Shown: in pieces, positions 1 through 64,000 of the stretch
Position numbering within the stretch: the first letter of the stretch is position 1
Layout: the number at the start of each line of letters is the position of its first letter
NCBI GenBank assembly: GCA_003971905.1
Contig: RSEE01000160.1
Span: forward strand, 20,171 to 84,170
Direction of reading: 5' to 3'
DNA from: Moniliella sp. 'wahieum'
Taxonomy: Eukaryota; Basidiomycota; Moniliellomycetes; Moniliellales; Moniliellaceae
DNA length: 64,000 nt
Made by a program: the position numbers and the translations under genes
The notes under the pieces: model-generated
The model's database searches: none
Told to the model about the DNA's origin: nothing
Seen by the model: the letters and a program-made list of their open reading frames with translations, nothing else

Positions 1-857
1 TACCGAACGTCTCCTGTCGCTATCGCTCCCCGAACCCATGCCCATTGCCAACCCACAAGGCGCACCGACCCAACACTGAACACGATGAAAGATGTCGACG
101 ATGCCTGCGAGTCCCTGGGGAATTGGATCCTGCCCGGCCCAGATGCGCATAGGACCAACCTATGTGCGGTACAGAGTGTGGGAACGTAGACTCCCACCAA
201 GTTTCAAGCGTAAAGCCGATATGCGACCGGCCAACGGGTGGTGGGTTGGATGCTACATGACGCTAACCTACCTCTTTGCCTAGGCACAGTACCCTTTTCC
301 TCAGGGCGGCTACAGACCCTGTACGCAGACCGGACAACCAGCCCAACCCAACGCATCTGATCTGGGGTGCCTCTCCCCCGCTCCGTCTCTATCTCCATCT
401 CCATCTCCATCTCCATCTGCCTCGGCACGGGCGCGTCTCCATGCTGGTGAAACCGGACCCCGATGCCAAGCGAGACAGCAATCAAGAACTGGAGGTCAGT
501 AGACGATAGGGATGGATGATTGGTGAGCGATAGGAGAGAGTAACGGAGAGGGAGGAGGAGGGAGTGGAAGAGAGGGAAGACTAAGCTACGACGGCCAAGG
601 CTTCCAGAAGGAGACGCACCGGACAACTCCCCAACCACGCTTCCGTCTGAGCGGAACTAGCGACACTAGATGCTGGATAGAAGTTGCTGGGAGCACCAGA
701 GTGCGGCTATGCCCTTGGCACACTGCACTAGTGCCCCAACACTGGTCTGCTACTCGTGTCATAAAGAAAGACGGACGGTCCACTGGTCTGCTCCTCGAAC
801 CACCAGTCATATATCACAGAAGAGACAGTCAGGTAAGCCATCGAGACAGACTTAAGT
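1..857. other. Left-edge stretch with no gene recognised
   Basis: Only short open frames with no recognisable domain are visible on either strand. Positions about 391-419 hold a hexanucleotide tandem repeat (ATCTCC units). This is probably the downstream flank of the minus-strand transferase gene that ends at 858. Confidence 0.5.
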
Positions 858-2401
858 TTATCGCTGCGCGCGGGCGTTGGCAATGAGCTGGTCCATGGTC
901 CAGAGCGTGAGCAGACGCGCATGCTGGGCCTCAGCAACCGAGAGGACCGGTTGGATCTGCGGCGTGGGCGGCGGGTCGAGCGGGCCATAGGCAACGACAA
1001 GCTGACAAGCATCAGGTTCGGACGTGCCCGTGCTGCTGCTGGTGGTACTGCTTGTGCCGGTGGTGCTGCCGGTGCTGGTTGCCGTTGCTGGTGGTGGCAT
1101 TGGCCGCGTGGCCCAGAGGGAGGTGAATGCGGTAAAACGCATACCGACGTTCCGGTACGCCCTTGAGACAAAGCACCGCATCCCCATCCCCATTCCCATT
1201 CCCATCCCCATTCCCATCCCCATCCGCCTCCACATGCGCATCCCAAGCCCCGCGCGACCGTGGTGGGTCACTATGGGACGAAACAGAAGCCGAAGCAGAA
1301 GCAGAAGCAGAAGTGGAAGTGGAAGCCGAATGAGGAGGCAGGGACGGAGGGGGCTGCGGTCGCGCGTGCGCGTGCGGAGGGTCAGAGGCCAGCCAGGCAG
1401 CGAGTTGGATCTGGGCAAAATCAAACCCGAGTCCGACGCCGAAATTCTTGGTGAGGGCTTCCTTGTGCGTCCAGAGGGTAAACAGGCGTGCGAGGGTTCG
1501 GGTTTCAGCAGGGTCAAGGGTGCGCGCGGGCGAGCCTGTTCAGCGCGGGAGAGTGCCCGTTGAGCCGACCTGATCATCGGACACATGGGACGCATGGGAC
1601 GAGAGGGACGCATGGGATTGGGACGACGCAGGTGGGACGGGAGTTGTGCCACTCAGTATCCACGCGCGCTCCTTCGGGGTCAAAGTCAACTCCATAGCCT
1701 GGACAAACGAGGTGACAGAACGTTCGTACCGCGGCAACGCGACGCGCATCACGTCCACGCCCACCCTGGTCCGCTGGGGGGGAGCGGTAGGACATGCAGC
1801 CAAGGCGACCCAGTCGCCATCGTGGGTCACGTTGTAGTCCCACTCCGATGCGGCTGCGGTAACGGGGCTGCTCTGTATCCGGCACACGTCAGCGCTCGGC
1901 CTGGGTCGGGCGGGGGAGGGGAGGGAAGGGGAAGAACGTGAACGTACCAGGAACGGACGACCTTCGCGCGTAGTAGCGAACTGGAGCTGGTCCCACGCCC
2001 AGCCGAGGTGGGAAGAGTAGAGCAGGCGCGGGAGCAGTTGGCCAGCCAGCGCGCCTGGGTGAAAAGCAAAAAGCAGCGCCGCAACACAACACAACACAAC
2101 ACAACGCAAAGTCAGTCCGAGCGCAAGTAGCGAGGGGGGGGGGAGAAAGGGCAAGGAAGAGGAAGGAAGAGGAAAGAAGAGGAAAGGTTGCTACGTACGG
2201 ATCTGGTCGGGACGCGGTAAAAGGCGCGTACTTTGCGGCTAGCGGGGGAGTCGGGGCCGAGCAGCTCGTCAGCCAGCGCGGCGAGCTCGGAGGCGGAGGT
2301 GCGGTCGAGCCAGGCGGACACGTCGACGGCCCAAACGAGCAGCGGCGGCGGCGGCGGCGCGACAGGGGCGGCGACAGGGGCGGCGACAGGGGCGACGGCA
2401 T
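858..2401 (-). CDS. 4'-phosphopantetheinyl transferase (Lys5/Sfp-like)
   Basis: Predicted to transfer 4'-phosphopantetheine from CoA to carrier-protein serines, for example on alpha-aminoadipate reductase, PKS or NRPS. Family blocks appear in order: LLVWAVDVSAWL near 2330, RVPDQIR..GQLLPRLL across intron 1, EGRPFL, then YNVTHDGDWV, the Mg-binding GVDVMRVALP near 1750, and LWTHKEALTKNFGVGLG near 1450, which carries the W-x-x-KEA-x-x-K signature. Introns at 2055-2198 and 1873-1947 both have GTACGT donors. The reading frame breaks near 2205 (one C missing), at an internal TGA at 1540-1542, and again near 1030; the last part ends DQLIANARAQR. About 440 aa. The start is uncertain: ATG 2401 sits just before the conserved core, while ATG 2648 or 2678 would overlap the TOM40 start region. 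A glycine/aspartate repeat near 1190-1235 is low complexity. Confidence 0.75.
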
Positions 2402-2676
2402 TGCTTGCGCGGCGGCCAGCAGCCGTGGCGAGCGCGGGGAGCTCGGCGTCGGCGTCGGCGTTGGCGTTGGGCTCAGCCTCAGCGGTACTCGCGGGGCGCG
2501 AATAAGCGGCGCAGGCGGAACGCCGGTTCCGCCACGCCGGCGCCGGCGGGCTTCTTGGGCCGGAAGCGGGAAGAAGCGGGAAGGAAGGAAGGAAGGAAGC
2601 CGTGCGGAGGCCAAGTCGGCGGTGGGCCCATGCGCCTTGGCGCGCCATCACCCCCACCCCCACCGCCGTCTGCGCC

Positions 2677-3790
2677 ATGGCTGCTCCCTCGCCCTTCCCG
2701 CCGCTCGGAGTGCCTGGGCATGCGCCTGGCGAGCCGCTGGCTGAGCAACTGCATCTTCCGCCGCAGTCGGACGGTGGCAGTGCCAGTGCCGCCGAGGGCG
2801 CCGCGGCGCGCTATGGGTTCTTCACCCCGCTCATCCAAGCTGCTGGCCGGCTACATGCTGCTCGGCATCGTCTCGACTTGCCGAACCCCGGGACGATTGA
2901 GCATCTGCAGCGGGAAGTCAAGGCGACGCATTTGACCAATCACTTTTTCGATGGTGCGCGCGCCGATTTGACGAAGGTGTTTTCTGTCAACCCTGTGTTC
3001 CAGGTGACGCATGCGTTTAGTATGCCCGCGGCGCCCAACCCGCCAAGCTACAACTTTGGTGCGGTGTTGGGTGACCATCGGCACTTTCTCCAGGGTGGGG
3101 TGGACGATTCGGGGTCGGTGACGATGCGTGCGAATCGCGGGTGGGGGTACGGCCACATTTCGAAAGTGCAAGCGCAGTTGGTGAGTGGGTCAGGATCGTT
3201 TGTGCAGCTAGAGCATGACTACCAAGGTGGGGACCACAGTTTGAACCTCAAAGCGCTCAATCCATCGGTGACGAATGGCACGGGGATCTTTATGGCGAGT
3301 TACTTGCAATCGCTTACGCGTACCTTTGCCTGTGGGCTTGAGACGGTCGTCCAACGTCCCTCGCCCGAGGTGCAAGAAGCCACGACGGGCTACCACGCCA
3401 AGTTGACGGGTACGGAGAAGGAATGGATTGCGACGTTGTCCGCACAGGGGATGGGGGTACTGCAAGCGTCGTACTGGCACAAGTTGGCCGAGCGGGTAGA
3501 GGTGGCGGCGGATCTGCTCTTGTTGGCGGTAGGACCAAAGCGGGAAGCAACAGCCACGTTGGGTGCCAAATGGGACTTTCACATGTCCCCTGCGTACGCA
3601 GATTGACTCGGCGGGCAAGTTGGCGACGCAACTGGAGCAGCGCTTGGCGCCTACTTTTTCGTTTACCGTCGGCGGGGAGATTGACCATGCCAAGGGGGCG
3701 TCGCGGTTTGGTGTTGGGCTCAACATCGAATCGGGCGCTGAGATGGACCCAAATGCGCCGCCGCCAACACCGCCTTCTCTGCCTCTGTAG
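2677..3790 (+). CDS. TOM40: Mitochondrial import receptor subunit Tom40
   Basis: Channel-forming beta-barrel of the TOM complex in the mitochondrial outer membrane. The protein starts at ATG 2677 with a proline-rich N-terminus. It then shows the Tom40/porin-3 core: NPGTIEHLQREVKATHLTN, FDGARADLTKVFSVNPVFQV, the HAFSMP..YNFGAVLGD strand pair, GWGYGHISKVQAQL, and the C-terminal barrel strands ending near FTVGGEIDHAKGASRFGVGL. Length is about 370 aa, normal for the family. A one-base indel near 3587-3595 moves the reading frame from ..KWDFHMS into LRTQIDSAGKLATQLE. No intron is needed. It is divergently arranged with the phosphopantetheinyl transferase gene. Confidence 0.9.
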
Positions 3791-5264
3791 AGCGAGCACC
3801 CGCCGTTCGTTTCGACGCGTCGTTCAACGAGGAGTTTTGCTCCCAAAAAATAAAAAGAGGGCAAGCCGAGCATGGCCAAGGGGGCGGGGGGGGGGGTGCA
3901 GGAGCAATGCATTACATCGGCGTCTCGCCAGCTCGCGCGAGGACAAGAGAGAAGAAGTTGCTTCTGAAGCGAAGGGCTCTGTAATTGCGATGTGAATATT
4001 TGGGGCGTAGAGTGCGAGGGCAACGGTCAACGTTCAACGTTCAACATTCAACTTGAACGGATGGGCGTCACATGACGGTGCGATGGATGCGGGAAGAATG
4101 GCGCATAACCGGTAACCGCCGCCTCTGGCCGGCTGTCTGGACACTTGAGCGACTGGATCGATCTGACGGATGATCGAGATGGATGGGTTGGCGACGTCAC
4201 TCGCGTCACTTGCTAGTCCCTCAGCAGCTGGGCAGCTGGGCAGCTGAGCAGTGATCTTAGTGATCTTAGTGATCCTGAACTGGCTCCTCGGTTGAACGTG
4301 GTGAATGCAAACGATGGGTAGAGTAGGTTGACGTTGAACTTGAACGTTGCGATTACTCACTAGTCACTAGCTACTATAGTCACTTCTGCCTCAGCGGCGC
4401 AAGCACTCAAGTTCGACTGGCGACAGTCTGTTTCAAGCTTGCGCCCAAACGGGATGGATGGTTTGGTTATACGTAGGCAGATGGGCTCATGCGCTCCAGC
4501 GCTCCTGGCCGCGAGCCTGCTCTCTGGCACTCGGAACTCAGAACCCGCCGGGAGGCGCGGGTGGGTACGTAGCAGCCATGTTGAACGGCACGATAGATAC
4601 GTTGACAGGGGGGGGGGGGCGTGTGGGCGATGCCTTGTTCTTTTCTGTCGTCCCTGGAAGCGTGAGCTTGCCGCCGGACGCTTGCCGTCGAAAGCTGGAC
4701 GCTTGAATTTGCTGCTGCCGTCGCAGCGTGGCGAAGGAGATGCCAATCAATAGCAATCTTACTCGGCCACCCGACGAATCGGACGACACGGGCGGCGCCA
4801 AACCCAGCGGGTAGCCAAACAAGGCAAGCATCAGTGTGCGAAATGTGGCATCGACCACATATTTGCAGGCGCTCCGCATGCTCAGCCCGATCGCCAGTGT
4901 AGCTTCTGGTGAGGGCTGAGCCTCAGCGTCAGCCTGGGGATGGCCTCGCCTCAGCACCACGCACGCATCACCTCTTCTACGATCTAACCCCCAGAGTGGG
5001 ACGAGGCTGGGAGGAATTTGGCAGCCAGACAGGCAAGGTTTGGTTTGCGCCGGGCACGGACCACGCCAGTTGCGCGCCGCTGCCCCCGTGCCTGTGCTGG
5101 TCACGTGCGGCAGGCGGTCGTGCCACGTCCTGCGTGGGGGGGGTTTAAGTGTTGGTGCAGCGGCACGGCGGCAGTCTCCTTCTCGCCCAGCACAGCAAGC
5201 ACCTCGACCGGGCTGATGTACTGATGTACCGAGTACTTGCGGATTACTGACGCCCGCCGCGATG
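3791..5264. other. Intergenic region upstream of pyruvate kinase
   Basis: No gene recognised. It holds short tandem repeats: CAACGTT units at about 4025-4055 with a partly inverted relative at 4327-4350, GGGCAGCT units near 4225-4245, and TGATCTTAG units near 4253-4275. A minus-strand open frame at 4538-5326 has no recognisable domain and overlaps the kinase promoter. Confidence 0.45.
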
Positions 5265-5271
5265 TATATAA
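5265..5271 (+). promoter_or_regulatory. TATA box of pyruvate kinase
   Basis: TATATAA lies about 95 bp upstream of the first ATG (5365). It is followed by a strongly pyrimidine-rich leader at 5290-5345, the usual arrangement for a highly expressed fungal glycolytic gene. Confidence 0.6.
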
Positions 5272-5364
5272 CCCGCCCAGCTGTCCGGGCCTCCGCCCCT
5301 CTCTCCCCCATCTTTCCGATCCCCACCCCCCCTTCCCACCGTCCTCAACTCCACCAGAAGCACC

Positions 5365-7050
5365 ATGGCTCTCGCTCCCCAACGCCCGCATGACGCAGAT
5401 CGAGTGGCTGGCCCACCTCAACCCGCTCGGCTTCCAGCAGACCGCGTCCAACCCCAACAACCGCAAGACGGCCATCGTCTGCACCATTGGGCCCAAGCAA
5501 CAATGTGCCTACGCTCAAGGCGCTGCGTGACGCCGGCATGAACGTCGTCCGTCTCAATGCGTCGCACGGCACGCACGAGTACTTCCAGTCGGTGATTGAC
5601 AATGCTCGTGAGGTCGAGGCCAAGTACCCTGGCCGTCCGTTGGCCATTGCTCTGGACACCAAGGGTCCGGATGCGCACGGGCATGATGGTCAATGGGGAA
5701 GATGCGCCGATCGAGGCTGGCCACGAATTTTACGTGACGACCGACGATGCGTACGCTGAAAAGTCCAGCCCGAGTCACCTGTACATTGACTACAAGAACC
5801 TGCCCAAGATGATTGACGTGGGCAAGAAGATTTACATTGACGATGGTATTCTTGCGCTGGAGGTGCTTGCGATTGAATCGCCTACGCTCGTCAAGGTGCG
5901 CGCTGTCAACGCCGGTGTGCTGAGCAACAAGAAGGTGTCAACCTTCCCATGACGGAGATTGACTTGCCCGCTCTGTCGGCCAAGGACGAGGCGGACATTC
6001 GTTTTGCCGTTTCGCAGAACCTCGACTACGTCTTTGCCTCTTTCATCCGTACCCCGCAGGACGTGCAGCACATCCGCCGCGTCCTCGGCGAGGACGGCGC
6101 CCACATCAAGATCATCTCCAAGATCGAGTCGCACCAGGGTGTGCAGAACTTCACCGACATTCTCAAGGAGACCGACGGTATCATGGTCGCCCGTGGTGAC
6201 CTTGGTATTGAGATCCCGGCCGAGGCTGTGGCTGTGAGCCAGGTGTGTTTCTTTCTCCCGTCTTCCATTTTGTGCTTTGGTGTAGGGTTTCTCTGGGGAT
6301 GTACTGACACGGGGTTGGTTGTTTTCCTCTTTTCGTCCGCAGAAAATGATGATCGCTCAATGCAACTTGGCTGGCAAGCCTGTGATTTGCGCTACGCAGA
6401 TGCTCGAGTCGATGATCAAGAACAACCGTCCTACGCGTGCCGAGGTGTCGGACGTGTTCAACGCCGTCTTGGACGGTGCGGACTGTGTGATGTTGTCGGG
6501 TGAGACGGCCAAGGGACTGTACCCCGTGGAGGCAGTGACGACGATGGCGCAGACTGCTCGTCTTGCCGAATCGGCACTTGCCTATCCTGCGATCTTCAAT
6601 GAGATGCGGCAAGTTGTGCAGACGCCTACGCACACGGAGGAGACTGTTGCTATGGCTGCTGTGGCTGCTGCGCTTGAGCAGAAGGCCGGTGCGATCCTTC
6701 TCATGTCTACTTCGGGTAACACCGCTCGCTTGGTGAGCAAGTACCGTCCCTCGTGCCCCGTGCTGGTGATTACGCGTAACGACCAGACTGTACGTGCGTG
6801 CCACCTGTACCGCGGTACCTACCCGTTCTACTACCCGCACCCGCGTCCCGCCGTGGGCAAGTGGCAAGAGGACGTCGACAACCGGATCAAGTTTGGGTTC
6901 TCCGAGGCTTTGGCCCTGGGCATCCTCAAGCCCGGCGCTACCGTCGTCGCCCTCCAGGGCTGGCGCGCCGGTAAGGGCGCCACCAACTCGATGCGCATCC
7001 TCTCTGTCCCCACGCACGAGTCGGGTCTCGAGCTCGAGTCGGCCCAGTAA
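5365..7050 (+). CDS. PYK1: Pyruvate kinase
   Basis: Converts phosphoenolpyruvate and ADP to pyruvate and ATP in the cytosol. Visible motifs: [38 protein letters not shown](M)RTG, the active-site block [28 protein letters not shown], and after the intron [13 protein letters not shown] and [17 protein letters not shown]; the C-terminal domain ends GLELESAQ. A 100-nt intron lies at 6243-6342 (GTGTGT..CAG). About 528 aa once corrected. Frame breaks near 5380, 5500, 5672 and 5936 are each repaired by one or two bases, for example a missing G in KKGVNLP, so the gene is probably intact in the organism. The start could be ATG 5365 (MALAPNARMTQ after correction) or ATG 5390. Confidence 0.95.
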
Positions 7051-8395
7051 ACGGATCCGCTCACCATCCCCAACGCGAACGTGAACGCACTGCTTACTAG
7101 TCGATGAACCACTGTGCCCGCCCACGTTTTTTTTTTTCTTCGTGGGTCCACCGTGCTTGTCTTCCACGCCCCCCATCGTTACGTCTTTGATGCTATGACA
7201 AATGAAAACTGTGCTCTTGCCATTCCTGCCGTTGCCTGCTGTTGTGGTAGTTGTAGTCTAGTCTTGTGTGCGCGGTACGATCCCGGTGTCGTCGTTAACA
7301 TTGGGATCGCCTCGTATGCATATAGTGGATGATATATCTCCGCACATGGGGCCCAGATGGGAGAGAAGCCTAACCGCGTTTGATTGCACGAGTCGTGGGG
7401 GGGAGGTGCTGGATGCTGGGAAAGAAGGCGTACCGGCAATCTGGAGCTGGAGCCAAATCCATCTGCCGACGGCTCGACGAGTGTGGCCCGTGACCAACTG
7501 GGAGAGGAAAGAGGGATGGAGGGATGGAGGGATGGGGAGCCTCATGATGGATGGGCATGAGGACGATGGATGAGTACGAAGGGCAAGGTGTGCAGTGAGC
7601 AACATCGGGCACACCGCACACAGCACATAGCACACAGCACCGAGCACCGAGCACCGAGCACCGAGCAAAGAGCATATTTGCAACCAAAAGGGTACCCGGT
7701 ACGAGAGAGAGGCAAGCTAAGTAAAGTAAGATCGGTGGATGATCGAGATGATCGAGATGATCGAGGATGATGCAAAAGTGGGCAACAAAAAGCAAAGTGC
7801 ATATGTGGGGTACCTCATTATGTCGTGCGAAAAAGGAGTATTGGGCGGAGAGCAGAGCGGAGGAGAGGGGGAGGGGAGGAGAAGGGACGGGGGAGGGGGA
7901 GGGGAGGAGCAAGGGACGGGGGAGAGGGGGAGGGGAGGAGCAAGGGACGGGGGGAAGGAATGGGACGAAAGTAGAGGAGATAAAGGAAAGGAGGGATGAG
8001 AAGATAGATGAGAAAAGGAACCAACCCTTGTTCCTACAAAGCAAAACGCAAAATGCAAAATGCGAAAGGCAAAAAGCAAATGGCAAAACGCAAAGGGCAA
8101 GAGCCACAAAGCAGAAGGCAAGAGCAAAAAGCAAAAAGCAAAGAGCAAAAAGGCAAAAAGGCAAACAGCACCAGGCAAAAAGTTCATGCATGCCCAGCAG
8201 CAACCTCACCCGCTCACCCGCCTCACCCACCTCGCCATCCAACGCAACCTGGGACGGAGGGAAGGGAGGGGGGGGGGGGGGACGCCCTCCCTTCTCCTCC
8301 TTCCTACCTCCTCATTCCTCCTTCCACCGCCCTGCACCCTGCACGTGCACCCCTCCCTCCTCCCCCATCCCCCCACTGCTCCCGCTTCCCGCAGC
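7051..8395. other. Convergent intergenic region rich in simple repeats
   Basis: Lies between the 3' ends of pyruvate kinase and the zinc-finger gene. No gene is seen. It contains GCACCGA units at about 7625-7668, GATCGAGAT units at 7739-7768, a purine-rich GGGGAGG tract at 7857-7960 and a long degenerate GCAAAA array at 8038-8175. Confidence 0.6.
8038..8175 (+). repeat. Degenerate GCAAAA(A/T)GCAAA array
   Basis: About 140 bp of imperfect 7-9 bp units (GCAAAACGCAAAATGCAAAAT and variants), strongly A-rich on the plus strand and unlike the GC-rich surroundings. Confidence 0.8.
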
Positions 8396-10973
8396 TCACG
8401 CATAACCATACGGCTCGTACTTATCCGAGCGCCACGCAGGCGGAGCGGGACTAACGTTAGCGTTAGCGTTCGAGTTCGGGTTGGGGTTCGGGGGCAAGCT
8501 GTAGGACACAGGGTAGTACGCAGCTTGGGACAAGGGAGCACCCGAACTGGCGGGTGCGGGTGCGGTGCGGGTGGGGATGAGCATGAGCATGCGGGTGAGG
8601 GTGAGCATGCGGATGAGCGTGGGGGTGGGGGTAAGTGTGTGGGTGGGAAGCGGTGTCGAGGTGTGCGGTGGAGGAAGGCGGGGCTGTGCCTGGCGGGTGC
8701 AGCGGGGCGAGCGAGCCTGGGGCGCCAGTGCCAGTACCAGTGCCCGAGACGGAAGCAGAAGAAGCAGAGGTAAGCGGGGGTGGGGGGAGGGAAGAGCGCC
8801 AAGCCGGTTCGGGAGGTAATATGCGCGTGCGGGGGCAGAGGTCCAGGGTGCGACGGGAGGGTAGGTAGAAGTGGACGTGGACGTGGAACCGGGATTGGGA
8901 TTGGAAACGGGATTTGGATTGGAAGTGGGATTGGGAGTGGCGGGGTCGGGGTGGGGATGGAACGTAGCTGGGCCAGGGGCACGAAGGGGCGTAGTGGGCC
9001 CGAGGTAGAGGTGGAGAGGGGGGAAGAGGGGACGGCAGGTGGGCCCACGGGATCGGATAGCGGCACCGAGTACCGCGCAGGGTCCGAGGGGTAGTACAGC
9101 GTCTGGCCCTGGTTCGGGTTCGAGGTCTGGGTCTGGCTGTGGGTCTGGGGCTGGGTCTGGGTCTGGGTCGTGGGGCAAGGCGGTGCCAGCTGCGGCGCTG
9201 GGACCGGGGGCGAGGAAGACAGTGCCAGGCGGGATGAAACGGGATGTGGAAGAAGAAGAAGACGGGGTAGGGTGGAGCTGGGGTTGTCGAGGGTCGGATG
9301 AAGACGAGGAAGCAGCCAGTGGCGGGGCTACGACAGCCAAGACGTGAGCGGGGAAATTTTTGTCCGTCTTGGTTTTGGGCAAGCGGGTGGCCAAGTCGGC
9401 GCCGACAGAACGAACGACCTGTTCTCCCATTTTCTCCCATCTTCGCCCACCACATCCTCCACCACCGCAATTGCTGTCCCGTCCAGAAGAGATTGTTTGG
9501 CATGCGCCACATTCTCATCTTCCTGCATCAACTCGGCGCGCACTCTTCAACAGATAGCCCAGCTCATTGTCCTTGGTGCGCGAAGAAATCACATGGGTCT
9601 TGTAATGTTGAAGACTGTTGTCCTGCCGCGAAAAGCGCGAGTTGCAGCCAGGAAAGGTACATACGTACGGCCGAGCCCCAGTCCCGTCTGAAGGCAAAGA
9701 CAGACAAGCCGCAAAAGAGTCAGCAAAGCCCATCAACAAAGACAAGAAATATGGTCAGCAAGTCAACCAGTCAACCAGTCAACAGGCCAACAGGTTAACC
9801 AGTCAACAGATCAACAGATCAACCAGTCAACAGGCCAACCACCAAGAGGACACGAGGGGGGGGGGACGATAGGGACTTACCCTTGTGCACACGGCTGTGC
9901 CGGGCGGCGTGGCCGGAAGTGGAAAAGGTGTGGGAACAAATTCCACAGGGGAACCGTTTTTGACCATCGATCATGACGGGGCCCGGACGGGCCGAGGGGC
10001 GGAACGTGCCGCGATGTCGTTTAGAGGGGTGCGCAGCGTCGTCGGTACTGCCCCCCGCGGGAGCCGGGGCGGGTACAGTACCTTCGGAAGCAGTCGCAGT
10101 CGCAGTAGCAGCTCCAGCCGCAGCAGCAGGCGTAGCAGTAGCAGTAGCCGAAGCGGCCGTGGACTGGTGCGCAGCCAGAGGTCTAGGTGCAGATTCGGTT
10201 CTGGTGGGGTCGGTCTCGTCGGCTCGACCCGTGTCGGGCGGAGCGGTAGCGGTAGCGGTAGCGGTAGTGGATGCGTCAGGCTCGGTGGGGCTGTCGGGAA
10301 GTTCGGTGCGGGAGGAAGCGCGTCGTCTTGCGGATCCCTCGAGGTCGCGACGGCGTTTGGCGCGGGGCTTGAGGAAGGGCGCAAGGAGGCGCTCAGCCTG
10401 GGGCGTGAGCATGCCGCCACCGGGACTAGAGGAAGGGTGGGAGAACGAGTGGCGTTGCGGGGCGAGGGAGCAAGGGGGGAGGGAAGGCAGGGGTAGCAGC
10501 AGTAGTAGCAGCGGTCGGGAGGCCCGAGCAACAGTGGGGGAGGAGTGGGAGGCAGGGCCAAAGGAGGCTGTGGGCTCGCGACGGAGCAGATCGGAGGAGG
10601 GGCGAGGATGGGAAGTGAGTCGGGGTGGCTGACACTGGGCCCGAGCAGGGGGCAAAGCTGCTGGGAGCGGGGCGCTCGGCGACGGAGCGGGGTTGGGGCA
10701 GGTGGGAGCGGGTGAGGGAGCTGGTGAGGGCGGCGCGTGCTGGTGCTGCTGGTGCTGCTGGTGCTGGTACTGGAGGTGGTGGAGGTGCTGGTCGTGCGGG
10801 GGCGGCTGGGGCGGCTGGAACTGGGGGCGGCGGGGGGGCAGCGGGGCGGCGCGCTGGAGGGCACTGGCGCCGGCGCCAACACCCGGGGCAGGGAAGGCGA
10901 GGTGCTTGAGCGGGGGCGGGGGGCGGGTGTCGCGCAGCGGGGAGGGCGCCGGGAGCGGCTCGAGACGCGCCAT
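8396..10973 (-). CDS. C2H2 zinc-finger regulator, Nrg1-like
   Basis: Two adjacent C2H2 fingers are split by an intron at 9688-9880 (GTAAGT). Finger 1 is RFPCGICSHTFSTSGHAARH and finger 2 is CTFPGCNSRFSRQDNSLQHY followed by KTH. This pair, with TSGH..RH and SRQDN..QHYKTH, matches the Nrg1/2 class of glucose and stress repressors; target genes cannot be read from sequence. Start ATG 10973 opens a proline- and Q/H-rich N-terminus. An Ala/Thr-rich stretch and a basic KPRAKRRRDLE segment precede finger 1. The C-terminus is low-complexity (PDPDP.., NPNPNSNANANV) and ends KYEPYGYA. A frame break or second intron lies near 9430-9540 after ELGYLLKSARR. About 790 aa. Confidence 0.7.
9750..9842 (-). repeat. 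TCAACCAG minisatellite inside the zinc-finger intron
   Basis: Roughly ten imperfect 8-10 bp units of the form GTCAACCA/GTCAACAG (plus-strand reading) lie wholly within the 193-nt intron that separates the two zinc fingers. Confidence 0.8.
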
Positions 10974-13900
10974 GGCAAGTGTGGTGGTGGTGGGGGGGGG
11001 GTAGTGGATGGGAGGGTGGTAGGAGTGGGAGCGCGGGGTGGGGCCAGGGCTTTGGATGCGGGCGGGGGGCAGCAGGCGCCGCCCGCAGCAGGCCAGTGTG
11101 GGCGCGGCTGCTCGGCCGGGTGGCACGCGGCGAGTGTGGGCGGCGCGCGGCACAGACAGCGCGTGTGCGAGCGTGTGCCGAGCGTGCGCCGAAAGGGAGA
11201 GCGAGTGCTGGTCACCCGTCGCTAGTCACTACAGTCACTGGCAGCCACGGGACGCACTCGGCTGCCGGCGGCCCTGCGTGCTGGGCACGCCACCATCTCA
11301 GGCGGATTGGGCCGGTGCAGCACGGCGCCTGTGTCGGACTGTGCTGCGCCTATGCAAGCCACAGGCCCACTGTGTGCCTGCTGCGCCCAGCTGCGCGCAT
11401 CACCGGTATGTCACGCCCCTGTCACCAGCATGTCACACTGCGTGTCATGCAAGTCACGTGCACATCAGCGTCCGACCGCTTTTACGCTGGCTCGCCTTGA
11501 AGCTTGAAGCTTGACCACCGAAAGCGGCGGCCCCTCGGCGTATCTCCATCCGCCCCGCACACCCGGCACTAGTGTGACCAAATCGCGTTTTTGGGTGACG
11601 GCAACGGACCACAGGTGACACAACCGTAGCACCCAGCCAAGAGCTCGTCCAATATCCCGCCTTCACACACACGCTCGCCTTGCCCCACCACACGGCACGC
11701 GATAATCGATACATGGCCTCTTCGGCTGGTCCCTTGCGTTCGTTCTCCCCCCTCCTCCCCTCAAACCCCTCGCAATAAGGTGCCACTCCTCTCCGCTACC
11801 CTCGCCCCGAACGGTGCATGGCGGCTCCGACCATAGTGAGACCCCGCGTCGGGGTTGACATGGTTGTGACAGGTGGGATGTGGGACTCACATCTGAGATG
11901 CTGACAAAGATACGAACGGTCAACTCACCGGTGAACGTTGAACCCCTCTCTCTTGAAGCTTCGGCTTCAGCGTTTCAGCGCTTCAGCTACACATGCATCA
12001 TCGCATGTCACATGTCACAGCAAAAAAAACCAGCGCTCGGCGCCACCTCGGGCAACAGCACCAAGAGCAACTGTGCGTATGCGGCCGCAACGCACCACCA
12101 CCTGTTGACCTCTGGTCATTTATGGCCAAGGTCACTTCCAAGTGACAATCATGTGTGATGCGCGTGTGATGTTTTCTGACGTGGCGTTTCCGACTCCATG
12201 ATGACTTGGATTCGCCACCGCCTTAGCAATTTGATCTCCATCGACCACCATTTCCATTTGCTGCTCTTTGAGCTCTTCCTGGGCGTTAATACCACCAGTT
12301 ACACATGTCACATGTCACCCCATCACATGTCACCTGCATCACATGTCACATGTCACAAAGGAGGTCAGACTCCAGGCCCCAGGAGAAGGAGGGTGGCACT
12401 ACTCATCAGTACTCACACCAGAGGATAGGGAGGGATACACTCCTGTGTGGCATACATAGTGTCTGCACGTGAAGGAATTACTCATCCTGGTTACCCAGCG
12501 ATGTCCTAAGTGAAGAAGAAGAAGAAAAGAAAGAATAAGAAGAAGAAAAGAAGAGAAAGAAGAAAAGAAGAAGAATAAGAAGAAGAAGAAAGAAGAAAAG
12601 AAGAAGAAGAAAGAAGAAGAAGAGAAGAAGAGAAGAATAAGGAAGAGTGGCCCAGGCCAGATCATAGGGATACTAGTGTGGTGCCCGGATATGCGTAAGA
12701 GGTTAGGCCGGTCGGGTGACCTCGGAGGGGGCTGGCCCTTAAGGCCCTCATGGTCAACAAGAATGAAGAAGATTAGACTGTTAATAGAGAATCTCTCGGC
12801 TGTCACATCTAACTAGTAGTTTAGCTGGTCTCACTCCTAGTTCCAATTCCTTCGTTTCGAGCGTCTCGCTCCTTTCCTGTTTCTTCCACTTGGCAACCAT
12901 GTCTCTGCTCATGCTCATTCATCATGCTTCTTCCCAATACAAACTACGAACGATTGCTACACCCCTTTTTGGCCTAGTTCCGATTCTGGTCTTCTCGCCT
13001 TAACCCCGACGGTGACATCGGCGGTGGAGGTTGCTTGGCCCTCAGACCCATGGTGGTGGCCAACGTGCAACAGCCCATAACCCCCACCCACAGCCCACAG
13101 TCCAGCCATGCATCATGGGAAAAGGAGGGGAGGCTATTATGGGGGCGAAGAGTCTGTGTGAGAGTCTCGGGTGGGACCTGGTGATATTGATGGGGGGACT
13201 CGCCGCTGTATACGTATCCTTTTGAATCCAGTCTACTATACAGTTTTGTAATTCTACTAAGAGGCACAGAACCACCTTTTGGACGGACCGTCACAGCGAC
13301 GCGGGAACGGTCCACCAAGGACTGCTTGCGATCGTGGTAGACCTCAGCGGGAGTAGGAAGAGACAGACACCCGCAGTCCGGTTGGGGGAGCGTCAGATGA
13401 CGGTCTGCGCGCAGATATAGATCAGGGAAGGCGAGTGTCTCGATTACAGAGGAAGTGGTACTCCGAGGGGAACACTGTTTCTGTCCGATCTGATTGGTAT
13501 TGTGGCCGCCCATCTCTCCACGATGCCACCGTCGCAGGCAGACTCGGAACGAGTCCTTTAATAGTGGACCGGGAAGAGCAATCGCTGTCTGAAGTAACCG
13601 CGGAGTGGCAGGGTGGAACCGAGACGTGATCAGTCAATTCGTAAGCATAAGCGTGGAATAGTCGGTAGAGGGAGAAGGGAGAAGGGAGAAGGTGGAATCA
13701 GGTGGATGATAGACTGGGGCAAAGTGCAAACACATCCGGGGTATAGAGTGAGGGTTGGTATAGAGTAATACGCAACAGCAGGATACCTATCTATTCCATA
13801 CGAGCAGCACAGCTATTAATATAATCAGAGGCCTTAGGCAGGCATGCTGGTACTAGAGTCTCTATACTGCACTACGCACTACGCATTGCATATCATTGAC

Positions 13901-14998
13901 GGAGCGTAAGGCCGGGACAAAGAAACGCTGCGTCTATGTATACAGCGACCCGTTGAGATCCGGCGTGTGTTGCTTGCTAATAGCGTCAACCCCCCGTTTT
14001 AATAAACCAAGGGGATCGTCAGGAGATCAGGACGCTCTGGTATTACCCGCCATCCGGTCCCATCCCCGAGGTGCGTGTGTGGATCCGTATGAACATGGTA
14101 GACATCTGAGCGGTTACGTGAACCATCTCCATTAAGACTCTCTTAGCAATTCCTTCCGCCGGTCCCCACAAGTATCTCACCCGCGGTCTCGGTGGCATCG
14201 TATCCTTCTTGTCAAAACCAAGGGGAAAAAGCGGGTCTCGGGTACGTCCCTGGTACTTGATGACGTTCTTGTCGCATCCTGCTCGTTCCAGCACAGCCAA
14301 AAAGCTATTGCTGCTTCTCCCCTAAAGTGTCGCGGTAGTACTCTCTGATGTACCACCTTTTGGGGTACGCGTCCTGCGCGTCCTGCGTTCCCGCGTGGCG
14401 TATCTGAGCGTGAGGTCCACCTCCATTCCTGATTCTCCTATTGCCTCAGGCTCTATCACGCGGTAAACCCTGCGCAGTGCCTTCCTCCCACGCCTTGCCC
14501 TTTCATCTTTCTCCACGGGCGGCTCGTCGCATAATGATGTGGGCAGGTGCAATATACAAGAGGTCACGTTGTTGGTTACATAAGGTTCCATCATGATGCC
14601 ACCGGGCCCGTCCCGTGCTCATCGATCTCATCTCCCAGGTGGTTGTGCTGGGCCGCCCGTCAGTACGCAGTCGCCGCCGTTGGACGGTTGCAATCTTGCC
14701 GTGTTCCACGCTGGCGAGGCGAAGTGCGATGGCCAAAGATAATCGACAATCGTCCGCAGACGGGTGGCAACGGGGGTGAGCAACTGCGTAGTCAGTACGC
14801 GCGTCGCTCCGAGCATCACGCGTCGGGGGCGAGTCAGCGCTCAGCGCTAGCTAGTATTAGTATTAGTCCCCACCAGCGCGCCCCGCCACCGCTTACCTAA
14901 CCGCGGGTGCGTATCCGGCCTGGGTTAGGCTGGTGGTGGTGGCTGCTCGCTGCTGGCGTGCGTGCTCTTCCCCACCGTGGCCGGGTCGTCGTCGCACC
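10974..14998. other. 4 kb gene-poor, lower-GC interval
   Basis: No conserved protein is recognisable on either strand. The first 250 bp are upstream of the zinc-finger gene. CACATGT-type E-box-like repeats occur near 12005-12018 and 12300-12356, and a GAAGAA purine tract at about 12508-12650. The part from 12.9 to 14.9 kb has visibly less GC than the genes. Short open frames at 12974-13513 and 14322-14594 (both minus) lack any family signature. It could be a degenerate transposon, a centromere-like region or simply long intergenic DNA. Confidence 0.45.
12508..12650 (+). repeat. GAA/AGA purine tract
   Basis: About 140 bp of nearly pure purine made from GAA, AAGAA and GAGAA units on the plus strand, a microsatellite-like tract in gene-free DNA. 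Confidence 0.85.
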
Positions 14999-16835
14999 AT
15001 GTCCAACAAGTATGTCGAGGTGGCCACCGAGGAGCACGAGCTGCCCGAGATGCAGGAGCTGGCGCGCTCCCACTCCATCCAGTCCTTCGACGCCGAGTCC
15101 GGTCCGGGCCCAGGCAAGCGCCAGCGCCACGTCTCTGACGGTCAGGGCGAGGGCCAAGGCCAAGGTCAAGGCCAAGGCGAGGAGGACACGTTGCCGCTGC
15201 CCATTGGTTTGGCCAGGGCACCTGATCGTCCCGACTACGGCGCAGAGCGTACGGCGGCCAAGTTCTTTCATACCCGGCGCATTCGCTGGGTTTTGCTCGG
15301 GCTGGCACTTATCCTGCTTTTGCTCCTCGTTTCCGCCGGCCGCACGTCGTCGGCCCAGCTGTTGCGCGCAAAGCTCAAGGGCGCAGCACAAGGGTGGGGG
15401 TACACCATCCCCCCTGACGCTCGCATTTATGCACATACCAAGCCCCAGTACGACGACCCGTTCAACCCCGACGACCTTACCTTCACTGAAGAGGAGTGCG
15501 ATGCCTACTTTCCCGGGCTGTGGAAGGACGTGGACCGGAGCGTGGCTTACTATACTGAGCACCCGTACGTTTGTTTACCTTCCTCCTCTTACCCCTTACC
15601 CCTTGCCCCTCCCCGCTGCGCACAGACGGTACTGACACTCCAACAGGATGACCAAAGAGTACCTCGAGTCGTCGTGTGACGATCCAGACATGACGCATAT
15701 GCGCGTGAAAGTGTACAACAACCGACTGTACATTCTGTCCTACAAGCAATCGGACTTTACGCGTACGCAAGCGACCTTGGCTTTGCTGCAACAATCGATC
15801 ATTACGGCGCGGGAGCCTTTGCCCAACGTGGAGTTCTGCATTGGGGTACAAGACTGGCCTGGGTCAGGCAAGTTTGGGTTGGACCGCGCTCCCGAGGTGG
15901 AAGATGTATGGCTTATGCCTGATTACGCGTTCCTGACCTGGCCCGAGCACGTGGGCACGTACCACGATGTGCGGCGTCGGATCGAGCAAGTGGAGCAGGC
16001 TACGCCCTGGGAGAAGAAGATCCCACGACTACTGTGGCGCGGCGCAATGGGCGTCGGCACGGCCGATCGAGAGGCGATGGTCAAGGCCGCACAGGGGTAC
16101 CCTTGGAACGACATTAAGGCCGTCAACTGGGCCACGGGCGAAAACAGTATCAAGATGGAAGACCATTGCAAGTGGAAGTACCAAGGTTTTGCCGATGGAA
16201 ACTCCTACAGGTACGTCGTCCTTTTACTCGCTTGCCCTTTTCCCCGTAGTTTTTTTTTTCTTTGTTCGCTCCCGCGCCGTTGGGGTCACACCCGCACGGC
16301 GGGGCCTACGTCGCTTGGTCTGGTCCAAACTAGTGGTACTGACACACGTTTGATGGCACGCACGCAGTGGTCGACTGCGGTACCTGCAAAACTGCAAGAC
16401 GGTGATTGTCACCCACCGTCCTCGCTGGCTGCAGCACTGGACGCACCTGTACAACAGCGACTGGACACACCGGAGCAGAACATCGTGATGATTCCGGAGC
16501 CGGAGGATGCGCCCCCTCTGACGGAGGACGGCAAGTTGGCCGACGACCACGACCGGTTGTGGGAGCGGTTACCCGAGACGATGGGGGCGCTGCTGCAGGA
16601 CGATGAACGTGCGAAGCGGATCGCAGAGAACCAGTGGAACTTTTTCCGTAACCGCTATGTCTCCCCGGCGTCGGCGGCGTGTTACTGGCGCAAGGCACTC
16701 AAGGGCTATGGCTCGGTACAGAACTTTACCGTCTCGATGGCCGGGACGGAAACGTCGTACGAGTCGTGGGTCACGCGCGGCGGGCTGCGCGACGCGACTT
16801 GGCGCGAAGGCATCCAGCGCCGCGCGGACCTGTGA
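14999..16835 (+). CDS. GT90 (CAP10-like) glycosyltransferase, type II membrane protein
   Basis: Member of glycosyltransferase family 90, which in fungi includes the Cryptococcus Cap10-type transferases; donor and acceptor are not determinable here. It starts at ATG 14999. Residues 1-95 are cytosolic with a GQGQGQ repeat near 50-60, one membrane segment lies at about 97-113, and a lumenal domain follows. Family features include KVYNNRLYI, FCIGVQDWPG, WPEHVGTY, the catalytic-site block IPRLLWRGAMGVGTADREAM, then RYLQNCKTVIVTHRPRWLQH and the C-terminal NQWNFFRNRYVSPASAACYW. Introns at 15565-15646 and 16211-16367 both start GTACGT. One C is missing near 16470 (THPEQN), causing a frame break. About 532 aa, most likely Golgi. 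Confidence 0.85.
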
Positions 16836-17109
16836 ACCTGCAGAACAGGCATCTGGCAACTGGGAGCTGGGAACGTGTGAACATGTGAACACTGTGTTTT
16901 TTGTTTTGTGTGCGTCTCCCCATGCTGGTGGAGACGTGAGGTTGGGGCGGCGGTGGGCATGGCGTGCTCTCCAGCGCAGTGATAGGGGAAGTGGTACCAC
17001 TAGTGAGCAATCCTTAATCCAGCCAGCTGAGAGATTAAATTCAAGCGAACTCCAAGAATACATCTCACGCGGGTGGTATGTTGGATGGAATGGAAACGCA
17101 CCCACTAAG
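16836..17109. other. Short intergenic stretch before the tRNA
   Basis: Contains the 3' flank of the GT90 gene and nothing else recognisable. Confidence 0.5.
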
Positions 17110-17205
17110 GATTGCGTGCTGAAAAGGTATCACGACAGATTGTGGCTTCACGATCGCACAGCTTCACTGGCTCTGTTATTCTCAGTTCGATTCTGGGCGC
17201 AGTCA
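17110..17205 (+). tRNA. tRNA-His (anticodon GTG) with a 25-nt intron
   Basis: A cloverleaf can be drawn by hand. The acceptor stem GATTGCG pairs with CGCAGTC (one G-U), followed by discriminator A. The D arm is CTGA-AAAGGTA-TCAC. The anticodon stem ACAGA pairs with TCTGT around loop TTGTGG/C. The T arm is CTCAG-TTCGATT-CTGGG. The intron (about 17143-17167) sits in the canonical place one base 3' of the anticodon. A T7 tract follows one base after the 3' end, as expected for RNA polymerase III. Position 10-25 is a C-C mismatch and the A box is imperfect, which may reflect a missing base. Mature length is 71 nt. In eukaryotes the extra 5' G-1 is added after transcription. Confidence 0.75.
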
Positions 17206-17212
17206 CTTTTTT
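17206..17212 (+). terminator. Pol III T-run after tRNA-His
   Basis: A run of seven T residues begins one base after the discriminator of the predicted tRNA. Confidence 0.6.
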
Positions 17213-17339
17213 TGTGGGATCCAGCAATGCAGGACTGCTAGTTTGAAATTGCAGGCGCCCCGCAACCCGTCCCGCTTGCCCTTCGGTTCGTCCCGTCTGG
17301 GGCACCCAAGCCACATCGTCATCAAGACAGCAGCACACA

Positions 17340-17485
17340 GGCATCCTCCTTTTTCTTCTCCTTTCCTTCTTCTTCTCCTTTCCTTCTTCTTCTCCTTTCC
17401 TTCTTCTTCTCCTTTCCTTCTTCTTCTCCTCCCCCTCCTCCTTCTCCTTCTCCTCCTCCCCCCTCTCCTCCTTCTCCCCCCTCTG
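17340..17485 (+). repeat. Pyrimidine tract directly upstream of the DUF1769 gene
   Basis: Tandem units of about 15 bp (TTCTTCTCCTTTCC) run almost to the start codon at 17490. It may be the leader or core promoter of that gene as well as a repeat. Confidence 0.75.
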
Positions 17486-17489
17486 CGCC

Positions 17490-18981
17490 ATGCCCACCGT
17501 GCGCGTGCTCGCCGGCGGCTCACGCGACACGCTCTTTCCCGTGGCGGTGAACGACGACCTGCACCGCTGCCCATCCGCACTAGCCAATTCGATGGTCTGG
17601 TCACTGTGCGCATCAAAAACTACTCTGTCCCATCCACCACTGACGCGTCCAAGCCCGACGCGCTCTACTTCCACTCCACCTCGGCTACGGCACCCACGTC
17701 ACCTGCAGTATCCAATTCCAAGGCCGCTTCCTCACTCCCGTCTCTGCCGACGACCTGCTCTGGGGCATGGAATTTGATGCCCCCATCCGTGTACGCTCTC
17801 TCTCCTCTTTCACCTTCTTTTCTTCCTCTTCACCATCACTTTTCTTCTTCTTTCTCTTCCTCTTCTTCTTCCTCTTCTTCTTCTTCTTCCTCTTCTTCCT
17901 CTTCTTCCTCTTCTTCCTCTTCTTCCTCTTCTCTCCTCCCCCTCCCGCACGCGCGCACTGGAACTAACCTAATCCGGACTACCACAGGACAAGCTACCCT
18001 CTGGCACGTCCTTATCCCTAGCGGTCAAGTCAGTGAGCATGATGGAGCCCAACCTAGCGCAAGGGTTGTACTCCGACACGCCCTGGGCGTTTGCGCCCTT
18101 AGTCACGGCCATGTCGCGGTTACGCGTCTCGGTCCTGCCCGAGGCAGAGGTAGCGTGTTGGCCCCCGTTCCCTAGCCCGCTCAACGGAACGACATCGAGG
18201 ATAACGTAGATGCCCTCCTGCCCCGCACAGACGACACGCAACGTGTACGTTGCCAAATGGCTGAGCCTACCTGCTCACATACCCCTCTGCTCTCTTCTAC
18301 TCTGCCTCTGCCTCTGCCTGTACTTCTGCGTCTGCCTGTGGGTCTGGCTCTGCGTCTGCCTGTGGCTCTGGCTCTGGCTCTGCGTCTGCCTGTGGCTCTG
18401 GCTCTGGCTCTTCCTCCGTCCAGGCATCAGCTTCTAGCTGTACTTCTACTAATCTTGCAGCAGCGGCGCCCTGTGGCTGGATGCTCATACTCCTCATACT
18501 CGCCTATCGGGATTACAGGGGACCGGATCCACCAATGGTGGGAAGGTGCGCCTGCAGCGGCAAAAACGCGTGTGGCCTACTTTCCAGTACGTCGCACCGG
18601 CAAGCCTGTACGTTTAGGCCCGAGATGCTGGTCACAGGCGACTTTGCACATGGGATGGTGGATGTGGCTGGGCTAACGTTGGAGGTACCTACGTTTGGCT
18701 TGGCGGCTCCGTGGGCATTGACGTTTGACTTGGCCCAGCACTGGACCAACGTACCGCTGTACTTTGTTGTGCGGCACAAAGCTCGGCCTGGCGCTCAAGG
18801 TATTTTTTTTCTGGTTCAGTACGTCGGGCTTGCCTTGCCTTGCTCCCCTAACACCTTCACCTTCTCTTTTCTTCCGTCCTCTCTTCCGCCAAACTCCCTC
18901 TGACCCTGACCCCGTCCGAACCCTCAATACTAACCTACTTTTCGATCTAGGTTCACCCTCGTCGATCCATGTTTGAGCTAA
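17490..18981 (+). CDS. DUF1769 / UPF0590 family protein (Duc1-like)
   Basis: The start MPTVRVLAGGSRDTLFPVAV is typical of this fungal family. Further family blocks are QFDGLVTVRIKNY, GTHVTCSIQFQGRFL, ADDLLWGMEFDAPIRDKLPS, KSVSMMEPNLAQGLYSDTPW, and the C-terminal MLVTGDFAHGMVDV..LTFDLAQHW..VPLYFVVRH..GIFFLVQF. S. pombe Duc1 of this family acts at the cell cortex and ER-plasma membrane contacts; the same role here is inference. Introns at 17791-17987, 18245-18460 and 18819-18950 have GTACGC, GTACGT and GTACGT donors. One-base frame breaks occur near 17570, 17680, 18187 and 18622 (GPEMLVTG needs one C). About 316 aa. Two introns carry long simple repeats. Confidence 0.8.
17812..17938 (+). repeat. 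TCT/TCC microsatellite within DUF1769 intron 1
   Basis: A nearly pure pyrimidine tract of CTTCTT and CTCTTC units fills most of the 197-nt intron between donor 17791 and acceptor 17987. Confidence 0.85.
18300..18418 (+). repeat. GGCTCT/GCGTCTGCCT repeat within DUF1769 intron 2
   Basis: Tandem CTGTGGCTCTGGCTCTGGCT-type units occupy the middle of the 216-nt intron 18245-18460. Shadow frames here encode PEPEPQADAE-like repeats that are not real coding sequence. Confidence 0.85.
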
Positions 18982-19184
18982 GGCACAATCCAAGGGGCGG
19001 TAGCGTGTTGTAGTGGACAGGCCAGGACAGACCAGGACAGACCACAACAGCAAAGGCAAAAAAAAAAAAATGAATGCAATGCACACACAACGCAACGCCG
19101 CAACCAACCAAAACAAAGCAACCCCGAACAAACCTGGCACCCAGCAGGGTGAGACTATACCCATTCTGCTCGCGCGGGAAGGTA

Positions 19185-21401
19185 TCAGGGGGCCAGGTCA
19201 GCCAGCATGGCATAGGGGTCGGTCTCGGTCTTAGTCTCGGTGCGAGACGCCTCGGGCTCAGGTTGGGCACGGGCCGAGGCCGAGGCAGGCGAAGCAGGTA
19301 AAGCAGCTCCGCGCGCGGGCGCGGGCGAGTCGGGGTCGGTCGATACCAACTCCATCGGGCTGCACGAGGAGTAGCTGAGACCGAGGTACGGTCTCGCCAG
19401 CTCCCACTCACGCTCCCGCTCCACTCCCGCTCCCGCTCCCACTCCCTCCACGGTTCCAGTTCCAGTTCCAGTTCCAGTTCCAGTTCCATTCGCAGCCGCG
19501 TTTCCTGTCGCCGTTGTGTGGTCGTTGAAAGCCGGGTCGCGCTCCTGCTCTCGAGCTTGGGTGGGACCTTGGAGTACAAGTGTGCGCCGGCGGACTTGCG
19601 AGCCACCTCGTCCAACGCGGGCGAGTCGGGAAGGCAGCGTGGGCGTGCGCCGCGATGAAGGTTTGAGGCGGGCGGTGGAAGATGGATCCGAGGGTGGCGG
19701 CATGGAGGGAGTTGGTCGAGCAGGGCGGGTCCATGCGGTCGGTTTCGGTGTTGATGGCTGGTTTGGGGGCTAGGACAACTTGTTTTGCCGCGCTTGGGTC
19801 GGTGGAGAGCATACGCCAGTACATGAATCCTCGGTCGCGTACGTCAGGGTTTTCCACTTGTTCCGTAGCTGCTTTGAGCAGCTTGGGTACCATTTCCGAT
19901 GCCACTGCGGGCCGTTTGAGGAAGAGCTTGACGGTGGCTGTGAGCAGGGCCAACTGAACCTCTGCCGGTTCGTCCAGGAAGCCAAACAAAAGTCCTCTAG
20001 CAACTCGTCTGCATTTTCAATCCGTTCCGCATACTCGCCCAAGATCCAGATCATGGCTGCCTTGGCCTCCATTTGGTCGAGCAAGTCGAGGTGGGCACAG
20101 AGACGTGGGATGGCGCCCTCGTATTGGTTGGGATACTTTCGGAAATGTCCTTGAGCACCACCACGGCCTCTTGTACTACGTAGCTCACACCCGTCTCGAC
20201 GAGCTGGAGCAGAGTGTGGACACAGGCATCGGCGCCTGCTGCGATCTTGATGGCCAATCGGCCAATGGACCTAACGGCCTTGCGAACAAAATCAATGTCC
20301 ACCTCGGTAGCGTACTCATGCAGTTCCACGAGCACTTGACGAATGTTGGCCTCGGTGGTGAGGCGGTAGATGATTTCGAGCTTGGCCATCTTGACGTAAA
20401 TCGGGTCATTGTATTTACAGAAAAAGATGCGCACCTCGTTGCGGAGGACGAGTGGGCGGCGTTGGATGATGAGAAGAATGTTGCGCAAGGCGACATACTG
20501 TACCTCGGGTCCGCGGTTCAGCAGGGTCATGAGCGGCGGACTCATCTTGCGCGCCAGCGCCTCCTTGACCTCGAGGCCGGGCAATGTAATTCATCAGGTA
20601 CAGCACCACCTTGGCTGCTGTCAGCACCACGGCCGAGTTGGCCGAGCTGAGCCGGACCGCGACGCGTTCCGCCAAGATTTCCGCGTCGGCCACGTCGGTA
20701 GGCACAAAACAGCATCGACTCGAGGATGTACACTTGGCCCCACTCGGACGTGTCGGGAGCGCCGAGACGAGTTTGGAGGCGACAGTGAGGTTGAGTTTGA
20801 GCTGGATGTTGTCGCTGCGCTCGGAGATCTCGGTAAGGGCGGCGACCGCATTGGCCACGACGGTTGCGTTGGAGTCGGCGAGCAGATCGCGCAGGCGCGC
20901 AATGAGGTGGTGCTTGTCGGCCAGCTTGCGGTCGGCCATGTACACCTTGGCCACGGCGACGGCGGCAGTCTTGCGCACGTAGGGGTCGGCGTCGCGGAGG
21001 GAGGTCTGGAGGGGGTCGATGAGCGCGTCGGTGATGACGGGGACCTGGATGGAGGACATGGTGCGGATGGCGAGGGCGCGGATGAGGGGGTTGCGGTCAT
21101 GGCAGTCGCTGAGGAAGGCGGGCACGGCGGAGTGGGCGAGCTCGTGGCGCGGGCGGGCGTAGTTGATGAGGTAGAGGTAGACCATCTTCTTGATGTCGAG
21201 CACCTGGATGTTCATGCAGGCGACGACGGCGGCAAAGAGGGAGCTCATGTCGTTGCCCATGGTCATGTTGGCGACGATCTTCTTGAGCGCGGCCTTGCGG
21301 CGCGCCCAGGCCTTGTCCTTCTTGTCGTCGGTGAGCTCGGCCTTGAGGTCGGCGGCGCGCTCGCGGACGAAGAACTTGGCGTCGCGCGCGGACTCGGCCA
21401 T
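19185..21401 (-). CDS. AP complex beta-adaptin large subunit (AP-1/AP-2 beta)
   Basis: Large beta subunit of a clathrin adaptor at the trans-Golgi or plasma membrane. From ATG 21401 the trunk is clear: [155 protein letters not shown] and [17 protein letters not shown]. It ends in a low-complexity hinge (a GT repeat from TTCCAG units at 19452-19492) and [11 protein letters not shown]. No C-terminal appendage is seen. About 739 aa matches short fungal Apl2-type proteins, which favours AP-1. Frame breaks lie near 20755, 20708, 20585, 20130, 19990 and 19620. Confidence 0.88.
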
Positions 21402-21607
21402 GGGGGTGGGGGTATTGTGGGGGGGGGGTGTTGTGGGGGCGGTGCGCAGGCGGTGGAGTCGGGGGGCGGCGGGCGGAACGAGCAGGGCGGAACGGGGCGG
21501 CGGGGCGGGCGGGTTTCTGTTTGTCGGCGGCGGGAAGAAGAAACGAAAAGGGCGCTTCATTCTCTCGGCCTCCTCCGCCTCCTCCCGTCCCCGCCGCTTC
21601 GTCCACG
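21402..21607. promoter_or_regulatory. Shared 206-bp divergent promoter (beta-adaptin / aconitase)
   Basis: The two start codons (21401 minus, 21608 plus) are separated by 206 bp of G-rich and then C-rich sequence. Both promoters must fit in this space. No TATA box is visible. Confidence 0.55.
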
Positions 21608-24149
21608 ATGGCTGGAGCTGTGCTGCGTGCTGCCGCCGGCCGCATCCGCCGCCCGCCCGCCGCCCCGCCACGCGCGCCCTCGCCACCGCCGCCCCCCCGC
21701 CGCCTCTCCCGCCGCCGCCCCGCCCCCCTACCCCGCCCTGCTCGCCAGCTCGAGCGCGTCCGCGCCATCCTCGGCCGGCCCTCACCCTGTCCGAGAAGAT
21801 CCTCTATGCGCATGTCCGCGACCCCCGTCGCCGCCTTCGAGGGCGCCGGCCCCGACCCCCGCGCCGTCCGCGGCTCCCGCTACCTCCAGCTCATCATCGA
21901 CCGCCTCGCCATGCAGGGTGCGTTCTCTCCCTCCCTCCTTCCCCGATCTGACTCCCCTCCTCCGCTCCTTGCCCGTACGACTCCCCCCCGCCCGCGCGCA
22001 GACGCCTCGGCCCAGATGGCCCTGCTCCAGTTCATGACGTGCGGCCTGGAGCGCGTCGCGATCCCCTCGTCGGTGCACTGCGACCACCTGATCCAGGCCT
22101 ACCAGGGCGCCGACGCTGACCTGGCTCGTGCCCAGGAGACCAACGCCGAGGTGTTTGCCTTTCTGCGCTCGGCCTGCGCCAAGTACGGCATCGAATTCTG
22201 GCCGCCCGGATCGGGCATCATCCACCAGATTGTCCTTGAGAACTATGCTGCGCCCGGCATGCTCATGCTCGGCACCGACAGCCACACGCCAACGCCTCGG
22301 GTCTCGGCGGCTTGGCCATCGGCGTTGGTGGTGCAGATGCAGTGGACGCCATGACGAATACCCCCTGGGAACTCATGGCGCCCAAGGTACTCAATGTGCA
22401 CCTGACGGGCGAGCTGAGCCCGTGGTGCTCGCCCAAGGACGTCATTCTCACCCTGGCCGGCCTACTTACCGTGCGCGGCGGCACGGGCAAAATCCTCGAG
22501 TACACGGGGCCTGGGCTACTGAACATGCCCGCTACAGGTCTGGCAACCATGTCCAACATGGGTGCCGAGGTGGGCGCCACGACATCGGCGTTCCCCTACT
22601 CGGCCAAGATGGGCGAGTACCTGCGCGCGACCGGCCGCGAGCACGTGGCCAGCCAAGCGGAGCAAGCTGCTGCCCAGGGCTACCTTTCCGCCGACCAAGA
22701 TGCGCAGTACGACGACGAGGTGCACATTGACCTGTCGAAGCTCGAGCCGACGCTCAACGGTCCTTTCACCCCGGACCTGTCCACTCCGCTCTCGCAATTT
22801 GTCGCGCGCGCCAAGGAGGACAGCCGGCCTCACCCGGTCGAGCTGACCGCCGCCCAGATTGGTTCGTGCACCAACAGCTCGTATGCTGATCTGGCGCGGT
22901 GCGCGTCGCTTGCGCGTCAGGCTACCGCGGCGGGCCTCAAGGCCAAGGTACCATTTGATGTGACTCCGGGCTCGAGCGTGTGCGCGCGACAATTGAGCGC
23001 GATGGTATCGAGGGGGACTTGACCGCGGCCGGTGCGCGTGTGCTGGCCAATGCATGTGGACCCTGCATTGGCCAGTGGAAGCGTACGGACCACCAGGGCG
23101 AGCAGAACGTGATCCTCACCTCGTTCAACCGTAACTTCAAAGGTCGTAACGACGGTAACGTCCAGACATGGAACATGCTTACTTCGCCCGAACTTGTTAC
23201 CGCCATGGCGTTTGCCGGACGGGTGGATTTCAATCCGATGACCGACTCGCTTCCCACCCCGAGGGGAAGCAGTTCCGCTTCGCCCCGCCCGAGGGGGACG
23301 TGCTGCCGACCAAGGGTACGACCTGGGTGACCAATCTCTGACTCCGGCTACCAACCCGGCGCCTCAGCCCGAAGTGGCGATTGCCATCTCGCCCGAATCG
23401 GAACGGCTCGAGGTACTGCAACCGTTCTCGTCGCCGTTTAAGAATGGGCAGTGGGAGTTACCGCCCATGCGTACTTTGCTGCGCATCCGCGGCAAGTGCA
23501 CCACCGACCACATTTCCGCTGCCGGGCCTTGGCTCAAGTACAAGGGCCACCTGTCGAACTTGGCGGAGAACACGCTGATTGGCGCGTCGAACGACCAGAC
23601 GGGCAACGTCAACTCGGCGGTGGACTACCTGACGGGCGAGGAGGCGACTATTCCGACAATTGCCAAGCGGTACCGCGACCGTGGCCAGGCATGGGTCTTG
23701 GTTGCGGACCACAACTACGGTGAAGGTTCAGCGCGGGAACACGCTGCGCTCCAACCGCGTTTCTTTGGGTGCAACCTGGTTGTGGCTCGGTCGATTGCTC
23801 GGATTGCAGAGACGAACCTGCGCAAGCAAGGTGTTCTCCACGCTCCTCTTTGCCAACGAGGACGATTACCTGAAGATTGGGCAGGGGGATCTGGTCGAGA
23901 CGGTCAACCTCAAGGACCTGATTGACCCGGTGAAGGGTTTGCTCGATACCCAGGTGCGACTCAAGGTGACCAAGTTTACGCCCTCGGGCGAGGTGAAGGA
24001 AACGCTAGAGATTCCTACCAAGCACTCGCTCTCTGCCACCCACCTTGCCTGGATCCGTGCCGGTTCGGCGTTGAACTTGATCCGTGAGCAGGCGGAGGCC
24101 AAGAAGTCGGTTCCGCCTGCTGGTGCGGTGCCCGCGGGGCGCGCGGGCG
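21608..24149 (+). CDS. Aconitate hydratase, mitochondrial
   Basis: TCA-cycle enzyme with a 4Fe-4S cluster, interconverting citrate and isocitrate; some fungal paralogues act in lysine synthesis. ATG 21608 starts an Arg/Ala-rich targeting sequence, then [15 protein letters not shown]. Core motifs are [72 protein letters not shown] (first cluster Cys) and [15 protein letters not shown] (other two Cys). The swivel domain has [20 protein letters not shown] and [20 protein letters not shown]. Intron 21918-22001. Frame breaks near 21780, 22290, 22985, 23265 and 23835 are each mended by one or two bases. The reading frame runs past the normal end ([11 protein letters not shown]) with no stop before the mL40 start at 24150, so the two may be one polypeptide. 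Confidence 0.93.
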
Positions 24150-24844
24150 ATGAGCACGTTTGCGCGTGCGATGGGTACGCGCGGCCTGCACACCACTTCG
24201 GCCGCGTACGCGTTCCGACACAAACGCGAGACGCGGGTCAGTTCGCTGAACCCTTCTGACCCACGGTACGTGGCGCCCGGACGGATTCGCGGACGCAGAG
24301 CATTGTCGACCTTACCTTCCCGCTTGTGCCGAAGGAGAAGAACAACATTGCGCATGACCCGTATGCCAAGCGCTTGGCCGTCGCCGAGGAGAAGCTGCCC
24401 TATGGTCCCGAAGTGCACGTGACGATCGTGCGTGCCTACCTGCTCCACCAGAGCGTTGAGCGGGAGAAGCTGCAGGCGGACCTGCTGACCAAGTACCATG
24501 CTATGAAAGCGGCGTGCGATGACCTCAAGGCGTCCTTCCCGCTCTTGCACCAGGCTGCCGAGCAACGTACCCGGCCGAACAACCGCTCGCCCGAAGGTGG
24601 CCCGGTTGAAGCGGTACGGTCTGACGCCCGGTGCCCAGCTCATTCCCGAGTCGGAATGGACCGAGGAGACCAAGGCCAACGCCCACCGTCTGCGTCCGAT
24701 CTGGTCGTCCCCCTCGGCACGAGTCAAGGTGGTGCAGCAGGGCGGCCGCCGTCTGTCGGTCTCTTCCCGCGCGAATGGCGCCTGCCCACCAAGACGCCTC
24801 GCCGCGAAGGCTGGCCGTCCTTCTCGGAGCCGGACCAGTTTTGA
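24150..24844 (+). CDS. Mitochondrial ribosomal protein mL40 (MRP-L28 family), possibly fused to aconitase
   Basis: Large-subunit mitoribosomal protein. The candidate start MSTFARAMGTRGLHTTSAAY at 24150 looks like a mitochondrial presequence ending in the usual LHTTSAA. The family core follows: TIVRAYLLHQSVEREKLQAD, then KYHAMKAACDDLKASFPLLH, and the end LFPREWRLPTKTPRREGWPS, matching the conserved (L/F)PxExRxPTxTPxxxGW tail of mL40. Frame breaks lie near 24285, 24560 and 24760. About 232 aa. There is no intergenic space after aconitase: both the aconitase frame and the mL40 frame are open across 24084-24150, and an in-frame fusion needs only one indel. Identification as mL40 is from motif memory and is moderately certain. 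Confidence 0.62.
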
Positions 24845-24952
24845 GATCAGACGCCGGGGAGTGGGCCCCGAAAAGAGACGGAATCGATCGATGCGCTCGT
24901 TATGTGGTGTGGGTGTGGGTGGAAGAGGGTGGAGGGCAGGTAGGTAGATGGA

Positions 24953-24986
24953 TAGTGGATGGATGGATGGATGGATGGATGGAGGG
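24953..24986 (+). repeat. GGAT tetranucleotide repeat
   Basis: GGATGGATGGATGGATGGAT-type microsatellite in the 3' flank of the mL40 gene. Confidence 0.85.
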
Positions 24987-25264
24987 TACACAGGCGGGAG
25001 GGTGCTTTGCTTTTAGGTAGGTTGTAGGTTGATCAGTGACAAGTGCAGCACGTGCTGATGAAGATGATTCATGCATCATGCACCATGCATCATCCATGGC
25101 GCAAGAACAAGAACGTCGGCCGGGCGAACCGACGAGCGCCAGCGTCCAACCCATCGCCATCGCCATCGCCAGCTGCGTGTGGGCCATCGATGCTTGGGCG
25201 CGTGGGTCGTGTGGCGACTAGGTCAGCGGTACAACTTGCGAGTGTATCTGGTGCACAACGGAGC

Positions 25265-26003
25265 ATGAGCCGCAGTGCCTCGTTATCGCACGCGTTCGAC
25301 ACGGGCATCCACCTCGCGGCGCAAGTGCAGCTCGAAACGCCCGGGCTGAACGGGCAGGGACTGACGGGGCACTGTGTGCCGTGCACCGCTGGAGCGCCCG
25401 CGCTCGGCACCGAGGAGACCAGCACGTTGTTCCGTGAGCTCAACCATCTCAGTGCGGGGCTGGGCTACGGCACACAGCCGCCGCCCAAGACCAAGAGTGG
25501 GAAACTGTCCACGCGTCCGCGGACCGAGGCTGCATGGCGGATCCTGCACCGCGCCCAGGCCCAGGCGGACCCTACGGCAGCCTACTTTGACCCGCTTGCC
25601 CTGGCTACCGAGGGGGATGGCGCGACGTTCCCCTGCTCAGCAAACAGTATTACTTTAAGAACTACGTGGCGACCATTGCGTTTACCAATGCTCTCGCCGT
25701 CCTGGCCGAGGAGAATGGTCACCATCCGCAGCTCGTGGTCGAGTGGGGCCATGTGGGCGTGGCGTGGTGGACGCATGCGGTGGGCGGGGTACGTGACATT
25801 CCGGTGTTGCTGGGATTCGCCCAGAGGGTGTGAGAGAGTGAGAGAAGGCGGGGGGAGGGGAGGGGAGGCAAATGGAACAGAGGACTGAGTTTTACTGACC
25901 CTCTCTATCTAACCTCGATCTGGCGTAGCTGCATAAAAACGATTTCATCATGGCGGCCAAGACGGACCAACTGGGTCAACATGTGGAGGGCATTCGGCTT
26001 TGA
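25265..26003 (+). CDS. Pterin-4a-carbinolamine dehydratase (PCD/DCoH family)
   Basis: Dehydrates 4a-hydroxytetrahydropterin; the family also includes small dimerisation cofactors. The N-terminal signature VPCTAGAPALGTEETSTLFR is followed by the PCD fold YYFKNYVATIAFTNALAVLA, EENGHHPQLVVEWGHVGVAW and WTHAVGG, containing the [E/D]xxxHHP motif. After a 140-nt intron (25789-25928, GTACGT..TAG) the last helix reads LHKNDFIMAAKTDQL. A frame break lies near 25620. About 199 aa from ATG 25265. An upstream in-frame ATG at 25190 would add a basic MLGRVGRVATRSAVQLASVS leader resembling a mitochondrial presequence, so the true start is open. Confidence 0.8.
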
Positions 26004-26138
26004 GAATCTAAAATCCATCTCTGTCTCTTCATTTCTCGGTGCTCGACAGGCAGGGCGGGTGGGGGTTAGGGGTTGGGGATTGGAAGTTGGACGTTGGGAC
26101 AGGAGGCGGGGAGGATAGGGGCGTGGTCTTCCAGCGAC

Positions 26139-28218
26139 TCAGCGCGCCGGACCAGGAGCAGGGGGAGGAGAGGGCCGGTGGGCACGGTGCTCATGGCCTG
26201 GGACAGACGGAAAGCTTCGGCGACTGGACTGCTTCCGGGACCCAATCCGCCTCAAACGTCTCGCTCCTCCGCAGTTCGCGCGCCCCATGCCACTTGCCGC
26301 ACTGCTGGCGCCGAGTGCGCGCGGACCGACCAAGCGCTCGAGATCGCGCGCACTACTCGCCACACACTCCTCCAACGTCGTCCCTGGGTCCGAGGCGAAC
26401 CGGATCAAAAGTCCCGGATCGACGCATGGTTCCGCACCGAGGCCGCCATGCCGGCAATCTGGTAAAGTCAGTACCACAAGTAACGAGAGCAGGCGCAAAA
26501 AGTGGGCTGGGGGAGGGGGGAAGGGGAGAAGGGGGAGGAGGAAGAGAAGAGGAAGAGGAAGAAGGAGAATCAACAACATACCCGTTCGTCGATCTCGGCA
26601 ATTTCCCGCGACGCAATCGACTGGGCATCAAAGCCAGCATATACATCGTGTGCCCGACGGAGGTAGTCGAGGTTGTCCAGATCCATCTCAAGGTCGTAGG
26701 CATGTTCCGCCTCGTGCGCCGGCACATCGGTCCGGATCCAGTACTCGATCACCAAGGGGGGCACGGGCTGGAGGAGACGAATGATCATCTCGGGCAGATG
26801 ATGGAAGGAGACTTTGGCCGTTTGAAACAGCTGCTGGAGCGCCTCGTCGCACTTGACCATTCTCCGATCTTGTTCGTCCAAGAGCTTGTGGTCGCGGATG
26901 TAGGCCCAAAGTGCTTCCATCACCTCGGTCCGCGTGCCCTGGCGCAGATCCAAAAGCTTGGCAAACGGCGGATGCAGAGCAAACTCTTCCCGATTCGAGG
27001 CGAGGTAGAGATGCACCTTGGCCTTGAGGGGTGCATCCCATTGCGCGTAATCTCAAACCCGTCCACGCCGGGCTGACCAAGCCCTCGGGCGTCTGCTCCC
27101 ACTTGATCACATTGCCCCCGTCGTTGTACAGCGTCGCATCCCGCTCTAGCTCTACCACCACCATCTTGACCAGCTTGGAGAACTTGGGGGCTCCGCTTCG
27201 CTTACCCCTTCCTGCCCCTCCGGGGGGAGGAGACGGCCTTGGATCTTCAGCGTCCAAGAAGGCGCAGCGGGGGGCGGAGCCTGGTCTGGTTTTGACCCGG
27301 CGCCTCCCTCTGTGCTCAATCGGCTCTTGAGGTGCTGTGGGGGTTGGTCCTGGGGTTGCTCCTGGGGCTGGTCCTGAGGCGGCTCTTGAGGCTGATCTTG
27401 AGCCTGTTCCTGAGCCTGCTCCTGAACTTCCTCCTGCGGCTTGTTTTGAGTCTGCTCCTGCGCCTCTCTCTGATCCTTTTCTTGTGCCTGCTCTTGGGCC
27501 TGCTTTGGGCCCGCTCCTGCTCCTGCTCCTGCCTGCTCCTGCTCCGGCTCGCTCTGCTCCTTGCCCGATGGCTGAGGCTGAGGCTGAGGCTGAGGCTGGA
27601 CCTGCCACGCCTGGCCAGCCACAGTGTTAGAGAGGAAAGACGAAGAGTGCGTCGTATATGCGGTGCCTGGCGCTGCTGCAAGCTCTGGAGCAGTTCAGCG
27701 CGTTTGCGCGCGACGGTCCAGTCGAGCTGGCGTTCAAGTGTACGCAGTTGAGCGTGCAGCTCACTTTCAGGCACGTATCCACGCACCTGCACGGCAACGA
27801 CCGGTCACGTTGTCCGGCCCCGCGCTTGGCCACGCGCAACCCTTCGCCCATGAGACTTCGAGCGCACTGCGCTTGAGCACCTGCGCCGTACGCTGTTTCT
27901 GCTCCGCGGCCAGTTGCGCCGCCGCCGCCCGGTTGGCCGCCTCGGTTGCGGAGCTGGTGGGGCCACGGCGCGCGCCGGCTGGGCTTGGGCGTGGGATCGA
28001 GCCTGTGCCTGAGCCTGGGCTTGAGCTTGGGCTTGGCTTGAGCTGAGCTGGGCTTGAGCTTGAGCTTGGGTGGGCTTGGGCCTGGGCTGGATGGCCATGG
28101 CGCGTGGGCATGCTGTGCGTGGGCCTGGGCTTGGGCCTGGGCCTGGGCATGTGCCTGTGCTGTGCCTGCCTGCGGGCCTGGAGCTGGGCTGGTACTGCTG
28201 GGCCTGCATGGCGTTCAT
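26139..28218 (-). CDS. SWI/SNF-RSC subunit with SWIB domain (Snf12/Rsc6/SMARCD)
   Basis: Accessory subunit of a chromatin-remodelling complex in the nucleus. From ATG 28218 (MNAMQAQQYQP) a Q/A/P-rich N-terminus leads to the family block YVPESELHAQLRTLERQLDW followed by TVARKRAELLQSL. A QPQPQ and EQAQEQ low-complexity linker comes next, then KFSKLVKMVVVELERD, and the SWIB domain LLDLRQGTRTEVMEALWAYI, DHKLLDEQDRRMVKCDEALQ. After an intron (26459-26581) the tail reads RDFLIRFASDPGTTLEECVA, SSARDLERLVG, as in Rsc6/Snf12. Frame breaks lie near 27835, 27600, 27060 and 26420 (one T missing in DFL). About 650 aa; the exact C-terminus is uncertain. Confidence 0.82.
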
Positions 28219-28431
28219 GGTGGCCAGCACGGCGAGGACGTGTGCGGAGGTGGCGGGGACGAGGGTGGAGGCGGCCAGCGGGCGCGTCGCGCTGCTCGCG
28301 ACGGGCAGAACCACTCGGCCTGCCGCCTGCCGCGCGCGAATTCCGCCCGGCCTTCCGCCTGGACGCGCTCCCGCTGTACCCTATGGCCGTCCAGCATCAG
28401 ACGAAGGGTGATATGTATGTGACCGCACGCA

Positions 28432-28552
28432 TCACCGCTGTGTCACACGGCCGCAGCACAGTGCATTGGGGGATGCTGTAGGGCTCTCACTGGCCGTCTG
28501 CGGCTCCCACTTGTCCTTCGCATCGCCCTCGCTCTCGTCATCACCATCATCA

Positions 28553-28585
<33 letters not shown>

Positions 28586-30781
28586 AGAGTGTGTGTTGTC
28601 TCGCCCAAGTGCTGGCCCGCCAAGGACGCCGCGCATCGTACGCTCCGCCCTCGTACTCTGCGCCTGCATCCTCCAGCTCCATCTCGGTCGCCACTCCTGC
28701 GTAGCCGTCGGTCGTGGAGCGCCAGCGGATGGGCCAGCAGCTGCCGCCGCCCCGCTGGGTAATCCAGTACATGGGCACGCCAGCCAAGACAAACGCGAAC
28801 GCCGCTAGCGCCTCGAGCGGGGCAGCAAAGATGGGCATCAGCAAGAGGAAGAGCGCGACGCTGCTGAATAGGATGGGTGTGGTGAGCCACGTCTGCACAA
28901 AAACAAAACACAGAAGGTAGTAGGTAGGTTAGGTGGCGCACCCGCATGCAAGGCCAAGGGAAGCAGGAGAGAAAGGAGAGAAAAGAGATAGAGACAGAGA
29001 CCGAGGTGGACGACGTACCTTGTACGGCCGCTCCCATGCCGACTCTTTGACGCGCAGCACCAACAGTCCCATCACCGTAGCAAAGTACCCGCCCCAGGAA
29101 CAGACGCCATAAAAGTTGACCATCGAACTGAACCCGTCGCCGACCAAGACAAAGATGCACATCAGTGTCATTTCCAGTAGGATGGCGCGAATGGCCGTCT
29201 TGCGCCGTGGGTGGACCGCGGCAAAGAACGGTCCGCCAGGCAGGTACCCTTCGGAGGCGGCGGTGGAAATGAGCCGGGCGGTGGTGATGAAGGACGCGTT
29301 GAGTGCGCCAAAGCACGAGAAGGCGACTAGCGAAGCGAACAACACGCCCCCGACACCACCTAGCACTGTTCGCCCGAAATCCAGAGCGACAGTGTTGGTC
29401 TTGGCGACCGCAGCGGGCGGCAGGACGAGAAAGTACGAGGTGACAGTCAGTAGGAAGACACCAAGACGACCGAGAGGGACCAGTGGATGACGCGTGGCAA
29501 GTCCCGCTTGACATTCTTCATTTCGCCCGCAATGTAGCACACTTGGTCCCACCCGTCAAACGCCCAGAGACCACTGTAGAGCGCAAGAGCATACGAGCCC
29601 CACGAGGTGCTGCTCCCGGCAAACAAGTTGTGGACACTGGAGAAGGCCACGCGCGACTCTTGTGGCATCTGGCCGCGTGCGACCTGGACAATCGCAAAGA
29701 TTGGGATGGCCGCCAAGGCAAGCAGCTTCAGGGTCGTAGTGAGGTTCTGCAAGCGCGTGCCCAGGCGGGCCGAGAGGCAATGAACAATGGCGAGGAGGAT
29801 GATCAGCGATACGGCAATCACTTTGGACATCCAAACAGGCAGTTCCTCCACTGCCAACGCCGCGCGTGCACCCCAGCGGAGGCGGAAGCAGCAGCAGATG
29901 CAGAACCAGAGGCAGAACCAGAGTGCGAAAGTGGGGGCTGGTCGTGCTTGCGAAAGTGGAGGATGATGCGAGCAATGTACTCGCCAAAGATGATGGCAAT
30001 GATCGCACCGCCGCCCGGCTTGAGGGCGGTGATGGCGGTCCAGCTAAAGAGGTAGGAAGGCAGGGCGCCCAAACTGAAGAAAAGGTAGCTCTGTGCGCCG
30101 CCGTTGAGGGGGATCATGGCGCCTAGCTCGGCAAAGGAAGCGCGCCGGTCCAGGCCAGAAAGCCGCTTAAAATCCAGACACACAGCGACGCACCCACCGA
30201 TCCAGCACGCAGCGTGAGCACACCGGGCGAACTAAAAATGCCCGAGCCCACTTGCATTCCGATGGTCAGCGCAATGCCATCAAACAGGTTGATGCGCTTG
30301 GAGGCGGTGGGGGAGGGGTGAACTCGGTGGGGGCAAAGCGGAGGTTGGGGCCGGCGCGTGCGATGCAGGGAAGGAGGAGGAGGAGGAGCCATGGGGTTCG
30401 GGGAGGAAGTGAGCCGGTCCGAGGCGTACGTCCTGCCGCCGTCCTCCAACGATTCGTCGGCAGCCGACAGGGATAATGGCAGGAGATGGTCGCGGAAATT
30501 GAAGCTGAGCGCATCGACACTGGCCCTGCCCAAGGCGGTGGCGGCATGGAGGACGTGGCTGTTGGAGGCGGGGGGGTGGGAGGCGCCGGGGGGCGGCGCT
30601 GGTGCGGACTGGGAGGCTGCTGGTGGGGCGGGAGGGGCGGATGGATCGGGTGCGTCAAAGACGACGAGGCTGTGGCGGCGGAAGGGGCGTCGAAGGCGTG
30701 GGGGGCAGCGCCGGCGAGGGAGGGCGTGTTGGGTATGTTGGCGTGTGCGATTGCCTCGCCCACCTCGTCGCGCGGGGGCAT
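28432..30781 (-). CDS. LAT-type amino-acid permease (APC superfamily)
   Basis: Multi-pass plasma-membrane amino-acid transporter related to fungal methionine permeases Mup1/Mup3. ATG 30781 opens a long Ser/Pro-rich cytosolic N-terminus. The transporter begins with INLFDGIALTIGMQVGSGIF, then SSPGVLTLRAGSVGASLCVW, FAELGAMIPLNGGAQSYLFF, LKPGGGAIIAIIFGEYIARI, YSGLWAFDGWDQVCYIAGEM and LVAFSCFGALNASFITTARL. An intron at 28893-29018 (GTACGT) precedes the last membrane helices TWLTTPILFSSVALFLLLMP. The C-terminus runs through a TCG microsatellite (28549-28583) that encodes poly-Asp in one frame. Frame breaks lie near 30600, 30140, 29850 and 29480, and the stop is 28432 or 28443 depending on indels. 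About 740 aa. It is divergent from glucosidase I, 279 bp away. Confidence 0.82.
28549..28583 (-). repeat. TCG trinucleotide repeat in permease C-terminus
   Basis: About eleven TCG units on the plus strand. On the coding strand they read as poly-Asp (GAC) or poly-Thr/Arg depending on the frame, so the C-terminal sequence of the permease is sensitive to repeat length. Confidence 0.85.
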
Positions 30782-30793
30782 GTCTGGTTGGTG

Positions 30794-30864
30794 GAGGTGG
30801 TGGTGGAGGAGGAGGAGGAGGAGAGGAGGAGGAGGAGGAGGAGGAGGAGGAGGAGGAGGAAGGA
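30794..30864 (-). repeat. GGA/GAG microsatellite in the divergent permease-GCS1 promoter
   Basis: GGAGGAGGAGG units (plus-strand reading) occupy about 70 bp just upstream of the permease start codon. Confidence 0.8.
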
Positions 30865-31060
30865 GGAGAGGAGCCAGAGCGGCGCGGCGGAATTGGCGGG
30901 CGTCTTCGCTAACCCCCACAGGCCGGTGTGCTCCACGCTGTCCCAGTCACGCGTGCGAGCAGGCGAGGGCGAGGGCGAGTGACGTGGCCGCCGCTGCCTT
31001 CTTCTGGCAGCTCAACACGTGGCGTGCCCGCCGCTGCCCCCACCGCCTCGCCCGCCCGCC

Positions 31061-34000
31061 ATGCCCCCTCGCCGCCGACGCTCGCCCGGCCCTCGGCTCA
31101 GCCGCGGCGGCCGCAGCGCGCCGTCGCTCGCCTCGTCTGGGCCACCCTCGCCGCCCTCGTCTTCGTCCTGCTCATCGTCCGCCCCACCCGCGCCGCCTCG
31201 CCCTTCTCCTTCGACGACGACGACGACGCTGGGATGACGACGACGCCCCGCGCACCGCCGCCCCCCCGCCTGGCCCCACACCGCGTCCGCCGCCGCCGCC
31301 CACACGCGCAAAGCAGCTCCTCTGGGGCTCCTACCGCCCCCAAAACTACTTTGGCTTCCGCCCGCGCCTGCCCGAGTCGCTCTTCATGGGCCTGGCCTGG
31401 ACCGACGCCAGCTCGTACCAGGGCCTCGGCCAGCTCCGCCACGCCACCAACGATCAGCAGCAAGTCCGCTACGCCTGGACGCGCCATGACGGCCGTACCT
31501 TTGGCGAGGAGCGCATCATCGACCCCGCGACCAACATTGGCTTCAACGTCTCCTTTGTCAAGCAGCTGCTCGATGCCGATCACCTTCCCGGTGGCGGATC
31601 GTGGGCCGTGCGCGTCAAGGGCAAAGCCATCGATTCCTCTCGTCCCGCTCAGGCTTCCTTCTTCTCTTACTTTGGCACCGAATCTCCCGACACCATCCTC
31701 GACTTTAATCCCGACACGGCCACCGCGCCCTCGCGGGGGTTCCCTCTGCACCAGCCCATCCAGCTCACCGGTACTTCCCCTGAACTGGGCGAGTTTGGCA
31801 TCCGGATTGTCCACCCCACCGCTGCGACCTCAACGAGGACAACAATGTCGTGCTCAACAAGGGCGTCACGGGGCCCGGGGCCGACCTCAAGCCGACCAAG
31901 GTCGAAGAGACAGCCTACTTTTCTGCGCCCTTGCCCCATGCCGAAACTGGCGCGTGACAAGTGTGCTCCAGAACAGCCTGGCGATGGCCATGCAAGGTGC
32001 CTTGGAAGCTGCCATTCCTGGTCTGGGGCAACAGGCTCGGGAGGACCAAGCGCGATGCGATGATTGAGTGGGACACCCATGGCCTACCGCATCCGGGCGT
32101 CGCGGGGCGCCTGCCCAACCTGGTCGCGCCAGGCGAACCAACCTTGACTGCGCTGCAGACCACGTACGAGCTCAACCCTTCCAAAGCCCGGGGTGCCACG
32201 ACGCACGATGCCGACGCTGACGCCGACGCGCAGCACGTGTTTGCCTTTGACATTTTCTTTGATTCGCCCACGTCGGGGCCCAAGTTGACCTCTGCCCAAC
32301 TTACGCGCGCATTGGACGATGCGCGGGAGAGCTTTGACCGGTCCTTTGCCACTGCGCTCCCGCTTCAGCACATCTCCGACTCGGAGGAGGCCAAGGCAGT
32401 GGATCAGGCATTTGCGCGCGAACTTGTCTCGTCCGTCTTGGGTGGGGTGGGATACTTTTATGGAACGGCGGTGGTGGACCGATCGCTCAGCGTGTCGGAA
32501 AGTGATACGGGCGATGAGGCTGCTGTTGAGGGCGATGGCCAGCCCATCGACCTGGATGCTGTGGACAATCTTCGTGCGTCCCGCAAGGCCGAGGCGGAGG
32601 AAGAAGACGAAGACGATTCGCCCATCCGGCGCGAGGGGCCTTACTCTCACCTCCGGCACCCCAGGACGCAGTTTCTTCCCACGTGGTTTCTACTGGGACG
32701 AAGGTTTCCACCTCCCGGCCATTAGCGTGTTGGACCCCGAGTTGGGTCTCGAGATCCTCCACGACTGGTTCTCGGCCGCCGATGACGACGGTTGGATCCC
32801 ACGCGAGATGGCGCTCGGGACCGAGTCCGAGTCGCGTGTGCCTGCTGAATTCCTGCGCCAAGACCGGCCCACGCCAACCCGCCTACCCCGATCCTTGCGC
32901 TGCGTCTTGTGATTGACCGGCTCGGCCTGGGGCTCGACGCTAGCGTGGGCGGCGACAACCAGACGACGGTTCCTGTGCCGCACGCTGCGTGGGACTGGGA
33001 CGCATCCCAAGTCCCTCTGGGCCAGACGGGCAACGCATCTGCCGACGCCGAGACGGACAAGCTGCGTCGTGCCGCGCTGGAACGGCTGGCCGAGTTCTAC
33101 CCTACGCTCAAACGCCATTACGGCTGGTTCTGTCGGTCGCAGTTTGGCCTTGCCACCGCCGGTGGACGCACGCCCACGTCCGAGCTGCCCACCACGGGCT
33201 CAGGCGAGCCGGGGCAGTGCGCTGCCGCGTTCCGGTGGCGTGGCCGCTCACGTTCGGGCCATGTGTTGCGTCGGGACTGGACGATTACCCACGTGCGTCG
33301 GTGCCGCAACGGGCGAACTGCATGTGGACTTGCACGCTTGGATGGCCGCGTTTGCGCGCAACATGGCCTACGTGGCCAACGTCTTGGCGCACCATGCTGT
33401 CCCCGTGCCGGGGGAGGCGCCGGCGAAGGATGCGCGGCCTTCGCGACCGACTTTGAACGGCTGCAGAGAAGAACTTGGATGGTACGTTGTCTTGTTCCCT
33501 TTTTGTGTTTGCATCGGGGCATGTGGTGCGTGCGCGCGGTCGTGGACGTGGACGGGAGTAGACGCTGACGCTGAGCTTCTGTGTGCTGCCGACAGCGCTG
33601 CACTGGTCGGAGGCGCACCAGGCATACTGCGACCTGACCATCACGGGCGGGCAGAGCGTGGCCGAGTGCCACGAGGGCTACGTGCCGCTGCTGCCGCTGT
33701 TCCTCGGCATCCTCGACCCGGCGAGCGAGCGGGTGGGGGCGCTGCTGGAGGTGCTGGGGGACGAGAAGGCGGTGTGGTCGGCGCACGGCGTGCGCAGCCT
33801 TTCCAAGCGCGACGCTGCGTACGGCACGGGCGAGGACTACTGGCGCGGGCCAGTGTGGATGCCGCTCAACTACTCGCTGGGCGCGCTGAAGCGCTACGCG
33901 TCCGTCGCGGGGCCGCACCAGACGCGTGCCGCCGACCTGTACGCGCGGCTGCGCTCCAACGTCGTGCGCACCGTCCAGACCGAGTATGTGCGCACGGGCT

Positions 34001-34112
34001 ACACCTGGGAGCAGTACCACCCCGACACGGGCCATGGCCAGCGCTCCCACCCCTTCACGGCTGGACCGCCCTGGTCGCCCTCGCGCTCGGCGAGGTGTAC
34101 TTTAGCACCTGA
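31061..34112 (+). CDS. Mannosyl-oligosaccharide glucosidase (glucosidase I, GH63)
   Basis: ER type II membrane enzyme that removes the outermost glucose from Glc3Man9GlcNAc2. ATG 31061 gives a basic tail (MPPRRRRS), then membrane anchor LVWATLAALVFVLLIV and an acidic DDDDD stretch. GH63 motifs: LLWGSYRPQNYFGFRPRLPE, LMxGLAWTD, VSSVLGGVGYFYGTAVVDRS, FFPRGFYWDEGFHL, WIPREMALG, SGLDDYPRA with the catalytic-region acids, ELHVDLHAWMAAF and YWRGPVWMPLNYSLGALKRY. The end is WEQYHPDTGHGQRSHPFTAG then WTALVALALGEVYFST. Intron 33482-33595 (GTACGT). Frame breaks lie near 31095, 31220, 31820, 32660, 32870, 33180, 33270 and 34070. About 975 aa, longer than the usual 830 because of the N-terminus and an acidic insert near 32550-32620. 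Confidence 0.92.
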
Positions 34113-34434
34113 GCAATCCATCCATCCTGCCCATCGCCCTCGCGGCCCTCCTGCTCTTGCCCCGCGCTGTCCCGCTGCTGTAGATGCTAGACCGCCCCAT
34201 GGCCCCGGCGCCACAGAGCACGGTGTTGACGTAGTTCCCCCCGCCGATCGCACGCTTGCACGAAGAGGGCCGAGCGCCCGTCGCGTGACGTGTGAGGTGT
34301 GAGGCGTGAGGTGTGAGGGTGTCCCAGATCAAAAATTTACCTGCCAGCGCCAGAAGACGCCGACGCCACTGTCACCACTACCGCCACCAAAACTACCAAC
34401 CACCACCACCACCACCCGGCCGGCCCCGACCACC

Positions 34435-37400
34435 ATGGCCGCCGCGCGCCCTCCGCCACCGACCCCAGCCCATCTACCGCGCTCCCTCCGCCCGGGCCCG
34501 CCGTCGCCGGCACCACGTTCTTGCCCACACCTTCCCCCGCCTCTGCCCTCACCTCGTCCCCCACCTCGTCCCTGATCCTCCACCTGCGCCTGTGCCTCCG
34601 CCACCCGTATCTCCGCCTCAAGCAGATCAGCCGCCGCCTTCTTGCCGGCCTCAAGCGCAAAAGGTCCACTGCCGCCACCAAGAAGTCACGGCCCAGGCTT
34701 CCACCTGTGCCTCCGCCGCCGCCGCCCGCCGCCGCCAAGGACGAGCGAGATGTGACGCTGGCCCACGTCCAGGCGCTTTGGCACCTCCCACCAGGCCAGG
34801 CCTGGAACGATGGGCTTGAGCCTCGCGCCCTCGCCTCCTGGGGACGAGGGGATAGAGGTGGAGGTGGCGTTGGCCAGCTTGGACCGGTCCAGGTTGATGG
34901 CGACCGCACCACCCGTCCCATCACCAACATCCTTTATATCTATACTACCGGCGGTGCGCCTTTCCTTATTGCGTCCCTCGCGACTCTTCCATTGGACCCT
35001 ACCGGTCCCGGATCCAGCAGCCCCAATGGTCCTTGGCTCCACTCTGCCGCCCGTCTGGCCCGGTCGCGTCATATTTCCCTCCAGGCTCAGCTGCGCATCG
35101 AGCGTCTCCCACCAGACGAGGACCCGGTACCCCCCAGTGTGCCTTGCTTGCCGACCGTGCTCTGGCTCCTTCGTTTCAGCTGCGGCTCCAACTTTGTATC
35201 CACCTTGCCAGTCCAGCTTTCCATCCATCTTACCATGTCCACACGGCCAGCGACTTTGCCGAGCTGCTCCGCTTCGCCTCGCCCTCTCCCGCCCACGAGG
35301 TCGAAGAAGCGGACCCGGAGCAGGCGGCCACGGCTGACGAGTTCCTTGCCCTTCTCCGCTCGCAGGGAAACAGGTTACGCCAAATGCGGCCGGACGCATC
35401 CTGGGTCTATCATGCACTGCGACATCCCCAGCCGCAAGAGGAGGATCATCTTCTCGCCCACACCCCTTGTCCGACGCTGCCTTACTTCCTTACCAGCAGC
35501 GTACCCTTAGTTTTCTGTTGGGGAGAGAGGGGATGCGTGTACGCCCCCGCACCGATGCAAGTCATGTCCCGCCCAAGATGGAAGACATCGCCCTTCCTTC
35601 TGGTGACTTGCCCCACCTGCCGAGTCCGAGCGAGTCATATCTGCGCCCTCTGCGGGCACAGAGACGGGGGGTGCGGGCGTGTTGGTTCCGTTGGCCGCAG
35701 GTGCTTCCGACCCCAGGTAATGACTACCTATGGCCCTAATCGTCTGGGCATGTGGTGGGACGAGGTGGGGTTGGATTCCTTGCGGAGCCCCCTGTACTTT
35801 AACACTGTCTATGGCTATTTCACCTTGGACCCAGCCAGTGCTGCGGGGCAAGACGTCAAGGCCAGTCTGCTAGCCGAGGAGATGGGGTTGGGCAAGACGG
35901 TGGAACTGTTATCGTTGATTCTGTGGCACGCAGCTCCGCGCCCGTGGCGGGACCAACCAGCGTACCACAGCGACCGGTTGCAAGCGACTGTGACGCCGTC
36001 CAAAGCGACGCTCATCGTGGTCCCCGAGACGTTGCGGGAACAGTGGTTGGATGAGGTGAGGCGACACGCACCGGCATTGAAGGTCTACTCGTTTGAAACC
36101 AGTGTCCAAGCGGAGAAGGTGGCGCAGCAGATCGGCTACACCCCCTTAGCCTGAGCGATGGAACGACACAAAGTGCTTGGGACCAGTACGCCCAGACGCT
36201 GGATGTGGTGATCACCACTTTCCACAAACTCAGTGCTGAGATTCACAAGGCGCGTGCCGAGCGGCCGCGCAGCCGCCGGACCGAGCGGAAGTACCCCCGA
36301 CCGCGCTCGGGCTTGGTCACAGTACGTTGGTGGCGCGTGGCCGTGGACGAGGTGCAGTTGCTTGGCGGCGCGAGCCAGGCGTTCGCGACGGCCGCTCTGT
36401 TACCACGAGAGATGGGCGTGTGTGTGTCGGGCACGCCGGTGCAGTCGATCAAAGACCTAGAGGCCTGCTTGACCTTTCTGCGTGTTCCGGGCCTTGCCTG
36501 GCCCGAGGAAGGCGACACGACGCAACTCGGCCCCGTGACGGGCGCTGCTTCGTGGATGTTGGATCGGCGGATGAAGCCACAGCTTATGCGGTTGCTCGCT
36601 TGGATTGGTGTTCGTCACACTAAGAAGGACGTGCAAGCCGAGATGGTCCTGCCACCTCAAACGCGGCGATTGATGCCGGTAGAGATGACCCGGGTCGAAC
36701 GGGCATTTTACCACGACATGTTTCGACGAAGTAAGTGGTTCGTCTAGTAGCATGTCGACTGCCTGTACTGACTGTTGCCCTCCCTGAAGCGATGGAAGAC
36801 CTGGGCCTGGCGGATCTGGGATGGACGAGACACTGGCGCGTGTCTGGTCCGGGGAAGAGTCGTTGACCGTTGAACTAAGTGACTTGGTGCGTCGCTTGCG
36901 ACAGGCGTGCACCCACCCCCAAGTGGTGGCCCGACCTAACCTAGGTGCATTGTGGAACCTACGGCTGCGGAGCATCGATGATGTGTTGGTGCTCATGGTT
37001 GAGCAGGGGCACAATGAGCGGGTCAATGCCACCCTGCTCAACTTCCAAAGGAAGATCACCCGAGCCTCTCTCATCCTCCAGAACGTGGAGAACGAAAACC
37101 GTCTATTGGAAGCCCAAGGACTTTTGGGCGACGTGGCGGACCAGCTGACAGAGTCAATTGAGGGTCTGGTGCACGAGGCCCATCGAGCTCATTTGGTCGG
37201 GCCGTTGTACAAGTTTACAGAGGAGACATTGGCGCATGCCTTGCGTTCCCAAAAAGGTGAACCGGACCAGGAGGGAAACGAAATGATTGGGAACGAGGAA
37301 GAGCATCATATGGCCGATCAGCTCAAGGCACGCTCACATTACCTCAGTACCACTCGGGATCGCATCCTACGCTATCGTGAGCAGCTTCATCGTGTCTACC

Positions 37401-39710
37401 AGTTCCTGGGCAACACGTACTTCCAGCTCGGCGAAGCTTGGCACAAGAAACAGCAGTCTCAGGGGGTAGGAGGCTCAGTCGATCACAACCCGACTGTAAC
37501 TAAGAGTGAGGGAGACAGCAGCGGCCCAGATCCACCTGTCGAAGTCGCTGCAGGACTGGACCTGGTGGCACAGACCCGATCTGCGGAAGCGAGCCCAATC
37601 AAGTCGGAGTCGCTTCCCCCGCACGCAATGGAGAACGCGAATCCGTACAAGGCTGACGAGGATTATATGTACCAACAAGCCGAACAGATCCGCCGCATTT
37701 TGCTCAGCGAGGCGAGTGACTTGGTCGACAAGGCAGTCGAGAACATTTTCCCAGCGTCGCATGGACCGGCAACAGGCGTCGTCGGCACCGTACCATCAGA
37801 ATGGCTTGTGGCCGAAGTGGAGGCGACGCAAGCAGTGCCCATGATGGGGCGGGCTTGGGTCACGATGTACCATCGGTGGATTGGCGTGGCGAACAAGCAA
37901 GCCAAATGTCTCCTCCGTTGGCGGCAGGAGATTTACCATCGGATCAGCCAGGCGGTCAATCGCGAGGTCGATCTCGAAAATCAAGACGATGACCAATTTG
38001 CCGAGAACTTGGATCGACAACATGAGGCCGAGGCCTACCTCGATATGTACCGCGTCTTGTTGGCTGAACGCGAGTACCTGCTCACGGGGGTGGATGTAGT
38101 GGGAGCACGCCACCGTCCCTTGCTCTTCCACCAGCTTGAGACGAAAGTGTTTCAACAACGTTGGGCGCGCCTGAACCAGCCGGAGATGACTGAGGCAGAG
38201 GAAGCCGAGGGCGAAGCTGCCCGACAGCAGTTGCGCGTTTTTCAACGCCTCGACGCGGAGCTAAAGGAGGTTATTCTTCCCCCGATGGTTCGCCCTCTTC
38301 GCCACATTGGAAGTGAGTTGCGCGGGGCAATTGACCGTTCTCTGGCGTCCATGGATGCCCAGCTGATTGCTTCTGTTCAATCATCCATTCGCACCGTGCT
38401 GGCAGATCAGGGTAAGCTAGTGGAGCGAGCCAAGCGAGATTCAGCGCTCTTGATGGCCATTTACAATGCCCGTTCGACGTACTTTAAACGGATCCAGCAG
38501 CTGTCTGATACCGTGGCGGATGTGGCGGGTGAAAGATGTGCCGCGGGCAATCCAGGCGAGCATAAGGAAGAACGGGTAGCAGCCAAAGAATTGGCCGGCC
38601 TCATCGCCCGCGTTCGCTACCTCGAGCACCTATTGTCCGCCCAAACGAGTGGTACGCACCAAGGAGGATCCTCCCACGTACCCGAGTGCATTGTCTGTAC
38701 CGAACGGATTTTCGGTGTTCTGCTACAAGCGTGTGGCCACGTTTTCTGTGAAGACTGTTTCCACGAATGGACCAAACGGAGATGGACATGCCCAGTATGT
38801 CGTACGAAGCTTGGCCGTGGGTCGGATCAGCTGCATCGCGTCTCGTATCATGTCGAGGAGAACGAGGAAGGAGCGTCAGGGCCCATGTCAAAAGTTCTGG
38901 ACCAGACTTCGGTTGTGCTCGGGTTGAACCGTTCCAGGGGCGCGCAAGCCCCGGTTCCAGGGTTCTCGACTACCATTGTGCCAGGCGCACGGCATGTTAA
39001 CCTGGATACGATGAACGTCATTACCGCCTCGCAACGGTTTGATTCTGGAGACGTCGGTGGTGGGCAGCCAAGGAAGCAAAATTGACCTGTTGGTCCGTCA
39101 CCTACGACACATCATCCTCCACTCTACGGACAAGGCACTGGTGTTTAGTAACTTTGCACGGGCCTGGATATGGTGGGGGATGCGTTGGCCCAGAACCAGA
39201 TCCCCTTTGTTCGCTCGGATGTGGCAGGGGTACGAGGCGTGGGGGTGCCCGTACACTTGCTCGCCAAGGCGCCCGAGGGACTGGGACCAAACATTGTGCC
39301 TCGGTCTTTCAGAACGACGCGACGGTGCGTGTGTTTCTTCTGCATGCCGACTCGCAAGCGAGCGGACTCAACTTGACTGCTGCCACGCATGTCTTCCTCC
39401 TGGCTCCCTTGGCCAATAAGGGCATGGAGATGCAGGCCATCGGACGGGTGCATCGCATCGGCCAGACCAAGCCCACCCACGTGTGGGGTACTTTGTCCTA
39501 GACTCGGTCGAAGAGACGCTGCTTCACCTCACAGCTCAGCAAGGCCACTCGATTTTTTCCAAAGACCCCGACTTGGCAACCGCGACGGAAGAGGAGAGCG
39601 GCGCGGGCACAGTTGCCATGCCGGCTAGGAAAGATAAAGGCGGCGACTTGGTAACTTCACGGGACGATTTGATCGCTTGCCTCTTCCCCCGCTCCTTGCC
39701 AGAACCGTGA
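34435..39710 (+). CDS. SNF2-family helicase with embedded RING finger (SHPRH/Irc20-type)
   Basis: Predicted DNA-dependent ATPase and E3 ubiquitin ligase of the SHPRH/Irc20 branch, which acts in DNA repair and chromatin. ATG 34435 begins a basic, proline-rich tail. Motifs follow in order: LLPYQQRTLSFLLGREG, Walker A LLAEEMGLGKTVELLSLIL near 35880, TLIVVPETLREQWLDEVRRH, helicase II VDEVQ near 36350, and VSGTPVQS. A long helical insert of about 550 residues comes next. The RING is C-x2-C CIVCTERIFGVLLQACGHVF, CEDCFHEWTKRRWTCPVCRT near 38690-38810, and the C-lobe follows with LLHADSQASGLNLTAATHVF and AIGRVHRIGQTKPTHVW. A 59-nt intron lies at 36731-36789. Frame breaks lie near 34570-35030, 35500, 35720, 36150, 36820, 39050, 39165, 39300 and 39490. 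About 1740 aa. Confidence 0.9.
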
Positions 39711-40084
39711 GGAATGGCTATTGTATCAATTGCTTCTATTATCGTCAGTGACCCAAAACGATGGATGGGGGCAATCCATTTTTGTTGAGGGAGGGAGGAA
39801 AGAAGGGCAGGCATCGTGCAAATTCGGATTGATGATGTGTGAACTAAAAGAGGAACGCCGATAGCGGAGGGAGGGGTCAAGTTTCTGCCCTTTCAATCCC
39901 CCCCATCCGGTCGGGGCAGCCTCAGAGACGAGATACCTTCGAATTTAGCCCTCCGTAGCCACTGCAATGATCACCTGCAGCTCGATGCGACGGCTACTGG
40001 GCCATAGTAAACCTGCTAGTAAAAGGCAGACGGTTACCGAGCCAGACTGCCGCAGTGGGGCACTGGGTTAATCAGGCCGAATAG

Positions 40085-40336
40085 CGCAGCTGGCCTGTCC
40101 TCTGGTGCCTGCCTCTAGCCGACCGGTCCTGCCCTCTGGTGCTTCCCTCAGAGAGACGCCTGGACCCTTGCGCTCAGGCTTAGTTGGCCACTGTACTGTC
40201 GAGCTCGTCTGCTCTCTGGCGCTTCGCACTTAGAGAGCCAACACTGGCTATCACCCTTAGTTAGTCAATGTACTGCCGAGCACTTAGTCACTGTATACTG
40301 CCGAGCTGGTCTGCTCGGCAGCGCTTCGCACTGAGA
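40085..40336 (+). repeat. Degenerate ~50-100 bp direct repeats
   Basis: The block CTGTACTGTCGAGCTCGTCT..GGCGCTTCGCACTTAGAG at 40190-40238 recurs as CTGTATACTGCCGAGCTGGT..CAGCGCTTCGCACTGAGA at 40291-40336, with partial copies at 40269-40290 and more diverged CCTCTGGTGCTTCCCTCAGA relatives at 40095-40155. Confidence 0.7.
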
Positions 40337-41257
40337 CCCCCCCCTGCCCCATCACCCCGTCCCCCTTTCACTGTCCGTGCATAGCTTCTGCCGTACGTGC
40401 TCATTCTTTCTTGCGCAACAGCGCGCCGTTGCTGACCTGGCCCTGCCGCCTGTATACACACCCCCTCGCGGGCCATCTTGTCCTCGTTTCATCTGGTCCG
40501 CTTCCTCAGCATTCCCCTCACTTCTGCTGATCTTGTGGGTCGCATACGTGATAAGAATGCGCCGTCTCGCTCGCCTTCGACCCACCCTTGTCCGTCTGCT
40601 CACTTTGGCTGTCTTGCTCACATGGTTTGCCTCGCCTCTGGCCCTCTCGCTTGGCTGGGTCTGCCTTGCCATCGTACGTCCCCCGTACTTCGGGGTTGGA
40701 GTTATCCTGCCGCTGACACTGGGCCCAGCTGCTGCATGCACGGAATCCCACGGTTGGGCCGTCTCGCCTTGTTCGCCTCGACTCATCTGACCTGTTTCGC
40801 CGTCGTACGTCCCATCTGTCATATGCCGACGCTGTTCCTGACCTCGTCCGCCCTACCCGTGTACATTCCGACTTCATCCCGCTTGTCCTCGCTATACTGG
40901 CTGACTTGATCGGCCCCTGAGTCCGTCGCACATCTTCTGTATCTCTCGCTAGCCCTCTGTGCTGATGACTTGGCCAGCTTCTCTCCCTAGTGTGCGCTCC
41001 CCTAACACTAACCTACCACTTGCTGTGCAGCTCACTACTCTACCACGTTGTGGTGCTTCCGTCTCACATCGCATCTAACCGTGATGGTTACCGTGTAATC
41101 GCCTTCCCAGCGATCTTCGAATGCATTCTCTATATCTACAAAAATAACTGCCCTGCCTGTAAATTTCTACTAGTTCTGCATCGATGCCAGCCCCAACCAG
41201 CCAGCCGATTAGCGAGCCTACAAGCACGCATCCAATCAACAGCTAAGCGTTTGGGCG

Positions 41258-41340
41258 CATGTGGCCAAAGCGCTTGACCACACGTGGCCAAAGCCCTTGC
41301 TTCATGTGGCCAAAGGGCTTAACATGAGGTGGCCAAAGTG
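41258..41340 (+). repeat. Four-copy ~23-bp tandem repeat with core GTGGCCAAAG
   Basis: The core GTGGCCAAAG occurs at 41261, 41284, 41306 and 41330. The spacings are 23, 22 and 24 bp, with similar flanks (GCGCTTGACCA, CCCTTGCTTCA, GGCTTAACA). The regular spacing would fit a tandem factor-binding array as well as a minisatellite. Confidence 0.85.
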
Positions 41341-41571
41341 TCCAAACCTCCATCAGGAGAGTTAATTCATTTTTGGCTGATGAAGCAACATATTAACTTT
41401 TCATGACCGCCCGTGGATGATTCATCTGGCTACTCCAATATATCTGCAGTCATGCAGTGGTCTCCAACAGACCACAGTTTGTCCACTTACATTGCATAGT
41501 TCGCGGGCCTAATAGTAGTTTGCCTGTCTAAGTATATACTAAAAGACCCTTCTGTACTAAGTAAGAATGTA

Positions 41572-42146
41572 TTGGAGGAAAGCGACCAAACGTCTTGTCC
41601 TATGTCCCCGCTCAACTTCGGCCTCGTTTGGACTCGGCTTGGAAACGCTATTCTACAGGCAAAGCATAGGGGCGACGACTCTTTATTTGGTACGAAAAGC
41701 GACGCCTCAGACCGACGTCTGGTCCCCTTTTGCCCGACGAGCCAGAGGACGGGCTCCCTCACGGCCCTCGCTCAGGCAAGGTTGTCTTCGTCCAAGACGC
41801 TACACCGGTACACGTTCCACCGTTATCACTGCTGGGTGGACATGCCGCGACAATTGTGTGTTTGCAGTTGCCCCCCCAAACCACACCATCCAACCCCAAC
41901 CCCACTCTCCTTGATATCTGCGGTTTCACAAAGGTAACTAGTATGGCCGCCCAGCAGCTCCATGCGAAAACTGAGAGTTGGCCGTTCCCTATGAAAACAG
42001 GGTGGTGCACTTGTCATGTTTTTTCGGAAGGTCTCCGTTCAATCCCCACAGCCACCTGGCCCAGTGTCCCAGACGAGATCCTGGCGGTTTCAGGCCTGGA
42101 CACTCGCTCTGACGGGCTCCAGCCCGTGGCGAACAGGGGTATATAG
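41572..42146 (+). CDS. Unrecognised protein-coding region
   Basis: Two open frames join into one plausible protein if a single T is added to the CCCCTTTT run near 41730. The first part reads SPLNFGLVWTRLGNAILQAK and ASDRRLVPF, and the second LPDEPEDGLPHGPRSGKVVF followed by VQDATPVHVPPLSLLGGHAA. It ends near DTRSDGLQPVANRGI. Composition is ordinary rather than low-complexity, and the frame break is the same kind as in the neighbouring conserved genes, which argues that it is coding. About 190 aa. It lies on the same strand as, and 490 bp upstream of, the eS1 coding region. An intron may begin at GTAACT (41933), so the 3' part could be wrong. No family is recognised. Confidence 0.35.
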
Positions 42147-42439
42147 ATCTTCGGCGTTTCTCTATCGCACGCTGTGCGTGCCACGCAACATGCTTTGAAA
42201 TTTGCATTCGATCGTGCACGTGAGCACTTGAGTACGTGGATGAGTGTCTGAGACACCTCGGAACCATGGCCAGAGGGGCGCAGCGCCAGTGTGGCCCCGC
42301 TAGGGTTCGCCCCCCTTGCCGCAGCAGCCCAGGCAACCCTAGCGCTGCTGGAGCGCGGGCGCCGACTGCCGCCCGCCACGCCCCATGGAGAACGCAGCGT
42401 CGCCGTCGCCGCTGCCACACCAAGACCGCAATCGTTGAG

Positions 42440-42637
42440 GTACGCAGGATGCTCCTCCCCTCTCCTTTGCCCTCTCCCTCTCCCTCTCCCTCTCCCTCTC
42501 CCTGGCCTCGCCTTCCCGCGCGCCGTTTCGCGCTGCGAGGGGCACGGCTATTTGCGAGGGATGATGTCCGGGCGGCCCGCGCAACAGTTGGGACCAAGGA
42601 AGGAGCCATACTGACAGCTGCGTAGTGTTGATTCAAG
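42440..42637 (+). other. 5'UTR intron of RPS3A ending at the start codon
   Basis: Donor GTACGC at 42440 and acceptor ..GATTCAAG at 42637, immediately before ATG 42638. A CCCTCT microsatellite (about 42468-42505) lies inside. The arrangement matches the RPS8 leader intron in this window. Confidence 0.55.
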
Positions 42638-43420
42638 ATGGCGATTGGCAAGAATAAGAAGCTGGGCAAGAAGGGGATGAAGAAGAAGACGGTGGACCCC
42701 ATGTCGCGCAAGGTGTGGCACGATATTCGTGCGCCGACCTTTTTTGACAACCGGACGGTGGGCAAGACGATTGTCAACAAGTCGCAGGGCTTGGTCAATG
42801 CCAACGATTCGCTCAAGGGCCGGATTGTCGAGGCCTCCTTGGCCGATCTCAACAAGGATGAGGAACAGTCGTTTCGGAAATTCTCGTTGCGCGTGGACGA
42901 GGTGCAGGGCCGGTCGTGCTTGACCAACTTTCACTCTATGAACTTTACCACGGACAAGATCCGTTCGTTGGTGCGCAAGTGGCAGACGACGATCGAGGCC
43001 CACCAAGACGTCAAGTTGACGGATGGGTATGTGGTGCGTCTCTTTGTGATTGCGTTCACCAAGCGCCGTTCCAACAGCGTGAGCAAGACGACCTATGCCC
43101 AGTCGGCCCAAGTGCGCGCGATCCGGCAAAAGATGTTCCAGATCATCAAGCGCGAAATCGAAACGTGCGACATCAAGGAGCTGGTTCAAAAACTCATTCC
43201 CGAAGTCATTGGCCGTGAGATTGAAAAGTCCACCCGGGGCATTTACCCACTCAAGGACGTGTTTGTTCACAAGGTCAAGATCATCAAGAAGCCCAAGTTT
43301 GACGTGTCGCGTCTCGTTGAGCTCCACGGCGGTGCGGCCAACGTGGTGGGCGCCGAGGACTTGGGTGCCAAGGTCAAGAGCGCCGAGTTTGTCGAACCCA
43401 CGCCTCTCGCTAGTGTCTAA
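42638..43420 (+). CDS. RPS1: 40S ribosomal protein eS1 (RPS3A)
   Basis: Small-subunit protein near the mRNA exit site. The full-length 260-aa frame is uninterrupted: [120 protein letters not shown] and [20 protein letters not shown]. Length and motifs fit the family exactly. ATG 42638 follows directly on a likely 5'UTR intron. It is one of the few long frames in the window without an indel. Confidence 0.97.
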
Positions 43421-43667
43421 GTGCATTGGGCTCGGTTCACTCTCTTCCTCCTTCCCAAAATAGCGCGACCCTCTCCCGAATCGAGAAATGGGCTCGCGAC
43501 TGCACTGATGCCCACCACTTGCTCCTCCCACGCCCCTCCTCCCCACCCATGCATCCATGTTGCGCTATACATATCCTTCGCTTTCCTCTGGACATAGACC
43601 TATGGAAATCCACCTCCCTAAATGGGGCATGTAGGGACCAAGGAAGGAGTGCAATCTTCAAAACAGT

Positions 43668-45378
43668 TCACCTGGCCAAGTGGTAGTCGTCAATGCGAAG
43701 CAGGAGCGAAACCGTCTCGGTCGCCAGCTCAATGGCCGATGTGTTGACCAGCAAAGGCTGCAGGACATTCTCTTCGAGAATGTTGGTGATGGTACCCTTG
43801 CGCACGTTGATCCCAGCGGTCGTCGCCCTGGGCGTGCCGGTTGCGCAACTCGGTGACAATGGCGATCGGGTTGAGCCCTGCGTTTTCGGCAAGCGTGGTG
43901 GGGATGATCTCCAACGCGTCGGCAAATGCTTCGAAGCAAAAGGCTTCCATGCCCTGAAGCGTTTGCGCATACTTGGCCAGTTGGCGGGAAACGTGCACCT
44001 CGGGCGCGCCACCACCAGCGATCAACGCGCGCTTCTTGACCAGAGAACGCACCACACAGAGTGCATCGTGCAACGACCGCTCGCTCTCCTCCAATACAAG
44101 ACTGTTGGCACCCGTGCACAACACACTCACCGTATTGCCCATGTCCTTGATGCCCGACACCTTGACCACACGCGTGCCGGCCAGCTGCACCTCCTCCACC
44201 AAGTCGGCATACGCCAGCTTGTCCTCGGTAAACGCATCAATGTCGGCAATGGGGGTGGTGTGCAGCGTCTTGCAGACAAACTCCATTTCGTCGCGCTCAA
44301 TGTCCTTAATGACAAGGATCTTGAGCTTAGCGAGGAAATGAAGCGCAAGGTCATTGACCGCGTCGCGCAAGATGGACTTTTGCAGCAGCAGGACGTTGCA
44401 TCCAGCCTTTTTGATCTTCTTGCACATGTTGAGCAAGTACTGCCGCTCCTCTTTGAGAATCTTGTCCATCTGGCGGTAATCGTTGACCACGATTTGGTTG
44501 TCCATATCGGGTTTGGGGCTGGACAGCTGGAATTGACACACACCAATCTTGGCCTTCTCCATGTGCGTCGGTCCCCCCGAGTTGGCCACCGCGTTCTGCT
44601 CCAACACCAGCCCATCCATCATCTCTGTGTCTTCAATGGTACCGCCCACCTTTTTGACCAAGCGAATGTCACGTAAGTCCACCGACGGTTCATCGCTCGT
44701 CGCCGTCCCGGCTGGCTCGACGGTACCCCGGGCCGTCTCCTGGGCTGCGCCGGTAGAGGTGATGGGCAGGACCGAGACTGGTGCAGGAGCAGTGGGGGAC
44801 TTGTTGTGCAACAGGCGCAGCACCGCATTGACAGCGATCGGGGCCAGCGTCGACGAGTACTGCGACACAATCTTGGAATTGAGACTGGTGTGGGCGCGCG
44901 GAGGAGAGCCTCCTTGTCGCTCAAGTCGATCGGGGTGCTGATCTCAGTCAGGTACTCGACCGCTTTGGTGGATGCCTTGACAAACGACTCGGCAATCACC
45001 GTGGGGTGGATGCCCTTGTTCAGCATCTTTTCCGCCGCCCCCAGCAATGCGCCGGCCACAACAACCCACCGAGGTGGTGCCGTCGCCGGTCTCAATGTCC
45101 TGGGCCTGGGAGAGCTCCACCAGCATGCGCGCGGCGGGGTGCATGACAGCCATGTGCTTGAGAATGGTAGCGCCGTCGTTGGTGATCACCACCTCGCCCT
45201 GGGCGGTCTGGATCATCTTGTCCATGCCCTTGGGGCCGAGGGAGGTGCGGACGGCATCGCTGACGGCCTTGGCGGCCGCCATGTTGGAGCGGCGGACCTC
45301 GTCGGGCTTGTCGGCATTCTTGAAGGCCTTGTTGGCGCCGGACGGGCCGGCGGAGGGGGGCAGCACAGCAGCGGGCAT
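43668..45378 (-). CDS. CCT4: T-complex protein 1 subunit delta (CCT4)
   Basis: Delta subunit of the cytosolic TRiC/CCT chaperonin, which folds actin and tubulin. From ATG 45378: [60 protein letters not shown], and the nucleotide-binding [10 protein letters not shown]; then [100 protein letters not shown] and [20 protein letters not shown] complete it. These matches are to delta rather than other CCT subunits. About 570 aa. The excess over the usual 530 comes from an Ala/Pro/Thr-rich insert of about 35 residues near 44680-44800, between NAVLRLL and SVDLRDI. Frame breaks lie near 45063, 44895 and 43815. Confidence 0.93.
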
Positions 45379-46769
45379 GGTGGCGGTGGCGGTGGGAGGC
45401 CCGAGGGGGCCAGAAGGCCCAGGCAAGAAAGGCCGGCCGAGGCGAGGCGGAGGCGCGACGCGTGTCCGGCACCACACCAGTCTTCCGGCCATCCTTCCCT
45501 CGACTTCGGCCGCCCAGCCGCGCCCAGCCGCGCCTTCCGCCCATTCCGCCCCCCGCCGCCGGGGTAAATGCGAGGTACGTGGCCCGGGCATCAATATGAG
45601 GCAGCAAGGCAATCTGACTCCTTTCTCGGGTCCCACCGCGCCATCCAACGCCGCCGCCGCTTGCCTTTTCCCCGCCGCCAGGGCCAAGAGCCCGGCAACC
45701 ATTGGGCCGCCGACAAAGGGCATATTCTGCTAAGCCAAGAGGCGCGTGTCTTCGAGTTGTTACATCTCTTCTAGCACGTGGGCCATCGTGACGTGGATAA
45801 ATAAGACGGTGGTGGTGCTGGTCCAAAGCTGGACCCGGCTCACGCAGAGGTAGGGCGAAGCGATGTGGACCCCGCTTTGAGGCGTGACGGGTGCCATGTG
45901 GGTCAAAGCAAAACCCGAAATCAGGTGCCTTCTTGTTAGGTCTCCAGCACTCTCCCCGCCGTTTCCATCGAGGCTTCTAGACAAATAGCAGGGAGCCTAT
46001 TTTTGCTGATAAAGTAGGCTATTGCCGTGCCACATGCCACCGCCTGATCGCAAGCCGTGTGACAGCCCCAAGAGCAGCAACCAGAAAACAGAGAAGAGAA
46101 GACAACAAGCAGTAAGCAGCCGTACTAGTACTACTTATACTTGAACACTATACCTGAGGGGATGGAGGATTGAGTTGCATCAGATCATCAAACGACAGGA
46201 CCGCGGCAGACGAAACTTGCTTTTATCCTCCGCCTCGAGCGGCAGGAGACACATCTATAGTCCGAGTCTGAGGCCCTGGGGCCGAGTGGGGGTAGAGGCC
46301 CCGCGCCGCCGGCTGCGAGCTCCGGAACGGGTACCATAAGTGGTCCATCACTGTTGGCGGCTCACTCGAACACGGATGATAGCTTGACTTCGGCCGACAC
46401 TGTCCCTAAGCCAGCACTAGGCCACTGCTCTGTTCGTGCACGTGCGCCTTCCTTTGTGTCCCTGTGTTCGCTTCCCCTCCTGTCTTCTCTCCGCTGCATC
46501 GCCGACACCACTTCCACTCGATACTTTGTTCACCCTCCGTGCACATATCAGCGCCCTAGCCTTTCAGTCAGTAGGCGCCATGTAATTGCCGCTAATTGCG
46601 ACCAGTAGGTCACGACGCAACAGTTCCATTTGCCCACGCCCGTCGTCCCTTGCCTCCCTTTCCCTGTCCCCTGCTCCCACTACATGATGCTTGCATTAGA
46701 GCAGATCTGGACAATTCATTTGTCTGCCGTGCACATCGCATGGCGAGAAGCAAGCCAGCGGCGAGGGTC
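45379..46769. other. Intergenic region upstream of CCT4
   Basis: The 5' flank of CCT4 joins the 3' flank of adenylosuccinate lyase. Nothing with a recognisable product is seen. Open frames at 45047-45733 and 46354-46608 (plus) have no domain. Confidence 0.5.
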
Positions 46770-48228
46770 TTACACGGAAAGCTCCGCTTTCTCCGACTTG
46801 TTCACAGCATCCTGGTAGGGCTGCAGCGCCGGCTTCACCCACTTGGCCACAAAGCGTTCCACCTGCTGCTCTGCGCGGCCGGTAAAGGTGCTGGGGTCCA
46901 GCAGCTCCGGCAGGCGGGCACAACGGGCGCAAAGTAAGGGTCGTTCTTGATGCGCTCAATCAAGTCGTTGTCCCCACCCTGTTGCTTGACCACGGCGGCA
47001 GCCTGGTGCGAAAGCACACGAATGTGTTCGTGGCACTCTTGCCGGTCTCCGCCGGCGTCCTTGACCATGGCCATAATCACGTTCTCCGTCGCCATAAACG
47101 GTAGCTCGGCCGCAATGTGCTTCTTGATCACCGCCGGGTAGACGACCAGGCCCTCAGAGATGTTCTGGAGCGTGGTGAGGATCACATCGGCCGTCAGGAA
47201 GGCTTCCGGGATGGACAGGCGGCGGTTGGCACTGTCGTCCAGCGTGCGTTCCATCCACTGACCGCCCGCCGTCTCGCGCGTGTTGTTCAGCACGTTTCCG
47301 AGCCAGCGAGACAGGGCACAGACACGCTCACTGCGCATCGGGTTGCGCTTGTACGCCATGGCACTGCTGCCAATCTGGTCCTTCTCAAACGGCTCCTCCA
47401 GCTCCTTGAGGTGGCAGAGCAGGCGAATGTCCGTGGCCAATTTGAGTGCCGACGCACTGAAACTGGCCAGCGCCGCCAACGCATCAAAGTCCACCTTGCG
47501 GCTGTACGTTTGGCCCGTGACAGGCATGGCGTACGGAAAGCCAAACTTGGCAGTCACCATCTCGTCCAGCTCCTCCACCTTGTCGTGGTCGCCCTCAAAG
47601 AGAGCAAGGAACGAGGCCTGGGTACCGGTCGTACCCTTGACACCCCGGAACCCAATGTCGTTACGGGCGCGCTCAAAGTTGCGCAGGTCCCAGAGCAGTT
47701 CCTGGATCCAAAGGGTGGCACGCTTGCCCACTGTGGTCAGCTGCGCGGGCTGCATGTGGGTAAAGCCGAGCGTGGGCAGTGCCTTGTACTCCTCCGCAAA
47801 GGCCGACAGACGCGCAATGACCGTAGCGAGCTTGGGAAGGAGCAGGTCAAAGCCCTTGCGGAGGAAGATGAGGTCGGCATTGTCCGTCACGTAGCAGCTG
47901 GTTGCGCCGAGGTGGATGTAGGGCGCAGCGGCGGGGGCCACGTGGCCAAAGGTGTGCACATGCGCCATGACGTCGTGGCGACGCTTCTCTCTTCCTGGGC
48001 AGCCAGCGCCATCTGCTCATCGTCGAGAGTGAGGTGGGCCTTCATCTGGGCAATGGCCTCGTCGGGGATGTCGAGGCCGAGCGCCTTCTCAGACTCGGCG
48101 AGGGCAAGCCAGAGCTGGCGCCACGTGCCGAAGCGGGTGGCATTGGAGAAGAGGTTGGACATCTCCTTGGACGCATAGCGGCCAGCCAGGGGCGAGGCCC
48201 ACTGCTCGTAGGACGGCGAGAGACTCAT
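46770..48228 (-). CDS. ADE13: Adenylosuccinate lyase
   Basis: Catalyses two fumarate-releasing steps in purine synthesis (SAICAR to AICAR and adenylosuccinate to AMP) as a cytosolic homotetramer. From ATG 48228 ([20 protein letters not shown]) the sequence shows [20 protein letters not shown] and [14 protein letters not shown]. After a frame break near 47975 come [60 protein letters not shown], the family signature [14 protein letters not shown], and [20 protein letters not shown]. After another break near 46922 it ends [20 protein letters not shown] and ..AELSV, stopping at 46770. About 486 aa against 482 in yeast. The active-site His and the flexible [10 protein letters not shown] loop are present. 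Confidence 0.95.
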
Positions 48229-49117
48229 AGGGACGCGGCGGTGGGGGTGGGGGTGGGCGCGGAAGAGAGGGGGGGAACCGCACGGACAAAGTCGGAAACA
48301 ATCGAACGCAGAAGCGTCCTGGGGTCTTTTTTTTCTCTTTTTCTTTCTCCGCACAGACCGGCTGGCTGGCTGTGGCGGAGATCACCAGTCGGGCCCAATC
48401 GCATCGCTGATCCTCGGGCGGAATACATCGGCCCACTGGGTGGAGAGCCTCATCGGTCAGCACAGCGGCATGGATGATCCGCGGGGATGTGTGGTCGTAG
48501 ATCAATGGGCGCCGCCCTTGTCGCCCCGACGCACGCAGTCTCGGCGCTTGCCTTGCGCCGTGGGCCCCCCACACCCCGCCGCTCCCTTCTCAGCGCGGCC
48601 CCCCGACCGGCTGTGCAGGCCATCGCTCTCCCATGGGCCACCCATCGCCACGCCTTGGCGAACAGCCAGCTACACCCTCCGCCCCCTTTCCTCTCGACTG
48701 GCCAATGGAAGCTACCTGCTTCATGCCGCCACGGCTGCTGGCATGGTACCTTGGCGCCAGCTCTTCCCTTTCTCTGTTCTGCCCCCCCCCCCCCTTAGTG
48801 TACCTGGTCCTTGGATAAGAACGAGCTGGACCCACATTTTTTACCCTCTGCCCAGGGCCCGATCCCCCCGCCTAGTTCATGGTTCGATGCACGAACAATT
48901 ACATCCCTATTGCAGTCAGTAGAGGGGGCTACTCTGCCTCCCCGCAGGCGAGGGAAGGGCAGGGGAAGGCAGGTCGTGTTCTTCGTGGTCGCGCAGTGGT
49001 CCTGCCCCCACAGTGTGCTGCGCTATGCGGAGAGTCGGAGCTTCCTTCTGCACTTGCTTCGCCAGCGTTGCTCCAGCAAAAAGGGCCATGCATTTCTGGC
49101 ACCCTTATCTGCTGCAC
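48229..49117. other. Intergenic region between NEDD8 and ADE13
   Basis: No gene recognised. The ADE13 upstream region has a C-rich/G-rich run near 48240-48275 and T-rich sequence near 48325-48350. A C12 homopolymer lies near 48783-48794. Confidence 0.45.
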
Positions 49118-49550
49118 TTAGTTGCCTCCGCGGAGAGCAAGCACCAACTAGAGAAGATGTAGGAGGTCAGTGGTCAGTCGGGCGACTGGGGAACGAGTGT
49201 ACGAGGTAGGGCTAAGCAGAGGTCGATACGTACATGAAGCGTGGTGCCTCCCTCCACATTCATCTCTTTGGCCGTCTTGTCGTCCGGCCTTGGAAAAGGT
49301 CAGCGAGCCATAATCGAACAAGCAGGGGAGAGGACGTACATCTGCTTGCCGCTGAAGATGAGGCGTTGCTGAACGGGCGGAATGCCTTCTTTCTCTTCTA
49401 CCTTTTCCTTGATACGGCTGATCTTGTCTGTTGGCTCAATGTCCAGTTCAATCACTGCCAAGCATCAGCGTGTCAGTAGGGTGTATGTGAGTGTGGGGGG
49501 GGCAAACACAACGTACTGCGGCCAGTGAGCGTCTTGATCTTGATGAGCAT
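49118..49550 (-). CDS. RUB1: NEDD8/Rub1 ubiquitin-like protein, four exons
   Basis: Ubiquitin-like modifier of cullins. Exons are 49517-49550, 49340-49454, 49234-49288 and 49118-49147. The three introns are 62, 51 and 86 nt, each with a GTACGT donor. Splicing gives a 77-residue protein with no frame error: [60 protein letters not shown], then [17 protein letters not shown]. The C-terminal LRGG is the conjugation site and a single Asn must be removed by a processing protease. LxLALRGG with Ala at position 72 (ubiquitin has Arg) marks NEDD8 rather than ubiquitin. Every exon is too short to be seen as an open frame, so ORF-based calling misses it. Confidence 0.93.
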
Positions 49551-49957
49551 CGTGGCCAGCGCTGGAGATGGTGGGGGGGGCAGTGCGCGCACATCTCATG
49601 GCTGATCGATGACCCCCTGGCCGAGCCAATCGACAAGGCGGGAATGTGAATGTTTCAGACTGACGTGCTATTTCGCGTCGCTCGCCTGGGATTCTGATTC
49701 TGCAACTACTCCAGGCTGTAAGAGCCGCTCTGCTGACCGTCTAGGCGCAACTCGGGGCCGATGCAACGGCCTTACTAGGCGGCATTCCTCCACCTTCCTT
49801 CCTTCTTGTATGTTGGCTCGATGTCCGCTTTCAGCCGGCACATCCTCCCGAAATAACCGAATCTTCAATCCGATTGGCACCACCGCTTCCTGCAAGTCAG
49901 AGCGAACGCAGCGCCTAGGCACCACTACGGTCGCGGTGCTGTACCCACAGCAGGGCG

Positions 49958-51236
49958 CTACGCATGCTCCTGCGCAAACTGGGTCATGACCTGAGCCACC
50001 TTCTCTGCCTGCGCCACCGACACAGCATTGTACAGCGACGCGCGGCACCCACCCACGGAACGGTGGCCAGCAATCTGCACAATGCCCTGTTTCTTGCACG
50101 CCTCGATAAACTGCTTCTCCAACTCGGGGCTGGGCTGACCACCGGCACACACACGGAACGTCACGTTCATCAACGACCGAACGTCCTTTTGCCGAACCGT
50201 AGGAACAAAGGTACCGCCCGAAGCCTCGATGGCAGCGTAGAGCAACCCAGCCTTTTTCTGGCTGCGTTCTTGCGCACCGGCCACGCCGCCCGTAGCGAGC
50301 AGATGGGCAAACACCAGACCAGAAACGTAAATGGCGTGCATGGGCGGCGTGTTGAACAAACTTCCATTGTCCGCCTGGTTCTTGTAGACCAACGTTGACG
50401 GGATGGGTGGTGCGCCCAAGGCGACCAACGCCTCATCATCTGGGTTGACCAGCAACTCCTTCTTGACCAGCACGATCGTCACCCTGGTGGGCCGACATTT
50501 TTCTGCGCACCGAAAAAGACGATGCCATGCTGGTCAAGATGGGCAATAGGGCGGGAGAGGATGTTGGAGGACATGTCGGCAACGATGGGTACCTTGGCAC
50601 GGTACTCTGCCGGGAGCTCGTGGAGCGGGAACCCGTATTGGCCAGTGGGCGAGGCCGTGTTGTACTCCACCCCATCCACCGTCTCGTTATCGCAGTAATA
50701 CAGGAAAGCGGGCGGACGCCCGTGGTGGGCGACAGATCCCATTTCTCGACCGGCGGAATCAACCCAAACTTGCCCTCTGCACCAGGGAGCTTGCGCGCAT
50801 CGAATACAGCATGGGCATTTGCACGCAGGCGCGTGGCCTCCTTGAACGCCTTGGCACTCCAAGTACCAGACACGGCATAGTCGCACCGCACCTGGCCCTG
50901 AGTCCAGCCCTGCGGGTACACACTCGCGTGCCGATTGAGCAGGTTGAGCACCGTAGCTGCGAATTGCTCCGTGCCGCCGCCCTGAGAGAACAGTACAGCC
51001 CACTGTTCTCCCAAGCCAAGGAGCGAACGCAGGTCTGCTTCGGCCTTCTCGATAATGGCTTTGAACGGGGCACTGCGGTGCGACATCTCCGTCACGCCCA
51101 TGCCCAACCCTTCGTATTCCAACACTGCCTTGGCTGACTCGAGCAGCACATTCGTAGGCAACTGGGAAGGGCCGGCGCCGACGTTGATCGTGGCATCGCG
51201 CGCAGAAAGGTCGACTTGCAGCGTTGTGGGAGCCAT
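49958..51236 (-). CDS. SER1: Phosphoserine aminotransferase
   Basis: PLP enzyme that makes 3-phosphoserine from 3-phosphohydroxypyruvate and glutamate in serine biosynthesis. From ATG 51236: INVGAGPSQLPTNVLLESAK, GMGVTEMSHRSAPFKAIIEK, LLGLGEQWAVLFSQGGGTEQ and YAVSGTWSAKAFKEATRLRA. After a frame break near 50715: YYCDNETVDGVEYNTASPTG, VPIVADMSSNILSRPI and FFGAQKNVGPPG with the PLP lysine. After another break near 50485: VTIVLVKKELLVNPDDEALV, SLFNTPPMHAIYVSGLVFAH, MNVTFRVCAGGQPSPELEKQ and HRSVGGCRASLYNAVSVAQA. The stop is at 49958. About 425 aa, normal for the family. Confidence 0.94.
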
Positions 51237-51759
51237 TGTAGGTGGTGGAGAAGATGGAGAAACCGCGTTGACTGTTACTCGCCTTTTCTCTTTCCCGCCC
51301 TCTTTTCTCCGGCTGGGAATTTGAAACGTAAGTAAACGATGGAAGGAACAAGGGGCACGCGCGGCGTTGCAACCTGCAACCTACTTGGTCTGGTGCCAGT
51401 GACTCTACCAGTGACTGCCAGGGCAGCTGGATGAGCTCATCGACCTACCTCCTCCTGCGCCCACTCTGCATTTTCGTGCGAAGGGGAGAAAACGGATGGT
51501 TTAGCTTGTGGACGGTACAACTATGCGCTACTATGAGCCGCGAGCTGTGAGCCATGAGCCCCTGACAGTCCAAGGACAAGCGCGGAGAAAACTACGGCGC
51601 AACAAACTTCAGGCAATGCGCATGGGATTGGCATGTTTTTTGGCGACAGACACAAGTGTCCATCAAGGGACTTAGGGACATAAAGGGCCCCCACCCCTCG
51701 GCGAGGGTAAGAGGAAACAAGCAGGTCGACGGAAAAATCAAACACAGCTGGCAACCAAC
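51237..51759. other. Intergenic region between RPS8 and SER1
   Basis: Upstream flank of SER1 and downstream flank of RPS8, with no gene seen. Confidence 0.5.
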
Positions 51760-52380
51760 TTAGGCGTGCTTGTTCTTGGTCGAGCGGAGACGACGAACGT
51801 AGTGCTCCAACTCGTCGCCCTCAAGAATGTATCCGTCGGCGCGACCCGACTGGCCGGGGCGGGACGAGATGCAGGCGTACAGACGGCCAGCACCAAACTG
51901 TTGTTCCAGAATGGGCGAGATGGCGGCAGTCTGCTGGCGCTCAGCCAGCTTCTTCTGCACCTTCCGCGACTGCTTCACCGGCTCCGACTCGTCCTTGGCA
52001 AACGACTTCTTGGTCGTGACCGGCACGCCGTAGTGCTTCTCGTACGCCTGGCGGAAAGGGGTCGCATCGACCTGGATGATGGCGTTCTTGACGAGCGTGT
52101 TGGTACGGACCAACTCGTTGTTCGACGCATTGAAGACGACACCGAGAATGCGGGTCTTGGAGGTAATGTGCTCCGAGCCCCAGGCAAAGTTGCCCGACTC
52201 AAGCCTGAGCGCACGCTGCTTGATGTTGCCGCCACGCACACGGACAGGGTGGATGCGCTTGGGGCCGATACGCGTGTTGGCCGACTGGCGACCGAGCTGG
52301 TGCGCACGCTTCTTGGCCGGCACCACGCGGCGGGCACCAGTGTGCGAACGCTTGTACCAGGAAGCACGAGTAAGACCCAT
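51760..52380 (-). CDS. RPS8: 40S ribosomal protein eS8 (RPS8)
   Basis: Intact 206-aa frame starting at ATG 52380: MGLTRASWYKRSHTGARRVV, PAKKRAHQLGRQSANTRIGP, KRIHPVRVRGGNIKQRALRL, ESGNFAWGSEHITSKTRILG, VVFNASNNELVRTNTLVKNA, FRQAYEKHYGVP and ACISSRPGQSGRADGYILEG. This is the eS8 pattern throughout. The AG before ATG (GGTGCAG|ATG) is an intron acceptor, so the two extra upstream codons in frame are intronic. Confidence 0.96.
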   Translation of the reverse strand: MGLTRASWYKRSHTGARRVVPAKKRAHQLGRQSANTRIGPKRIHPVRVRGGNIKQRALRLESGNFAWGSEHITSKTRILGVVFNASNNELVRTNTLVKNAIIQVDATPFRQAYEKHYGVPVTTKKSFAKDESEPVKQSRKVQKKLAERQQTAAISPILEQQFGAGRLYACISSRPGQSGRADGYILEGDELEHYVRRLRSTKNKHA

Positions 52381-52583
52381 CTGCACCGCCCACCGTCACA
52401 GCCAAACGCCCAAGCAACCGTCAGCGTCCGTTCCAAGCAATCTCGCGCCGGAAGTTCGCCTCGCTGCGCCGACGCCCACCGCCCTCCTCGGCTGCCCGCA
52501 CGGGATGTGCACAGGCAAGAAAGGGCAGTGCCAGCGGCAGCGGCGGCGCCCAAGGCCGGGAGCAAGGCGCAACGCAAACTTAC
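52381..52583 (-). other. 5'UTR intron of RPS8 ending at the start codon
   Basis: Donor GTAAGT at 52583 and acceptor GGTGCAG at 52381, directly before ATG 52380 (203 nt). The leader exon upstream contains a short ATG frame (METSRLARNH..) out of phase with RPS8. Confidence 0.55.
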
Positions 52584-53209
52584 CTTGAAGAAACTGGCTG
52601 AACGGGAGGTGGTTTCGAGCCAGGCGACTCGTCTCCATCGCCAGACGACCAGGCAAGAGAAGCACAATGCAACCCTATTCTTTTTCTAGGGTTGGCATCG
52701 CTGCGGCATATTGGAGTACACTGCCCAGATGCCGGTTGTGATCGGCGCAGGCCTGCTTACTTCCGCCGTGGCAAGGGCACGTGACACGCCCTTGCACCGA
52801 AGCGAGGCCCATTTGTGGGGCGCTTGTGGCACGTGACGATCCCGCGTGACGCGTGACGGGTTCTCCTCGCCTGTACAACTTAACCGTGGCTCATGGAGTT
52901 GCCCCCCCACTCCAATATTTCTGCCGCGTGCGTCTCGCTCGTTCCCGGTCCGTCTGCTTGCACTATGTCCATTGATTTTACTTACTTCGTCGCCTCCTGC
53001 GATTACTGCATTTCCGACTGGTGTCGACTCTAGGTCCTCCGCAGATGGCCTCTTCCCACTTGCTACGTATACGGCCACGCACTATCGCAGTTGAACTCTC
53101 CAGTTGGGATGTAGGAAGGTGGATTTCATGAGGAAACAACAATTCCGGCGACAGCACTCCTTGCTTCCTTGCTCATGCGCTCATGAGAGAGAGATGCCTC
53201 CTGGTTCGA
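52584..53209. other. Intergenic region upstream of RPS8
   Basis: Leader exon and promoter of RPS8 plus the 3' flank of the LIM gene. No other gene is recognised. Confidence 0.5.
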
Positions 53210-55025
53210 TTAGGTGCGCAACAGGGCACTATAGCACTCCTCGTCGTATGCCTTCCCCGCATGCTCAAAGAACCGTTCGCCCTCAAACACCGAATCACAC
53301 CCAGCGCACTTGAAGCATTCGGCATGCCACGTCTTGCCCAGCGCCATCAACTGTGGTCCGACAATGGGTCGACGGCACCCTCGGCACTTGGGTCGATGGA
53401 GGGCAATGTGGCATCGTTCGCAGTAGGGATAGCCCTTGACGGTAAAGAAAGGTTTGGATCCGACCACCGGTTCGTCCTCTCGGTCTTCCAACTCGCCCTG
53501 CCCTGGCGCCGAGGCTGACTTGCTCGGGTCCACAAACGGATCGCCGCAGTTGGCACAGAAAAAGTGCAGGTCATGGTAGTAACGCAGCTGGGCACCGGCC
53601 AAGTTGGGATCGTCAATGGCAATGTAGCGCGCATCGACAATGGGGTTTGGCAGTGAAAGCAACGTTGGCTAAACAATTCGTGGTAGTCCACATGACAATA
53701 CGCCGCGCCCGCATGAACGTAAAACGATACGTGTTCCAGCCGGGTATGGCAATGCTCGCAGCGGAAACATTTCGGATGCCACAACCGACCCACCGCACGA
53801 ATCACTTTGCCCCCCGTTAGGATCTTGTCGCAGCCCCCACAAAACCCACCCCGAGCGGCATCGTGCTCGCTACCGCGCACGCTGCGCCGGTACGACCGAG
53901 CCAGGCTCGGGATCAATACTGGCTTGCTGGTCATTCCCAGAGTGAGTGGGAGTGGAAGTGGAAGCGGAAGTGTGGGGGTGGCTGTGACTGTGGCCGTGGT
54001 CGTGGGAAGAGCAAGGGTGAGATGGGCCGCGCTGCCTCCCTCCGCCTCGTACTTCTTGTTCTTCTTGTTCCTCCTCATCGTCGTCCCCGAAGGAGATCCT
54101 GGGAATGGACGGGACATTTTCCTCCTCCTCCTCCTCCTCCTCCTCCTCGTCACCAAACGAGATAGTAGGCACAACAGGGCGAGGGACGTCCGTATCCTCC
54201 TCCTCAGGTGCATCGAACGAAAACGAAGGCACGACCGGTGCGCGTCCCGTGGGTTCATTTTCGTCGGAAACCCACCGAGATGGTATGGACGACTATCGAA
54301 CTGGGTTCCTCCTCTTCCTCGTCCTTTTCCTCTTCCCTTCCTCGTCGGGACCCGCAAAGGAGAAGGTTGGTACGGCCATGGGCGCCCTGCTCACCGCATC
54401 CGTCTTGGTCTGGGCCACATCGTCCGACGCAACGTCGTCAGGAGGGGACGCAGGTACCGCCCTAGTATCTTCCTGTGCACTGCTGGTGACGATGGGCGAA
54501 GAAAAAGTAGGAGTGGCCGAGTTCGGGGGCGGGGAAAAGGGATCGGGGCCAGTAGCTGGGACAGGAAGGGAAGGGAGCGGTCGACGTCCGCTGTCGGTCC
54601 GACGGTGCCGCGGACCCATCTGCCGCGCAAGAGGAGAAAGTGGCGAGTCGTGGGTAGGAGGGGTGGGTAGATCGTGCGCTGTTGGGCGTGTGGATGGAGG
54701 CGGCAGGGGCGGGGTGGGTGATGTGGCGGGGAGGGGGTGGCGCGAGGCCAGGCGAGACGCAAAGACCGAGCGAGAAGTGGGCCAGGAAGGCATGTTGGGC
54801 AGCGGAGGAGAGGCAACCGAGGGAGGCGAGGGTGGCATGGTGGGCGAGGCGACAGGGGGAACAGGGGGCGTAGCGAGCGGGGGCTGGGGCAAGCGTGCGG
54901 CGCGCAGGCCGGGGACGAGGCCCGACACTCTTGAGCGCCGGGAGGTGGAGTGGATCGTCCATCGCGCTGCGTGCAGTCGTCGTCTGTGGCGGATTGGATG
55001 TCTCGCGGAGAGGCGTGGGCGTCAT
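53210..55025 (-). CDS. Three-LIM-domain protein (paxillin-like)
   Basis: The C-terminal part holds three zinc-binding LIM domains. LIM1 is CGGCDKILTGGKVIRAVGRL, WHPKCFRCEHCHTRLEHVSF, YVHAGAAYCHVDYHELF. LIM2 is CFHCQTP(I)VDARYIAID, RYYHDLHFFCANCGDPFVDP and YPYCERCHIA. LIM3 is CRGCRRPIVGPQLMALGKTW, HAECFKCAGCDSVFEGERFF and AYDEECYSALL. The N-terminal half is Pro/Ser-rich, then carries four acidic repeats of the form VPxxSFxxxxEEE (VPTFSFAGPDEE, VPSFSFDAPEEEDTD, VPTISFGDEEEEE, IPRISFGDDDEEE). Such multi-LIM proteins act as cytoskeleton or polarity adaptors (for example yeast Pxl1); the function here is inference. The start ATG 55025 (MTPTPLRETSNPP) is the best candidate. Frame breaks lie near 54900, 54330, 54250 and 53640. 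About 600 aa. Its 5' half is duplicated downstream. Confidence 0.78.
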
Positions 55026-55772
55026 GGACAGTGGTGGAGATGGTGTGGGGTGGTGGGGGTAGGAGGCGGAGGAGGATGGGCCGAAACGGACCCCGGCAAC
55101 TGCCCGACGATGGATTGCCACTCAACACGGGTTACGGGACCGGTGATCGGCGATCGATGATCGATGATCGGCGGTGGTAGAGTGTCGATTGTGCCCCTTG
55201 CTTTGCACGCCTTCCGCTGCCAGCCATTCCGCCGGCGGGCGCAGTGCACCAGGGTGCACCGCGGGTGGCAGTGTGCCCAGGTGCCATGCATCCACCATCG
55301 TATATCACTGTGGCACACACGCGCACTTGCGCCCTGGCCATCTCGTCCACCTGACCAACGCTGTGCAAAGGCCAGACGCATCCTGCGTGTTGGGGTTAAT
55401 GCACACCTGCTTCTCTCCCCGACACGTTGTAACGATTGTGCTCTGTTGAGAAGCGAGACGCATCGAATGCGAGATGATCAAGACGCCAGGACTGGACTGC
55501 AATCACGCGACAAGAGAGGTGATCAGGAAAGCTGAGCCGCGGTACCAAGTGCTTCCGTGGAGGCGGAGGGCGTATATAGTTTTTGCAATTGTACGACAAT
55601 CAATACGCCCACTGCACAGCTGCCAGACCTATCAATCAGAGTTCGTTCATACCTATCGACGGGACCCGCCTGAATCCAACCATCAGGCATCAGTGGGAGT
55701 GGGAAGCCAAGGTGGTCAAAGGCAGTATATGTAACTAGATAGGGACCCTTTGGATGAGAGCGTTATGACCTT
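54089..55772. repeat. 1.68 kb tandem duplication, left copy
   Basis: This copy starts at GAAGGAGATCCTGGGAATGG inside the LIM gene and ends at GAGCGTTATGACCTT. The right copy (55773-57435) begins and ends with the same sequences and is 21 bp shorter. The copies differ almost only by 1-3 base indels scattered along the whole length. Confidence 0.95.
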
Positions 55773-56695
55773 GAAGGAGATCCTGGGAATGGACGGGACA
55801 TTTTCCTCCTCCCCCTCCTCCTCCTCCTCTCCTCGTCACCACGAGATAGTAGGCACAACAGGGCGAGGACGTCCGTATCCTCCTCCTCAGGTGCATCGAA
55901 CGAAAACGAAGGCAACGGTGCGCGTCCCGTGGGTTCATTTTCGTCGGAACCACCGAGATGGTATGGACGACTATCGAACTGGGTTCCCTCTCCTCTTCCT
56001 CGTCGCTTTTCCTCTTCCCCTTCCTCGTCGGGACCCGCCAAAGGAGAAGGTTGGTACGGCCATGGGCGCCCTGCTCACCGCATCCGTCTTGGTCTGGGCC
56101 ACATCGTCCGACGCAACGTCGTCAGGAGGGGACGCAGGTACCGCCCTAGTATCTTCCTGTGCACTGCTGGTGACGATGGGCGAAGAAAAAGTAGGAGTGC
56201 CGAGTTCGGGGGCGGGGAAAAGGGATCGGGGCCAGTAGCTGGGACAGGAAGGGAAGGGAGCGGTCGACGTCCGCTGTCGGTCCGACGGTGCGCGGACCCA
56301 TCTGCCGCGCAAGAGGAGAAAGTGGCGAGTCGTGGGTAGGAGGGTGGGTAGATCGTGCGCTGTTGGGCGTGTGGATGGAGGCGGCAGGGGGGGTGGGTGA
56401 TGTGGCGGGGAGGGGTGGCGCGAGGCAGGCGAGACGCAAAGACCGAGCGAGAAGTGGGCCAGGAAGCATGTTGGGCAGCGGGAGAGGCAACCGAGGGAGC
56501 GAGGGTGGCATGGTGGGCGAGGCGACAGGGGGAACAGGGGGCGTAGCGAGCGGGGCTGGGGCAGCGTGCGGCGCGCAGGCCGGGGACGAGGCCCGACACT
56601 CTTGAGCGCCGGGAGGTGGAGTGGATCGTCCTCGCGCTGCGTGCAGTCGTCGTCTGTGGCGGATTGGATGTCTCGCGGAGAGGCGTGGGCGTCAT
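55773..56695 (-). pseudogene. Truncated 5' copy of the LIM gene
   Basis: It repeats the start (ATG 56695), the Pro/Ser-rich segment and two to three of the acidic SF..EEE repeats, then stops at the duplication joint before any LIM domain. It has more frame breaks than the left copy. It is probably not a real gene but an assembly duplicate; if real, it is a non-functional partial copy carrying its own promoter. Confidence 0.6.
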
Positions 56696-57435
56696 GGACA
56701 GTGGTGGATGGTGTGGGGTGGGGTAGGAGGCGGAGGAGGATGGGCCGAACGGACCCCGGCAACTGCCCGACGGGATGGATTGCCACTCAACACGGGTTAC
56801 GGGACCGGTGATCGGCGATCGATGACGATGATCGGCGGTGGTAGAGTGTCGATTGTGCCCTTGCTTTGCACCGCCTTCCGCTGCCAGCCATTCCCCCGGC
56901 GGGCGCAGTGCACCAGGGTGCACCTGCGGGTGGCAGTGTGCCCAGGTGCCATGCATCCACCATCGTATATCACTGTGGTCACACACCGCACTTGCGCCCT
57001 GGCCATCTCGTCCACCTGACCAACGCTGTGCAAAGGCCAGACGCATCCTGCGTGTTGGGGTTAATGCACACCTGCTTCTCTCCCTCCGACACGTTGTAAC
57101 GATTGTGCTCTGTTGAGCGAGACGCATCGAATGCGAGATGATCAAGACGCCAGGACTGGACTGCAATCACGCGACAAGAGAGGTGATCAGGAAAGCTGAG
57201 CCGCGGTACCAAGTGCTTCCGTGGAGGCGGAGGCGTATATAGTTTTTGCAATTGTACGACACAATACGCCCACTGCACAGCTGCCAGACCTATCAATCAG
57301 AGTTCGTTCATACCTATCGACGGGACCCGCTGAATCCACAACCATCATGGCATCAGTGGGAGTGGGAAGCCAAGGTGGTCAAAGGCAGTATATGTAACTA
57401 GATAGGGACCCTTTGGATGAGAGCGTTATGACCTT
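55773..57435. repeat. 1.66 kb tandem duplication, right copy
   Basis: Covers the LIM gene 5' half plus about 700 bp upstream. Indels go both ways relative to the left copy: GGAACCACCGAG versus GGAAACCCACCGAG, CGACGGGATGG versus CGACGATGG, and GAATCCACAACC versus GAATCCAACC. This pattern suggests sequencing error more than evolution. Confidence 0.95.
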
Positions 57436-57825
57436 GCCGCGATTATCATCATGCAACGGAACAAGAGCAAGATAAAGCAAAGTCATTCATTCATCATCGT
57501 AACAGTCGTCAAAAAGCTCGTCCCATGTGGGAACGAAAAGAGCGCCGTGTGCACATCCTGGCTTGGACCGTAGGGGCAATGCGAGGGGAGACATCAGGAG
57601 GCATGCCACCTCCAGGTACAAGTAGTAGTAGGGTAAGATATCCCGGAGAGCCAAACGTGAGAGGAGAGGGGGGTCACGAAAGCACGTCTCTGAGACAGCG
57701 TACAGCAGAATGTCGAGAATGGGGGGGGGATATAGAGAAGTATAGACGGTATATAATGGTGTTAGTGCTCGGTGAGGGACCAACAGGAGAGAGCTAGTAG
57801 GGAGAGACGAAAGGCAGGACACCCG
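57436..57825. other. 3' flank of the AAP permease
   Basis: No gene seen. It contains TATAGAGAAGTATAGACGGT-like AT-rich sequence near 57730-57755. Confidence 0.5.
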
Positions 57826-60326
57826 TTAGAAGAAGCTCCAGACTTTCTTTACGACGGTTGGTGCCGTGCCTCCTCTCGCGCTCTTGTCGGAGAACGTCAA
57901 GAGGGAGACGTCGGCCGGTGTAATGTCAATGTCTTCGATCCGGCGGAACTTGGAGTCGGCCCACACCTTGGTCGGCCATGCCCACACGGGCACGGGGCCA
58001 ACATACGTCACGTTCCAAGCGGTGCGGAACACGCTGTCCCAGTCCAGCAAACCAACAAAGAAGAAGAGCATGACGACCGGGATAGCGAGGCAATCTTGGA
58101 AAAACACAATCGCACGGTCCGAAGGAGTGGCGGTCGAGTCCGACGCGATCGGCCAGGCGCCAATGATGATCTCAAAAATGACCTGGAGCAGGAAGAGCAA
58201 CGACCCGAAGAGGAAAGATAGAGATGAGGGAGTCAGCACGACTGTCGTCACTTTTCCTAGACTCGCATATTATACAGGGAGCGATTGTTGGGCCGAAGCA
58301 CAATCACTGAACAATTATCAACGTACCACCAAAGTACAGAAGGATGTGCCCCAAATGGATCCAAACATGCCGGTAGGTGCCTTCCATGGAAGTTCCTCTA
58401 ACGTGTGTCCATGATACGCCCACGCTTGACGGAAACGGAAATGGCAAAACGTGACGGATCCCCCTGTGGAACGAGACAGAGACGCAAAAAAACGCCAGTT
58501 AGCTGCAACTCTGGCCTGCACAATGACCGTGCGCAAACACTCAAGAAGCAAGGAAGAGGAGGAAGGAACTAACAAGAAAAGATGGTCGACAGTCCACTGA
58601 GAGCCAGCAGCCACGTAAACACATCACTTTGCGATGCCGAGTAAATCAAGAACGAGAGGAAGCCCATGGCCAAACTGAGGATGACCGCTGGCAACGGACG
58701 ACCTTTACGGTCAATGTACTTGAACAGCGGTGGCGCCTGGCCCATCTGAGCCAGCGCCGTCAATGTACGCGACCCTCCGTACACAGCCGAATTGCCCACC
58801 GACAAGACCGAAACCAAAATCACCGCGTTGAACACCGACGGCAACGCATGAATCTTACCAATCTGGATCGCAATCACAAAGGGGCTAGCGCGCGCATCGT
58901 ACGACGAAGTGCCCGTCAACCGTGGGTTGTCAGGATCGACAATGAGCGTGACGACCAACAGCGAGGCCACGTAAAACAGCATGATACGGAAGAAGACTTG
59001 TTTGGCCGCTTTGGGCATGTCCTTCCGTGGGTTCTGCGACTCGGCAGCGGCAAGACCGATCAGTTCGGTCCCTGTATGTGCCAGATGGGTTTCTAGTTAG
59101 TGTTGCATACGTGCCAAGGATTCGAGGAGGGTGAGGTAGTGGGCGGGGGGCTGGATGCACATACCGGCAAAGGCAAACGCGGCCGACGTAAATACTGAGC
59201 AGAACCCCTGGAAGCCATTTTTGAAGGCAGCCGAGGGTGGCGACCAGTATCGGTTGCCAATGTTTTCGTGCGACGGAGCTCCACCGGCCGAGATGACACT
59301 GCCACAAACTAATAACAAACAGACACAGAAAAAAGTTAGCCCATCCATCTCCGAACATCTTTAACCCACCCTAACGAAAAGAGATTCGTACTAATGAAGC
59401 CCAGCACGGCACTGTGGGAAGAAAGAAGAAAGAGTCAGTGTCCGAAGGCGATGAGTCAAGTAAGGCGTGTTACGCCCAAAAGCCAAGGGATGCAAGAGGA
59501 AAGAAGGGAGGAAGGAGACATACATGATCTTGATGATGGACGCAAAGCTCTCAAACTCGCCGTAGCCCCGAACACCAAAGAAATTGATGAACCCAATGAC
59601 GACGATGAAAATCACGAGCCACACACCTGGGCTGATGTTCTCGTTGGGATCCCAAAAACGAATGACGATCGTGGCGGCGGTCAGTTCAAGAGGAAGGACA
59701 ATGAACCATTGCATCCAGTAGTTCCACCCCATAGCAAAGCCCCATGCAGGGGAGATGAACCGAGTGGAGTAAGCAGCAAAAGAGCCAGAGATGGGAAAGA
59801 GCGTTCCCATTTCGCCTAGGTCAAGCACCAGAGCAACATGCTAGCGATCAACAGGTAGTCTAGCATCAGGAACCCAGGTCCACCCGTCTGGTACACTCCG
59901 CCGGACCCGATGAACAGACCCGTACCGATACTGCATGCCCAATCCGATAAAAAAGAGGGTTAGTACAGGGCTCTCGGGGCACACAACAGCAAAACACCCT
60001 CGAACGAGCGCGGTGGCAAAACAAGGGAATAAAACAGAAAAGGAGACTACGCACCTGCCGCCAAAGGCAATCATCTGCATGTGGCGCTGATTGAGGTGGC
60101 GCTGCAGCTTGGGCGCTTCGGGAGCGCCGTCAGCATCGCCACGGGGCGGGGAGTCGACAGAGGCAATGCCTTGGACGGCATCGCCCTCCAGATCGTACTT
60201 GTGCAACGACGTCTTTTCGGCGTCGCTGCTGGGGCTGTCGTTGCCGCCATGGCCGGTGCCAGGCATACCAGGGGCAGTTTCCATGGGCTTGAAGCCATCG
60301 ATGAAGCTGTGGAAGAGATGGGACAT
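57826..60326 (-). CDS. Amino-acid permease (AAP/YAT family, PF00324-type)
   Basis: Twelve-helix plasma-membrane amino-acid/proton symporter. ATG 60326 (MSHLFHSFIDGFKPMETAPG) starts a cytosolic tail, then the hallmark LNQRHMQMIAFGGSIGTGLF, IGSGGVYQTGGPGFLMLDYL, LGEMGTLFPISGSFAAYSTR, FISPAWGFAMGWNYWMQWFI, VLPLELTAATIVIRFWDPNE, GGAPSHENIGNRYW, SVFTSAAFAFAGTELIGLAA, AESQNPRKDMPKAAKQVFFR, SVLSVGNSAVYGGSRTLTAL and FTWLLALSGLSTIFSWGSVT. It ends VVKKVWSFF. Six introns are inferred: 59931-60054, 59412-59523, 59309-59391, 59072-59164, 58464-58573 and 58183-58326, with donors GTGCGT, GTATGT, GTACGA, GTATGT, GTTAGT and GTACGT. One frame break lies near 59822. About 610 aa. Uptake specificity is unknown. 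Confidence 0.9.
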
Positions 60327-60429
60327 GGTGGCGACGAGGGGTGGTGGTGGCAAGCGCTCGTGTTACCCAAAACAGCAACCAATAACGTTGACCAAGTCCC
60401 AAGTAGTGCTAGGGGGCCAATGCACAAGA

Positions 60430-60438
60430 TATATATAT
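60430..60438 (-). promoter_or_regulatory. TATA box of the AAP permease
   Basis: TATATATAT lies about 105 bp upstream of the permease ATG (60326) on the minus strand, a distance similar to that of the pyruvate kinase TATA box. Confidence 0.5.
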
Positions 60439-62816
60439 GCAGCGTGATGCCCCCGCTGTGGGATGGGTGTGTGTGGCGTGACTCGTGGGTGGGAGACGGG
60501 TGGAGAGTAGGAGCTAGTAGGGGCTGTAGAGAGCGAGTATAATAGCCGCGGCTGATGGCAGTGGCGAGTGACGAGTGACTGACGAAGGGGTGCCTGCCCC
60601 AGGGACTGCGCAGGGGGCGGGTGTGCTCCGCAGCGCATGCGGGGGGGGCAAGCGAGGAAATGCCAGCTGAGGCGCGGGGCGATTGATGATACGGATGGGG
60701 GTTGCTAGCTTTGCTGTATATCTGCCTACTCTGCGCGACTTGGCAACTAATCAACGATCATATATACATAGATCAACACTCGCGTGCCGCCCAACCCACC
60801 TCCTCACCGCCACGCGCCGCCCTGGCCCAGTGTAAGCGCTGTGCATGTGATGCTGCATGCGCCCGGGAGATAGTCGATGGTCGATAGCCCCGGCAGTGCC
60901 CCCGCGCCAAGCCGGGCGCTGCCCCCCCGCTGCGCCACACACTCACCCACTGCCGCGGTGCGAGCGCTGGGCAGCGGTGCACACGATGCACCCTGTGCAC
61001 CCTGGTCCAGGCACACGCCCCCGTAGGCACAGCGCCCGTGTGCCCGTGCTCGCCTGTGCCTTCTCCATGGCTCAGGCACCAGCACTGCGTCAGCCTTCCG
61101 CCCCCTCCCCTCCTCCCACGCTCCCCGGGTGGTTGACTCCATTGCGTAGCCGCCAAGAAGAGAGGGCCGGGCGACAGGCACTGGTCCCGGTTCCTAAAGC
61201 ATCCCATCACAGGCTTCCTGCTGGCGGCGCTGAGGGCCAGCAAAGCGGGTGACATGTGCACCTCTCTGCCTCTCCCATCTCCCCCTTCCCTTCCATCCCC
61301 GCCTCCCTCGCCCTCGCCTTGACCACACTCCGCCCACACTTGGCCCATTTCGGCCGAGCTGAACGCTGAGGCACAGCGAAGAGGCTTATTGGCACATCGT
61401 CTCGGACGACCTGACTTCTTTGGTATCTTCGTCTCATCCCTCGCCACCATATATCCTCGTAATCAGTAATCGTCCCTCAGTGCCCGGTCGCGTCGCAGAA
61501 CACTTTTTCCATCAGTCCATTCACCTCCCATGGGCAACCGTACGTACGTAAAAAGGCAACCGCTTTGCTCTCCAACAAGGGGGGGCTGCCGCGCCCTGAC
61601 GACGGTAAGACTGTTGAGATCATCCCCGATATCTTCTGTTGATGACGTTGATGGGACGGGTCCGACAATATGTGGTGTCAAATACGATGGTTAATACGGG
61701 ACCGACGGACCGGAGCTCTCCCCTCCCTCAAATGTTCCGCATTCAGTGGCAATATCAGCGAATCTCGACGCCCTTCCATTTCCCTTGTGCTTTTGGTCCC
61801 CGTCCTACGGTCCGTGTTTCCCCCAGCAACCACATGATAAAATGATCATTAGCATGTGTTCTTCTCCCCTCTCTGTTTCTGAATCGACACAGGATTCCCT
61901 CGCGTAGACGTCCTGTACGAGAATGTACTGGTCAGCCGCGGAGAAGGGCAAGGGAGAAGTGCAATCCGCGGTTCTAGTAGAATACTATGAAATGGTACTC
62001 ATATGAATGTGGGTGAATATACCAACTTAGGAGATCTCTATTTTTGTGCCTCCGCCAAAAGAAGACATTGTACATTGCTGTGTGGTCAGTAATACATTGT
62101 GGATCCGAGCCAAACACCTCTCTATGGAAGGAGAGGTTGTCAGAATCACACCGTGCTAGGGGGCCCTTGCCCACTAGGCCCGTATGGGCACTATGGCGTG
62201 ATTCCTATCAGTTGGGAGATCCTGTGTCCACCTCTCGACTGTGCCCCCTTCCTGAGGAGGTCATATACCTCCTCTGCGTCCATAGATGTATGCAATCCAT
62301 CTGCACCCTTTCCCCCATCTCCGTCTCCTGACAGAGGTAATGATGGTGGCAGCATTCCAAAAGAGGAGCATGTCAGGGGCAGATCATAAAAAGGAGAGTC
62401 GAAAAGAATTAAACAGTTGGGACGTCGGAGGGATATGATTTGTCAGATCTGCTTAAGCGCAGACACTCTCTCCACCGTGTTTCTTCCCTCTTGTTCTCCG
62501 AATCTACTCAATGTGGCGATGGGAGGCAGAGAGACGTGGGCATTGCATAAAAAAGAGGGGAGGGGAAGCAACAGAAAAGAAAAGACAATGAAAGCATTTT
62601 TCACAAACCCAACGGCCCTGCCAAAAAGCAAAAGCCGCCGTTGAACCACAAAGTACCAAAGAGACCAAAGAGACCAGCTCCTGGTTCCATCCCACCAGAT
62701 GAACGCAAGCAAAACGTGTTCCGTTCTTGTCTCGACAAAGGCAAGACCGGCCGGTCACATTCCTTCCTTGCTTTCCTCCCCTCCCCGCTTGCCAATGCTT
62801 CCTTGGGTTGGGTCGC
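60439..62816. other. 2.4 kb intergenic region with no recognised gene
   Basis: Open frames such as 60773-61450 (minus) are compositionally biased and carry no domain. The part from 61.5 to 62.7 kb has lower GC. It includes the permease upstream region and the 3' flank of the right-edge gene. Confidence 0.5.
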
Positions 62817-64000
62817 TTAGGCCACGGCACTCTTGGGCACCTGGAGCGTGTGAACAGCAAACACCGAGGGGGATGCGAGGGACGAAGCGGCAGAGGAGGA
62901 GGAACCGACGGACGACGACGATGCGGCCGACGACGACGCAACAGACGAAGAGGAAGGTGTCGAGGACGATTGAGCACGGAAGCCCGACTTGAAGCCCGAC
63001 TTGGATCCGCGTGGGAAGCCCGAGCTGGATCCCGAAGCCGAACCCGAAGCGGAAGCTGAACTGGAAGCTGAACCCGATGCCGAGGAGCCGACAGCCGAGG
63101 ATGAAGCAGCCGAGGAAGCGACCGAGGAAGCCTGGCTGTTCACCGCCGTGCCGCTAGCACTGGCAGCCGAGCCGGAACGAGTCCGGGTGACAAAGTGGCT
63201 CTGTCCAGCCGAACGCACAGGGGAGGACGAGGCGGCGACCGAGGAAGAAGTGGGCGACGAAGCTACTGGGCTGCTCGATTCACTGCTCGAGCCCGAGCCC
63301 GAACCTGACTCGGACCCGTCCTCATCATCACAGTCCTCCGATCCATCTTGCGACTCGTCCGAGCCGTCCGATTCATCCGACTCGTCCGAACCTTCCTCCG
63401 AATCGTCACAGTCCTCGGACCCTTCCGAGTCATCCGAGTCATCCGAACCCTCCGACCCCGAGTCGTCCGAATCGTCACAGTCGTCGTCCGAGCCATCGTC
63501 CGATCCCGATCCCGAACCGGCTTGCGGCGTCCCGCTGCCGCCCGTCGAACCGCCCGGCTGCCCCGACGTCGAGCCACTCGACACACCACCTTGGTTGCCC
63601 GAGCCACCCGACACACCGCTGCCCGAAGTCCCAGAGTTGCCACTGTTGCCCGAGTTGCCCGAGTTGCCCGAGTTGCCCGAGTTACCACCGTTGCCCGAGG
63701 GACCAGTGGACGAACCAGACGAGCTACTGGACGCGCTCGGCGCAGGAGAGCCAACGGAAGACATGTGTTGGGGACGGTGAATGGAGTGGTGGCCGCCGTG
63801 GCCATGGTGGTTCCACCATCCTGCGCTGGGGCTAGGGCTGGGTGCTGCGACGGAAGAAGGGCTGCCGTCGGAGCCGGTGGAGCCATTGGCCGAACCAGCA
63901 TTGGATCCGCCTGCTTCACTTCCTTGTCCCGACTGGCCCGACGTACCGCTCGATCCGCCCTGCGTACCGGAAGACCCCGAGGGGGACGACGAAGGCGAGG
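62817..64000 (-). CDS. Ser/Gly/Asp-repeat protein, 5' end outside the window
   Basis: The open frame runs from the right edge to the stop at 62817, at least 394 residues, and remains open through the ATG at 63764, so the gene continues beyond the window. From the N-terminal side it has a GSSGTSGQSGQGSEAGGSN-like segment, a WWNHHGHGGHHSIH patch, NSGNSGNSG repeats, an acidic Ser-Asp/Glu stretch of about 80 residues (SDDSGSEGSDDSDDSEGSED) containing three Cys-Asp pairs, then long Ser/Ala-rich tracts with FPRGSKSGFKSGFR. It ends TLQVPKSAVA. No enzyme domain or GPI signal is clear. The composition fits a secreted or cell-wall mannoprotein or a heavily phosphorylated protein, but the function is unknown. 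Confidence 0.6.
   Translation of the reverse strand, partial: SPSSSPSGSSGTQGGSSGTSGQSGQGSEAGGSNAGSANGSTGSDGSPSSVAAPSPSPSAGWWNHHGHGGHHSIHRPQHMSSVGSPAPSASSSSSGSSTGPSGNGGNSGNSGNSGNSGNSGNSGTSGSGVSGGSGNQGGVSSGSTSGQPGGSTGGSGTPQAGSGSGSDDGSDDDCDDSDDSGSEGSDDSDDSEGSEDCDDSEEGSDESDESDGSDESQDGSEDCDDEDGSESGSGSGSSSESSSPVASSPTSSSVAASSSPVRSAGQSHFVTRTRSGSAASASGTAVNSQASSVASSAASSSAVGSSASGSASSSASASGSASGSSSGFPRGSKSGFKSGFRAQSSSTPSSSSVASSSAASSSSVGSSSSAASSLASPSVFAVHTLQVPKSAVA

Follow-up and report, generated by a model that had tools for sequence, protein, structure and literature searches.

The window, which is the whole analyzed stretch of 64,000 nucleotides, contains a gene that joins an Aco2-type (fungal group 2) aconitase to mL40 (MRP-L28), a protein of the large subunit of the mitoribosome. 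Judged from the protein sequences of its relatives, which settle this point, the aconitase-mL40 fusion is real, is not peculiar to this genome and is common to three classes of Ustilaginomycotina. We consider it likely that the locus gives rise to one precursor, which is imported into mitochondria and cut by MPP into the aconitase and mL40. The following features were assigned to the gene.

21608..21917, + strand: exon 1, coding for the presequence and the N-terminal end of the Aco2-type aconitase, broken by indels and read in three frames
21918..22001, + strand: probable intron of 84 nt, GT...AG, assigned from the sequence and from the N-termini of the proteins P0001 and P0002
22002..24088, + strand: aconitase body with several frame breaks (PF00330 and PF00694 in relatives)
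24089..24203, + strand: linker with a presequence-like stretch (MSTFARAMGTRGLHTTSA from 24150); in the window there is one frame change inside
24180..24203, + strand: putative processing site RGLHTTSA, at the position of R-x-[FYIL]-[SA]-[ST] in most fused relatives but not fitting this pattern
24204..24844, + strand: mL40 (MRP-L28) domain including the stop, assigned by profile comparison, frame broken by indels

Exon 1 opens with MAGAVLRAA at 21608 and, by sequence, ends ahead of the GT-AG intron. The preliminary description had placed the start of mL40 directly behind the normal end of the aconitase. On re-reading of the sequence both positions held: the aconitase ends at about 24050-24088 according to sequence and frame reading, and mL40 starts with the ATG at 24150 (protein start MSTFARAMGTRGLHTTSA) in the frame next to that of the aconitase. 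The absence of an in-frame stop between the two was borne out by the frame reading, which showed the aconitase frame open past its normal end until the TGA at 24257-24259. The mL40 matter reaches the stop ending at 24844 via further frame breaks, and the aconitase half is itself interrupted by several frame shifts. In the window the two parts are not joined by one continuous frame, and single-base indels occur in the junction stretch. In the third frame a TGA (24151-24153) overlaps the ATG at 24150 (ATGA). A single indel would, as stated earlier, join the two frames. An indel of the opposite sign would lead to a stop-start overlap, and the window alone cannot choose between the two.

A second copy of the locus was found on contig C109 of the same assembly (G000; 69.5 Mb, 223 contigs). 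It is 95% identical to the window and broken at different places, and its GT and AG stand at the same places as those of the window's probable intron. One alignment of 5,210 columns contained 100 indel events, 20 in which the window was without bases and 80 in which the C109 copy was; 40 of the 100 sit, by count, in homopolymers. We infer that the indels in both copies are assembly noise. The base count of the linker differs between the two copies, so neither is trustworthy alone at this place. As assembled, the C109 copy shows no single-frame read-through and runs into a TGA. Substitutions between the copies were distributed over the first, second and third codon positions as 4/2/19 in the aconitase and 2/3/7 in mL40, the latter 12 being too few to show selection. 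A pseudogene is unlikely because the substitutions in the aconitase alleles fall mostly on third positions.

The relatives were collected with a query made from the open pieces of the window joined by X. The 7998 candidates sharing most words with it were scored and the best 120 were taken. Among these, 56 continue past the end of the aconitase, and 55 of the 56 match an mL40 profile with a weakest E value of 6.9e-51, the profile having been made from 14 of the 55. The remaining one, P0002 (766 aa), crosses the junction and stops soon after, without a match to the profile. A single open frame for two mitochondrial proteins thus spans both parts in 55 of the 56 fused proteins, while the window is frame-broken. 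None of the other 64 proteins of the best 120 (P0057-P0120; query coverage 74-76%) matches the mL40 profile. Both the nearest relative, P0001 (85% identity), and P0002 read through the junction without a frame change, at the same site as in the window. The open frame of P0002 begins within the probable intron and that of P0001 just after it; with such N-termini both look like unspliced genomic ORFs. The fusion is more than a chance arrangement: both closest relatives keep the frame across the junction, and 55 of the best 120 matches contain both domains.

The preliminary description had proposed a search for two-domain aconitase/MRP-L28 proteins in related basidiomycetes. All named proteins among the 55 found in the best 120 belong to Ustilaginomycotina. 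The fused genera are Tilletiaria, Pseudozyma, Ustilago, Testicularia, Kalmanozyma, Violaceomyces, Moesziomyces, Thecaphora, Malassezia, Acaromyces, Tilletia, Jaminaea, Parajaminaea, Exobasidium, Ceraceosorus and Sympodiomycopsis. Seven of them were checked in the taxonomy and all seven were assigned to Ustilaginomycotina (Ustilaginomycetes, Exobasidiomycetes and Malasseziomycetes); we take the remaining named genera to belong there as well. Moniliellomycetes and Peribolosporomycetes, according to the taxonomy further classes of this subphylum, did not occur among the named matches in the best 120. The named proteins among the 64 unfused ones are presumably from Agaricomycotina.

A quick tree was calculated from 57 fused rows including the window, 11 of the 64 unfused proteins and the aconitase L002 from the same genome. 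A single branch (SH-aLRT 99) separated all fused rows from the remaining sequences, and the window grouped with P0001 and P0002. L002 stood on a very long and suspect branch, and the tree was therefore rebuilt without it. In this second quick tree, containing 56 fused rows and all 64 unfused rows, the two groups were again separated by a single branch (SH-aLRT 100).

The identity of the C-terminal part was established by profile comparison. The C-terminal pieces of 14 fused proteins all matched PF09812 at E ≤ 0.01 (14/14). With whole fused proteins, six of eight did so and none of the eight was over the curated cut-off; a precomputed PF09812 annotation exists for 12 of the 56. The window itself scored 18.2 bits at 24260-24841, under the cut-off of 28.4. 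A profile built from the 14 C-terminal pieces matched mL40 in solved structures (6ywe, 3.5e-9; 5mrc, 2e-7), which we take to be the proteins of N. crassa and yeast, respectively. The PDB matches to mL40 presumably come from fungi outside Ustilaginomycotina or from animals. Most of the fused proteins are named simply aconitase in databases, so that mL40 could look lost in Ustilaginomycotina when it is present.

No other convincing mL40 was found in the assembly with three queries, in searches that ignore introns. The mL40 piece of the window matched only the window and C109, and PF09812 matched only the window, under its cut-off. A separate mL40 from Naganishia (P0142) matched the window and C109 and, weakly, contigs C108 and C52 (E 0.65). 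The C108 match (24.6 bits, 2 stops) was judged a chance hit because of the stops and because four other queries gave it no support. Separate mL40 proteins were also sought in the protein database, where at least 22 short matches were obtained among 7995 scored candidates. P0121 and P0122 were ruled out, as the aconitase end is still present in them. P0124 and P0125 have the same tail as the Moesziomyces fusion and appear to be aberrant models, and P0123 and P0126-P0130 are short, unassigned fragments. The proteins P0131-P0142 appear to be separate mL40s; an organism name is attached to three of them, namely Russula, Coniophora and Naganishia. When long proteins containing mL40 were sought, 20 of 1323 candidates matched, and all 20 belong to the fusions described above; as no more than 20 of the 55 known fusions were recovered in this way, the search carries little weight for other lineages.

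The iron-sulphur and catalytic motifs of the aconitase half are kept to differing degrees. The cysteine motif CGPC and NYGEGSARE are present in 56 of the 56 fused proteins, GSCTNS in 55 and the exact TTDHIS in 39. FNRNFxGR was found in 41, with Ala or Ser in place of Gly in the other 15. Eleven fused proteins, all in one subclade (P0021, P0023, P0031, P0032, P0037, P0042, P0046, P0047, P0048, P0051 and P0053), carry TTDAIS for TTDHIS and WLR for the following WLK, which by alignment is a change in the neighborhood of the active site within this subclade.

In the alignment a Lys occupies the position of Arg580 of the pig chain in the window, in all 56 fused proteins and in all six unfused proteins aligned. 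This position apparently corresponds to R604 of Aco1p. Three further copies in the same genome, L002 (C119), L005 (C59) and L006 (C20), have Arg at the substrate position and likely represent the canonical enzyme of the citric acid cycle, perhaps present more than once. Three more sequences, L001, L003 and L004 on contigs C19, C13 and C14, respectively, are presumably isopropylmalate dehydratase-like. More than two haplotypes, or mixed material, may be represented in the assembly. Aco2p of S. cerevisiae is described as having Lys where Aco1p has Arg604; this exchange is reported to matter for activity with aconitate versus homoaconitate, and Aspergillus AcoB, which has this Lys too, to have been inactive (PMC3556520). 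The fused enzyme thus resembles these fungal group 2 aconitases in having Lys where citric acid cycle aconitases have Arg; it differs from them in its mL40 part, none being described in the available portion of that article (PMC3556520).

According to our proposal, the single gene would be transcribed into one mRNA and translated into one chain, whose N-terminal presequence would drive import into mitochondria. MPP would cut inside the disordered linker and Icp55 or Oct1 would trim the new end. Estimated by length, the predicted enzyme measures about 85 kDa and the ribosomal protein, which would supply the ribosome with mL40, about 20-25 kDa. A precursor cut after import would give a band near 85 kDa despite the fusion, and an immunoblot meant to separate 85 from 110 kDa, as suggested earlier, could therefore mislead.

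The linkers of the 56 fused proteins comprise 35-87 residues as cut here and are poorly alike. The motif R-x-[FYIL]-[SA]-[ST], derived from Arabidopsis, is described there as the Icp55 motif after MPP cleavage and as close to the yeast and mammalian one (PMC8847149). It was found in 52 of the 56 linkers, where shuffling predicts 2.3, related rows not being independent. Among linkers less than 50% alike it was present in 15 of 17. As controls, 18 of 683 aconitase-body stretches of equal length and two of 56 mL40 bodies contained it. An earlier and looser pattern had matched all 56 linkers (3.9 expected); as it had been widened after inspection of the data, we relied on the published pattern. 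The published motif is absent from the window (RGLHTTSA) and its two nearest relatives, P0001 (RGMHTTSA) and P0002 (RGLQTPSA), as well as from P0016 and P0052. Sites of the RGLHTTSA type could, as we assume, be cut at R-x and then trimmed by Oct1 (R-10 type site). With the looser pattern, a motif was also recognized in 33 of 49 N-terminal presequences judged complete, seven of the 56 rows having been left out as incomplete.

In 14 fused proteins (P0003, P0017, P0018, P0022, P0024-P0028, P0035, P0036, P0038, P0039 and P0045) the looser pattern occurs two or three times per linker, as though several presequences followed one another or a spacer peptide were excised.

The linker may well descend from the former presequence of mL40, though this origin is a guess, because none of the 12 separate mL40s shows the motif (looser pattern) within its first 60 residues. 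Close to the start of the Naganishia protein P0142 stands RRAYAIAS, which is similar to the linker motif without fitting the pattern. An AlphaFold model of P0004 (mean pLDDT 77, pTM 0.68) placed the linker between a mostly confident aconitase and a moderately confident helical mL40. pLDDT was below 50 at residues 831-870, with the motif at 852, so that the linker is predicted to be disordered.

Two proteins could also arise by internal initiation or from alternative transcripts; in the window's lineage, mL40 would then begin at 24150. The ATG at 24150 begins the presequence-like part, and the window, P0001 and P0002 all retain a Met there; this is also the lineage without the published cleavage motif. 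Against this stands that the reading frame of the linker is open in 56 of the 56 fused proteins and that 32 of the 56 linkers have no Met ahead of the site, which rules out internal initiation as a general mechanism. We regard this explanation as unlikely. Alternatively, the protein might stay uncut and its mL40 tail tether the aconitase to the mitoribosome. The one open frame of the relatives would agree with this. Human mL40 is a protein of the central protuberance (PMC11452305), and that a tether would be tolerated at this site is a guess. The linkers, however, vary in sequence and length, yet 52 of the 56 keep a cleavage-type motif, which makes a permanent tether quite improbable.

Two adjacent genes on a bicistronic mRNA with an ATGA stop-start overlap would fit the third-frame TGA over the ATG at 24150, into which the C109 copy reads as assembled. 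But both copies are rich in indels, the frame stays open at this position in P0001 and P0002, and no such stop occurs in the other fused homologues either. Owing to these in-frame junctions the overlap, which we consider very improbable, and plain adjacency were rejected. An artefact of gene models or assembly, as the many frame breaks in the window might suggest, is practically negligible given the same fusion on one branch in many named species and in metagenome-derived proteins.

The cleaved precursor that we favor has known counterparts. MPP cutting of a tandem precursor has been described for Arg5,6 (Friedl et al. 2020, via PMC8847149), and Atp25 and Rsm22-Cox11 are listed as MPP-cut tandem proteins by prediction (via PMC8847149). 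As proposed for aconitase-mL40, one precursor with an internal MPP-type site yields two mitochondrial proteins. The partners are different, and the cleavage is demonstrated for Arg5,6 and predicted for aconitase-mL40. S. pombe Aco2 is an aconitase-bL21 fusion (Jung et al. 2015, via PMC11431987, PMC8148214). Like the window gene it joins an aconitase to a protein of the large mitoribosomal subunit in one gene, but its partner is bL21 instead of mL40. The bL21-type matches in the assembly lie on contigs C8 and C12. Consequently, the window carries a second fusion of this type, distinct from that of S. pombe Aco2. No description of an aconitase-mL40 fusion was found in the open-licence literature searched, mostly available as titles and the beginnings of abstracts.

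The fusion provides a second example of an aconitase linked with a protein of the mitoribosome, here an unrelated one, and has been kept across three fungal classes. It becomes testable whether such joins are accidents rendered harmless by MPP or couple metabolism to mitochondrial translation. Tentatively, and with considerable doubt, aconitases might have acquired different proteins of the large mitoribosomal subunit on two independent occasions, bL21 in fission yeast and mL40 in Ustilaginomycotina, because synthesis in a one-to-one ratio or a fraction of chains left uncut couples the supply of mitoribosomes to (homo)aconitase and iron-sulphur status.

The neighboring genes were also inspected. 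A protein with an adaptin N-terminal domain (PF01602, 9.7e-47) is encoded on the - strand at 20415-21401 of the window, divergently from the aconitase gene. The apparent starts of the two genes are 206 bp apart, and the stretch between them (21402-21607) is a possible shared promoter region. Downstream of mL40, a piece of a pterin-4a-carbinolamine dehydratase (PF01329, 2.1e-17) was found on the + strand at 25591-25830.
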